In this document: positions 1 to 64,000 of the stretch, one piece after another
How positions within the stretch are numbered: position 1 is the stretch's first letter
How the letters are laid out: each line of letters begins with the position of its first letter
Origin: Notolepis coatsorum
Taxonomy: Eukaryota; Chordata; Actinopteri; Aulopiformes; Paralepididae
NCBI GenBank assembly: GCA_963971535.1
Contig: CAXASK010002185.1
Coordinates: 169,247 to 233,246, forward strand
Length of the DNA: 64,000 nucleotides
Direction of reading: 5' to 3'
The notes under the pieces: model-generated
Seen by the model: the letters and a program-made list of their open reading frames with translations, nothing else
What the model was told of the DNA's origin: nothing
The model's database searches: none
Made by a program: the position numbers and the translations under genes

Positions 1-2880
1 GGCGAATGGAGCGGTTATAACGATCGGATTGAGACGCGTCAAATGCTCCCGATGCATGATGTGTGGTGGTGGATTATGTTGGCAACACGATCGACAATAC
101 TGGGACTCGCGATCAGATCATTGGAATATTCTTTTTTGGGTACATCCTAGTGAAGGTAAGGGCTATATGATATCAATCCTGCATGTCTTCACCCCGATCG
201 CAACATATGTGTGTAACGTTACTCCACAACATATGCCGTTGGTGACGATTAAAGCATAAAAAAAGACCCCTTAAGTACATTTAAAAGTAGAAACTTTTAC
301 TCAAGTGTGTTTTTAGCCAGATACTCTGACTTTTACTTGAGTAAGACTTTGAGACGGTACCCATACTTTCACTTAAGTATCATTTCTGGGTACTTTTTAC
401 ACCCCTGGTCAAGGGCAATGGCAGTAAACCTAGCATGCATGTCTTTTGGTGTGAGAGGAAACCGGAGTACCCAGAGGAGACACGGGAGAAACATGCACAT
501 CCACACAGAAAGACCTCCTGCTGGGGTCTGAACCCAGGACCTTCTTGCTGTGAGGCAACCGTGCTTGAATACCTTTCATTGAAATCCTTTCACATTTCCT
601 GTGCATATTCATATTCATGACCCATAGAGCAAGAAGCCTATTTCCTTTAGCACCACCATCAGGCCAAAGATTCAATATTCAAATTAGCGTATTTCCTGAT
701 CCAATTTTCACCAATGTAGTGCCTCATGGTGGCGCCACTATTTTGATCAAATAAACATTAGCTACTCCTCAACAACTGGTCATGGTCACAAAAGGTGGAT
801 TGAGAAAGTGGGCCATTCGGGGGGGGGGGCTACAATATACCTGCTGTTGGCAACTGATTAGCACATGTCTAATTATTAATATCAACCCTTTTGTGGTATT
901 CATGTTTTTGTTACTCACCCAGTGTTTTGCAGGTCAAAATAGTTGGGATTTTAAAACGATAAACAATTAAAGTAAAAAAAAAATTAACATTATCTCTATT
1001 AAAACCAATCTAGACAGCATATATGTCGTGCTACTGGTTTTTTGATAAAATGTGATGTCATGTCTGTATAATCAAGACATGAATGGAATAAGTCGTGTTT
1101 ATCTTGAAACAGACAGTGCAGTGCAGACAGTGAAGGTAAACCTTTGTTTCTTTTGGAACATATTGACTTATTTCCAGCGGACCCAAACACCACGTTGTGT
1201 AATATAAATGTGTAGGGGGTGCACAGTGTGGGTTATAGTCACTATAGTATCGTAGTTATTTTTTATTGACATTATCATTATGATTATAATAATACATAAA
1301 TAAATAAATAAATAAATAAGTATTCATATTAGTGCTGTCAGGCGATTAAAACAGCATTTGTAATTAATTAATCTAATTAATTGCATTTTAATCGCACAAC
1401 CATTTTATGCCTGATATTCTATATTCTATAACCATAATTTCAAATTGCATGTGTCCGGATGGCAGAATTCAGTACTGTATCTACAAAACCTTCTGTTTGT
1501 TTAATCATCTTCCATCTATTAATTTGCTTAGATTTTTCAGGTCTGGTCAATTTGAGCATGGTGTTATTCAGTCAAAGATAAAAAAATTTAATTGCTATTC
1601 TCATTTGGTTCATTACCAATTTACTCAAGCCTAGTAACAGACACAGTATTTCTGACACTGGTAATACATTCCCTGAGATCCATAGATGTCCCTAGAATCA
1701 GATACCAAGAACATGCAAGGTTCATAATTCACACTCACCCCGCCCCCCCCCCCCCCCCCCCCCCCCGGCTAGATTCCCCCTGTTGGTCCAGGGGATTTGA
1801 AACTGGTGACCTTCCGGTGACAACAAGCCCGTTCCTCTACCTTCTAAAGGCCCCCGCTGCTGCCCCATATTTCTGTACGTCCAAATACACCCTGGAAGAC
1901 GAGCACATGGCCATCCGTACAGTACGAGTCACCTTTGTAGAAATAAAGCTAGCGATATATCTGTGTCTTAAGAATAAGTTAAGCCTAAAAGCTTACAACA
2001 ACCAATCTACTATGTGACTTATCCTCCGTATTGATTTAGAGGACTCAGCCCTCGTCGCCTCCTCTCTTACACCAGATTATCTCGACCCAACAAACACAAC
2101 ACACGTCTTCACCTAATCAGGACCACGACCTTGCGTCGCCCGCCCGCCCGCCCCCCGGGCTCAAGGTGGATGCAGCTCATCTTAATAACGTCCATGTCTT
2201 GTCGTGTCTCGTGGTGGTGGGTGAGATGAAGAGAGGCTCGGAGGAACTCCTTCTAGACTGCACTGCCCCCCGGTGGTGGCGGTCGCCACTAGTCAGGCTA
2301 GGGAAACTCATTTTCTATGAAGAGGGCTTTTTCCTGTGGGCCACTTCATCTGATTCTATGGGCCTTTTTGTTGTCTTTTGGAAGCAATATTTAAAAAAAA
2401 TTATAGTTTCTAATAAAAAAAAAAATGGCTTCATTACATGATGGAGAAAAGACGTTTCACCACAGACTGAAACCGTGAGAGAGAACGCAATCACATTAAA
2501 AGCAGCAGCATGTGAATAATAATAATAACGCACCATGCCAGTGGAGTGGACAAAACGTGTGAAACACGTCAAGAAGTTGACTCCTATATTCATCGGGAAA
2601 TGTTTGCGTGACGACTCAAAACGCTTTGCAGTGAATGGTACGTGGGGTTTCAGGACTTAACACGGAACACGGTGTCAAACAGGGTTCCAGGGACGACACA
2701 GATTAACTCCACGAGGACAGTTTGCTTATTCAGTTATGAAAATATACCATACATTTTTTATTTGTGTATTTATTTATTTTGACTTCTCTGCCTTTCAAAA
2801 ACGACATAGCAGTGCACCTTTAAATGTTCGGACAAGTTATGTTTTTGTACGTTTTTATTGATTTTTGCTACCGGGCAGTC
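1..2880. other. Intergenic stretch, no gene recognised
   Basis: No convincing coding exon was seen. About 270-400 resembles dispersed fish repeats rich in TTTACTTGAGTAA-type motifs. About 440-570 resembles the common vertebrate dispersed repeat that reads like 'gaggaaaccggagtaccc' and 'gaacccaggaccttcttgc'. About 1334-1400 is one end of an element beginning TAGTGCTGTCA; the other end was not found. A poly-C run lies at about 1742-1766. The open frames here are short and lack protein-like composition. Confidence 0.5.
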
Positions 2881-2882
2881 CG

Positions 2883-2884
<2 letters not shown>

Positions 2885-2956
<72 letters not shown>

Positions 2957-2974
2957 AGAGAGAGAAGAGAGAGA

Positions 2975-3048
<74 letters not shown>

Positions 3049-3099
3049 GAGAGAGAAGAGAGAGAAGAGAGAGAGAAGAGAAGAGAGAGAAGAGAGAGA

Positions 3100-3163
<64 letters not shown>

Positions 3164-3171
3164 GGGAGAAA
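2885..3171. repeat. (GA)n microsatellite with interruptions
   Basis: Almost 290 bp of GA/GAGAA repeats. It leaves all frames open and gives artificial Arg-Glu, Glu-Arg and Ser-Leu reading frames on both strands, which are not genes. It ends about 30 bp before the left terminal repeat of the DNA element at 3200. Confidence 0.95.
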
Positions 3172-3199
3172 TGGGAGATAGACCGGGGAAGACACCAAT

Positions 3200-5595
3200 G
3201 GGCCCTCATTCATCAACGTGGACGTAGAATATGTTCTATTTCCACACGTAAGCACGGAATGTAGAACTAGTGTACGCACAGGGAAGTCGGGATTCATCAC
3301 ACGGTGCGTACGCAGGCTCTACGCTCCTCCGTAGAACTTTGTTCTACCGTCAATGCTCGTGCATGATTATCCATATATGGTCATGAAAGTGAGGAAACAC
3401 CCCCCATGGGATGTGAAATAATGGACTGACCCGAGCGGGACTCTGAGAAACTCCACGGAGAATTCACTGCTGTCGAACCAAGAAGACACTATCGCGTATT
3501 ATGGGATAAATAAAAGGCGGATTTGTAAACGGTGATGTCAGATATCAACGGCTCCCTAAGACCATTGCTGCAATTCTGCCTGGACAGCTCAAAATACTAA
3601 TAAAGACCGTTCGTTGACCACTGTTTGGCGTTGGTTGTGTGTCATTATAACCGTGCTGTAATATGAATGCCTTTATTAGTTGTGTTCGATTGGCTATATG
3701 ATTTTTAGAGGCATCTATTTTGTTGTCGGCTAATAAAGACCGCGCTGGAATATGACTGCCTTTTCCCGTGTTGTTTGATTAATACCCCGGGATTAAAGTT
3801 CTCCTCAATTTGATTCCAAATCGCGATGGATCTCCCGTCAATTTTCTACCTGCTGCATATGATTTCTAGAGGCATACTACAATCCATTTTGATGTCAGTA
3901 TTGGGTAGCCTACATAAACAATAATACGAGAGCTATACAAGAACAATGAATCTTACTGCCATGTATGATGTAGCAGGTACGCCATGTGTAGCCTGCCTAT
4001 ATGTGATCAATACAAACATGAACTTGAATTCCATCATGTCTGTGTGCGGGTCACTGCGGGAACTCACAAGGCTGTTGTCACAATGTAAATAAGAACGTGC
4101 ACTGAAAAGTTACAGTATGTAGTTGGTTGATCATTTGTATGACAGTCAGTAAACCCTTGCAAAAAGTATCCGTTTTATTTAATGAATTGAAAACATTCAG
4201 CATCGCCTTCCTCCCGGCATCCAGCAATAACATGTATCAGGCAAATGTGCATCGCAACATTGACTGAGTGGAATCCCTTTCTATTCACACAACTGCATTT
4301 GTGATGGAGCTTTGACAGCTACAGTAACAGTCTTTTTTTTTTTTTTTTATCCACTTTTTCTCCCATTTTTTCTATATTTTCTCCCATCCCAATTTCGTAT
4401 CATCCAATTCAACCCTCCCCTGTCACGAACGCTGTTTCTTGCCTCCCACAAGCCGGCTGCAATGTGGACTAAGTCATACATAGCACAAGTCCCCTCCGGT
4501 ACTTGAGGTAACAGCAGTCGCATCTTTTCACCTGCGCAGCTCGATCTCTCAGTGTCGAGGAGTAACGCGTGGGAGGCTCACGCTGCCCCCGACACTTCCT
4601 GATTCTACTGCGCAGGCGCACCAACCGACTTGTAGGAGTCGCTTGTTCACAACGTTCGATCCCCACCCTTCAGTTTTCCCTCCCCGTAATACGGCCAATG
4701 TGTATTAGTACGGACGACCAGCTAAACTGAAAACAATGTGGAGAGCTGGATTCGAACACGCAAATCCTAGCGTCTCCACACTGGTGGCGAAGCTACAGTA
4801 ACAGTCTATTGGTCGATCCATCTCCAATATCACGATGGACCGTGCCGCGGTGGCAAAGACCCGAGGGTGGAGAGGATCTTGAATGAATTCCATCATCATA
4901 TATATATGTTGTGTGTCTGTCCACTATGTTTGTTACTTTGTTATTTCCCCCCCCCCCCTATCTATGTAAAGCGACCTTGGGTCTCTTGAAAGGCGCTATA
5001 TAAAATGAAGCTATTATTATTATTGTTATTATTATTATTATCATCACATCTGTGCGGGAGCTCACAAATAGACTGTTAGTCTCAGTGAAGTTTCAACGGA
5101 GGTCATCTATTCTAACCAACAAATTGAAGTAGAAAGCATTTCGTGACCAATCTTATTTGGAAACATGACACACAAAATAATTTGCTTTTTATTTGAAACA
5201 ATATCTAATCGCGTTTGGAGGTTGGTGTTTTGCGTCTGCCCCCCCGTGCCAAACAAGCAGGCCAACCTCTTGTTCGCGTGTGAGCCCGTTATAATTACAC
5301 TACTGTCGCTATTTTACAATGAACTATAATGAATTACGGGTCATACAGAAGTTGAACACTAATGCACGGAAGCTTATTTCCGCCTTGAAACTAATGCAGG
5401 ACTGAGGAGTGCTTATGCGTAGTAACGATATTCTACCACTGGGCGCGAGGTACGCCAGGTCCGACCTGTGCGTAGATGTAAGCACGGAGTCAAGTTCAAA
5501 TCGAAATTGATGAATCCCACTCTTTGCTTAGAAATGATCGTACGCACAGGGTAAGCACAGATCTGTGCGTAGAACACGTTGATGAATGAGGGCCC
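3200..5595. mobile_element. Non-coding DNA transposon with 22-bp terminal inverted repeats
   Basis: The left end starts GGGCCCTCATTCATCAACG and the right end is its reverse complement (about 5574-5595). Subterminal copies of a GTACGCAC-like motif occur near both ends (about 3270-3310 and 5530-5570). The interior holds no transposase-like frame. A tRNA-SINE (4334-4790) and an (ATT)n-tailed LINE/SINE end (about 4970-5045) are inserted inside. No clear target-site duplication could be fixed, so I do not assign a superfamily. Confidence 0.7.
4334..4790 (-). mobile_element. tRNA-derived SINE, reverse orientation, 17-bp TSD
   Basis: The element reads on the minus strand from a tRNA-like head (B-box-like GGATTCGAAC in reverse near 4750) to a tail of GGGATGGGAGAAAA followed by poly-A (poly-T on plus at 4334). 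The sequence AGCTACAGTAACAGTCT occurs directly on both sides (4317-4333 and 4791-4807) as a perfect target-site duplication. It belongs to the same family as eight other copies in this window. Confidence 0.85.
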
Positions 5596-5850
5596 TGGTC
5601 CGGGAGTCGAACCCGGGTCGGCCGTGTTGTTGCACCGTAGTGCTGTATGCGGTGCCGCCACTAGGGGGGGCCGCAGCAGTGCACCTTTAAGAGGACGTGT
5701 CTCCCTTTACTTTACAGTTAGTGAGTCCACATAATAATCACTATAGGGTTGGGGCAGATCTAATATTTAAAAGGTAATTATTACACATTATTACATGGCG
5801 TTTTCACATTCGCCGAAATGCTTGCTTGTGATTGGTCAATAGCCCCCCGA

Positions 5851-5882
5851 CAGCGGTCATTATTTTTCAATAATGACCGCTG
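5851..5882. repeat. Short perfect hairpin
   Basis: Arms CAGCGGTCATTA (5851-5862) and TAATGACCGCTG (5871-5882) are perfectly complementary around an 8-base loop. The motif 'aataatgaccg' recurs at about 5889. It is probably part of the same fold-back repeat region as 6122-6269. Confidence 0.6.
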
Positions 5883-6036
5883 TGGGACAATAATGACCGA
5901 TGTGCGCAGCTGTTCGCAATCAAGCCCACATCAGTGCAGCAAATCAGACACACCTGCCGCGGCTGCACTGACAGCGGAGTGTGTGTAGATTACAGCGGAG
6001 CCAGAACAGAGGCTGCCCGCGATAATAATAATCACT

Positions 6037-6042
6037 TTATTT
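6037..6042 (-). terminator. naga: Candidate naga polyadenylation signal
   Basis: AATAAA on the minus strand, about 245 bases beyond the naga stop codon and beyond the fold-back element. It is the nearest canonical hexamer seen downstream, but it lies in repeat-like sequence, so the assignment is tentative. Confidence 0.3.
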
Positions 6043-6121
6043 GGGCTGACAGAGCCACAGAACAACTGCGATTTGTCAAATGAATTAGGTATATTGTTAG
6101 TAAGTTAGCCATGTAATAAGC

Positions 6122-6269
6122 GGGATAATGTATAGCTTTACTCGGTCATTGTCGCAAAATAATTGACCTTCACTGACGTTTAAAACACCTCGCCGAAGCG
6201 GCTCGGTATTTTAAACTCTGTGTCGGTCAATTATTTTGCGACAATGACCTCGTAGCTATACATTATCCC
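6122..6269. mobile_element. 148-bp fold-back (MITE-like) element just after naga
   Basis: The outer arms GGGATAATGTATAGCT and AGCTATACATTATCCC are perfect reverse complements. Inside them a 25-bp arm (6144-6168) pairs perfectly with 6225-6249, and TTTAAAA/TTTTAAA pair further in. The sequence would fold into one long hairpin with a GC-rich tip around 6190-6206. It lies 17 bp beyond the naga stop codon, so naga 3' UTR RNA should contain it. Confidence 0.75.
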
Positions 6270-6285
6270 TTACTTACACATTCAT

Positions 6286-9200
6286 TCACAACAGAGAAGA
6301 TGGTTCCACTTTGGCCTCCTGAAGGTGAAGAGCAGGTACCCTGTACTTCTTGCGGGTGTCGGGGTATCTCCCCGTGTCCCGGGGGGTGTCGGGGTATCTC
6401 CCCGTGTCCCGGGGGGTGTCGGGGTATCTCCCCGTGTCCCGGGGGGTGTCGGGGTATCTCCCCGTGTCCCGGGGGGTGTCGGGGTATCTCCCCGTGTCCC
6501 GGGGGGTGTCGGGGTGTCTCCCCGTGTCCCGGGGGGTGTCGGGGTGTCTCCCCGTGTCCCGGGGGGTGTCGGGGTATCTCCCCGTGTCCCGGGGGGTGTC
6601 GGGGTGTCTCCCCGTGTCCCGGGGGGGTGTTGTTGGGTAGACGTACCACATGACGACACCAGAGGGGTTGACGGAGACGGTGAACGGCGTGGCTTGGGTC
6701 AGACCGGTCACAGTCTTCCCAGAGAACACGTCGTACGCCTGGAAATGACACGACAACTATTTAAAAACAAGTGGAATCTTGGAACATCAATATATTATAT
6801 TATGGTCTTAACTCAGGTGGACCCCCACGACATTATTGGGATTTTAAAAACAATAAAGCCATATAATAACAATTCGTGTAAAAATTCTTAGCTTTATCTT
6901 TATTTATATAACTTTTAATTACAAGCAATCTAGACTGCATAATACTTTCCATTTACATCTGATCACTTCTATCAATAAAAGTGCTGGTTACTTGTTTTCC
7001 CCTACAATTTCAGAGGCCCTGTATGGGCGGGGGTGCGGGGGGGGGGGGTGCACAGTGTGTACTTAATGAAAATGTGTTATTTTTATATATGTTCTTCACA
7101 TAAAAAGGCCAATGAGGTCTCAGGTCAAAACATTGCACCATTTGTACCATTTCTCTTTTAGTAAAGAGGGTTAATACATTAAATGAATGGCAACATCGTC
7201 GGTGAGAAGATGGATGGCCTCTAGACCAGAGGTGGCCAACACGGTGCCCGCGGGCACCTGGACGCCCGCAGGGACCACGTGAGTCATCATGGAGCTATAC
7301 ATTCAAAACATTTATCCAGCTGGGCGGCTACGTGGCGTAGTGGGCAAGGCGCTCACCACAAATGACGGAGACGCTGGGCTTGCCTGTTCGAGCCCAGCGC
7401 TCCACATTGCTTTCAGTTTAGCTGGTCGTCCATACTAATACACATTGGCCGTATTAGGGGGTGGGAAACTGATGGGTGGGGATCGGGCGTTGTGGACAGT
7501 GACTCCTACAGGTCGGTTGGTGCGCCTGCGCAGTAGAATCAGGAAGTGTCGGGGGCAGCGTGAGCCTCCCACGCGTTACTCCTCGCCACTGAGAGATCGA
7601 GCTGCGCAGGTGAAAAGATGCGACTGCTGTTACCTCAAGTACCAGAGGGGACTTGTGCTATGTATGACTTAGTCCACATTGCAGCCGGCTTGTGGGAGGC
7701 AAGAAACAGCGTTCGTGACAGGGGAGGGTTGAATTGGATGATACGAAATTGGGATGGGAGAAAATATAGAAAAAAAAAATAAAAAATGGGAGAAAAAGTG
7801 GATAAAAAAAAAAAAGTATTCGAATCCAGCTGTGGTGCTTCCGGGTTGGTCGACCGTCCATACTAACACAATTGGCAGTGTTTAGCGGGTGGGAAACCCG
7901 GCGAGGGTGGGTCTTGGTCGTTGTAAAAACAGCGACTCCTACAGTTCGGTCGGGGTGCCTGCACAGCAAGGGAAGGATCTGGGAGAGGTAGTGTGACCTT
8001 CCACACGTTACACTCCCCCAGTGAGAGTCCGCGCTGCCAGGTGGAAAGAAGCGGTGGGCTGGATACACATGCGTCGGAGGAAGCATGTGATAGTCTCCGC
8101 CCTCCCAGACCGACGGTAGGGGGTAGAGTGCGCAACGACCAGGAAGGGGATTGGGAATTGGCATAACGACTAACATTGGGATGGGAGAAAAACGGAAAAA
8201 AGAAGGAGGAAAAAGATAATAAAAAAAATAATAATAAAAAAAGACAAAGGTATAATGTTCAGTGCAAACATTCAATCCAGTAATAGTGTGATGTGTCCTA
8301 CGTCTGGGAGGATGGGGTAATAATTATGAGAATAAAAAGTAGGCCTATGTCAAATCATTAATTAATTAGATTCCGCTACACATTTATATATAATAATGGA
8401 AAGTAGAAAAAACTACTCGTTTACAGTTTATTATTGTGCATCTGCCACAAATAATGTCTTAGTTATAAGGTGGTCTGTCACAGAGTTAAAACATTTTCAC
8501 TATCAATTTATTAAATTAGCCATTGTTTTTGTTTCTGGCCAAACTGGCCATTTGTTTGTTTTACATCTCAAATCAAGAGAGCATAGAAGATGGATAAAAC
8601 CACTTAATTATATAAACAAGGTAAATTAAGCTATACACCAATCCAGCAGAATCCAACCTGCAAAACCTGCACACAATAGTAAGTAATAATATATACTTTG
8701 ATTCTTCCAATTATGTTTTTTGAGGGCCCATATTATCCATAGGCCCTACCGGTAGCTCAGACATAATTCCCAATGTAATATCTTTGTGGAAATGTATCAA
8801 GCCTCATTTATCAAGCAAAATACACAGCATCAAACTCATTTCCACTTCAAAAGTGTTTATGATGACTCATTAGAAACAGTGTGCATGCATATTTTGTGTT
8901 TTAAGTACATGGCACAATAGTTAGTCAACTTTCAACATTTACACATGTGGGGCGGCTATGTGGTGTAGTGGGCAAGGCGCTCGCCATCAACGCTGGAGAC
9001 GCTGGGTTCGAGTCCAGCTCTCTGCGTTGCTATCAGCTTGGCTGGTCGTTCATACTAACACAATTGGCAGTGTTAGGGGTGGGAAAGCTGATGGGTGGGT
9101 CCTGGGCGTTGTGGACAGTGACCCCTACAGTTCGGTCGGGCGCCTGCACAGCGAGGGTAGGATCTGGAGGGAGGTAGTGCGGCCTCCCACACGTTACACT

Positions 9201-12200
9201 CTCCCGGTGAGAATCTGCGCTGCCAGGCTGGCTGCCGGCTGGCTGCACATGCGTCAGAGGAAAGCATGTGACAGTCTCCGGCCTCCCGGACCAACAGTAG
9301 GGGGGAGTGCGCAACAACCAGGAAGGGGGTTGGGAATTGGCATAACGACTAACAGTGGGATGGGAGAAAAATCGGAAAAAGGAGGGGGGAAAAAGATATA
9401 AAAAAAATAAAATAAAACTTTACACATGTGGAAATATTGCTAAATATTATATCCCAGTAAGTTCGTAAAATATTACACAGGACTGGCCCTGAGAGATGGT
9501 ACAGACCTCATAACCTCCAGCTTCATAGTTGAGCTTGGCCAGTGAGGTGTGGTAGAGGTAGGGCATGTCCTGACGATGGCTATGAAAGACCAGAGCACTG
9601 GCTGAATGAGACAACGGTCTCCAATACACCTCAATATGACTGCTCTCCTGTGGGACAAGACACACAGAGACATTAAGAGACAACACCTCAATATGACTGC
9701 TCTCCTGTGGGACAAGAGACACACAGAGACATTAAGAGACAACACCTCAATATGACTGCTCTCCTGTGGGACAAGAGACACACAGAGACATTAAGAGACA
9801 ACACCTCAATATGACTGCTCTCCTGTGGGACAACAAGACACACAGAGACATTAAGAGACAACACCTCAATATGACTGCTCTCCTGTGGGACAAGACACAC
9901 AGAGACATTAAGAGACAACACCTCAATATGACTGCTCTCCTGTGGGACAAGACACACACAGAGACATTAAGAGACAACACCTCAATATGACTGCTCTCCT
10001 GTGGGACAAGAGACACACAGAGACATTAAGAGACAACACCTCAATATGACTGCTCTCCTGTGGGACAACAAGACACACAGAGACATTAAGAGACAACACC
10101 TCAATATGACTGCTCTCCTGTGGGACAAGACACACAGAGACATTAAGAGACAACACCTCAATATGACTGCTCTCCTGTGGGACAAGACACACAGAGACAT
10201 TAAGAGACAACACCTCAATATGACTGCTCTCCTGTGGGACAAGACACACAGAGACATTGAGAGACAACACCTCAATATGACTGCTCTCCTGTAGGACAAG
10301 ACACACAGAGACATTGAGAGACAACACCTCAATATGACTGCTCTCCTGTAGGACAAGACACACAGAGACATTGAGAGACAACACCTCAATATGACTGCTC
10401 TCCTGTAGGACAAGAGACACACAGAGACATTAAGAGACAACACCTCAATATGACTGCTCTCCTGTGGGACAAGACACACAGAGACACTGAGAGACAACAC
10501 CTCAATATGACTGCTCTCCTGTGGGACAAGAGACACAGAGACATTAAGAGACAACACCTCAATATGACTGCTCTCCTGTGGGACAAGAGACACAGAGACA
10601 TTAAGAGACAACACCTCAATATGACTGCTCTCCTGTGGGACAAGACACACGGAGACACTAAGAGACAACACCTCAATATGACTGCTCTCCTGTGGGACAA
10701 GACACACAGAGACATTAAGAAACAACACCTCAATATGACTGCTCTCCTGTGGGACAACAAGACACACAGAGACATTAAGAGACAACACCTCAATATGACT
10801 GCTCTCCTGTGGGACAACAAGACACACAGAGACATTAAGAGACAACACCTCAATATGACTGCTCTCCTGTGGGACAAGACACACACAGAGACATTAAGAG
10901 ACAACACCTCAATATGACTGCTCTCCTGTGGGACAAGAAGACACACAGAGACATTAAGAGACAACACCTCAATATGACTGCTCTCCTGTGGGACAAGAAG
11001 ACACACAGAGACATTAAGAAATACCAAAGTGATACATCCAGGGGGCGTCCTATTTTTCTACAACGGAGTTCGGCGATTTGAGAATCTGATTGGCCACTGA
11101 CGTTTCTGTGCATGTGACATGTGTGCCCAATAGCGTGACGAGCTGTGTCTTTGCCCATTTCCGCGTCGAACAGCCTGCAAAGCACCTGCCGTTCTATCGC
11201 CTAACCCTAACCATAACCAACTTCGAAAGAGTGCCTAAGCTTAACCGTCGGAATCAGGGCAGGCGTTCTATCGCCCTGCTCTAAGACAAACTCTAACCTT
11301 AACCGACTTCGAACGAGCGCCTATAAGCCTAACCAGTGTAGAAACTTGCGGTCCCGCGATTGGGCGTACATGTCACATGACCAGAAATGACACTGGCCAA
11401 TCAGATCCGCAAATCGCCGAACTCCGTTGTAGAAAAATAACAGGCATCCAGCGGCAGCATGCAAATATTTGGGGGTAAGGTTCTCTCTTATTCAAAGTTT
11501 TACAGGTTATACATTCCCCTCCAGTCAGAGACTAACTAACGACGTGGTGGTCACACCTGCAGCAGTCGCCTGCCCTGCGCGCCCCGGGGGTCCTGGTTGA
11601 TGGAGATGGCCATCTTGTTCTGCAGCACGGCCCTGGCGTCGTTGCTCAGGTCTCGAAGGTCGTTGGACATGATGAGCGGAGCCGCCATGACGGCCCACAG
11701 AGCCATCTGAGAGCGGGCCTGGTCGGGGCTGAGGCCGAAGTTTCCTATGATCAGCTGACGGGGGGAGATATAGAGAGCGCTGTGAGACAGAGAGGAACGG
11801 TGGTGACGTTGTCGATACGAGAACAAGATATCTCATATCTTGGGAGGAATAGGAGAAAAGATGAGCTAAGAGAAAATAAGAGATGAAGGTGGTTTCGGGG
11901 ATAGTGGCGCCGACAACTTGATTGGATGAGGCACCGTTTAAAAAGGTCCAATTCGTAATCCAAACATAAACTAACGGGTTGCCCCGTCTATATATCTTTA
12001 GCGGTTTGACTGAGCTATTGATACAAGTACTAAGACTAGACAACGGATATAATTTAAATTGTATTAGCTCTAAATAAAAAAAGAAAACTTGCAGGACCAT
12101 TGTATTTACCATTTACCATTGTAAATAACAACAGTAACATTTGAGCGTTTCCATCTTGAACAGTGTACCAAGGACCTAATTTCCTCTGAGGATTTTCTTT

Positions 12201-15200
12201 TTATTATTTCAGAACATTTACCAGAGCTTTTTTTTAGGGATGTCCGATATTATCGGCCGATATTGGCATTAAAATGTGATATCGGAAAATATCGGTATCG
12301 GTTTAAACATTTTTTTTTTTTTTTTTACATTTCTATAACCTTTATTTACCCAGGCAAGCAAGTAAGAACAAATTCTGATTTTATTTATTGTCAAAAGTAT
12401 GCATAATATTATGTTAATTCCACAACAAGAGATATGTAATGTTAATTACCTGAAATTATTCAGTTTTTTGGGCGGGGAAACCCTGCATATATCGGTTGAT
12501 ATCGGTATCGGAAATTAAGAGTTGGACAATATCGGTATCTGTAAAAAAGTATCGAATATCGAACATCCCTACTTTTTTTCTTCACTTTTCTGAATTTGAA
12601 ATGTCTCTCCCAAAAACCACACATAGTGCATCGTTAACAGTTCTACAGACGGACCATGTCGGGGTCGTTCCATCTCCCGGGCCCGGCCGCTGGCTGCAGC
12701 TCGTCCTGATGGGTAAAGAACCAGTCAGCGATGTTCTTCACGCTGTCCCACGAGTCCTGGATGTCGTCATAGTTCCTCCACAGATGACAGATGTCGCCCA
12801 GCAGAGAGTAATTCACCTGTTTGGAACAAAACAAAGTAAGCTGATATGAAGCAGAACATTTAAAATGGGAACTATTTTGCCATTTATTTTTGTTCACTAT
12901 TTGGTCAATTTGACACTATTCCTGTGAGTCTATGGAACACATCTGTGAGGTTTTATTTTTTCAATAAAATTCATTGTTTTGTATTTTTAATCAAGTACTT
13001 TTTTGGTGCACCACTTAGTTTCTGCCCTCTGCCAGATTCCAAGCTGGTTTTGGCTGCAGGCTCCGCCCATACTCACAATGCAACTTTGAGTGACAGTCAC
13101 CCACCTGCACTGGCAGATAACTTTAGGGGGGGGGGGGGAGAGAGAGAGCGAGAGCGAGAGAGAGAGAGAAGAGATCCGTCTGTCCCTCTCTCTCTCCCTC
13201 ACTCTCTCTTTCTCTCTTTTGGGGAAGTGCAAGTGTCTGACAGGGAAACCGCTTCCGCATTATTTCCACTCGCTCCGTTTTTGGTCATTACTTCAATGTT
13301 ACACTAACTTCCTTGAATTGTTGATTGTGTGGGCGGTGGCTAAAACCCAAGGGGGCGTCATTTTGTTTCCAACGGTGGAGGGGGACACATTTGGGGGCGT
13401 GGTCGGTGGTGCGTTGGTGATTTCGTACCTAGTTGCACTGTGTTTTAATGAGCTTGGTCCGGCGAAAATGTTGCATTTCATGGCAATCACACAGACCATC
13501 GTTCACACCAAACTTTGAGGGGAGGGGGCAGGGAGCTCAGTGTGTTCCGTCCTATGTATTTGAACACACCTGACGACCAGAGCTATTGTTATGCAAAGAC
13601 AGGTAGCCAGGTGGGTACTTGGCACGTGCAGCACACAAAAATGTGACTCGTCCCTCGCCAAGTACCCAGAGAGGGAACAAGCAGACGTTTTTTTCCGTGT
13701 GGTCCTAGTGCCGCGTCACGTCTCTGTTTATTTTTGGACGGTAAAAAAGTGCAGGGGACAATAACTGCCTTCTGAAAACATGCAGGGGACGTGCGCCCCC
13801 CCCCCATTAATTGCGCCCCTGCTACAACCACAGAAGGAGCCGAGGTTACGCAGATCACTATTCTTACACGTCACAGATTGACGTAAATTCAGAATGGCTT
13901 GGTTTAGTCGGGGAGGATCTCGTCTCAGCTGAACTGGAGGAATGCGCCCGAATGAGAATTTCACACCCAGTCAGTGTTGGTACTGTACAACCCCACGTCG
14001 TTGCTAGAAAACAATGCAAACCACTGGAAAAAAGGCCATTTAATAAGATCAGACCATCAAGCTGCTATTATTCCAGGCTTCAACCCAGAGATACTCACGT
14101 TTGGGGGAAGTCCACCTACATAGGCAGGCCAACTGCAGGAGTAGGCTATAGGTCTGCCCGTCGCATTCAACGCCTTGGACATGCGAGGGTAGCCTGTGTG
14201 ACAGATATATACAGACATACTGCAGTAATTCATCTATTTACATACACAAGATGAAATCCTTTACATTCCTCACCACGTAGAATATATTATGGAACCGTTT
14301 TAGAATTCATTGACTTCAATGCACGTTCACGTTTAAAAAAGGTACCATACTTTTTTGTAACATTTAAAAAAAAAATCTTAAAACATTTATTATCGTTTCC
14401 TGCCGTCTATGGAACACATTTGTTTTTGTTTTTATTTTTTTCCAAATCTTTTTATTTTGTAGTTTAATCTCGTTTTGAAATGCGTTTCTTCCCCTGAAGT
14501 CGACAGGCTGTTGCAGCAGCAGCGTACGCCACATTTCCACATGTATTATTCCCCCGGTCTCACTAAAGTATAATTTACAAACTAGGCAGTGGATTAGATG
14601 AGTGGTGTTCCTATAGTTTACCATCTGTTACTATAGAAACTCTTACCCTGCATTTGTTCTATGGGACTCGAGTTACAACCATCAAACTTGAGGTAATCTA
14701 CATCCCAGCTAGCGAAGGTCTGTGCGTCGAGCTCTATCTTCTCCAGTGTGGTTCCAGGGTAGCCCATACAGGTGCCCGTCCCAATGTCTGCATAGATGCC
14801 CAGCTTCAGGCCACGGTTGTGGACATAGCTCGCCAGCTTGGCTATGCCACCTGGAAACCTAGAAAGACAAAGATCACTCATAGTCACAGCTTTCACAAAC
14901 TATCGTATCTAGAACACAGAGGATATAACATTAAATACTCTTGTGGAATTTAACACTACCAAAAAACGAAACTTGATTACAGTGTTGTTGTTTTTTTTTA
15001 ACAATATGCAGTCATTTTATGTAGAGACCTGGGTCAGATCTTTGGTAAATTTCTTACATTTTTGGGGGAATTACAAACGGACTTTTAAAGGTTGCATTTC
15101 TAAAACAATACAAATAAATGATAGGAAAGTGAAATATCCCTTTAAAAAGAGAGCAACCTGAAGGGATCTGGCTGCAGCCGGCCATCTTTGTCTCTCAGCA

Positions 15201-16601
15201 TGGACATCCAGCAGTCGTCTATGATCACATATTCATATCCCAGTTCCCTCCAGCCGTCCTCCGCCAGTCTGTCAGCCATGTCCCTGAACAGCGCCTCACT
15301 GTGGGGACATGGGGGCCAGGCCAGCCCTGTCATTTACACAATACTAGCCACACACAGTATATAGAGGTGATACATAGAGGGATACATAGTATAATTATCA
15401 TCAGGTAGATTAATCCTTCAATTTATGAAAAACTACCCCTGCTACTGCCAGCGATCCATCATTTCCCTGGAGACGCTGGTCCTGTAAATCAATGGGTAGA
15501 GAATGGTACTAACACAGCCAAGGGTAGGGGTTCACTTCCCACTGGGGTCAGTATAACAACATCCCGATAAACCCAATAAAATTATTGATAGCTCCGGAAT
15601 TTTTGTTTGTTTTTTTAAATGTATATATTTTTTTTACACTTTTATTTTTTACACTTTTTTCTTTTCATGTCAACGTTCACACGCACAATATATGCTTACT
15701 TAGGATTTGACTTGATTCAACAACAAAGCAGTCGGAGCAATGGCAAGCCGAAAACGGTCGAAAATGTGGTTATTTGAAGTTTGGATTTTTTTTTTTACAA
15801 CTGCTGTAGGTAGATTACATTTTTACAGACTAAAGTACCGAAAAAAGGTACCGTTGGGTACCGGTATCGATTCACAGGTACCTGTACCGGTACCGTATCG
15901 GTTCAAATGTGAACGGTACCCATCCCTATACTGGCAAAGCACAATACCTGTTGGTTTTTAGTTCACTCATTGTTCAGGGAAACACATTGTTAATGACATT
16001 GACGGATTGTGAATTTTGTGATTGACTCAAATTATATTTATTTGGAAAAATAAATATAGTCACTTTATTTTGAAGAGTCAAAACTGTTCTCTTGGCGTTG
16101 TTTTGTTCATAGTAGTAACGCTCATGTCATGATAAATCTGGTTAGGTCAACACTACAGGAATATACATAAATAAAAAAAATTATAATACAATAAATATAT
16201 ATATATATATTATATATTGTTTATCGGTATCGACCTTGAGGAGCAGAAAGTTATCGATATCGGGGTCAAAGAATCTATATCGTGCACCCCTAGTTCTGAG
16301 CTACAGTTATTCTTTATATATTGGTTTATATCATATTATGTCAACATAACAACACGTATACAATCTGAAACAGGACACACACACACAACACAAGTACAAT
16401 GTAATCCCATGTTCTGTACAGACTTTAATGTATAATAATTAAGAAGTACCTGATACAGTTCTTGGGGTCTTCTATACAGTTCACATTGCAGCGGAAGCGT
16501 TCCCAGGCCATCCATCCCATAGGAGGAGTCCTCAGCAGGCCATTGTCCAGGGCCACAGCACAGCTTAGGGTCAGCAGCAGGTTTACTGCAAACACATTCA
16601 T
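6286..16601 (-). CDS. naga: Alpha-N-acetylgalactosaminidase, 8 coding exons
   Basis: Lysosomal GH27 glycosidase that removes terminal alpha-GalNAc from glycoproteins and glycolipids. Minus-strand exons, in transcript order: 16601-16450, 15298-15158, 14858-14647, 14193-14099, 12816-12655, 11754-11557, 9647-9507, 6738-6286. All introns are GT-AG and all phases agree, giving about 517 residues. Residues 1-18 form a signal peptide, followed by [13 protein letters not shown]. The nucleophile is D157 in LKFDGC and the acid/base is D218 in [17 protein letters not shown] (Ser189, Ala192) is the NAGA specificity pair; GLA has Glu and Leu there. The C-terminal beta domain ends [13 protein letters not shown], where human NAGA (411 residues) nearly stops. 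Here the frame runs about 110 residues further through a 30-bp minisatellite. An acceptor-like TTCTTTCCTCTCAG just before the start codon suggests an upstream non-coding exon. Introns are full of repeats. Confidence 0.93.
6357..6625. repeat. 30-bp coding minisatellite, 9 copies, in the last naga exon
   Basis: A GC-rich 30-bp unit (core CCCCGTGTCCCGGG on plus) is repeated nine times with almost no divergence. One A/G site makes the encoded residue Tyr or His. Thirty is a multiple of three, so all six frames stay open. In the naga frame it encodes the 10-residue unit [10 protein letters not shown] or [10 protein letters not shown]. It begins right after the codons for the conserved YVYP end of the enzyme. 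Confidence 0.9.
7320..7815 (+). mobile_element. tRNA-derived SINE, full length
   Basis: Starts with a tRNA-like head (A-box TGGCGTAGTGG, B-box GTTCGAGCCC) and ends with GGGATGGGAGAAAA, AAAAGTGGAT and poly-A. It lies in naga intron 7 and runs straight into a second copy at 7816. Confidence 0.85.
7816..8245 (+). mobile_element. tRNA-derived SINE, lacking its 5' head, tandem to previous copy
   Basis: Begins at the B-box-like TATTCGAATCC and continues through the family body (AACACAATTGGCAGTGTT) to GGGATGGGAGAAAA and an A-rich tail. It has the same orientation as the copy that ends at 7815. The abutting head-to-tail arrangement suggests insertion into the poly-A tail of the older copy. Confidence 0.75.
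8246..8937. other. naga intron 7 sequence, nothing recognised
   Basis: AT-rich intronic sequence between two SINE insertions. The short open frames have no protein-like features. No terminal repeats or tails were noticed. Confidence 0.5.
8951..9418 (+). mobile_element. tRNA-derived SINE, full length, 13-bp TSD
   Basis: The head has A-box TGGTGTAGTGG and B-box GGTTCGAGTCC, followed by the family body and a GGGATGGGAGAAAAA tail. Perfect direct repeats TTTACACATGTGG flank it (8938-8950 and 9419-9431). It lies in naga intron 7, about 90 bp from exon 7. Confidence 0.88.
9628..11019. repeat. 57-60-bp minisatellite built from the naga exon-7 splice acceptor, 24 copies
   Basis: Twenty-four tandem copies were counted by the marker CTGCTCTCCTG. 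The copy nearest exon 7 contains the real acceptor: on the minus strand CTTGTCCCACAG at the intron end and then GAGAGCAGTCATATTGAG of the exon. Every other unit repeats both parts, so the array holds 23 additional acceptor-like sites, each followed by about 20 bases of exon-7 coding sequence. Units differ mainly by small indels (57, 59 or 60 bp), which change the frame between units. The unit next to exon 7 is 57 bp away and therefore in frame. Confidence 0.95.
11049..11441. mobile_element. MITE with ~85-bp inverted ends and telomere-like core
   Basis: The left end (TATTTTTCTACAACGGAGTT...) and right end are inverted repeats of about 85 bp with a few mismatches. The core holds CCTAACCCTAACC-like sequence. 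A second copy lies at 29223-29621. No transposase is encoded. It sits in naga intron 6, about 30 bp beyond the acceptor minisatellite. Confidence 0.8.
12235..12571. mobile_element. hAT-type MITE in naga intron 5, 8-bp TSD
   Basis: Ends TAGGGATGTCCGATATTATC and GAACATCCCTA are inverted. The interior is rich in 'atcggtatcgg'. Exact 8-bp duplications CTTTTTTT flank it (12227-12234 and 12572-12579), as expected of hAT elements. No coding capacity. Confidence 0.85.
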
Positions 16602-16659
16602 GTCTGAGAGGAAAGAACAGTTTATTAAAAGGTGCTATAGAATCTAGATAACATTCAGC

Positions 16660-19650
16660 CACTAGATAATAATAATAATAAACTTTATTTGTATAGCACC
16701 TTTCATACAGAAACTGCAGCTCAAAGTGCTTCACAGCAGAAAAAAATAAATCACAGTTTTTCACATTAGGATCCAACATCCCAACAGGCCACCTTGTTTA
16801 GGGTTTGATTTAGTTTTAAATAGACAATAATAAAAAGATAAAATAGACAGAGTAAAATAGTGCAATAGTGCAGTGCAATAAAATTGTAGAATAGAATAGA
16901 GTAAAATATATATATATATATTTTACAGTGCAATAAAATAGTTCTGGATTACTGTTCAACAGTTCAAAGTCGTCTTTACCTTCTCTGTTTGGTATCCACA
17001 GTTTAAAACTTGACAGTCTTCCCTCCTGTTTTATACCCACTTTGACCCTTTGAACCTCCCCCCCAGGGCAAACCTCCCTCTCAGGGTGCAGTTCCCTCTC
17101 TCAGGGTGCAGTTCTAGGCCTGGGTCCTACACAGTTTCAAAGCCTGACAGTCTCTTGTTTGATACCCACACAGTTTAATACCCGACAGTTCAGAACCTGT
17201 AATAAAAAGCAATAGACAGTAAAATAATAAAGTGCAATAAAATAGTAGAATAGAATAGATAGTAAAATTATGCAAAGTAAGATAGTGCTACAGTACAATC
17301 AACAGCTGAGTGTATTAGAAGGCTATGGTGAAGAGGTATGTTTTTAGCTTATTTTTGAAAATATTAAGAGATCTAGCTTCCCTAATGTCTATAGGTATTA
17401 GGTAGTGTGTTCCATAACTTTGGTGGATAGTTGGCAAAGGCTGCATCCCCGATTTCCCTTAGACTGTGGCTTGGAACCTTCAATAGACCAGTAGTAGATG
17501 ATCGCAATGTTCTAGGAGGCACATAGTTGACTAGAGAATTTGCAATGTAGCTTGGTCCTGTTCCATTTAGTGCTTTATATATAAAGAGGAGGGCCTTGAA
17601 ATCAATTCTAAATGTTACCGGAAGCCAGTGTAGGTTAGCTAATACTGGACTGATGTGGTCTCTCCTCTTGGTTCTAGTTAGTAGCATAGCTGCCGAGTTT
17701 TTAATGAGTTGGAGTCGTTCTGTGTTTTTTTTTTGGGAGGCCAGTGAGGAGTGCAATTACAGTAGTCAAGTCGGCTTGAGATAAAGACATGGATCAGTTT
17801 TTCAGCGTCTTTTTGATTTATAAACGGCTGTACCTTAGCCGTATGTTTCTAAGGTGGAAAAATGATGTTTTTGTCACCTTGTTGATGTGTGATTTAAAGC
17901 TTAGGTCAGAGTCTATTATAACACCAAGACTTGTAACTTCGGGTTTGATCCAAGGAGTAAGTTGCCCCATATTGCTCTGTAACATTTCTCTTTTTGTTAT
18001 AGGACAGACTAGTAGGATTTCAGTTTTGCCCTCATTTAATTTTAGGAAGTTGTTCGTCATCCATTTGTTTATTGCTAAGAGACAGTTTATAGCTAAGAGA
18101 CAGTTTATAGCTGTGTGATCATTTGATTCAGCGTAGATGTACAATTGTGTGTCATCTGCGTAACTATGGAAACATACATTGTGTTTTCTAATGATGTCTC
18201 CGAGTGGCAGCATGTATAGTGAGAATAATAATGGACCAAGGCAGCTCCCCTGTGGAACTCCGAAGTAGGTGTCATGTTTCTCAGAAGAATGATCTCCAAG
18301 CCTGACGTAATATTTTCTCCCTTTGATATATGTTCTGAACCAGTTTAATACATATAGTCAGAAAGACCAACTAACTTTTCTAGGTGATTTATTAGGATAT
18401 CATGTAGGGCTGGGCGATATGGAAAAAAATCATATCGCGATAACGATATGATAATTTTATTTTATTTCTCGATATCGATAATTATCGAATTGTTATAAGT
18501 ATAAAAAAAAAAAAAAAAAAAAAAAATTTAAACAACATATGTATGTTTATTTTGCAGCAATTCTTTGTCATTGCCGCCATCTTTAGTGTTACATCCCCTC
18601 ACACTCCAGTTCTCAGGCTGCAGCTGGTTTAAAAGCTAAAGTAAACCGGCTTCTCTGCTGGCTGTGGCTCCAGTTTATTATTTATGCTAGTTTATTTTCG
18701 ATCTTTTGGCGCTTTTTTGGTGGACAAACCACTGCACATGTGCACTGTGACTCGTGACTGGAGTCTAGTTCTGCTAGCACACATAGCCTACTGTGTACAG
18801 ACGGTTTCAAAATGTATTTTAAATTAGAAAGCAAACAAAATAAATGGACAAGAGAAAAATAAATCTGAATTTGGTCAGTATTGTCATTTGGACAAGCAAA
18901 GCCATTATTTTAAGTTGCAGGCAAGAAAGACAAGTCTGTCCACTGTCTCTGGTTTTAAAACTGCCCTGTTGCAGGTTAAAAAAAAATTATAAAAAAAAAA
19001 AAAAAAAAACGATTTTTCGATTTTTTTTTTATTTCGATATTCGATATCGATTATTAAAATATATCGCGATATTTATCGTTATCGTTATATCGCCCAGCCC
19101 TAATATCATGGTCGATCGTGTCAAACGCTGCGCTTAGATCTAATAGGACGAGAATTGAGACTTTGTTTGCATCAGAGTTTATTCTGAGGTCACTAATTAT
19201 TTTTGTAAGAGCAGTTTCAGTGCTATGGTGCGTTCTGAAGCCTGATTGAAATTCCTCCATCATGTTGTTTTCTTTGAAAAGGGAGTTTATTTGTATTGAG
19301 ATTTTTTTTTTAAGTATCTTGCTGATGAATTGGAGCCGGAGGTTGGATATTGGCCTATAGTTGGTTAATACATTACTGTCTAGTTTGGGTTTCTTTAGTA
19401 AGGGTCTTACGACAGCTGTTGTGAATGCGTCTGGGAAAATACCTGTCAGAAGCGATGTATTTATAATATTTAGGACATGACTTGCAGCAATACTCTTGAA
19501 TATTCGCTTAAAAAATGCTGTGGGTATAGGGTCAATACAGGAAGTGAAAGAGTTACATTCCATGACAGTTTTGTAAAGCTCAGTAGATGTAATGCAAGCA
19601 AATTTTCCTATGGTTACTTTTTCTAGATGTCGCACTAGAGCACCAGCATG
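16660..19650 (-). mobile_element. L2-type LINE (family C), interrupted by a hAT MITE
   Basis: Read on the minus strand. Reverse-transcriptase motifs are visible: NYRPISNL and LLDLSAAFDTIDHD near 19.1-19.4 kb, [10 protein letters not shown] near 18.15 kb, and an RT C-terminal LWNTLP near 17.4 kb. The 3' end has CACTTTGAGCTGCAG and AAATAAAGTTTATTATTATT. The MITE at 18405-19102 splits the RT between the AFDT and YADD motifs, and the 5' end is missing. The 3' end lies about 60 bp upstream of the naga start codon, so it sits either in the first naga intron or in the promoter. Confidence 0.85.
18405..19102. mobile_element. hAT-type MITE inside L2-C, 8-bp TSD
   Basis: Starts TAGGGCTGGGCGATATGG and ends with the inverted ATATCGCCCAGCCCTA. 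ATATCATG is duplicated exactly on both sides (18397-18404 and 19103-19110). The interior has poly-A/poly-T runs and no transposase. The outermost 20 bases are nearly the same as those of the element at 47273-48757. Confidence 0.9.
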
Positions 19651-20020
19651 TCATTTATCCAATAAGGTGCATTCCATGTGGGGAAATGGAAAGTATAGGG
19701 AGGGGATACCTGCACACATGTAAACAACAACAATAATTTTGGACCTGCATTTTTAAATGTATTATACATTAATGAATCAATAAAAGCAATACCTTTATTA
19801 CACACCTTTCTAAAAGCTCTGTGGATGTATTATAAAAAAAATAATTACATATACAATTGTTATCTATAGCACCTTTAAAAGTTAATTGTTGAGAGGATAG
19901 TGTAGCAACTGCGTAGGATTAAGATAACAGAGGTTCAACACGGTCCACAGATAAAAGCCCCGCCTACCACACTGTATTCATACTGTACCTACCGATATCC
20001 AACCCATAGGTTTATCCACA

Positions 20021-20816
20021 TACTCGACTATGCTTGCACCTCATGGTACCAAAGCACCTCAAAGGCGCTAAAAACAAAATTATACAAACATCTCAAAACA
20101 AACTGGTCAGACTACTGCTTGACCTTACCCCCAGAACCCACCTCACCCCTGCCCACTTTGACAACCTAGGATGGCTTAGAGTAGACGACAGAGTACAGCA
20201 ACTTGCAATGGGCCTGGTCTACAAGATACACTACACGACCAAGGTACCCATGTACATGTCAAAATACTTCCCAAAGGTCAGTGAATACCACGATCACAAC
20301 ACCAGAGGGAGCTCCACAAATCATGTTAAACCCAGATTCGGCTCAAACGAGGGACTAAACACGTTTCGCAATTATGCCACATCAATGTGGAACGCCCTAC
20401 CCACAGCTGTAAAGGAATGTGAATCACTACCCACTGGGCCACTTTCAAAAACACTCTCAAAGAACACCTACGGGAGACTGCAATTCGAAACTGGCCCCTG
20501 TAAATGTCCTAACCCAACCCCCTCCAATGTACAGTAAATTACCAAGTATGGTTGTCAATATTCCAATGTACAGTTTTGCTTGTATAGTTGTACAGTGTTC
20601 CCCACCCCACCCCGCCTACCCAACCCCCCCCCCTACTCAACCACCTCCAATGTACAGTTCCACCCCACCCCACCTACCCAACCTCCTCCAATGTACAGTT
20701 TCTACGTCAAATGTATATACTCTTTTTTTTAAACTCTTTTTGTATCACAAACAGTACTGTGTTTGTAAATCTGGTATGTGTATAGATGTAGCAGTACTGT
20801 CTATCTGTATGTCATC
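20021..20816 (+). mobile_element. LINE-A 3' fragment, left part (outermost level of nest)
   Basis: Encodes the C-terminal RT region ([38 protein letters not shown]) and the 3' UTR with CCTCCAATGTACAG repeats. It breaks off at TGTATGTCATC, where L2-C begins; the rest of the LINE-A tail resumes at about 27391. It is more diverged from the 36.5-kb copy than the inner copy at 23425, so it is older. Confidence 0.85.
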
Positions 20817-21826
20817 ACTGGCCTCCCAAAAAAAACACAGAACGACTCCAACTCATTCAAAACTCGGCAGCTAGGCTACTAACTAGAACCAAGAGGAGAG
20901 ACCACATCAGTCCAGTATTAGCTAACCTACACTGGCTTCCGTAACATTTAGAATTGATTTCAAGGTCCTCCTCCTTATATATAAAGCACTAAATGGAACA
21001 GGACCAAGCTACATTGCAAATTCTCTAGTCAACTATGTGCCTCCTAGAACATTGCAATCATCTACTACTGGTCTATTGAAGGTTCCAAGCCACAGTCTAA
21101 GGGAAATCGGGGATGCAGCCTTTGCAAACTATGCACCAAAGTTATGGAACACACTACCTATGGACATTAGGGAAGCTAGATCTCTTAATAAATAAGCTAA
21201 AAACGTACCTCTTCACCATAGCCTTCTAATACACTCCGCTGTTGATTGTACTGTAGCACTATCTTACTTTGTATAATTTTACTATCTATTCTATTCTACT
21301 ATTTTATTGCACTTTATTATTTTACTGTCTATTGCTTTTTATTACAGGCTCAAAACTGTCAGGTATTAAACTGTGTGGGTATCAAACAAGAGACTGTCAG
21401 GCTTTAAAACTGTGTAGGACCTGGCGTAGCGGAGATTGCGTTCGTCACCAACCCCGAAGCTGTGAGCTGGATTCGCCTGTTCGAATCCAGCTCACAGCTC
21501 CGGGGTTGTCACCAGCTTGGCTGGCCGTTCACACTAGGGTGGGAGAAGCTGGCGGGGTGGGTCCGGGTCGTTGTAAACAGCGACTCCTACAGTTCGGTCG
21601 GGGCGCCTGCTAAGCGCGGATAGGACCTGAGTGGGATAGTGTGATCCTTCCACACTCTACGCCCTCTCAGGGAGGATCCGCGCTGCCAGGTGAAAAGAAG
21701 CGGTTGATTGGCTGGACGTGTGTCGGAGGAAGCACGTGATAGCCTCCACTCTCCCAGATGATCTGACTGTGGGGGGTAAGTGCGCAGCGACCAGGAAGGG
21801 ATTGGGAATTGGCATACGACTAACAT

Positions 21827-24800
21827 ACGGCTGCCTTTCTGTTCGCTCCGTCGAGACTGTGCTTACTTTTGTTAATATTTATAGTTTTAAGAGTTTTGTC
21901 TGTACCAACAGTAGGTGCATTTAATGTGTATGACCGTCAGTCACTTATAGACATCGGATTACGGGAAACTTACCGATTGGATTACTCACTGGACCAGCTT
22001 TCCGAACCGCAACAATGGCCTGAGGAGATTCTCAGGAAAATGGGACCAGAGCCTGATCCCAGGAACAAAGGAACCAGACGGCGTGGGAAGAGAGCTGGGA
22101 TCCGTAACAGGCTGAGATCCAGACGCCACCGAACACCATTACCCAGTATATTGCTAGCCAATGTACAATCAATTGACAATAAACTGGACGATATCCGAGC
22201 AAGGATTCAATACCAAAGAGACGTTAGAGATTGTAACGTTCTCTGCTTCACCGAGACGTGGCTGTCGCCGGACGTCCCAGATCACGCAATTCAACCAGCC
22301 GAACACTTCTTCATCCACCGCAAGGATCGTACAGCAGAGTCCGGCAAACAACGTGGAGGAGGTATCGCCTTCATGTTTAACAACAATTGGAGCGATCCAA
22401 CTAACGTGAAGGAATTATCCAACCACTGCTGCCCAGACCTGGAATATATAACCATCAAGTGTCGTCCTTTCTTCCTCCCGAGGGAGTTAACGGCGATCGT
22501 CCTGATCGGAGTGTATATTCCACCGCAAGCGAGTAACAACGTCGCGCTCTCCAGACTCCACGACGAGGTAAATAGAATACAAGCGGCGAACGTTAACGCC
22601 GCCATTTTAGTGCTGGGTGATTTCAATAGCGCCAATCTGAGAAAGGTATTACCTGACTTCTATCAGCATGTGACTTGCAACACCAGAGGCGGTAACATCC
22701 TAGATCACTGTTACACGCAATTTAAAGGTGGCTACAAGGCTCATTCTGATAGTGGCTTTGGTAAATCAGATCACGCGTCCATTTTTCTTTCACCAAAGTA
22801 CAAACAGAGAATCAAAAGTACTCCTGTAGTCTCGCGAGAGGTGCAGAAATGGGATTTGACGTCAGAGGAGACGCTCCAGGCTGCGTTTGACTGCACAGAC
22901 TGGAACGTGTTCCGCGACACAGATAACATTAATGTCTACACGGAGGCAGTGCTGGACTATGTTTGTACTTTGGTGGAAGAAACAATCCCCACTACCAAAA
23001 TGAGAGTTTACCCAAATCAAAAACCCTGGGTAGACAAATCCGTCCGTGAAGCTCTGAGAGAGCGCACCAAAGCATACAACGACGGCCTAGTGGCAGGCAA
23101 CATGAATGACCACAAGGTGGTGCGACACAACGTAAGGAGGACAGTGACAGAGGCCAAACGGCGCTACAGGGATAAAATTGAACTCCAGTTTGAACAAGCT
23201 GACTCTAGAGCTATGTGGCAGGGGCTCAAAACGATGACAGACTACAAAGGCGCCTCCCTCAAACTGAACAGTGACATCTCCTTAGCAAATGACCTCAATA
23301 CCTTCTATGCGAGGTTTGATGCTGGTAATAACAACACCAGCCCACAAGCCACGGCAATGGGGGGGGGGGGGTCGGCTGCTGATGGAGACGCAGTGTTCAG
23401 GGTAACAGAGCATGAGGTTTTTACATTACACATGGGCAAAACAGAGTCCATTCTCTTCGGTTCAAATAACAAACTCAGCAAGACCGACGGCTTCTCAGTT
23501 ACAGTGGGTGACAATATTGTCACAAGGAAAGATGAAATTACCTACCTGGGTTCCATCCTAGAGGCTAATCTCTCCTGTGACAAAATGGCATCCAATGTAA
23601 TAAAAAAAGTCAACCAACGAACTCGATTCTTGTACCGGATCTCCTCTCTGGTAAACAAGAACACCCTGAAGACTCTGGCAGGAGCACTCATTCAGGGGTA
23701 CTACGACTATGCTTGCACCTCATGGTACCAAAGCACCTCAAAGGCGCTAAAAACAAAATTACAAACATCTCAAAACAAACTGGTCAGACTACTGCTTGAC
23801 CTTACTCCTAGAACCCACCTCACCCCTGCCCACTTTGACAACCTAGGATGGCTTAGAGTAGACGACAGAGTACAACAACTTGCAATGGGCCTGGTCTACA
23901 AGATACACTACACGACCAAGGTACCCATGTACATGTCAAAATACTTCCCAAAGGTCAGTGAATACCACGATCACAACACCAGAGGGAGCTCCACAAATCA
24001 TGTTAAACCCAGATTCGGCTCAAATAAGGGACTAAACACGTTTCGCAATTATGCCACATCAATGTGGAACGCCCTACCCAAAGCTGTAAAGGAATGTGGA
24101 TCACTACCCACTTTCAAAACCTCTCTCAAGGGACACCTACGGGAGACTGCAATTCAACACTGGCCCCTGTAAATATCCTAACCCAACCCCCTCCAATGTA
24201 CAGTCATTTACCTAGTATGGTTTTGTCAATAGTTCAATGTACAATTGTGTTTGTTTGTACAGTGTCTCCCCCCCCCCCCCCTCAATGTACAGTGTTACTT
24301 GTTTATACAGTGTGCCCCCCGCCCCCCCCCCCCCCCCCAACCACCTCCAATGTAAATTACCCAGTATGGTTGTCAATATCCCAATGTACCCAACCCCCCC
24401 CACCCAACCTCCTCCAATGTACAGTTTCTACGTCAAATGTATATACTCCCTTTTCTTGACTCCTTCTGTATCACAAAAAGTACTGTATTTGCAAATCTGG
24501 TATGTCATAAATGTATAGATGTAGCAGTACTGACTATCTGTATGTCATGTATGTCATATATGTCTATATGAATTGAAAATGGGGGACCCTGATGGAAACA
24601 AGACAAACGTCTTTCTCAGGTCTGCATCCCCTTAACAATTGTATGTATTGAGCCGTACTGTATTGTACCCATTCTGCAATCTGTTAAATAAAGTTTTCAT
24701 TCATTCATTCATTCATTCATTCAGGTGAGGCGGACCTTTAAAAAAGTGAATATCAGGAAGGCAGCAGGTCCGGACGGCATCCCCGGCCGCGTCCTAAAAG

Positions 24801-26598
24801 TCTGTGCCGACCAACTGGCCCCAGTATTCACTGACATATTTAACCTGTCCTTAGAACAGGCTGTCATCCCCACCTGCCTGAAGAAGTCCACTATTATCCC
24901 TGTACCCAAAAAATCCAAGCCTGCTTGCCTCAACGACTACCGCCCTGTAGCTCTCACCTCCATAGCCATGAAGTGCTTTGAGAAGCTAGTAAAGGGCTAC
25001 ATCTGCTCCTCCCTCCCCATCAACATGGACCCCCTGCAATTTGCATACCGCCCCAACAGGTCCACGGAGGACGCCATAGCCCATGTGCTGCACACAGCAG
25101 CATCACACCTGGACAAGAGGCAGGGGAACTATGTGAGAATGCTATTCATCGACTACAGCTCGGCATTCAATACCATAGTCCCCTCCATACTCATAGCCAA
25201 GCTCAGGGACCTGGGCTTGAACTATGACCTCTGCCAGTGGGTCTTGGACTTCCTGACTGGCAGACCCCAGGTGGTGAGAGCAGGCAACTGCACCTCCTCA
25301 TCCATCACCCTCAACATAGGGGCCCCCCAGGGCTGTGTTCTGAGTCCCCTCCTCTACTCCCTGTACACACACGACTGTGTGGCTCAGCGGAGTAGCAATA
25401 CAATCATCAAATTTGCTGACGACACAGTGGTGGTGGGCCTGATCTCTGCCAACGACGAGAGGGCCTACCTGGAAGAGGTCAAGGTCCTGGCGGGATGGTG
25501 CCAGGAAAACAGCCTCTCCCTGAACGTCAGCAAAACAAAGGAGATGATTGTGGACTTCAGGAGGTCGGGGGTCAGGGACTACAGCCCCCTCAGCATCGAC
25601 GGGGCACCGGTTGAGAGAGTCAACAGCTTTAAGTACCTCGGAGCCTACATATCCGAGGACTTGACATGGACCACACACATTGACAGTGTTGTGAAGAAGG
25701 CACGACAACGCCTCTACTTCCTCAGGCGCCTAAGGAAGTTCCAAGTCAGTCAGAAGATCCTTAAGAACTTCTACTCATGTACAATAGAGAGCATCTTGAC
25801 TGGCAACATCACCTCCTGGTTTGGGAATAGCACTGCACAAGACCGAAGCAGACTACAAAGAGTGACACGTTCAGCCGAACGCACAATTGGAGGGGGGCTC
25901 CCCACCCTCCAGAACATTTACAACAAGCGTTGCAAGGGCAAGGCTAAGAGAATCATTAAAGACTCCAGTCACCCGAACAACTGCCTCTTTGAACTGCTGC
26001 GGTCAGGCAAGCGATACCGGAGTCTCAAGGCGAGCACAGAAAGACTCAGAAGAAGCTTCTATCCCCAGGCCATCAGGCTGCTAAACGAACAATGAACACT
26101 ACACAACAACAACCACCAAAACGCACATAGCACACACATCCACACGCACACACTCACTTTAAACAAACACACTGTAGCACCCACTCCACACACTTTATAG
26201 CACACACCCACTTTAAACAAACACACTGTAGCACCCACTCCCCACACTTTATATTTATATTTATTGATGAAGGATTGCACTACAACTCGTACACCTTACT
26301 GTAAATTGTACCTAAATTGTACCTCATCCCATTTCTGCTTTGCACTATATAGTACTGTACATTAGTACACTGCATAGTATTGTATATTATATGGTAACTC
26401 AGAACATTGTACATATGTCTATACCGAACACTGTGACCTCATTTTCTTCTTCTAAATTACATGCTATACTATGTTATTTGATGTTATTTGATACTATCTT
26501 GTCTTAGCACAGTCTCCGGAGCGAAACAGTAAGAAGCATTTTGTATGAAAGTATTCTGTACTTCTGTATGACAACTATTAAAGAAACTTGAAACTTGA
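21827..26598 (+). mobile_element. LINE-B (CR1/Rex1-like non-LTR element), near complete, split by LINE-A
   Basis: The endonuclease half (about 22140-22800) has LLANVQSIDNKLDDI, LCFTETWL, LGDFNSA and KSDHASIF. The reverse-transcriptase half (24723-26095) has [39 protein letters not shown] and [10 protein letters not shown], ending with stop after RLLNEQ. The 3' UTR ends in ACTTGAAACTTGAAAC, a short TTGAAAC repeat. AACAT flanks both sides (21822-21826 and 26599-26603). An open frame from 21869 runs straight into the inserted LINE-A and stops at 24172, so it is a chimera and not a LINE-B protein. The clade name is from motif style only. Confidence 0.85.
23425..24722 (+). mobile_element. LINE-A, 5' truncated, innermost level of nest
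   Basis: From LHMGKTESILFGSNNKL through the C-terminal HWPL stop (24172), then the 3' UTR and AATAAAGTTTT(CATT)n tail. Almost base-for-base identical to the copy at about 38.98-40.25 kb, so it is young. The host LINE-B sequence flanks it with AGGT on both sides (23415-23418 and 24723-24726), either a short TSD or microhomology. About six extra bases (TTTTAC) lie at the 5' junction. Confidence 0.9.
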
Positions 26599-27289
26599 AA
26601 CATTGGGATGGGAGAAAATCAGAGGAAAATGGAGGGGGAAAAAGATCAATAAATTTAAAAAAAAACTGTGTAGGACTCACTGGCCTAGAACTGCACCCTG
26701 ACTGAGAGGGGGAACTGCGCCCTGAGAGGGAGGTTTGCCCTGGGTGGGAGGTTCAAAGGGTCAAACAGAGAAGGTAAAGACGACTTTGAACTGTTGAACA
26801 GCAATCCAGAACTATTTTATTGCACTGTAAAATATATATATATTTTACTCTATTCTATTCTAATGTCAAGTTAGACCGCGCTCTCAAGATACGACACTGG
26901 GTGCTGAAATCCCATTAAGTATTATATAAAAGAAGCAGTGAAGCCAGACCAGCACTCTCAGGTTCAAAATTTAATGGCAGCCTGAAACAAACATGTTTCG
27001 GAAATATGTATTCCTTCTTCAGTGTTATAGCTTGCCAAACTCTATTCTATTCTACAATTTTATTGCACTGCACTATTGCACTATTTTACTCTGTCTATTT
27101 TATCTTTTTATTGTTTATTTAAAACTGAATCAAACCATAAACTAGGTGGCCTGTTGGGATGTTGGATCCTAATGTGAAAAACTGTGATTTCATATGTCTG
27201 CACTTTATGTGCTCATTTTATGCCTGTCTTTTTTCTGTTGTGAAGCACTTTGAGCTGCAGTTTCTGTATGAAAGGTGCTACAAATAAAG

Positions 27290-27369
<80 letters not shown>

Positions 27370-27390
27370 CTAGTAGTGGCTGAATGTTAT

Positions 27391-27535
27391 CTATGTCATA
27401 TGTCCTGATGAATTGAAAATGGGGGCCCCGGGTGTAAACAAGACGAACGTCTTTCTCTGGTCTGCATCAATTGTATGTACTGTACATTCTGCAATCTGTT
27501 AATAAAGTTTTCGATCAATCAATCAATCAATCTTA
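27391..27535 (+). mobile_element. LINE-A 3' tail, right part (outermost level of nest)
   Basis: Continues the fragment that breaks at 20816: GATGAATTGAAAATGGGGG, AAACAAGACGAACGTCTTTC, ATTCTGCAATCTGTTAATAAAG and a (CAAT)n tail. Confidence 0.8.
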
Positions 27536-27769
27536 TATATATAACCACATTCATTCATGTTCTCCCCCGCGCTCTCTCCCATGATGAGCTCAATGTAACG
27601 CGGAAGTGCAGACAGTGGTCTATAAATCTGTATGTTCTCACCTGTTCACCCGCAGGCCGCCCGCAGCTGAAGTGCAGACATCCAGATTGTAATAAATGTT
27701 CGTAATCAATGTCCCTGCCTTCCCCAAGCAGTAATAGTATCGATCTGTCTCTTCCTGATAAGGTAACCC

Positions 27770-27845
27770 GGAAGTGTCTTCGAGAATTTCTCGAAGACAC
27801 TCTGACGTCACGAGACCGCCGCCATCTTGGTATGGATGGGGGAAA
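27770..27845. promoter_or_regulatory. Candidate promoter: palindrome, CRE and YY1 motifs
   Basis: A perfect 14-bp inverted repeat around one base (AGTGTCTTCGAGAA, 27773-27786, with 27788-27801) is followed by a full CRE, TGACGTCA (27803-27810), and by GCCGCCATCTTG (27818-27829). Read on the minus strand the last is the YY1 motif CAAGATGGCGGC, typical near transcription starts. The palindrome contains two TTCnnGAA pairs, resembling a heat-shock element with unusual spacing. It is one of the few non-repeat patches upstream of naga and could be its first exon or promoter. That link is inference. Confidence 0.4.
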
Positions 27846-28039
27846 CAAACGGATTTCTACTGATCACGTATGCGTTGAGCTCCGTTTTTATTACATGTTT
27901 TATCACATTCTTGTTCATTTCATAACCTTTTCATATAATTTGTTTTGAAAATATTGAGACCAACATGGCATTTCACTATTTCGAAAGCCTTTCTGGTGAT
28001 TCTAAGTGCATGTTTCTTTCCCCCAAAGACAGAAAGTAA

Positions 28040-28178
28040 AAAAGACAGGAAGTTGACTTCGAGACGTCTGCTACATCTATACATTTATTTATACCAGATT
28101 TACAAATACAGTACTGTTTGTGATACAAAAAGCGTCTAAAAACAGTATATACATTTGACGTAGAAACTGTACATTGAT
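28040..28178 (-). mobile_element. LINE-A 3' UTR fragment, reverse
   Basis: Matches the LINE-A 3' UTR on the minus strand (AATGTACAGTTTCTACGTCA, TATATACTGTTTTTAGAC, ATCACAAACAGTACTGTATT). It lacks the terminal tail. Confidence 0.75.
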
Positions 28179-28182
28179 TAAT

Positions 28183-28345
28183 TACCTCGGATGTCAGAAT
28201 AATCAGCAATGTATTGCATTGTTAGCTAGCTAACGTTTGATAATTATATTGGTTGATGTATATTTCCTCAGATAGCTTGTATAGTTTTAATATAGCCTAT
28301 ATAGGCTTAAATATAACTGGCACCAACGTCTGAGGTAACCCGGTG
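28183..28345. repeat. ~160-bp block, also at 40268-40430
   Basis: Shares GCTAGCTAACGTTTGATA, GGTTGATGTATATTTCCT and AGATAGCTTGTATA, in the same order and orientation, with 40268-40430, at roughly 80% identity by eye. Both copies abut LINE-A sequence. Identity unknown. Confidence 0.65.
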
Positions 28346-29222
28346 TTGTCATGTGACTGTTCTGTGTCACGTGATAACAAGACATGGTAGTCTTCATAGT
28401 TCATATCATATCTATGGTTCATGCTATCTGATCTGAGCCATACAGCAGGTGTTTTCTTTCTGTTCTTTTCGTAATCTATTTTGAGTGATGTTTGTATGCT
28501 TTAAATGTGTTTAATAAAAAAATATTATATTATATTAAATATAATATATTTAATTGTCTCTGTAATACAGTATGTTTATATCATTTGAACTGTAGAACTA
28601 CATGCATTCTTTCTTGCTCACTTCTGACTATACATTTTCATTGTAGGCTCACTTTTTTGTTATTGATTTATCTATTTGGAATTTTCAGAGCACTCAGTCA
28701 CCTTATTATTTGCATAAAATGTATTTATTGTTTTCATGTCCCCCTGACCCACATTGTGTAGGCATTTCACTAGAGGTCTCAATGACACTTTGACGTGAAT
28801 GGACATGTGGTGGGCTGTTGCAGGGATCAAACCTGTGACCCTGTGATTACAGATCCGTCTGTCTGACCACCAGACGACCCTGCTGGACCCGGCAGTCTGA
28901 ATCAGTAACTCACTGTCCTGGGAGCTTTAGGAAACACATTTTAATGACACCACCATGGTCACCAGCACAGTCTCAATAAGGTACAATATGTGGGGCATGC
29001 CTGTCTTGATAGTGTAGTATACTACTATAATAGTCTGTGTGTGTATATATATATATATATAACGGATGGTATCGTGAAGCGCAGTCAAGAAGGGCTGGGG
29101 TGAGTAGCGGTGCTATGGGTTAAACTCACTCTCACAACCTCAAAAAAAAAAGACGCATAGACCCATTACTCAGAAGTGAATTCACCTCTTGGTATAGCGG
29201 TCTGTGTTGCTGCCCGCGGTGT
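28346..29222. other. Intergenic, no gene recognised
   Basis: AT-rich sequence. About 28790-28900 resembles a reversed tRNA-like SINE body ('caaacctgtgaccctg'). A TA microsatellite lies at about 29046-29062, followed by AACGGATGG. A matching inverted CAACCGTTA lies at about 29685, so an older element may enclose the MITE at 29223. Confidence 0.4.
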
Positions 29223-29621
29223 CTATATTTTCTACAGCGGAGTTCGGCGATTTGCGAATCTGATTGGCCACTGACGTTTCTGGTCATGTGACATGTGCGC
29301 CCAATAGCCTGACGAGCTGTGTCTTTGCCCATTTCCGCGTCGAACAGCCTGCAAAGCACCTGGCGTTCTATCGCCTAACCCTAACCCTAACCCTAACCTT
29401 AACCAACTTCGAAAGAGTGCCTAAGCTTAACCGTCGGAATCAGGGCAGGCGTTCTATCGTCACGCTCTAAGACAAACTCTAACCTTAACCGACTTTGAAC
29501 GAGCGCCTAAGCCTAACCAGTGTAGAAACTTGCGGTCCCACGATTGGGCGTACGCGTCACATGACCAGAAATGACACTGGCCAATCAGATTCGCAAATCG
29601 CCGAACTCCGTTGTAGAAAAA
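29223..29621. mobile_element. Second copy of the long-TIR MITE with telomere-like core
   Basis: Same inverted ends and body as 11049-11441. Its core reads CCTAACCCTAACCCTAACC, three perfect telomere-type hexamers, compared with a shorter run in the other copy. Confidence 0.8.
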
Positions 29622-29954
29622 TAACAGGCGACCGGCGTTCGACGCCCTGCACTCGGGGCATCGAAGTTTGAGGTGACGTTGTCACAACCGTTACATATAT
29701 ATATATATACATACTGTATAATATAGTAGGGATAAGGCATATCAATATTCTATCACATGTTTTGGTTAACCGAACACAGAGTCATATAGTTCAGAAGTCC
29801 AGTGTGGCCTAGTAGAAGATGTCATGAAAACAGGCCCTACCACATCATCAGTACCTGGCATGATACCTGTCACCCGCCATGTGAACCATTTGTAACTGAC
29901 ACTCATACACTACAGGACATTAGTCTTTATTGTCCCCATGGGCCTCCTTTCCCA

Positions 29955-29958
<4 letters not shown>

Positions 29959-29998
<40 letters not shown>
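29959..29998. repeat. (GT)n/(GC)n microsatellite
   Basis: About 18 GT units followed by GCGCGC. Confidence 0.95.
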
Positions 29999-29999
<1 letters not shown>

Positions 30000-30138
30000 C
30001 AAGCGCATGTCCCATCTCCGGTCTTTACTTTATATACGTTTGATGTTCATTTAATTTTAATTTTAATTTTTTTTATAACAATTAGTGGTCCACATAAACA
30101 AAAAGTTTGGGAACCACTGTGCTAATAAACAGACAGAG

Positions 30139-34121
<3,983 letters not shown>

Positions 34122-34562
34122 GTTCCGTAGGGGACAAGAGACAGACAACTCCCAAGTTCTGTGTCCTCCAGTTGTGTGGCAGGTGGCTCTGTAGTGAGTC
34201 TGGTGGTGTTGGTGAACATGTGTCTCTTCTTGTCCTGCAGTCCTATCTATCTGAACGGTGAACACACCCGACCGTTACCTGTTCTGCCTCATTCTAGCCT
34301 CCATGCAGGTGATCTGATAGAGTCAATCTCTAGGATCACTGGCATCACAAGAGCATTAACATGCGTGTCACTGAGTATCAGTGTTCCTCCACTATCTGTC
34401 ATCTATACACTGGCCCCTCCCTTCCCTGCCTTGCGGGTTTCATCCTGTCATCACTACACCTGCTACACTCCCATTGGCTCTGTGCCGGGAGCAGGTTTGG
34501 AGGGCGGGTCGGTGAACTATTGCTGTTCCACTTTCTCAAAGTGTGTGTGGTTACTAATAGTT

Positions 34563-34645
34563 CCAGTTCAAGTTCAAGTTTCTTTATCGGTTGTCATACA
34601 GAAATACAGAATACTTTGCATGAAATGCTTTTTTCTGTTAGGCAG
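34563..34645 (-). mobile_element. LINE-B 3' tail, reverse
   Basis: Reverse complement of the LINE-B 3' end (ATTCTGTACTTCTGTATGACA, then ACTTGAACTTGAAC in place of the TTGAAAC run). Severely 5' truncated. Confidence 0.8.
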
Positions 34646-35220
34646 AATGTCCATTAAATGTATTGGAAATGTGTGTTTAATTATTCCTGTGTATATTGCA
34701 ATTTGTATAATAATTATTATTATATTATAATTAATGAGGGGGGGGGGGGGGGTTGTATACTTATTTACACTATACAACCTATTTTATTTGGATAATTAAC
34801 ATTTTCATGACCCTTTTCCCCCCGAAGCCAATAAAACATGTTTTGAAGCTGATTAAAGCCAACTGAATGTGATATTGATTCATATCTGATGTTAATTAAA
34901 GGGGCACAATGTTGATTTATTCTGTACATAATTTCACACAAATCCCAAAACTCTAAACAGAGTACACACACATTAATTTTCGCTCGACGGTTATTGAGAA
35001 TCAATTATTTTGAATATGGCCACTAGTGATGTCATCGGGATATTGAATCCTTGTGCTGTGTTAATTACAGCTCCATGAACTGATGTAAATGATATGGTGT
35101 GCCCTAGAGTAGCGGTCGCCAACCTTTTTGAAACTGAGAGCTACTTCAGGGGTACGGAGCAGTACGAAGAGCTACGTGTTTGATACAAACTTCCTGAATA
35201 ACAAAGTTGCACAATGCAGA
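34646..35220. other. Intergenic, no gene recognised
   Basis: AT-rich with a poly-G run at about 34738-34752. About 35105-35215 resembles a fish DNA-element end (GCGGTCGCCAACCTTTTTG). No coding exon was seen. Confidence 0.45.
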
Positions 35221-35225
35221 TAACT

Positions 35226-35605
35226 TTCAGTTTAGCTGGTCGTCCACAGTAATACACATTGGCCGTATTACGGGGAGGGAAACTGAAGGGTGGGGATCGG
35301 GCGTTGTGGACAGCGACTCCTACAGGTCGGTTGGTGCGCCTGCGCAGTAGAATCAAGAAGCGACGGGGGCGGGGCCCCTCCAAAGCCCAGACCCCCGACG
35401 CTGAAAGATCGAGCCGCGCAGGTGGAAAGATGCGACGGCTGTTACCTCGAGTATCGGAGGGGACTCGTGCTATGTATGTCTTAGTCCACATTGCAGCCGG
35501 CTTGTGGGAGGCAAGAAACAACGTTCGAAGACAGGGGAGGGTTGAATTGGACGATATGGAAATTGGGATGGGAGAAAAATAGAAGAAATGGGAGAAAAAA
35601 AAACT
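35226..35605 (+). mobile_element. tRNA-derived SINE lacking head
   Basis: Starts inside the family body (TTTCAGTTTAGCTGGTCGTC) and continues to GGGATGGGAGAAAAATAGA plus poly-A. Several substitutions against the 7.3- and 33-kb copies make it an older copy. Confidence 0.8.
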
Positions 35606-35781
35606 TTTGAACCCTCTAAGCCTACATAGACAAAGTTTCGCCTGGACATAGTGTCATATTTTTTCCAATTCTGAGCTTATTCTTTGAGTCAATATCAAGT
35701 GTTATTATACCTTTTATGATTCAGGGGAACCTACACCTAGGTTCAGTGTAAACTCACCATCATACATTACCTCTGTGTGAG

Positions 35782-36256
35782 GTGGCTGGGTGGCGCAGCG
35801 GACATTGCGCTTGTCACCAACGCAAGAGACACCGGGTTCGACTCCGGCTGTCTGCGTTGCCTCCGGCTTGGGCCGGCAGTCATACTAACTCAATTGGCAG
35901 AGTTAGCGGGTGGAAGTCGATGGGTGGTAATCTGGACGTTGTGGACAGCGACTCCTACAGGTCGGTTGGGGGACACCTGCACAGCAGAGACAGGAAGTGG
36001 CGGGGGCAGTGTGAGCCTCCCACACGTTACACCTCGCCACTGAGAGTCCGCGCTGGCAGGTGAAAAGATGTGACAGGCTGCCTCCTCGTGTATTGGAGGG
36101 AACACGTGATGCAAGGCTTCTATCCTCCCTACAACCGGCCAGTGGGGGGCATATGCGAGCAATGTTCAAGACAGGGGAGGGGAGAATTGGAAACAGCGAA
36201 AAATTGGGATGGGAGAAAAATAGAAAAATACGGAGAAAAAGTGGATACAAAAAAAA
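35782..36256 (+). mobile_element. tRNA-derived SINE, full length, 18-bp TSD
   Basis: Head with A-box TGGCGCAGCGG and B-box GGTTCGACTCC, family body and GGGATGGGAGAAAAAT tail. The duplications at 35764-35781 and 36257-36274 (ACATTACCTCTGTGTGAG) differ at one base, so the insertion is not recent. This is a divergent subfamily compared with the 7.3-kb copy. Confidence 0.88.
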
Positions 36257-36352
36257 ACATTACCTTTGTGTGAGCATACAATATTTGACATTAAAAAAAT
36301 AACACTATAGTTTACCAGGGAATTGTTGTTTCTTTGTTATATAATTTTTGAC

Positions 36353-36535
36353 AGTACCTGGTAGTACAGTACAGTACCTGGTTAAACAGTACAGTTACTG
36401 GTTATACAGTACAGTACCTGGTTATACAGTACCATGGTTAAACAGTACAGTAACTGGTTAAACAGTACAGTAACAGGTTATACAGTACAGTAACTGGTAA
36501 TACAATACAGTACCTGGTAGCAATTCTCTGTAGGT
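36353..36535 (-). repeat. Inverted partial duplicate of rrp15 exon 3 end plus intron-3 minisatellite
   Basis: On the minus strand the first bases (36535-36512) read AAACCTACAGAGAATTGCTA and so on, which is the last 24 bases of rrp15 exon 3. The donor GTACTGTATTGTATTACCAG and about eight ACCAG-TACTGTACTGT units follow. About 56 consecutive bases match 45492-45547 exactly by eye. It ends abruptly at 36535, where LINE-A sequence begins. Confidence 0.9.
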
Positions 36536-39500
36536 TTGACCGTGAGACGCACATACACAACATGCATACAACATATCGACGCCCGATAGCCGGCTAGCTA
36601 GCAGAGCTAACAACAAAAACAACCAGGAACGAGTCCTTTGTTGTCCCAGCACGGCGCGGGACCCGACACCCCCCTCCCCCCTTCTTTGTTGTTCCAACAC
36701 GGCGCGGGACCCGACGCCCCCCTCCCCCCTTCCCACCCACAACAACACAGAGGAACAGATTACAAACGGACAATACTTCGAACCTGCCAACATAAATGAA
36801 ATAACCAACGCCAATGGACTGAACATTTTTCACATTAACATTAACAGCTTAAAAAACAAATTGGATGAAATCAAGCAAATATTCATAAATGGTAAGGCAA
36901 ACATACTGTGCTTCTCAGAAACTAAGCTCGACGATTCTGTAAAAGATCCAGAGATAGAGATTGAGAACTACTCAATAATCAGGAATGATAGGAACAAACA
37001 TGGAGGTGGTGTCTGTATGTACATACACAAGGACACCAAATTCATCAACAGAAATGACCTGAATCATAAATCAATTGAAACTGTATGGGTGGAAATCCTA
37101 TTCGAAAGGGCGAAATCCCTACTGGTTGGCACAGTCTACAGGCCGCCAGATCATAGTGGCTTTTATGATACAATGGATGGGTGTTTAGCTGGAGTTGAGG
37201 ATGTAGACAAAATTCTTATTGGAGACTGGAACACGGATATGCAACGAAAAGATGCACCCGTCTTCAAGGCCTTCAGTAGGTTTTGTGATCTGCATGGCCT
37301 CAGCCAGCTAATCACCCAACCCACACGTGTATGTGAATCAACTCAGACTACCATTGACCTCATTCTGACCTCCGACAAGTCCAAGATCTCAAATAAAGGG
37401 GTTATAGCATGTGGGTTAAGTGATCATTATATGATATTCTGTACCCGAAAAAAACTAAAACAAAAGGCTGGCTGCCACAAAACAGTCACATCTAGAGACC
37501 TCAAAACCTACTCTAGCGAGGCCTTCAACCTTGAACTGGAGAGTCTGGACTGGTCAGATGAACTCAATGGTACACTGGTTGACGAAACATGGCTTGGTTT
37601 CAAAACCAAATTCTCAGCAATACTAAACGACATGGCCCCCCTAAGAACCACCAGGGTAAAAAATCGCGCTGAGCCGTGGATGCACTCCGAAATACTGGCC
37701 GCTATGAAAACCAGAGACAAAAAATGCTCTGAGTTTCGTAAAAGTCAGTCAAAGCTTACTAAAAGCACGAGCAGTGAACTCCAAGCCCACGTGACTGAAC
37801 TCAAACTAGAAAGAAACAGACTAAGAAACGACGTAAACTCCATGATCAAAACTGCAAAAAAGAATTTCATCAATGACAAAACTGAGGAAAACAAAAACAA
37901 ACCACGTGAACTTTGGAAATTACTCAATAATCAACTAGGATGCAGTAAAAAACTTAAAACCAGATTCTCAAACATAAACATAAAAACTGACAACACGCTC
38001 ATCACAGACAAGCTGGATGTAGCCAATTACTTAAACATTTTCTTCACAAACATAGCCACAACACTGGTAAACAAACTACCCTCCCACTCAGGGCTTTATG
38101 GGGTAGAACACATAGTAGCTTTCTACAAAAACCTAGGGGTCCGCAAGGACGACTTCAAGCTGGAAACGGTAACAACAGATGAGGTACTCAATAAACTGAG
38201 CGCCCTCCAACCTAACAAGGCCACTGGCCATGACAACATCCCCTCCAAATTCCTCAGAGACTCAGCAGCCGCCATCACACCAATCATCACACACATAATA
38301 AACCTCTCCATAAAACAGGGACACGTCCCCAAGGACTTCAAAATTGCGAGGGTGACCCCTCTGCACAAAAAGGGCAGCAAATTAGACCCAGGCAACTACC
38401 GCCCTGTTTCTATTCTCACCTCCATCTCGAAAGTCATGGAAAAAATAGTCTACGAACAGGTCGAAAAGTACCTAGCGGAAAAAAATCTAATCTACGAATT
38501 CCAATCTGGCTTCAGAACATCCCACTCCACTGACACATGCCTTCTCTATTTGAATGACCACATCAAACAAGAGGTGGACGCAGGCAAATACTGCGGCATG
38601 GTCATGCTGGACCTACAAAAGGCCTTTGACACGGTCAATCACTCCATTCTGATTGACAAGCTAAAAGCAATTGGTTTTGATAGTCTATCAGTGAGCTGGA
38701 TGCAATCCTACCTTGAGGGGAGGGAACAGATGGTGGAGGTAAACGGTACCCTATCCCCCCCCCTCACAGTGAGCTGTGGTGTTCCACAAGGAAGCATACT
38801 AGGACCGCTACTGTTCCTAATTTATGCAAATGACATGTCGTCAGCTTGTGACTGCAACTTGTTCCTGTTTGCGGACGACTCAGCCCTGCTGGTCTCTGAC
38901 AAGAACAAGTTACAGGTTGAAAAAACCCTCAGCTCGGAACTAGGCAGAATCTGCATATGGCTCGCTGATAACAAACTATCATTACACATGGGCAAAACAG
39001 AGTCCATTCTCTTCGGTTCAAATAACAAACTCAGCAAGACCGACGGCTTCTCAGTTACAGTGGGTGACAATATTGTCACAAGGAAAGATGAAATTACCTA
39101 CCTGGGGTCCATCCTAGAGGCTAATCTCTCCTGTGACAAAATGGCATCCAATGTAATAAAAAAAGTCAACCAACGAACTCGATTCTTGTACCGGATCTCC
39201 TCTCTGGTAAACAAGAACACCCTGAAGACTCTGGCAGGAGCACTCATTCAGGGGTACTACGACTATGCTTGCACCTCATGGTACCAAAGCACCTCAAAGG
39301 CGCTAAAAACAAAATTACAAACATCTCAAAACAAACTGGTCAGACTACTGCTTGACCTTACTCCTAGAACCCACCTCACCCCTGCCCACTTCGACAACCT
39401 AGGATGGCTTAGAGTAGACGACAGAGTACAACAACTTGCAATGGGCCTGGTCTACAAGATACACTACACGACCAAGGTACCCATGTACATGTCAAAATAC

Positions 39501-40256
39501 TTCCCAAAGGTCAGTGAATACCACGATCACAACACCAGAGGGAGCTCCACAAATCATGTCAAACCCAGATTCGGCTCAAATAAGGGACTAAACACGTTTC
39601 GCAATTATGCCACATCAATGTGGAACGCCCTACCCAAAGCTGTAAAGGAATGTGGATCACTACCCACTTTCAAAACCTCTCTCAAGGGACACCTACGGGA
39701 GACTGCAATTCAACACTGGCCCCTGTAAATATCCTAACCCAATCATTCCAACCCCCTCCATATGGTTTTGTCAATAGTTCAATGTACAATTGTGTTTGTT
39801 TGTACAGTGTCTCCTCCCCCCCCCCTCAATGTACAGTGTTACTTGTTTATACAGTGTGCCCCCCGGCCCCCCCCCCCCCCCAACCACCTCCAATGTAAAT
39901 TACCCAGTATGGTTGTCAATATCCCAATGTACCCAACCCCCCCCACCCAACCTCCAATGTACAGTTTCTACGTCAAATGTATATACTCCCTTTTCTTGAC
40001 TCCTTCTGTATCACAAACAGTACTGTATTTGCAAATCTGGTATGTCATAAATGTATAGATGTAGCAGTACTGACTATCTGTATGTCATGTATGTCATATA
40101 TGTCTATATGAATTGAAAATGGGGGACCCTGATGGAAACAAGACAAACGTCTTTCTCAGGTCTGCATCCCCTTAACAATTGTATGTATTGAGCCGTACTG
40201 TATTGTACCCATTCTGCAATCTGTTAAATAAAGTTTTCATTCATTCATTCATTCAT
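36536..40256 (+). mobile_element. LINE-A, near full length, endonuclease-RT frame uninterrupted
   Basis: Open from 36546 to the stop at 39728, about 1,060 codons. Endonuclease motifs: GLNIFHININSLKNKLDEI, LCFSETKLD, GDWNTDM, LSDHYMIF. RT motifs: NYRPVSILTSISKVMEK, MLDLQKAFDTVNHS, GVPQGSILGPLLF, LFADDSALLV. The C-terminus HWPL is shared by all family copies. No ATG lies upstream of the endonuclease in this frame, so the true start is probably lost by 5' truncation. A 48-bp GC-rich tandem pair lies at about 36637-36730. The 3' UTR ends AATAAAGTTTT(CATT)n. Motif style fits the L2/CR1 group. It is the reference copy for the other LINE-A pieces here. Confidence 0.9.
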
Positions 40257-40267
40257 GCATTTTATTC

Positions 40268-40430
40268 TCTCTCTCATCACACCTTGAATGTCAGAATCAT
40301 CTGCAATGTGTTTCATTGTTAACTAAACTAGCTAACGTTTGATATGGTTGATGTATATTTCCTTTAGATAGCTTGTATATTTAAAATTGTAATACAGGCT
40401 TCAATAGAACTGACACCAAAGTCTGGCACC
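40268..40430. repeat. Second copy of the 28.2-kb block
   Basis: See 28183-28345: shared GCTAGCTAACGTTTGATA, GGTTGATGTATATTTCCT and AGATAGCTTGTATA. It begins right after the LINE-A tail. Confidence 0.65.
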
Positions 40431-40439
40431 GAGCAGAGC

Positions 40440-40769
40440 ATAGAACGCTGGTGTTTTGACTTGATGACCCTTCCTTCCACTCCTGTGGAATGCTCTCCCC
40501 ATCCACCTGACTCCTGAGAGCACCACAGGCTTTTAAAAAGGGGCCTAAAAATTTCTTTTTAACAAGGCTTTTGCCTGAATTATTCTTTTACTTTTATTTT
40601 TTACTTCTATTCATTTTATTATTATTTAAATGTTTTATTTGTATGTTCTTCCATTTCATTGGTTGTTTTATTCATTTTAATTGTTTTATTCATCTAACTT
40701 TTTATCTTTATCTCCTGTAGCACTTTGAGATTTTCACAAATATAAAGTGCGGTACAAATTGAATGTAGT

Positions 40770-40855
<86 letters not shown>
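40440..40855 (+). mobile_element. L2-like LINE 3' end with (ATT)n tail
   Basis: A degraded C-terminal coding piece (CTCCTGTGGAATGCTCTCC) is followed by a 3' UTR with TAGCACTTTGAGATTTTCAC and a long (ATT)n run (40770-40853). It is a different family from L2-C. Confidence 0.7.
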
Positions 40856-40861
<6 letters not shown>

Positions 40862-41119
40862 CTTGCTATTAGTGGATTTTTATCCGGTGTTCTGCCGAAT
40901 TCTACTACCTCCTCGAAAACTGCTGCCGTAGCGCGAATCGCCTATATCTTTTGACAGCTGGGTGACGTCACCCTATAGTTCACTCCGAACTCCAACAGCT
41001 GTACCGACATGTTATCATCTACAAATACATTCAGCTGCAAAGCCAATTACATGCAAATATTTACATGCTTATACAGTTCAAAAGGTGCAATGAAAAACAT
41101 ATGTTTAAGATATTGTTTA

Positions 41120-41344
41120 AGATATATCAACAAGACTCAACATGACGTTCGTCAGCAAGGTGGCAGAATATTGTACGAGTGAACGATTGTGGGTCATGCG
41201 CATGCGTGCGCAAGCGCAGGAGCGCTGGCAGCAGAATTCGAGGAAGAGCAGAACACCGGAAGCCACCGGAACGTCCATTCCGGCAGTGAGCGTTCTGTAC
41301 GGAGTCGTTTGTGTGTTACCCTCACACGTACTTCTGGAACAATC
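41120..41344 (+). promoter_or_regulatory. rrp15: Probable rrp15 promoter / 5' UTR
   Basis: TATA-less and GC-rich. An NRF-1-type TGCGCATGCG (41197-41206) lies in a run of CpG. Two ETS cores follow (CCGGAAG at 41256, CCGGAA at 41266). The start codon itself sits in ATCATGGCGGCTG, a YY1-like start-site motif. This combination is usual for housekeeping and ribosome-biogenesis genes. The exact transcription start cannot be set. Confidence 0.6.
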
Positions 41345-41524
41345 ATGGCGGCTGTGGCAGAAGCGACACATGTGGGCAGCTCGGCTGAGGAGTTATTAGG
41401 TAAATAAACCTGTATACATTTTCTAATTTGTTCAATTGAGCGAGAGATGAGGGCTGGCGCTGAGTCATTTGAGATGTCGTCGGAGAGAGGAGGAAGGCAT
41501 GGAGGAGGGTTGGACCCGGTCGCT

Positions 41525-41563
<39 letters not shown>

Positions 41564-44500
41564 TAGTCGAAGCGTGGCGGGGGAGGGTCTGAGAATTGGG
41601 AGGAAGTGTGTCGGCGGATGGACGAGAGGGTGATGACGCGGAGTTTGGAAGTTGATGTCAGAAAGTTATGCGGAGATGTGGAGGCGGTACCGGCGTTTAG
41701 GGTGGGATCTCGCTGTCGTGCTGTGTTTTCGGGGGACGGCAAGAGTTACTCGGGGGTTGTTTCCTGGATCGAAGGAAAAAAGTGCCGGGTCGAGTTTGAT
41801 GGCTATAACGGTGACGAGGAGATGGATGTGGCAGCCTTGTTGGTCTGTGATGAACTGCTTTCGGGAGCTAGGGAGGGTAGTGAGAGCGAGGGAGGAGTCG
41901 ATGAATGAATGAATGAATGAATGAATGAATGAATGAATGAAAACTTTATTTAACAGATTGCAGAATGGGTACAATACAGTACGGCTCAATACATACAATT
42001 GTTAAGGGGATGCAGACCTGAGAAAGACGTTTGTCTTGTTTCCATCAGGGTCCCCCATTTTCAATTCATATAGACATATATGACATACATGACATACAGA
42101 TAGTCAGTACTGCTACATCTATACATTTATGACATACCAGATTTGCAAATACAGTACTGTTTGTGATACAGAAGGAGTCAAGAAAAGGGAGTATATACAT
42201 TTGACGTAGAAACTGTACATTGGAGGAGGTTGGGTGGGGGGGGGTTGGGTACATTGGGATATTGACAACCATACTGGGTAATTTACATTGGAGGTGGTTG
42301 GGGGGGGGGGGGGGCCGGGGGGCACACTGTATAAACAAGTAACACTGTACATTGAGGGGGGGGGGGAGGAGACACTGTACAAACAAACACAAATGTACAT
42401 TGAACTATTGACAAAACCATACTAGGTAAATGACTGTACATTGGAGGGGGTTGGGTTAGGATATTTACAGGGGCCAGTGTTGAATTGCAGTCTCCCGTAG
42501 GTGTCCCTTGAGAGAGGTTTTGAAAGTGGGTAGTGATCCACATTCCTTTACAGCTTTGGGTAGGGCGTTCCACATTGATGTGGCATAATTGCGAAACGTG
42601 TTTAGTCCCTTATTTGAGCCGAATCTGGGTTTAACATGATTTGTGGAGCTCCCTCTGGTGTTGTGATCGTGGTATTCACTGACCTTTGGGAAGTATTTTG
42701 ACATGTACATGGGTACCTTGTACATAGGGACGGGGACTGTCGTGACAGGGGAAGGGAGTCAGATGGTGACAGTATGGAGGGGGGTGAGAGCGGGGGAGAA
42801 GGGTGGAGAAGAGGAGCAGAGACAGTGGGAAGGGGATAAAGAGGAAGAAGGGTAGGGGAGATAGCTCGAGTGGGTCAGAAGGTGAGGGTAGCGGAAATGT
42901 TAGTGCAGAAGTGAGGAAAATTGTGGTGGTAGTTCGGTTTGGGGATGCAGAGCAGAAAATGATGAGAGAGTTGAATCCGATGGTGCTGTCTGATGATCTA
43001 AAAAAGCAGTTGGGGAGTATAGGGTATGCGAGGGTCCTTCCTGATGGGAACCTGTTGGTTTCATGTAAGAGTGAGGGGCAGGCTGAGAACGCTAAAGGGT
43101 TGAAGATGGTAGTGAATTGTTCAGTGGTGGAGGTGGGTAGGGTGGGGGAGCGGAGAGGGGCAGGAAGTAAGGGGGTGATAGCCGGGGTGCCGAAGGGCTT
43201 GAGTGAGGAAGAATTAAAGGAAAACCTTTAGGGAGGTATGCTAGTTAGAGTAAGGAGGTTGCAAATAACTAGAGATGGGAAGAAGGAGCCTAGTGAGGCA
43301 GTATTACTGGAGTTTGAGGGGGAGGGGCTGCCTGGAAGAGTGAATTTGGGGTATGTGAGCTACTCGGTGAGGGCTTATATGCCGAGGGCGATGCGGTGCT
43401 TTAACTGCCAGCGGTTTGGCCATATGGCCCGGGGATGTAGGGAAAGTAGGAGGTGTGCGAGGTGTGGGGGGGACCATGAGTATGGGGAATGCAGGGAGGT
43501 GAAGCCTAGGTGTTGTAGCTGTGGTGGGGAGCACAATGTGGCTTCTGGGGATTGTGAGGTCATGAGGAGGGAGACGAATGTCCAGAAGGTGAGAGTGGAA
43601 GGTCGGCTCTCATATGCTCAGGCAGCGAGGGCAGAGGGGGGACAAGGTGGAGAGGCGAGGGAGGTAGTGGTCGGTGAGGTGGATAGGCAGATGGCTGGTA
43701 GGATATTAGTGGAGAAGAAGGCGCTTGTGTTTTTTATAGCTGATGTGATTAATAGTGCTTTCGGGGTTACATCTAGGACTGCAAAGGTTCAGGTGGTAGT
43801 GAAGGCAGCAGTGAGTCATTTGGGAGTAGAGGGGCTGGGGTGGGAGGAGGTGCATAGGGTGCTTTATTCGGGCGGGGTATCACAGAAGGTTTGAGGGAGA
43901 TGGGGGTTAGGGAGTTGGGGATGTCGGAAATACTGAGTGGGGGAGGGGGAGATAAGGCGAGGGTGGTGATGGGGTTTTGAGGAATGTGGGGGTGTATGAT
44001 AGGGTCTGAGGGAAAGGGTCAGAGTTGGAAGTTAGATAGAAAGTTGAAATATACGTGAGTCAGAGAGTGGGATATGTAGTATAATGTAGATGTAGGTTTA
44101 TAGGGATGGTGAACAGTGTGGTTGTAGGAAGGTGTTTGTAGGTTAGGTAGTTAGTTAGACTAGTGGTTAGAGAGGGGAGACTGGAAGGCTGGCCCGATCG
44201 CCGGGTCGGTAGGTGGCGGTAAATGGCCCAATTTTGGTGCCCGTCCGCCGTAAAACACCAAATAGAAGAAGAAGAAGAATTTGTTCAATTTAACGTCGTT
44301 AGGTTTGCGGCGTTTTGAATGGTGTTATTATTGATATAAATATACTAGTTCGGTCACAATAGCTGGCCAGGTTATCATCAGCGTTGCTAAACTCAACAAC
44401 ACAAACTACGGGGCACTAGGCAGCATAACGTTGTAATCTTCGTCAAATGTATATACTCTCTTTTTTTACACTCTTCTTGTATCACAAACAGTACTGTATT

Positions 44501-47500
44501 TGCAAATCTGGTATGTCATAAATGTATAGATGTAGCAGTACTGTCTATCTGTATGTCATCATGTATGTCATATATGTTATGATGAATTGAAAATGGGACC
44601 CTGATGTAAACAAGACAAACGTCTTTCTCTGGCCTGCATCCCCTTAACAATTGTGTGTATTGAGCCGTACTGTATTGTACCCATTCTGCAATCTGTTAAT
44701 AAAGTTTTCAATCAATCAATCAATGGCAGGGAAGCTAGAATGCATGTAGTTTGGTGTAAGCAAATGTATGTATAATAATCGTAACAATGGATATATGACA
44801 TAGATTGCTACGGATACTCTGTCAAACACGGAGAGGACGTTCAATCTCCACACACTGAATGTTTGAGTAACTGACTTTCTGAACGTCTGAAGGTGAAGTG
44901 CCAGAGGCCCAAGAGGAACACAGCAGTAACCATAGCGACTCTGATGAAGGGAGTGAAGGAGGAGGAGGGACTGATGATGACGAAGGAGCATCAGATGATG
45001 GAGAAGACAAGGAAGCTGGTGATGATGATGGGGCAGAGGCAGGGGATGAAGACGGAGGAGAGGAGGGAGAGGAGGGGAACCAAAACGCTGGATGGGCGGA
45101 AGCCATGGCTAAGATCCTGGGAAAGAAGACCCCAGAGAGTAAACCCTCCATCCTGCTGAAGAACAAACAGCTGGACAAGCTGAAGGAGAAGGAGAAACAG
45201 GAGCAGCTGGAGAGAAAGAAACAGGTACACGTGTATGGGAGGGAAGGGAGCAGTCAATATTGCGCTGTTGTATATTCCACTGTGATATATATACACATTA
45301 AAGGTCTACAATACAACAAGAGAGTAAAAGTGATACTAACTCCTGATTTTGCACAAGCCTTTCTGATTTGTTACAACTTTGGGGGTAATTTCGTTATTCT
45401 TTTCCTCTGGACAACAGGTTGACAAGAAGCGGACCTGGGAGATGATGTGCAGAGACAAACCCGACCTGGTCAAAGACAGAGAGATGGAACGAAACCTACA
45501 GAGAATTGCTACCAGGTACTGTATTGTATTACCAGTTACTGTACTGTGTAACCAGTTACTGTACTGTTTAACCAGGTATAGGGAGGTGTAGTGGTTAGGT
45601 TAACGTCATTGCCGTTTTTCCGTGTTCCACCCTCTGTCCAACGCAATGTATTTCCCCATTGCCCGTTTCTAAATCGTCTAGTTTAAAACAAATAAAGCAT
45701 GAACATTTGCACGGTGTACCTTTCTGTGCGTATTCATCCGCAATCTATAGCTCAACATGAAAATATTTGCAATTAATCGTAAAGGTAGCAATATAACAAA
45801 GTTTATGTTTTAGTTCACTGGGAAACTACACTGCTATTTTGGCGCTGCTGACTGACGTCACCACAGCGTAGACTCCTGGCTTCAGTCGCAGACCTAGGAT
45901 CAGATTAACGATTCGTACAATGGGAAAATAACTGACCCTGAATCTGTGGCTAGTATCTCTCTGGCGATCATAACCATTCATCTCTAAAGCCAACCACCAT
46001 TTTTGAAACCACGTTACCTATTTGTATTTATATATTAAATCGTATAACGTTATTTCGCTGCATATTAAATCACTGTAAATACTAATGTAAATCATTGTTT
46101 CGTTGTACATATTGTGTAATAGTTTATAACGTTATTGTTTTTTACATAACGTTAGTAGCTAGCTAGCTTGCTAGCCGGCATTCCCGAAACTTAAAATGGT
46201 TCTCTCCTCTTTGTATACTTTTGTCCTCACCAACAAAGTATTCTGCCAGGGAACTTATGGACATGACAGTAGACATTGCTAACATCTAGTACGTTTAGCT
46301 AGGTAACATTAACGTTAGTTAGCTAGCGTGGTATCAGCTGGCCATGACGCGTAATCGAAAGAAAAAGAAAAGCACTGAGCGACTTTCTACTGCCTGTACT
46401 GGTAAGTGTAGTTCTTTTTTAACAACAAATTAAAAACCTTATACCAAACTACCTTTATTTCAACCAAAAATGCTTAAACAAAATGTTAGTGGTAGAAGGG
46501 AACTCATTTTGTCCAAAAATTTAAGCTTTTCAATTTCCATGCGGGAGAATTGTTACAATAGCCAATAATCCATTTTCCCAATGATAAATCCCTATACGGG
46601 TGGAACAACCAGTGACACAACCAGTGACGTCAGACTACACCTCCCTATTGTTTTTTTTTTTTTTTTTTTTTTTTTTAATCTTTTTCCCCCTCCATTTTCC
46701 TCCGATTTTCTCCCATCCCAATGTTAGTCGTATGCCAATTCCCAATCCCCTTCCTGGTCGCTGCGCACTTACCCCCCACAGTCAGATCATCTGGGAGAGT
46801 GGAGGCTATCACGTGCTTCCTCCGACACACGTCCAGCCAATCAACCGCTTCTTTTCACCTGGCAGCGCGGATCCTCCCTGAGAGGGCGTAGCGTGTGGAA
46901 GGATCACACTATCCCCCTCAAGTCCTATCCGCGCTTAGCAGGCGCCCCGACTGAACTGTAGGAGTCGCTGTTTACAACGACCCGGACCCACCCCGCCAGC
47001 TTCTCCCACCCTCTAATACAGCCAATTGTATTAGTGTGAACGGCCAGCCAAGCTGGTGACAACCCCGAACAGGCGAATCCAGCTCACAGCTCCGGGGTTG
47101 GTGACGAACGCAATCTCCGCTACGCCACCTAACCGCCCTTACACCTCCCTATTGTACTGTATTACCAGGTACTGTATTGTATAACCAGGTACTGTACTGT
47201 ATTACCAGGTACTGTACTGTATTACCAGGTACTGTATTGTACAACCAGGTACTGTACTATATAACCAGGTACTAGGGCTGGGCGATATGGCCTAAAAATA
47301 TAAAAAAATCCCAGATTTTTTTATTTTTATTTTTTTTATATTTTTTATTTTTTTATAATTTTTTAAACAAACACATAAACAAACATGACAACACACAATT
47401 AGATATACAAGCATTGTAAAACAGTGTACATCAGTTAACTCACCGTTTGGATAAATGTCTTATAAAAGATATACCCCTAATACCTGCTATCTATTCCCCT

Positions 47501-48236
47501 ACACACATTATGCTCTTGCTCGCACCCCCCGCCCCCTGGACCCCCCAAATGAATAATCCATCCATTATCCTTCGCTCCTAACCAGACACTACCATTAAAT
47601 GCTAGCTTTTATTCTCTCCACCACTTCTAACCACATTGTCAATTTGGATTCATTGAGACCCAAAATTCTTGCTGTAGATATTTCTAGATAAATCACATCG
47701 AGATTTTTTATTTTTAAATCCGATTTATCTGTTTTTTTCTCTTGAAAACTAGAAACGCCAAGGAAATCATTCAAACAACCTTTGTTTTTATTTGACAAAA
47801 AAAAAATATCAAACCAAGATGAATTTCCCTATTGGGATTGAAGTGCAAACCTAACTTTCACCAATCTTCACTTAATTTTTTTTTAAATTATATTTAGTGC
47901 TGTCAATCGATTAAAATATTTAATCGCATGATTGTCCATAGTTAACTCGCGATTAATCGCAAATTAATCGCTTTTTTTCTTTTCTTTTTTCTACCTTAAA
48001 CAGATCTTTTTCAAGTTCCAAGTTTGAATACTCTTATCAACATATGAGTCAACATATGAGTCAACAAATGCTTGCTTTATGCAGCCATTTAACACAAAAT
48101 GATGACCCTCATGCATTGCAAATTTAAAACAATGAATAAAGTGTGCATGAAATAATAGGGGAAAGAAAACGTTAGGAACTTGTTACATTCACCCACAAGG
48201 GCTGAGTAATCTCACCCCCCTCTCTCTCTATATATA

Positions 48237-48282
<46 letters not shown>

Positions 48283-51200
48283 CAGAAACAAACATAGTAT
48301 CAATGAGAGCATCAATAATACACCGGAGTGAAGTCTAGTTAAAAAAAAATTTAATCGTGAGTTTAAAAAAATGTGTGGCATTAATAGAATCGGGCGATAA
48401 CGCGTTAATACCGCGTTAACTTTGACAGCCTTAATATATATATATATATATATAAAAGGTTACTCTTGATCAAACAAAGATGAATGTCCCTATTGGGATT
48501 AATAGTGCAATAACTTGCTTTATCACCAAACTTCACTTAAAACAAATAAAAGGTGCCTCTTGATCATCAAACAAGAATGAATTTCCCTATTGGGATTAAT
48601 AAAGTGCAAATCTAACTTTCACCAAACATCACTTTTTGTCAAATAAAAGGTGACTCTTAATTTTTGTTTTGTTTTGAAAATCGATTTAAATTTTTCAAAA
48701 TCGTCCTAAATCATTCATTCGAATTAATCGATAATATCGATTAATCGCCCAGCCCTATACTGTACTGTATAACCAGGTACTGTACTGTATAACCAGTACT
48801 GTACTGTATAACCAGGTACTGTACTATATAACCACGTACTGTACTGTATAACCAGGTACTGTACTATACTGTATAACCAGGTACTGTACTGTATAACCAG
48901 TACTATATAACCAGGTACTGTACTATATAACCACGTACTGTACTGTATAACCAGGTACTGTACTATACTGTATAACCAGGTACTGTACTGTATAACCAGT
49001 ACTATATAACCAGGTACTGTACTATATAACCACGTACTGTACTGTATAACCAGGTATTGTATAACCAGGTACTGTACTATACTGTATAACCAGGTACTGT
49101 ACTGTATAACCAGGTACTATACTGTATAACCAGGTACTGTACTGTATAACCAGGTACTGTACTATATAATAACCAGGTACTGTATAACCAGGTACTGTAT
49201 AGGGCTGCACGATTTTGGGAAATACTCTAATTGTGATTTTTCGGACAGATATTGTGATTGCGATTAAATTTGCGATTATAATATATTTTTTTTTAAGCAG
49301 CCCCACAGAGGTTTATTGTAAAATGCGGCTTGCATCTGGCCTACGCGGTGGGTCTTTTCGGGACACCGAGCCTGAAAATGTTTCTTTTTACTTGGGAATC
49401 GATACTGGTACCCAACGGTACCTTTTTTTCTGTACTTCACTCTCCCTCTCTGAAGTCTAAACTTCACAACACACAATCTAAAACCCTTACCTCCCCCTCT
49501 CCCAAACCGATCTTGTATCTCAATGGGACTTCCTGGTTTAAAAAAAAATGCGATTTTTGTTGTTGTGATAATTGCATCATTCCAAATTTAAAATCGATTA
49601 ATCGTTCAGCCCTAGTACTGTACTGTATAACCAGGTACTGTACTGTATAACCAGGCAGGAACTGTATAACCAGGTACTGTAAATCACCAAAAAAAAGGTA
49701 TGAATGAGCAGGAAACCATTATTAATAATCACATTAAAGTTTACCTTGATAACAATGATACAAATATTGATTTCATTATTTTATACATACACGATCACTC
49801 AAAAAAGAGAATGTGCTTGTTTTTTTTTGTTCTTTTTTGTTGTTGTTGTCATCATTAATTTAAAATATTTTTTATCTAAACCACAATGGTTCCTTTTAAG
49901 CTTCACTCAAAGCAGAAGTTAACCTTCAAAGCAATATTTGATACATAAAAAAAAAATACAGTATAATCATTCTGACTCTGTACACCATCACAATGGATTT
50001 GAAATTAAACAATTTAGACTTTGGACTTTGACACAGATACGCCTGCCTCCTGCAGAGTGTTCCTGATCTGGCCGACTGTTGTGAAGGGGTTTTTCTTCAC
50101 CAGGGAAATAATTATTCTGTCATCCATATATAAAAATCACCAAGCAGCTGATTTGGCCGCACCGAATGTTTTTCTATTTCTCTGATGGGTTTGTTTTGGT
50201 TTTTCAGCAGAATGATTGCTTGCTTCACTGATGGTGACGGCTCTCTGGACCTCATATTGAGAGTTGACAGCAGCAGATTCCATAATGCAAAGTTTGTTAA
50301 AAACAATCGAGAGATCATGCCGGGGAGGTTTCTTCTATACAATTCTTTGGATTATCACCATAATGTTCACATTTAAAGAAGAAAAAAAGATAAAGCAGAA
50401 TTGAAAAAATCCCCTAAACTAAGCTATGCTTAGCAAAATGGTCCGGGGTGATGTAGAATATGTGTGCTGATTAGTAAAAAAAAAAGAACCTAAAGGTCGT
50501 ATGGTCCTTTTTAAGTCCGTTGCCCGTGTGCTTCTGCTGCTAAATGAATCTGCATTAGTTCCACGACCTCAGAAGTGTGCAGGTCTGATGATGCGTTCTC
50601 TCTGTGTGCGTTTGCCCTCAGGGGGGTGGTGCAGCTGTTCAACGCCGTGCGGAAACACCAGAAGCAAGTGGACGAGAAGGTGAAGGAGGTGGGCGGCTCC
50701 GAGAGGAAGAAGGCCAAGCTGCTGTCCTCCATCTCCAAGAAGGACTTCATCAACGTCCTGAGAGGCACGGACGTCCCCGTGAAGAAGGAGAGGCCGACGG
50801 TGAGTCGACTGGCAGAGCCAGTGCAAATGAGCCTCTCCCTAAAACAGAGCTCCCAAAACGTGTTTCAAGATTCTAGCTAATTCTATACTGGAACTTCCGC
50901 TGTGCTGCCGGGTAGACGCCTGCGGGGGGCGACGCTGAGACACGTTCAAGTCATTCGTCCTGATATCAAGATACATTTTAAAGCAAGTCTTGTCATAAAC
51001 GGTTCCAAAGATATTTAATGTTTTGCTAAATATGTCTAGTGTGGCACGTTGGGCGGTTTTTCAGAAGGTTACATATCGTCTTGAAAAAATTAATTGGATT
51101 AGGAAATTACTTATTCTGTTCAAAGTCTTAAATGTAACTTGTTGAAACCGGCAGGAACCCTGATTAGGCATAAAGTAAACAAATAAAATCTCATAATAAT

Positions 51201-52327
51201 ACCGGTGGTCGCTCCTCCAGCTCCAGACCGACCCTGGCCCCCCAATCAGAGAGAGGGAGGCTGTTATGTGGCGAGGCGTGTGTTTGGATGAATGAATGAA
51301 TTATTTTATTTCGAATGTTTACAAATAAATAAACAAACAAATAATTTTTCGATTTTTTTTTTTTTACAAATAAACAAACGAAAAGGATAGGTTTGACCCC
51401 TAATTCAAATGTTTTTTCAAAACAATTAAAGTTTTCAAAATATAACAAACAAAAAAATTAATCAAAAATCTACAAAAACCGATCCAGAAAAGAACAAAAC
51501 AAGTTAAAGTTTGCAAGATAAAACAAACAAACAAAAAAAACAACAATCAACAAAAACTGTTCCTGAAAAGAACATAAGCCAACGTAGGAAAATCAAAAAT
51601 TCATCTGCAATACCAGAGTTTCATGGTAGAGAAAAACAGAGTGTAGGTTAAATTTTACTATAAGATTTTAGAACCCTGTTTTTAAACATCTTTTTAAACT
51701 TAAAAATACTCACTTATTTCATCCGGTATATTGTTCCAGAGTTTCACTCCTTTAACCGACACAGACGTACTTCTAAGTGTGGTTCGAGCTCTAGGCTGTT
51801 TCAATGTTGGGGGAGAGATGTTGGGGAGAGATGATGAAAAGATTGGCGACTAAAGTAATAATAATGCCAGTTCTGCCACCGTCTCCACGCCAACAGAACA
51901 TAATCCTTGAAACTTTTCAGTGAAAAGAAACTTCACGAAACGTCCACACGGTGGCACTATTGTCCTTTGGTACTAGTCGAGAAGCTTTGACTATATTATA
52001 TACACTTGAATACTGGTTTACTAAAAAGGCCAGCAATTCAGTGGACGTTGAACGTAAAGTGTACATTATTCAGGCGTGTAGATTATTTATTTATAAACCC
52101 TCGACCCTCGACCCCTCCTGGTTGAACCTTTGTGTTTGTGCCGCCGTGCTCAGGGCCAGGCGGGCGCCGGCGAGGAGGACGAGAAGCCGGCCTGGAGCGT
52201 GCTCCGAGACGACTTCATGATGGGCGCCGCCATGAAGGACTGGGACAAGGAGAGCGACGCGGAGGACGGCGACGCGGAGGAGACACCAGAGGCGGCGGCG
52301 GCCGTGGGGGACAGCGACTCGGACTGA
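41345..52327 (+). CDS. rrp15: Ribosomal RNA-processing protein 15, 5 exons
   Basis: Nucleolar Rrp15p-family protein needed for 60S pre-ribosome maturation. Exons: 41345-41399, 44893-45224, 45418-45515, 50622-50799, 52154-52327. All junctions are GT-AG and phases agree, giving 278 residues (human RRP15 is 282). Residues about 20-80 are an acidic Ser/Asp/Glu/Gly tract. The conserved core runs from [20 protein letters not shown] through [51 protein letters not shown] and [13 protein letters not shown]. The conserved C-terminal [20 protein letters not shown] ends in an acidic DSDSD. The start codon is supported by the promoter motifs and by the family N-terminus (MAA...). Intron 1 carries a Tudor/CCHC LINE; intron 3 carries an array of the exon-3 donor and several DNA elements. 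Confidence 0.95.
41606..41908 (+). pseudogene. Tudor-like domain frame at the 5' side of LINE ORF1
   Basis: The frame encodes about 100 residues. After [18 protein letters not shown] comes a Tudor-like stretch, [19 protein letters not shown], then [20 protein letters not shown] and MDVAALL. It aligns by eye with SMN-type Tudor domains (GD.C.A.W..DG..Y.A.I, then the V.F.GYGN.E pattern, then LL). Its aromatic-cage positions are only partly kept. The frame runs into the LINE-A insertion at 41905. It is followed beyond that insertion by an acidic Ser/Gly linker and the RNA-binding part of ORF1, so I read it as the N-terminal part of a LINE ORF1. A captured host exon is the alternative. Confidence 0.55.
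41905..42720 (-). mobile_element. LINE-A 3' part, reverse, inserted in the Tudor/CCHC LINE
   Basis: Starts with (GAAT)n and AAAACTTTATT on plus, the reversed LINE-A tail, and ends inside the RT C-terminal codons ([11 protein letters not shown] reversed near 42715). High identity to the 36.5-kb copy. It splits the older LINE between its Tudor part and the rest of ORF1. Confidence 0.9.
42803..43894 (+). pseudogene. LINE ORF1 (gag-like) with CCHC zinc knuckles, two overlapping parts
   Basis: Nucleic-acid-binding ORF1 of an I/Nimb-like LINE. Part one (42803-43231) has a charged N-terminus and an RRM-like stretch, [20 protein letters not shown], then [19 protein letters not shown] and a stop. Part two (43238-43894), in another phase, has the region [29 protein letters not shown] and [15 protein letters not shown], three zinc knuckles, then [11 protein letters not shown] stop between the parts breaks what is normally one protein. 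The basic/CCHC layout matches fish ORF1 proteins annotated as jockey-like nucleic-acid-binding proteins. Confidence 0.8.
44440..44724 (+). mobile_element. LINE-A 3' UTR and tail, rrp15 intron 1
   Basis: CGTCAAATGTATATACTC through ATTCTGCAATCTGTTAATAAAG and (CAAT)n. A strongly 5'-truncated copy about 170 bp upstream of rrp15 exon 2. Confidence 0.9.
45509..45578 (+). repeat. Start of the rrp15 donor-derived minisatellite
   Basis: The exon-3 end and donor (GCTACCAG|GTACTGTATTGTAT) are followed at once by copies reading ACCAGTTACTGTACTGT and ACCAGGTA. Units are about 19-20 bp. The array is then cut by the DNA element at 45579. Confidence 0.85.
45579..46647. mobile_element. DNA transposon, 14-bp TIR, in rrp15 intron 3
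   Basis: Ends TAGGGAGGTGTAGT (45579-45592) and ACTACACCTCCCTA (46634-46647) are exact inverted repeats. No long transposase frame. One exon-like stretch (46344-46401) opens with ATG, encodes [19 protein letters not shown] and ends in a good donor (G|GTAAGT). It could be a first exon of the element or chance. Target duplication not clear. Confidence 0.6.
46652..47139 (-). mobile_element. tRNA-derived SINE, reverse, 16-bp TSD
   Basis: Poly-T (reversed poly-A), CTCCCATCCCAATG and the family body lead to the reversed head at about 47110-47139. TACACCTCCCTATTGT is perfectly duplicated (46636-46651 and 47140-47155). The target lies in the right terminal repeat of the preceding DNA element, so the SINE is younger. 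Confidence 0.9.
47156..47272 (+). repeat. rrp15 donor-derived minisatellite, second segment
   Basis: Five or six units of ACCAGGTACTGTACTGTAT, each containing CAG|GTACTG as in the exon-3 donor. Confidence 0.9.
47273..48757. mobile_element. hAT-type element, non-coding, inside the minisatellite
   Basis: Ends TAGGGCTGGGCGATATGG and ATCGCCCAGCCCTA are inverted and nearly the same as those at 18405-19102. The flanking 8-mers (CCAGGTAC and TACTGTAC) are not the same, but both are minisatellite phases, so array slippage may have hidden a TSD. It contains a second element at 47895-48433. Confidence 0.75.
47895..48433. mobile_element. Second hAT-like MITE nested in the previous one
   Basis: Starts TAGTGCTGTCAATCGATTAA and ends with the inverted AACTTTGACAGCCTTA. 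The interior has GCGATTAATCGC and ACGCGTTAATACCGCG and a (CA)n run (48238-48280). The flanks are AT repeats, so the TSD is unclear. A related left end lies at about 1334-1400. Confidence 0.7.
48758..49199 (+). repeat. rrp15 donor-derived minisatellite, third segment
   Basis: About 20 units of ACCAGGTACTGTACTGTAT with higher-order variants (CCACGTACTG, CTATACTGTAT). The variants recur at about 96-bp spacing, for example 48831, 48931 and 49027. Confidence 0.92.
49200..49614. mobile_element. hAT-type MITE inside the minisatellite, 8-bp TSD
   Basis: Starts TAGGGCTGCACGATTTTGGG and ends with the inverted AATCGTTCAGCCCTA. GTACTGTA is duplicated exactly (49192-49199 and 49615-49622). No coding capacity. 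Confidence 0.88.
49615..49682 (+). repeat. rrp15 donor-derived minisatellite, last segment
   Basis: Three ACCAGGTACTGT units and one diverged unit close the array. Confidence 0.88.
49683..50621. other. Rest of rrp15 intron 3, nothing recognised
   Basis: AT-rich sequence with short open frames. It ends in the exon-4 acceptor (TTTGCCCTCAG). No element ends were noticed. Confidence 0.5.
51285..51800 (-). mobile_element. LINE 3' fragment, reverse, rrp15 intron 4
   Basis: Reversed, about 51720-51790 encodes [24 protein letters not shown], the typical C-terminal 'KLWN.(I/L)P' stretch of L2/CR1-group reverse transcriptases. A long A-rich 3' UTR with AAACAAACAAA repeats follows. Degraded. Confidence 0.55.
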
Positions 52328-52719
52328 GACAGACGGACCGAGCCTGTCCACGATAACAACGTGACTGTGTGTGTATGACGTGTCGCTGGACTCGCCCCAG
52401 AGAGAGAGAGAGAGAGAGAGAGAGAGCCTGTGTGCGGAACCTTTGTGTGCCTGCTGTGGACCTGGCCTGTTGTTCTTGATCCACGAGAGAAGAGGAGGTG
52501 AGGACACTACAGGCCCAGAGTGGAAGGTCTCTGCTGTCGTCTATCCACCCGTCGGTGTGGAGAGGAGCCAGGGTGTGTGTGTGGACGTCCTGTCCCTCCG
52601 TGGTGGCGATACTGTGGGGCACTGATCTGTCTTCGGTGTGTTGGGACTCTCCGATCGTGTGTCTCTCTGCTGAATGTCCATTCAAACTGTAAATAGACCT
52701 ATTTTGTAACCGGTTTAAA

Positions 52720-52725
52720 AATAAA
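52720..52725 (+). terminator. rrp15: rrp15 polyadenylation signal
   Basis: AATAAA 393 bases after the stop codon, within TTAAAAATAAACGAC. It is the first canonical hexamer downstream, giving a 3' UTR of about 400 bases. Confidence 0.75.
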
Positions 52726-52744
52726 CGACAGAAGTAAAAAGTAC

Positions 52745-54480
52745 CTTTTTGTTAACTCGGGTCCTTCATAGGGAAGAAGCCACGTTAGGTGTTTTAAATG
52801 ACAGAATATTTGTACAGAATATGTGTACACAGTATATTTACTCAGCATGTTGTTTCAAAGTCTCTGTGTACAGTATATTTACTCAGTCTGACGGATTACT
52901 TTTACTGTACAGCAGACGTCTTGGACCCCGTCTGGTTTTGAGTCATTGGCCAAAAAAACTATTAGTTATCGATCATAAATTGTTCACTGTTGTTCAAGGG
53001 ATCTAGCGTTCTTCTTCTTCAGTATTTCATAAATGACGAGAATGACGTTTTTCTGATGTTTTCCGAGTCTGTGATGATGATTTGTGACGAAAAGGAGCGG
53101 GAACAGAATGAAACGCCCCCATTATACTGACACACAGTTGGTCTGAAGGAGGGAAAGTGGTCGACGCACTCGATGCTAAATAATGAACCGACAAAGCCAT
53201 GATGACGACGTATATATGACATGTTCCCCACGCGTCGCCATTTGGTATCTGGGAGATATTCTCCTCCGATGCGGTAGTATCATATTTTTTAGCCCAGTTA
53301 TTATCGCTCCACCGGACAGGCCTGTCTTATATACTCCCTCCCCATCAGGGAATGTTGTCATGTGACATTAAACTCTCCGTGACCTCCGTGAGAGAGAGAG
53401 AGAGGAAACGTGTGAGGAGGCGGAGAGCGAGCCGCGGGCCAGCTGTGTCAGTGTGACGGTAGGAATAGCTGTCATACTGCACACAAACCTCTCCGTTTAA
53501 CGACACCCCCGCCCCCACCCAAAACCTCGCCTCCACCCAACGCCCCCCCCCCCGGTCGGCACGGCGATGTGTGTGGCGTCGACGGTTCCGCTGACTCGTC
53601 TCTTTCTCTTGTCTCTCCTCCTCTCTCTCCCCTCTCTCCCTCCCTCCCCGTCTGGCCGGCGTCGCCCCGGTAGGTACGGCGAGTGGAAATATTTGCCGAG
53701 AGCCTCCTTATCGCCCGTGAGGAGGAGAGAATGCTGCCGGCTCGTCTCGGGGGCCAGACCCTGTCTGCGCCGTGTGGTAGAGCGCCGCTCATTCGTCATG
53801 GCAACACCGTGGCCTGCCACTATGGAATGCTGCCGCCCGCCTCCTCCTGGCGCTGTTGACACACAGCTTGAGAATGGGCCCTATGTCATCTCATCCACTG
53901 CCTCTCTCTCTCCATCTCTGTCTCTCTCCATCTCTCTCTTTGCCTTTCTCTCTGTGTCTCTCTCTCTCTCGGTCTCTGGCCCCTCCTCCCACTGGTGACC
54001 GAGACCACCGTGAAGCCGTTAACACTCTTAGACGACATTGTCTCGGCGCGCCGCGCTCATTGACTCGGATACGCTTTGTTATTCCTCAAATACAACACGA
54101 GGTGCCACAGGGGATAATGTCTCAGTGGAAACAAAGCCACATTTCAGCGACTCACGAGTTCCGCAGTGAGACACGACGAGACGCCGGGGGTTACGATGAC
54201 AACAACATGTGAGGGGCGGCTCACATAACCGTCTACGTCGACGACAGTAGTAGACTAGACCGCATTATGTCACTCTTCATACATTGGGTGGTGGTGCCGA
54301 GGACACCGGTGTGACGTACAGCGGTGTGGTTGTGGCTGCTGTGTAGAGGTCACAGAACACCAACTGTTGTCTGACCTGTAGCACAGTGGGGGCGGGGCCT
54401 GAAGGTTCCAGAGGCGTGCTGCTTGTGATAGGAAGGTCACCACCGGTTCTATCCTCAGACCGGCAGGAAGATAATGTCCT
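52745..54480. other. Intergenic rrp15-tgfb2 side, no gene recognised
   Basis: Mixed-GC sequence with CT/GA-rich tracts (53380-53405, 53590-53650, 53890-53985). The open frames on both strands follow these simple repeats. It looks largely unique compared with its surroundings and could hold regulatory sequence, but no motif cluster convinced me. Confidence 0.45.
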
Positions 54481-54489
54481 CCCCTCCTG

Positions 54490-54645
54490 CCACGACGACT
54501 CCTGCTGAAGTGTCTCTGAGCAAGGCACTTAATGCGGCACATTGGCCAACTGTCGAAGATTGTCGTTTGTACCGGGCAGTTCTCCTGTGTGTGTGTGTGT
54601 CCCTCCCCTGGCATCTAGTGCCCCAGGTGATCGCTGTAAATAAAT
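54490..54645 (+). mobile_element. SINE-like 3' domain that seeds the minisatellite
   Basis: Contains GAGCAAGGCACTTAATGC and GATCGCTGTAAATAAATG, the conserved 3' domain style of fish SINEs. It leads directly into the first unit (GTGTTCTTAGTCTACTAGTC) of the array that follows. Confidence 0.5.
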
Positions 54646-57600
54646 GTGTTCTTAGTCTACTAGTCTGGTTAAATAAGAATGTGTTCTTACTAGTCTGGTT
54701 AAATAAGAATGTTCTTACTAGTCTGGTTAAATAAGAATGTTCTTACTAGTCTGGTTAAATAAGAATGTGTTCTTAGTAGTCTGGTTAAATAAGAATGTGT
54801 TCTTAGTCTACTAGTCTGGTTAAATAAGAATGTGTTCTTACTAGTCTGGTTAAATAAGAATGTGTTCTTACTAGTCTGGTTAAATAAGAATGTGTTCTTA
54901 GTCTACTAGTCTGGTTAAATAAGAATGTGTTCTTACTAGTCTGGTTAAATAAGAATGTTCTTACTAGTCTGGTTAAATAAGAATGTTCTTACTAGTCTGG
55001 TTAAATAAGAATGTGTTCTTAGTAGTCTGGTTAAATAAGAATGTGTTCTTAGTCTACTAGTCTGGTTAAATAAGAATGTGTTCTTACTAGTCTGGTTAAA
55101 TAAGAATGTTCTTAATAGTCTGGTTAAATAAGAATGTGTTCTTAGTCTACTAGTCTGGTTAAATAAGAATGTGTTCTTAGTCTACTAGTCTGGTTAAATA
55201 AGAATGTGTTCTTACTAGTCTGGTTAAATAAGAATGTGTTCTTACTAGTCTGGTTAAATAAGAATGTGTTCTTAGTCTACTAGTCTGGTTAAATAAGAAT
55301 GTGTTCTTACTAGTCTGGTTAAATAAGAATGTTCTTACTAGTCTGGTTAAATAAGAATGTGTTCTTACTGGTCTGGTTAAATAAGAATGTTCTTACTAGT
55401 CTGGTTAAATAAGATGTGTTCTTAGTCTACTAGTCTGGTTAAATAAGAATGTGTTCTTACTAGCCTGGTTAAATAAGAATGTGTTCTTACTAGTCTGGTT
55501 AAATAAGAATGTGTTCTTACTAGTCTGGTTAAATAAGAATGTGTTCTTAGTCTACTAGTCTGGTTAAATAATAATGTGTTCTTACTAGTCTGGTTAAATA
55601 AGAATGTGTTCTTAGTCTACTAGTCTGGTTAAATAAGAATGTGTTCTTACTAGTCTGGTTAAATAAGAATGTTCTTACTAGTCTGGTTAAATAAGAATGT
55701 GTTCTTACTAGTCTGGTTAAATAAGAATGTTCTTACTAGTCTGGTTAAATAAGAATGTGTTCTTACTAGTCTGGTTAAATAAGAATGTGTTCTTAGTCTA
55801 CTAGTCTGGTTAAATAAGAATGTGTTCTTACTAGTCTGGTTAAATAAGAATGTTCTTACTAGTCTGGTTAAATAAGAATGTGTTCTTACTAGTCTGGTTA
55901 AATAAGAATGTGTTCTTAACTTCTTACTAGTCTGGTTAAATAAGAATGTGTTCTTACTAGTCTGGTTAAATAAGAATGTTCTTACTAGTCTGGTTAAATA
56001 AGAATGTTCTTACTAGTCTGGTTAAATAAGAATGTTCTTACTAGTCTGGTTAAATAAGAATGTGTTCTTAGTAGTCTGGTTAAATAAGAATGTGTTCTTA
56101 GTCTACTAGTCTGGTTAAATAAGAATGTGTTCTTACTAGTCTGGTTAAATAAGAATGTGTTCTTACTAGTCTGGTTAAATAAGAATGTGTTCTTAGTCTA
56201 CTAGTCTGGTTAAATAAGAATGTGTTCTTACTAGTCTGGTTAAATAAGAATGTTCTTACTAGTCTGGTTAAATAAGAATGTTCTTACTAGTCTGGTTAAA
56301 TAAGAATGTGTTCTTAGTAGTCTGGTTAAATAAGAATGTGTTCTTAGTCTACTAGTCTGGTTAAATAAGAATGTGTTCTTACTAGTCTGGTTAAATAAGA
56401 ATGTTCTTAATAGTCTGGTTAAATAAGAATGTGTTCTTAGTCTACTAGTCTGGTTAAATAAGAATGTGTTCTTAGTCTACTAGTCTGGTTAAATAAGAAT
56501 GTGTTCTTACTAGTCTGGTTAAATAAGAATGTGTTCTTACTAGTCTGGTTAAATAAGAATGTGTTCTTAGTCTACTAGTCTGGTTAAATAAGAATGTGTT
56601 CTTACTAGTCTGGTTAAATAAGAATGTTCTTACTAGTCTGGTTAAATAAGAATGTGTTCTTACTGGTCTGGTTAAATAAGAATGTTCTTACTAGTCTGGT
56701 TAAATAAGATGTGTTCTTAGTCTACTAGTCTGGTTAAATAAGAATGTGTTCTTACTAGCCTGGTTAAATAAGAATGTGTTCTTACTAGTCTGGTTAAATA
56801 AGAATGTGTTCTTACTAGTCTGGTTAAATAAGAATGTGTTCTTAGTCTACTAGTCTGGTTAAATAATAATGTGTTCTTACTAGTCTGGTTAAATAAGAAT
56901 GTGTTCTTAGTCTACTAGTCTGGTTAAATAAGAATGTGTTCTTACTAGTCTGGTTAAATAAGAATGTTCTTACTAGTCTGGTTAAATAAGAATGTGTTCT
57001 TACTAGTCTGGTTAAATAAGAATGTTCTTACTAGTCTGGTTAAATAAGAATGTGTTCTTACTAGTCTGGTTAAATAAGAATGTGTTCTTAGTCTACTAGT
57101 CTGGTTAAATAAGAATGTGTTCTTACTAGTCTGGTTAAATAAGAATGTTCTTACTAGTCTGGTTAAATAAGAATGTGTTCTTACTAGTCTGGTTAAATAA
57201 GAATGTGTTCTTAACTTCTTACTAGTCTGGTTAAATAAGAATGTGTTCGTACTAGTCTGGTTAAATAAGAATGTTCTTACTAGTCTGGTTAAATAAGAAT
57301 GTTCTTACTAGTCTGGTTAAATAAGAATGTTCTTACTAGTCTGGTTAAATAAGAATGTGTTCTTACTAGTCTGGTTAAATAAGAATGTTCTTACTAGTCT
57401 GGTTAAATAAGAATGTGTTCTTACTAGTCTGGTTAAATAAGAATGTGTTCTTACTAGTCTGGTTAAATAAGAATGTGTTCTTACTAGTCTGGTTAAATAA
57501 GAATGTGTTCTTACTAGTCTGGTTAAATAAGAATGTGTTCTTACTAGTCTGGTTAAATAAGAATGTGTTCTTACTAGTCTGGTTAAATAAGAATGTTCTT

Positions 57601-57659
57601 ACTAGTCTGGTTAAATAAGAATGTTCTTACTAGTCTGGTTAAATAAGAATGTGTTCTTA
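54646..57659. repeat. 3-kb minisatellite, ~30-bp unit, ~100 copies, with 1295-bp higher-order duplication
   Basis: The unit is TAGTCTGGTTAAATAAGAA plus TGTGTTCTTAC, with variants lacking GT (28 bp) or with GTCTACTAG (38 bp). Each unit holds two dyads, TAAGAA/TTCTTA and ACTAGT. Rare variants recur exactly 1295 bp apart: TTACTGGTCTGG (55366, 56661), AAGATGTGTTC (55411, 56706), AAATAATAATG (55566, 56861) and TTCTTAACTTCTT (55914, 57209). The frames that run through it are not genes. Confidence 0.95.
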
Positions 57660-58020
57660 GGGGTGTAACGATTTGAACCCACTTCGATTAGATTACGATT
57701 ATTCAGGCAACGATTCAATGCATCATGAAATATCTTCATTTGACCATGATTCGATTCGATAAATATTCGATCAGTTTATTCCCCCAAAAAAGTTGAATAC
57801 ACAAATGTGCCTGCAGGGGGAACGGATTCACTCAGCATGAATGGACTATAGTACGGTAGGTCAATAGTAGGCAGTGTTGGGCAAGTTACTTAAAAAAAGT
57901 AACTAGTTACAGTTACTATTTACTTCTTCCAAAAAGTAACTAAATTACTTACTCAGTTACAAATTATAAAAGTAACTAGTTACTTCAGAAAGTAACTATT
58001 GTGTTACTTTCAAGTAAATT
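57660..58020. mobile_element. Two DNA-element ends
   Basis: About 57660-57790 begins AGGGGTGTAACGATT, a hAT-like end; its partner end was not found. About 57872-58020 is the common fish repeat with GTGTTGGGCAAGTTACTT and AAAGTAACTAGTTACTT motifs. Confidence 0.5.
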
Positions 58021-58262
58021 CTTAACATAAACAACGTACACAAATCTAAACTATTTGAATGTTGCTGTGGGACAAAGTGAGACTAGCCTCCAATCAAATG
58101 CCATGTATGTAGATATTATAATTACTATATTTATATAGTGGATCATACAAATACAAACAATAGATGTTTTGGAACTTTTTATGTATTGCCCCTCAACAGG
58201 CCACAACTGGGCAACATTAAATTATGCTTGAATATACCAAAAATAAATAACAAATATATAGT

Positions 58263-58545
58263 GATTGATTGATTGAACATTTTATTTAACAGATTGCAGA
58301 ATGGGTACAGTACAGTACAGCTCAATACACACAATTGTTAAGGGGATGCAGACCAGAGAAAGACTTCCGTCTTGTTTACATCAGGGTCCCCCATTTTCAA
58401 TTCATAATGACATTTATGAGTATGACATACACAACATACAGATATAAGAATCTAATCTAATCATCTACTAATCTAATCATGCCATTTAAGACATACATGA
58501 CATACAGATACAGTATACACTCTTTGTAGTGCAAATAAAACAAAA
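58263..58545 (-). mobile_element. LINE-A 3' tail, reverse
   Basis: GATTGATTGATTGAACATTT, AGATTGCAGAATGGGTACAG and GGGTCCCCCATTTTCAATTC are the reversed LINE-A 3' UTR, with local rearrangement (a CTAATCTAATCAT repeat at about 58450-58485). Confidence 0.85.
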
Positions 58546-58549
58546 AAAC

Positions 58550-59395
58550 GTGTGTGTCTCTCACTCTCTTTCTGTATCTAGTTCTCTCTCTCTCTGAGCA
58601 CCTGAAGACTGTTATTAAACCAGGAAGTGCAGCACTATGTTGATAAGGCTGTCAGCAGTAGAGCCTCCACGACTGTAGTGCCCTGCGCTGCAACACAACA
58701 AACACAAGAGTGAACAAAGAACGCTCATGGACCCGTCTCTCGTTGACTGTGTGTTCTTAGTCTACTTGCTTGGTTAAATAAGAATGGTCCTCATTCGTGA
58801 ACAGACTTACCTGAAAAGTTACGAGCAAATTTCATCATAACTCGACTTACAAGCTTTTCGTGGCGATTTCGGCATTCTCCAACGGTTCCTTCTCTGGGAT
58901 TTGCTCGTAGCTAAGAGCAGGATTTACGGAAAGTGCGGAAAAGCAGTCGTAAGTCGGACAGACTGGTGTGCGCCGTGTTCCTAACTTAATTCAGGAGAAA
59001 TCATGGCGATTGCGTTCATGCCGATTGTATAGACGTCCATTTATAATTACAATAATAAATTCGACAATATTTGTATCATTATTAAAAAATAACGTTTTAC
59101 ATTTATAGTCATGCCTCAACGATCGGCATTGTGATGTCCGAAAATAAATAAAAGCCCTACAATCACTGCAAACAAATGACACTGAATACATACAGTACAT
59201 AAATAAATAAGACCTAAACTCAATCGTGAGGATATAAATATAGTGGAATAGAATGGACACCTTTACAGCAGGTCCAGAGAGGCTGTTGCAGGGTCACTGG
59301 GATCATGGCGGATGGGCTCTACACCCCCCCCCCCCCCCCCCCTCTCTCCCGCACCCACAGACACATGTACACAGTGCACTCACACACATTTTCTA
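58550..59395. other. Intergenic, no gene recognised
   Basis: A single diverged unit of the 54.6-57.7-kb minisatellite lies at about 58748-58786 (TGTGTTCTTAGTCTACTTGC, TTGGTTAAATAAGAATG). A poly-C run lies at about 59323-59342. Nothing else was recognised. Confidence 0.5.
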
Positions 59396-59409
59396 GATGA
59401 AATATAGCC

Positions 59410-60622
59410 ACTTCTGGTGGAGGAGAGGGCTTTCTGTGTGGATGTTACTGAGCTCTGGTAGGAGGAGAGGGCTTTCTGTGTGGATGTTACTGAGCTCTGG
59501 TGGAGGAGAGGGCTTTCTGTGTGGATGTTACTGAGCTCTGGTGGAGGAGAGGGCTTTCTGTGTGGATGTTACTGAGCTCAGGTAGGAGGAGAGGGCTTTC
59601 TGTGTGGATGTTACTGAGCTCTGGTGGAGGAGAGGGCTTTCTGTGTGGATGTTACTGAGCTCTGGTGGAGGAGAGGGCTTTCTGTGTGGATGTTACTGAG
59701 CTCTGGTAGGAGGAGAGGGCTTTCTGTGTGGATGTTACTGAGCTCTGGTAGGAGGAGAGGGCTTTCTGTGTGGATGTTACTGAGCTCTGGTAGGAGGAGA
59801 GGGCTTTCTGTGTGGATGTTACTGAGCTCTGGTGGAGGAGAGGGCTTTCTGTGTGGATGTTACTGAGCTCTGGTAGGAGGAGAGGGCTTTCTGTGTGGAT
59901 GTTACTGAGCTCTGGTAGGAGGAGAGGGCTTTCTGTGTGGATGTTACTGAGCTCTGGTAGGAGGAGAGGGCTTTCTGTGTGGATGTTACTGAGCTCAGGT
60001 AGGAGGAGAGGGCTTTCTGTGTGGATGTTACTGAGCTCTGGTGGAGGAGAGGGCTTTCTGTGTGGATGTTACTGAGCTCTGGTGGAGGAGAGGGCTTTCT
60101 GTGTGGATGTTACTGAGCTCTGATAGGAGGAGAGGGCTTTCTGTGTGGATGTTACTGAGCTCTGGTGGAGGAGAGGGCTTTCTGTGTGGATGTTACTGAG
60201 CTCTGGTAGGAGGAGAGGGCTTTCTGTGTGGATGTTACTGAGCTCTGGTGGGAGGAGAGGGCTTTCTGTGTGGATGTTACTGAGCTCTGGTAGGAGGAGA
60301 GGGCTTTCTGTGTGGATGTTACTGAGCTCTGGTAGGAGGAGAGGGCTTTCTGTGTGGATGTTACTGAGCTCAGGTAGGAGGAGAGGGCTTTCTGTGTGGA
60401 TGTTACTGAGCTCAGGTAGGAGGAGAGGGCTTTCTGTGTGGATGTTACTGAGCTCTGGTGGAGGAGAGGGCTTTCTGTGTGGATGTTACTGAGCTCTGGT
60501 AGGAGGAGAGGGCTTTCTGTGTGGATGTTACTGAGCTCTGGTGGAGGAGAGGGCTTTCTGTGTGGATGTTACTGAGCTCTGGTAGGAGGAGAGGGCTTTC
60601 TGTGTGGATGTTACTGAGCTCG
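59410..60622. repeat. 41-43-bp minisatellite, ~29 copies
   Basis: The unit is GGAGAGGGCTTTCTGTGTGG plus ATGTTACTGAGCTCTGGTAG. Two length types are interleaved (GGTGGAGG 41 bp, GGTAGGAGG 42 bp, one GGTGGGAGG). Some copies carry CTCAGG for CTCTGG, and one TGATAGG variant is seen near 60121. Frames through it are artefacts. Confidence 0.95.
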
Positions 60623-60629
60623 CGTTCAC

Positions 60630-60988
60630 AGTTGTGCTGAGCAGGTGTTGGGAGTAACTGCCCCAGCATAGCTACCCTGATCCCCCCCCCCCCCACACAC
60701 ACACACATACACACACACACACACAAGCGTGCACGTGCGTGCGCCCACACCTCTGCCGGCCTTATAATACATGTGTCTGTGTTGGTACTGATTTAGTGAC
60801 AACATCTGGTTTACACCAGAGGGTTTTCAGAGGGCCTGTCACCACTGATGGATGGCTGGCTTTGGTTGGGTAGAGGCGGAGAGGGAGAGGGAGAGGGAAG
60901 GCAGGGACGGCCTTGGCAAATGATGAAAAAAATTGGGATTTTCTTAGGAGTGTTGATGTAAATCACCCTGGCATACGCAGGGAGGTGG

Positions 60989-61045
<57 letters not shown>

Positions 61046-62270
61046 TAGGAGACACTAAAAGATGGAGTGGTGGAAGGGGGGGGGGGGGTGGTGGAGGGGC
61101 AGGGTCTTGAGTTATTTATTACATGATCCAATACTTTACAGACGGTGTAAGGATAATGAAGTCCCGACATCTCATTGTGTTTAGACCCACTCCCTACCTC
61201 AACCCTATAACCTTATAGGAACATGCCAATATTATGGGGACATAAAGATAGACACCAATTTCCTCTCTGTGCGTTCAGTAGAAAGCTGCAAGCTAACCTA
61301 TAGCTTAGCACAAATGAATGGAAGCGGATATAGACCTTTAGCCTATAGCTTAAAACTATGTATACAAACTTTGTATACAAAACATGGGATAGGCCTGATG
61401 TGATTTTTAATTTTTTAATTTTTTAATGATGTACTTTTCAAATGTTAAGCCTGCCAACTTCAAGAGGACATAATCAGAGCCCGCCTTATTGGACCACCTG
61501 CCACTTTTAACATAGCCTTTAGGGGTCAACGGTCCCAACAAGCATTGGAATGCATGTACAGTATGTACAGTATGTGCACTTTTACTTGTGACACTTAAGT
61601 AGCCTATACGTTCAGTATCAAAAACGTAAGTAGAATTCTGAATGGAGGTCTTTTATTTTTTATATCCGGGTATTCCACATTTACATAAGTAAAGGAACTG
61701 TGTAACCCCCCCCCACACACACACCTAACTATAAATCATATCAGTATAGCTTATTATTATTTATGCTCCCTGCTCAACACAGATAGAGTCTGCGGAGGAG
61801 GTCTGTGATTCTGCCCGTCCTGGTTATTACTGCTTTGATATTTGCAGTCAGTCAGAATTCAGGCTAATGTTTATACGGCCTCACGGGGCAGATTTTTTAC
61901 TATTCATTCTCCAGCTCTTCCTCAAACGGTGAAACTGTCAAATGAGTTGTCTCGATACATTCTGTACTGATGTTCTATCGCATGTAGGTCTATTATTATC
62001 CACCCTATGCCCCACCCACCTGCTTCATACAGTGATGTCATCTGGAGCAAGTTATGTATTAAGGTAATGTTTCATTGTATGTGCTTTTAGACTAAATCAT
62101 TCCTATATAATGCTCTCAGAGATGCTATACGGCGTAGGCCTATATGTCTGATTATGTATATTGGTTCTAATTAAAGTATCCCCTTTATTTCATAAACGAC
62201 ATTTTCCATATATAAAATACAACATACTACAGTTAAAGAGAGAGATGGGTTTCCCTGGAAATGTAGATAA
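60630..62270. other. Intergenic, no gene recognised
   Basis: (CA)n at about 60692-60725, then (GT)n and (GA)n at about 60993-61050. About 61570-61700 has the ACTTAAGTA-type dispersed-repeat motifs also seen near 300. No coding exon was seen. Confidence 0.5.
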
Positions 62271-62275
62271 GGATA

Positions 62276-63480
62276 GCATTGATTGATTGAAAACTTTATT
62301 TAACAGAGACCAGAAAAAGACTTTCGTATTGTTTACATCAGGGTCCCCCATTTTCAATTCATCATAACATACATGACATTCACGACATACAGATAGACAT
62401 GAATGAATGAATGAAAACTTTATTGAACAGATTGCAGAATGGGTACAATACAGTACGGCTCAATACACACAATTGTTAAGGGGATGCAGACCAGAGAAAG
62501 ACTTTCGTCTTGTTTCCATCAGGGTCCCCCATTTTCAATTCATATAGACATTTATGACATACACAACATACATGACATTTATGGCATAGGGACATATAGG
62601 TATTTAGTACTGATACATTTGTGACATAAACGGTATTCAAATATACAGTACTGTTACCCCTAGATCCTGACAGAGTATATACATATGATGGGGAGGGGAC
62701 TGTACATTAGGAGGGGGTGGGTGGGTGGGAGAGAGATATACATACGGCGGGGAGGGAATAATACATGCGGTGGGGAGGAGACTGTCTTTTAGGAGGTGGT
62801 GGGGGTTTTGGGCATTTACGGTGGCCAGTTTCCAATTGCAGTCTCCCGTAGGTGCTCGTTAAGAGCGGTTTTGAATGTGGGTAAGGATTCACATTCCTTT
62901 ACAGCTTTGGGTAGGGCGTTCCACATTGATGTGGCATAATTGCGAAACGTATTTAGTCCCTTGTTTGAGCCGAATCTGGGTTTAACATGATTTGTTGAGC
63001 TTCCTCTGGTGTAGTGGTTGTGGTATTCACTGACCTTTGGGAAGTATTTTGACATGTACATGGGTACCTTAGTCATATAGTGTATCTTGTAGACCAGGCC
63101 CATTGCAAGTTGCTGTACTCTGTCGTCTACTCTAAGTCATCCTAGGTTGTCAAAGTGGGCAGGGGTGAGGTGGGTTCTGGGGGTAAGGTCAAGTAGTAGT
63201 CTGACCAGTTTGTTTTGTGATGTTTGTAATTTTGTTTTAAGCGCCTTTGAGGTGCTTTGGTACCATGAGGTGCAAGCATAGTCATAGTACCCTTGAATGA
63301 GTGCTCCTGTTAGAGTCTTCAAGGTATTCTTGTTTACCAGAGAGGAGATCCGGTACAAGAATCTAGTTCGTTGGTTGACTTTTTTTATTACATTGGATGC
63401 CATTTTGTCACAGGAAAGATTTGCCTCTAGGACAGTACTGCTTACATCTATACATTTATGACATACCAGATCTACAAATG
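62276..63480 (-). mobile_element. LINE-A tail split by a second LINE-A copy
   Basis: An outer reversed tail (62276-62400, resuming about 63433-63480) is interrupted by a longer reversed copy (62401-63432). The inner copy has its own (GAAT)n tail start, 3' UTR and RT C-terminal codons, back to MASNVIKKVNQRTRFLYRIS near 63403. Both are clearly diverged from the 36.5-kb copy. This is insertion of the family into itself. Confidence 0.85.
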
Positions 63481-63735
63481 TGGAGTATGTGGATCAAATC
63501 TGTGCCAGAAGAACATGAGATATATGAGATACTTCCCTGTGTGCGTTTTTGGAGGAACCATAATACCCGTCTGGCTTTAGGACCATGCGTCAATGTGCGC
63601 AGCATGGCCAATGTGGGCCATACACACACACACACACACACGCACGCACACAGTAACACACAGCACTCATTTACAATAAATCGTCTCTTCGTATAATCTG
63701 GAATATAGAAGAAGGGGTCCCCCCCGGTCCGACCG

Positions 63736-63835
63736 AGAGTGACGATGACCACAACCTCAGTTTGAAGACGAGGGGACGGGAACACGTGGTAAAGAGAGTC
63801 CTTTATAAACCTCCACTGGCACAGTCGTCGTGCGT
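63736..63835 (+). promoter_or_regulatory. tgfb2: Core promoter, probably of tgfb2
   Basis: E-box CACGTG (63783-63788) lies 15 bp before TATAAA (63804-63809). A CRE-like TGACGATG lies about 40 bp upstream at 63740. Downstream the sequence becomes a CpG-containing purine-rich leader to the window end, with no start codon convincingly placed. The mammalian TGFB2 promoter is known for a CRE/ATF site and a USF-bound E-box just upstream of its TATA box. RRP15 and TGFB2 are neighbours in the same orientation in mammals. The motifs are seen; the gene name is inference, since no tgfb2 coding sequence is in the window. Confidence 0.5.
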
Positions 63836-64000
63836 AAAGTCAAGAGGAGCAGCGAGCGGGTGGCGTCTCAACACTAGTTCCCCAACTCGACGGGATGAGG
63901 AGGAGGAGGGAAGGCGGCGCGTAAAAAACGGGTCTGCAGTTGCTGCATTGAGAAGAAGGAGAGCTGTTTTTATCAGCTGAGTGAGAGACGCACACAGCCG

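Follow-up and report, generated by a model that had tools for sequence, protein, structure and literature searches.

SMN-type Tudor domains bind Sm proteins and other arginine-methylated proteins, and TDRD proteins read Piwi proteins through related, extended Tudors.

HAL1 (half-L1) is a non-autonomous LINE derivative that encodes ORF1p alone, as described in the accessible text of PMC5753468, and HAL1 insertions are present in mammalian genomes (accessible text of PMC4859970). The accessible portion of PMC4120745 describes PHD domains ahead of RRM-RRM-CCHC3 ORF1s, notes that PHD fingers recognise modified histones, and considers exchange of ORF1 between lineages possible. The esterase ORF1 of ZfL2-1-type LINEs carries an extra domain, for which a membrane-targeting role was suggested in the accessible portions of PMC3905857 and PMC4120745.

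In the open-licence literature, the scope of our search, with Repbase reports lying outside it, we recognised no report of a LINE ORF1 that contains a Tudor domain. The word tudor was absent from the accessible text of PMC4120745, PMC3905857 and PMC6338049, and the words CCHC, zinc knuckle and reverse transcriptase were absent from that of PMC12147562, which deals with Tudor genes. The element described here lies in a 64-kb window, meaning the whole stretch of DNA that was analysed. It is very probably the decayed remnant of a half-LINE, a non-autonomous non-LTR retrotransposon with ORF1 only, and it carries a Tudor domain.

Structure of the window copy

The window element is surrounded by an RRP15-like gene, recognised by eye, and its parts are listed in Table 1. 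The 13-bp duplication bounds 41438-44277 and so places the Tudor frame inside the retroposed unit, which is about 2.0 kb long without the nested insert. Repeats make 13-mer matches common in the window: a copy 1.5-4 kb upstream was found for 2,227 of 55,250 window positions, compared to 23 of 299,935 in simulated sequence. Therefore, the duplication alone is modest evidence, and the argument is carried by a second copy, L029, flanked by a separate 15-bp duplication (197-211 and 2238-2252).

L029 was 94-96% identical to the window element on both flanks of a gap, and the two gave no alignment over their first few tens of bases. Because L029 is uninterrupted at the position equivalent to 41903-42723, this segment was identified as a nested insertion; it is the same kind of LINE as the ORF at 36546-39728.

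Table 1. Parts of the Tudor-bearing element and its flanking duplications in the window.
Feature	Position	Strand	Basis
5' target-site duplication copy AATTTGTTCAATT	41425..41437		exact 13-bp repeat of 44278-44290
ORF1-only non-LTR element, family A	41438..44277	+	duplication at both ends, (GAA)n tail, L029-like layout
ORF1 N-terminal part	41474..41902	+	open reading frames; start codon inferred
SMN-type Tudor domain	41696..41845	+	Pfam 4.1e-7, PDB SMN match, codon positions
Nested 5'-truncated LINE copy, antisense to the element	41903..42723	-	window copies at 96.5-99.3%, L029 comparison
ORF1 middle part, RRM-like segments	42788..43228	+	94% identical to the open L029 frame
ORF1 C-terminal part	43232..43891	+	94% identical to L029
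ORF1 stop codon, 3'UTR and (GAA)n tail	43892..44277	+	directly 3' of ORF1
3' target-site duplication copy	44278..44290		exact 13-bp repeat of 41425-41437

The window copy is damaged by two stops, one frame shift and the nested LINE fragment. The first premature stop codon lies at 41564-41566, with the frame open from 41567, and L029 contains no stop across the stretch equivalent to window 41474-41902. The frame shift relative to L029 is located near 42790, just 5' of the ORF1 middle part. This part is closed by the second premature stop (43229-43231), which is spanned by a weak PNMA_N RRM-like match. Beyond this stop, the C-terminal part holds the remainder of the second RRM-like segment, three CCHC knuckles and the C-terminal domain. 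No second copy of the Tudor element was found within the 64-kb window.

Several other features were observed in the window. An open 1060-aa ORF2 of another LINE occupies 36546-39728 on the plus strand (endonuclease, 6.4e-9; reverse transcriptase, 5.5e-35), and 3' pieces of this LINE lie in at least four other places, one of them nested in the Tudor element. At 21824-24172 on the plus strand, the endonuclease portion of one LINE seems to be fused, within an open frame of 782 aa, to the C-terminus of the 1060-aa LINE, and a reverse-transcriptase frame follows at 24692-26095. Overlapping 510-aa open frames were present on both strands at 30139-31675; the minus-strand frame looks like a multi-pass membrane protein and showed no Pfam match at E 0.1.

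Detection of the Tudor domain and the ORF1 core

The original prediction held that a frame at the start of this element aligns with SMN-type Tudor domains, and the profile search agreed. Pfam SMN_Tudor (PF06003) matched residues 44-93 of the frame at 41567-41908 with an E-value of 4.1e-7 and 30.4 bits, above the cut-off of 22.7. The controls gave no such match: five shuffles, the reversed sequence and two overlapping frames returned no Pfam family at E ≤1, the shuffles and the reversal making up six of the ten control sequences prepared. In phmmer searches of the PDB, human SMN structures matched the window frame at 7.3e-5 to 2.3e-4 and the SPF30 structure at 0.0088. Three further sampled copies, L031, L032 and L033, scored 27.0, 26.8 and 27.2 bits against the same SMN_Tudor cut-off, and L029 was marginally under it at 22.6 bits.

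The ORF1 core was more weakly matched by profiles. The zf-CCHC match in the window ORF1 was below cut-off (E 0.0016), retroviral nucleocapsid structures matched at about 5e-4, and three CX2CX3-4HX4-6C knuckles were recognised by eye. A type I LINE ORF1 is defined by one or more RRMs directly ahead of the CCHC knuckles; here the RRM-like segment gave weak PNMA_N matches only, one of 0.027 in the window, below cut-off, and one of 0.021.

A single open frame across the genome

Counted from the first plausible ATG, the ORF1 of L029 is a stop-free frame of 538 aa. It encodes, in order, an N-terminus, the Tudor domain, an acidic linker, RRM-like segments, three CCHC knuckles and a C-terminal domain.

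The genome (3.42 Gb, 4,787 contigs) was searched with a Tudor query, for which the best 150 of 302 candidates were scored, and with a C-terminal ORF1 query, for which the best 150 of 22,753 were scored. Since only the best candidates were scored, all locus counts are lower bounds. In at least 37 loci besides the window, Tudor and CCHC matches lie close together with the same open-frame length, 359-625 aa. No stop was found within the matches at 36 of these 37 single-frame loci, and a TGA lies inside the Tudor match at C29:119915393. Copies joining both parts in one open frame, the search for which had been proposed as a check, were recovered at no fewer than these 37 loci, with L029 read whole. 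The predicted placement of the Tudor ahead of a CCHC ORF1 was supported by the single open frame in the 37 other loci and in L029.

The copies were sorted into three families. Family A, which includes the window and L029, comprises at least 21 loci with both parts, whose Tudor and core are 86-100% and 92-100% identical to the window, respectively. In family B, the Tudor is 72-77% and the core about 50% identical to the window; at least 57 Tudor matches fall in this identity band, 40 of them in frames of at least 500 aa. Family C, found with a second Tudor query (L032), includes at least 85 matches at ≥77% identity, of which 78 are stop-free within the match and 59 lie in frames of at least 530 aa. 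Fourteen family C matches share an identical score of 192.5 bits. At one family C locus, C44:17778027, a core match was seen by eye 0.6 kb downstream of the Tudor.

Over 126-133 bases, at least 40 family B tails (the best 40 of 351 candidates) showed 99-100% identity. The near-identical B tails and the many long open family C frames indicate recent activity.

For 28 blindly chosen genome stretches (236 kb), the best protein match had an E-value of only 0.04, and the best DNA match, 34 bases long, one of 0.007. No relative of the element was found in the viral contig, genome contig, phage and plasmid collections, as expected for an animal element.

Aromatic cage and selection on the Tudor domain

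The methyl-arginine cage of SMN, formed by W102, Y109, Y127 and Y130, corresponds in the window to F54, Y61, F77 and Y80 in the numbering of the 41567 frame, and all four residues are aromatic. A phenylalanine at the position of SMN Y127 occurs in SPF30 too. The cage residues were FYFY in the window, FYFC in L029, IYLF in a family B copy and YYFY in two family C copies. In the one B copy, two of four cage aromatics are gone, and 20 Tudor-query matches share the score of this copy. The changes in the B copy and the cysteine of L029 mean that methyl-arginine reading cannot be general. Judged from these residues, reading of methylated arginine is plausible for family C and some family A copies, and doubtful for the family B Tudor.

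Between the window and a family C copy, the Tudor is under constraint, with a dN/dS of 0.51 over 91 codons (Fisher p 0.015) and 0.40 in the Tudor core. For the Tudor of one B copy, purifying selection was undetectable against either partner: dN/dS was 1.03 (core, 0.81) compared to the window and 0.97 (core, 1.11) compared to C. The window and L029 gave 0.67 from 9 synonymous and 20 other changes, which is uninformative.

These patterns bear on whether the Tudor is still a methyl reader at all. It could instead be a structural module, serving for example in self-association of ORF1p or in RNA binding, and we regard this as a serious possibility that falls short of probable. The cage loss and the dN/dS near 1 of the B copy fit such a role, as does the abundance of near-identical family B tails despite that loss. 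A purely structural module agrees less well with the window and the two C copies, which have kept aromatic residues at all four positions, and with the window-C constraint.

ORF1 and tail in the listed loci of families A and B

In both the window copy and L029, about 385 bases including the tail follow ORF1. In the window copy, the 386 bases from ORF1 to the tail end are too few to hold an ORF2, and three open pieces of this region gave no Pfam match.

The 3'UTR search was scored for the best 40 of 514 candidates. In family A, the 3'UTR adjoins ORF1 in all 16 loci for which Tudor, core and tail are all listed, the window included, and its match always begins 4 positions past the ORF1 match. 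Both Tudor and core were matched at 21 family A loci, and for five of these the 3'UTR was not among the best 40 of 514.

In the sampled family B copy (L030), the end of ORF1 runs into the (GAA)n tail, with the last 74 columns 75.7% identical to L029. Among the best 40 of 351 family B tails, 30 have a listed Tudor within 9 kb upstream. The distance from Tudor to tail is 1,235-1,268 bp in 27 of these 30, with single loci at 1,876, 2,592 and 5,198 bp. At the loci with 1,876 and 2,592 bp, the core is still 80-81 bp from the tail; the same spacing was found in four of the ten listed tails without a listed Tudor. The locus with 5,198 bp (G000:C1:22514427-22520103, plus strand) has a Tudor and an open 537-aa frame, and its extra length may be an ORF2 or an insertion.

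By eye, L030 190-1051, 3' of the family B tail, contains a stretch of roughly 450 bases duplicated in tandem, with (CAA)n. In a sampled family C copy (L034), unrelated sequence follows ORF1. This sequence lies at L034 40-421, directly after ORF1, and we take it, from its terminal pattern, to resemble a hAT-type element.

The element had been called a LINE; as a complete LINE it does not stand, families A and B being ORF1-only in the loci that were checked. The earlier I/Nimb-like label is a tentative one, that clade being defined by reverse-transcriptase phylogeny and an RNase H in ORF2. As in a half-LINE, an ORF1 without ORF2 was found among the loci listed, and the window copy and L029 each lie as a unit between their own flanking duplications.

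Relatives without the Tudor domain

The whole L029 ORF1, with its Tudor at residues 72-120, was used as a query. At 12 loci with 79-82% identity, the alignment starts only at query 130-136, in frames of 436-456 aa. Just 27-46 frame residues lie outside the alignment, too few for a Tudor and the part upstream of it, and these loci are therefore without the domain. None of the 12 appeared in the Tudor-query list (best 150 of 302, down to 76 bits), and their C-terminal ORF1 part was 91-94% identical to the window. The earlier concern that other copies lack the domain applies to these 12 close relatives but not to the Tudor families.

The distance from ORF1 to the 3'UTR was large in some of these relatives. 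It was 3,666 bp in the C2 copy (C2:644875), which has a 97% identical 3'UTR and no Tudor, and 4,803 bp in the Tudor-less C27 copy, with a 93% identical 3'UTR. A partial locus on C21, beyond the 12, showed 4,598 bp between ORF1 and a matching 3'UTR. By size, the one property used for the assignment, these gaps of 3.7-4.8 kb match a putative ORF2. For the other ten Tudor-less loci, the 3'UTR was not among the best 40 of 514.

At three loci, homology begins inside the Tudor (query 107, 115 and 119) with the 3'UTR adjacent, and 5' truncation and loss are not distinguishable there. Of the 27 loci whose core reaches 95% identity or more, 8 have no Tudor among the matches listed, and several of them begin inside ORF1.

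These data also bear on the reading that the Tudor families are autonomous LINEs with a Tudor ORF1, and that the ORF1-only copies are amplified internal deletions. The Tudor, open frame and distant tail at C1:22514427 favour it. Furthermore, the ORF1-only counts come from the best 40 of 514 and of 351 tails and from families A and B alone, and ORF2-bearing copies with more divergent tails could escape these lists. However, the listed loci were ORF1-only in 16 of 16 cases in family A and 27 of 30 in family B, though the cores of the two families are merely about 50% identical, and the family A relatives with an ORF2-sized gap are those without a Tudor. We therefore consider autonomous Tudor LINEs rather unlikely.

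Mosaic structure of ORF1

Identity to the window differed between parts of the same frame. At four loci, the Tudor was 86-88% identical and the core 48-49%; at 20 loci, these values were 72-77% and 49-50%. The Tudor-less relatives show the opposite pattern, with a core at 91-94% and no Tudor. These identities suggest an exchange of Tudor and core between families. Alternatively, selection might have conserved the Tudor more than the core. Within the Tudor piece, to which this figure is confined, the window and the B copy differ at only 14% of synonymous sites, which favours exchange over selection. On the simplest reading, one lineage supplied family A with its 5' end and Tudor and a second lineage with its core and 3' end, a join of the kind that template switching produces.

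Origin of the Tudor frame

When the genome was scanned with Pfam, 64 SMN_Tudor matches were obtained, all above cut-off, compared to none in 14 control genomes. Sixty of the 64, scoring up to 42.6 bits, overlap Tudor loci of the element (59 in the first Tudor-query list and 1 in the L032-query list).

The remaining four matches (G000:C24:102818363, C8:52669657, C6:202071263 and C6:201179324) scored 84.1, 53.8, 45.0 and 44.3 bits and lie outside both Tudor lists. They are perhaps host genes, namely exons of SMN or SMNDC1.

A chance resemblance, or a host SMN/SMNDC1 pseudogene beside a LINE remnant, might be suggested by an identity to human SMN of just 35% over 51 residues (18/51), but with a Pfam score above cut-off, blank controls, a frame lying within a duplicated target, L029 and the 37 single-frame loci, this origin was rejected as practically negligible.

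Proposed mode of propagation

As a half-LINE, the element would propagate with the help of a relative. Its RNA is predicted to encode one protein with an SMN-type Tudor, an acidic linker, RRM-like segments and three CCHC knuckles. This ORF1 protein may coat its own RNA, and the ORF2 protein of a Tudor-less relative with a common 3' end may copy that RNA. The Tudor could dock the particle on host proteins and so let it reach a favourable compartment; the targets would most likely be methylated-arginine proteins, e.g., Sm or Piwi. Docking is proposed because the known partners of SMN-type Tudors are arginine-methylated proteins, and we hold this step to be tentative, conceivable without being probable. 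A broader scenario is more speculative and, in our estimation, unlikely: half-LINE parasites would have captured a host-like methyl-arginine reader, would pass it between lineages, and would park their RNA on germ-granule Sm- or Piwi-type proteins to take over a partner's ORF2 protein or to avoid silencing.

The findings touch on how LINE particles find their germ-line site and why half-LINEs keep an intact ORF1. Near-identical families that differ in Tudor presence and cage state make both questions directly testable. Furthermore, they suggest that LINE lineages can exchange the ORF1 N-terminus as a module.

Comparison with known systems

Families A and B resemble HAL1 in being ORF1-only LINE derivatives. 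HAL1 is derived from L1, whereas the elements here combine a CCHC-type ORF1 with a Tudor that is absent from their closest Tudor-less relatives.

The SMN and SPF30 Tudors were the best Pfam and PDB sequence matches of the window Tudor. Compared to SMN, the window Tudor is two residues shorter between strands, has an identity of 35%, and resides in a mobile element.

An additional domain in ORF1p with a proposed targeting role is shared with ZfL2-1-type ORF1s. In that case the domain is an enzyme, and according to the accessible text of PMC3905857, no RRM occurs in any such Repbase ORF1.

The PHD-bearing ORF1s, as described in the accessible portion of PMC4120745, differ in that the domain is PHD and not Tudor and that those elements are classed by their ORF2. 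They are alike in placing a reader-type domain ahead of an ORF1 with RRM or RRM-like segments and CCHC knuckles, with evidence of exchange between lineages.
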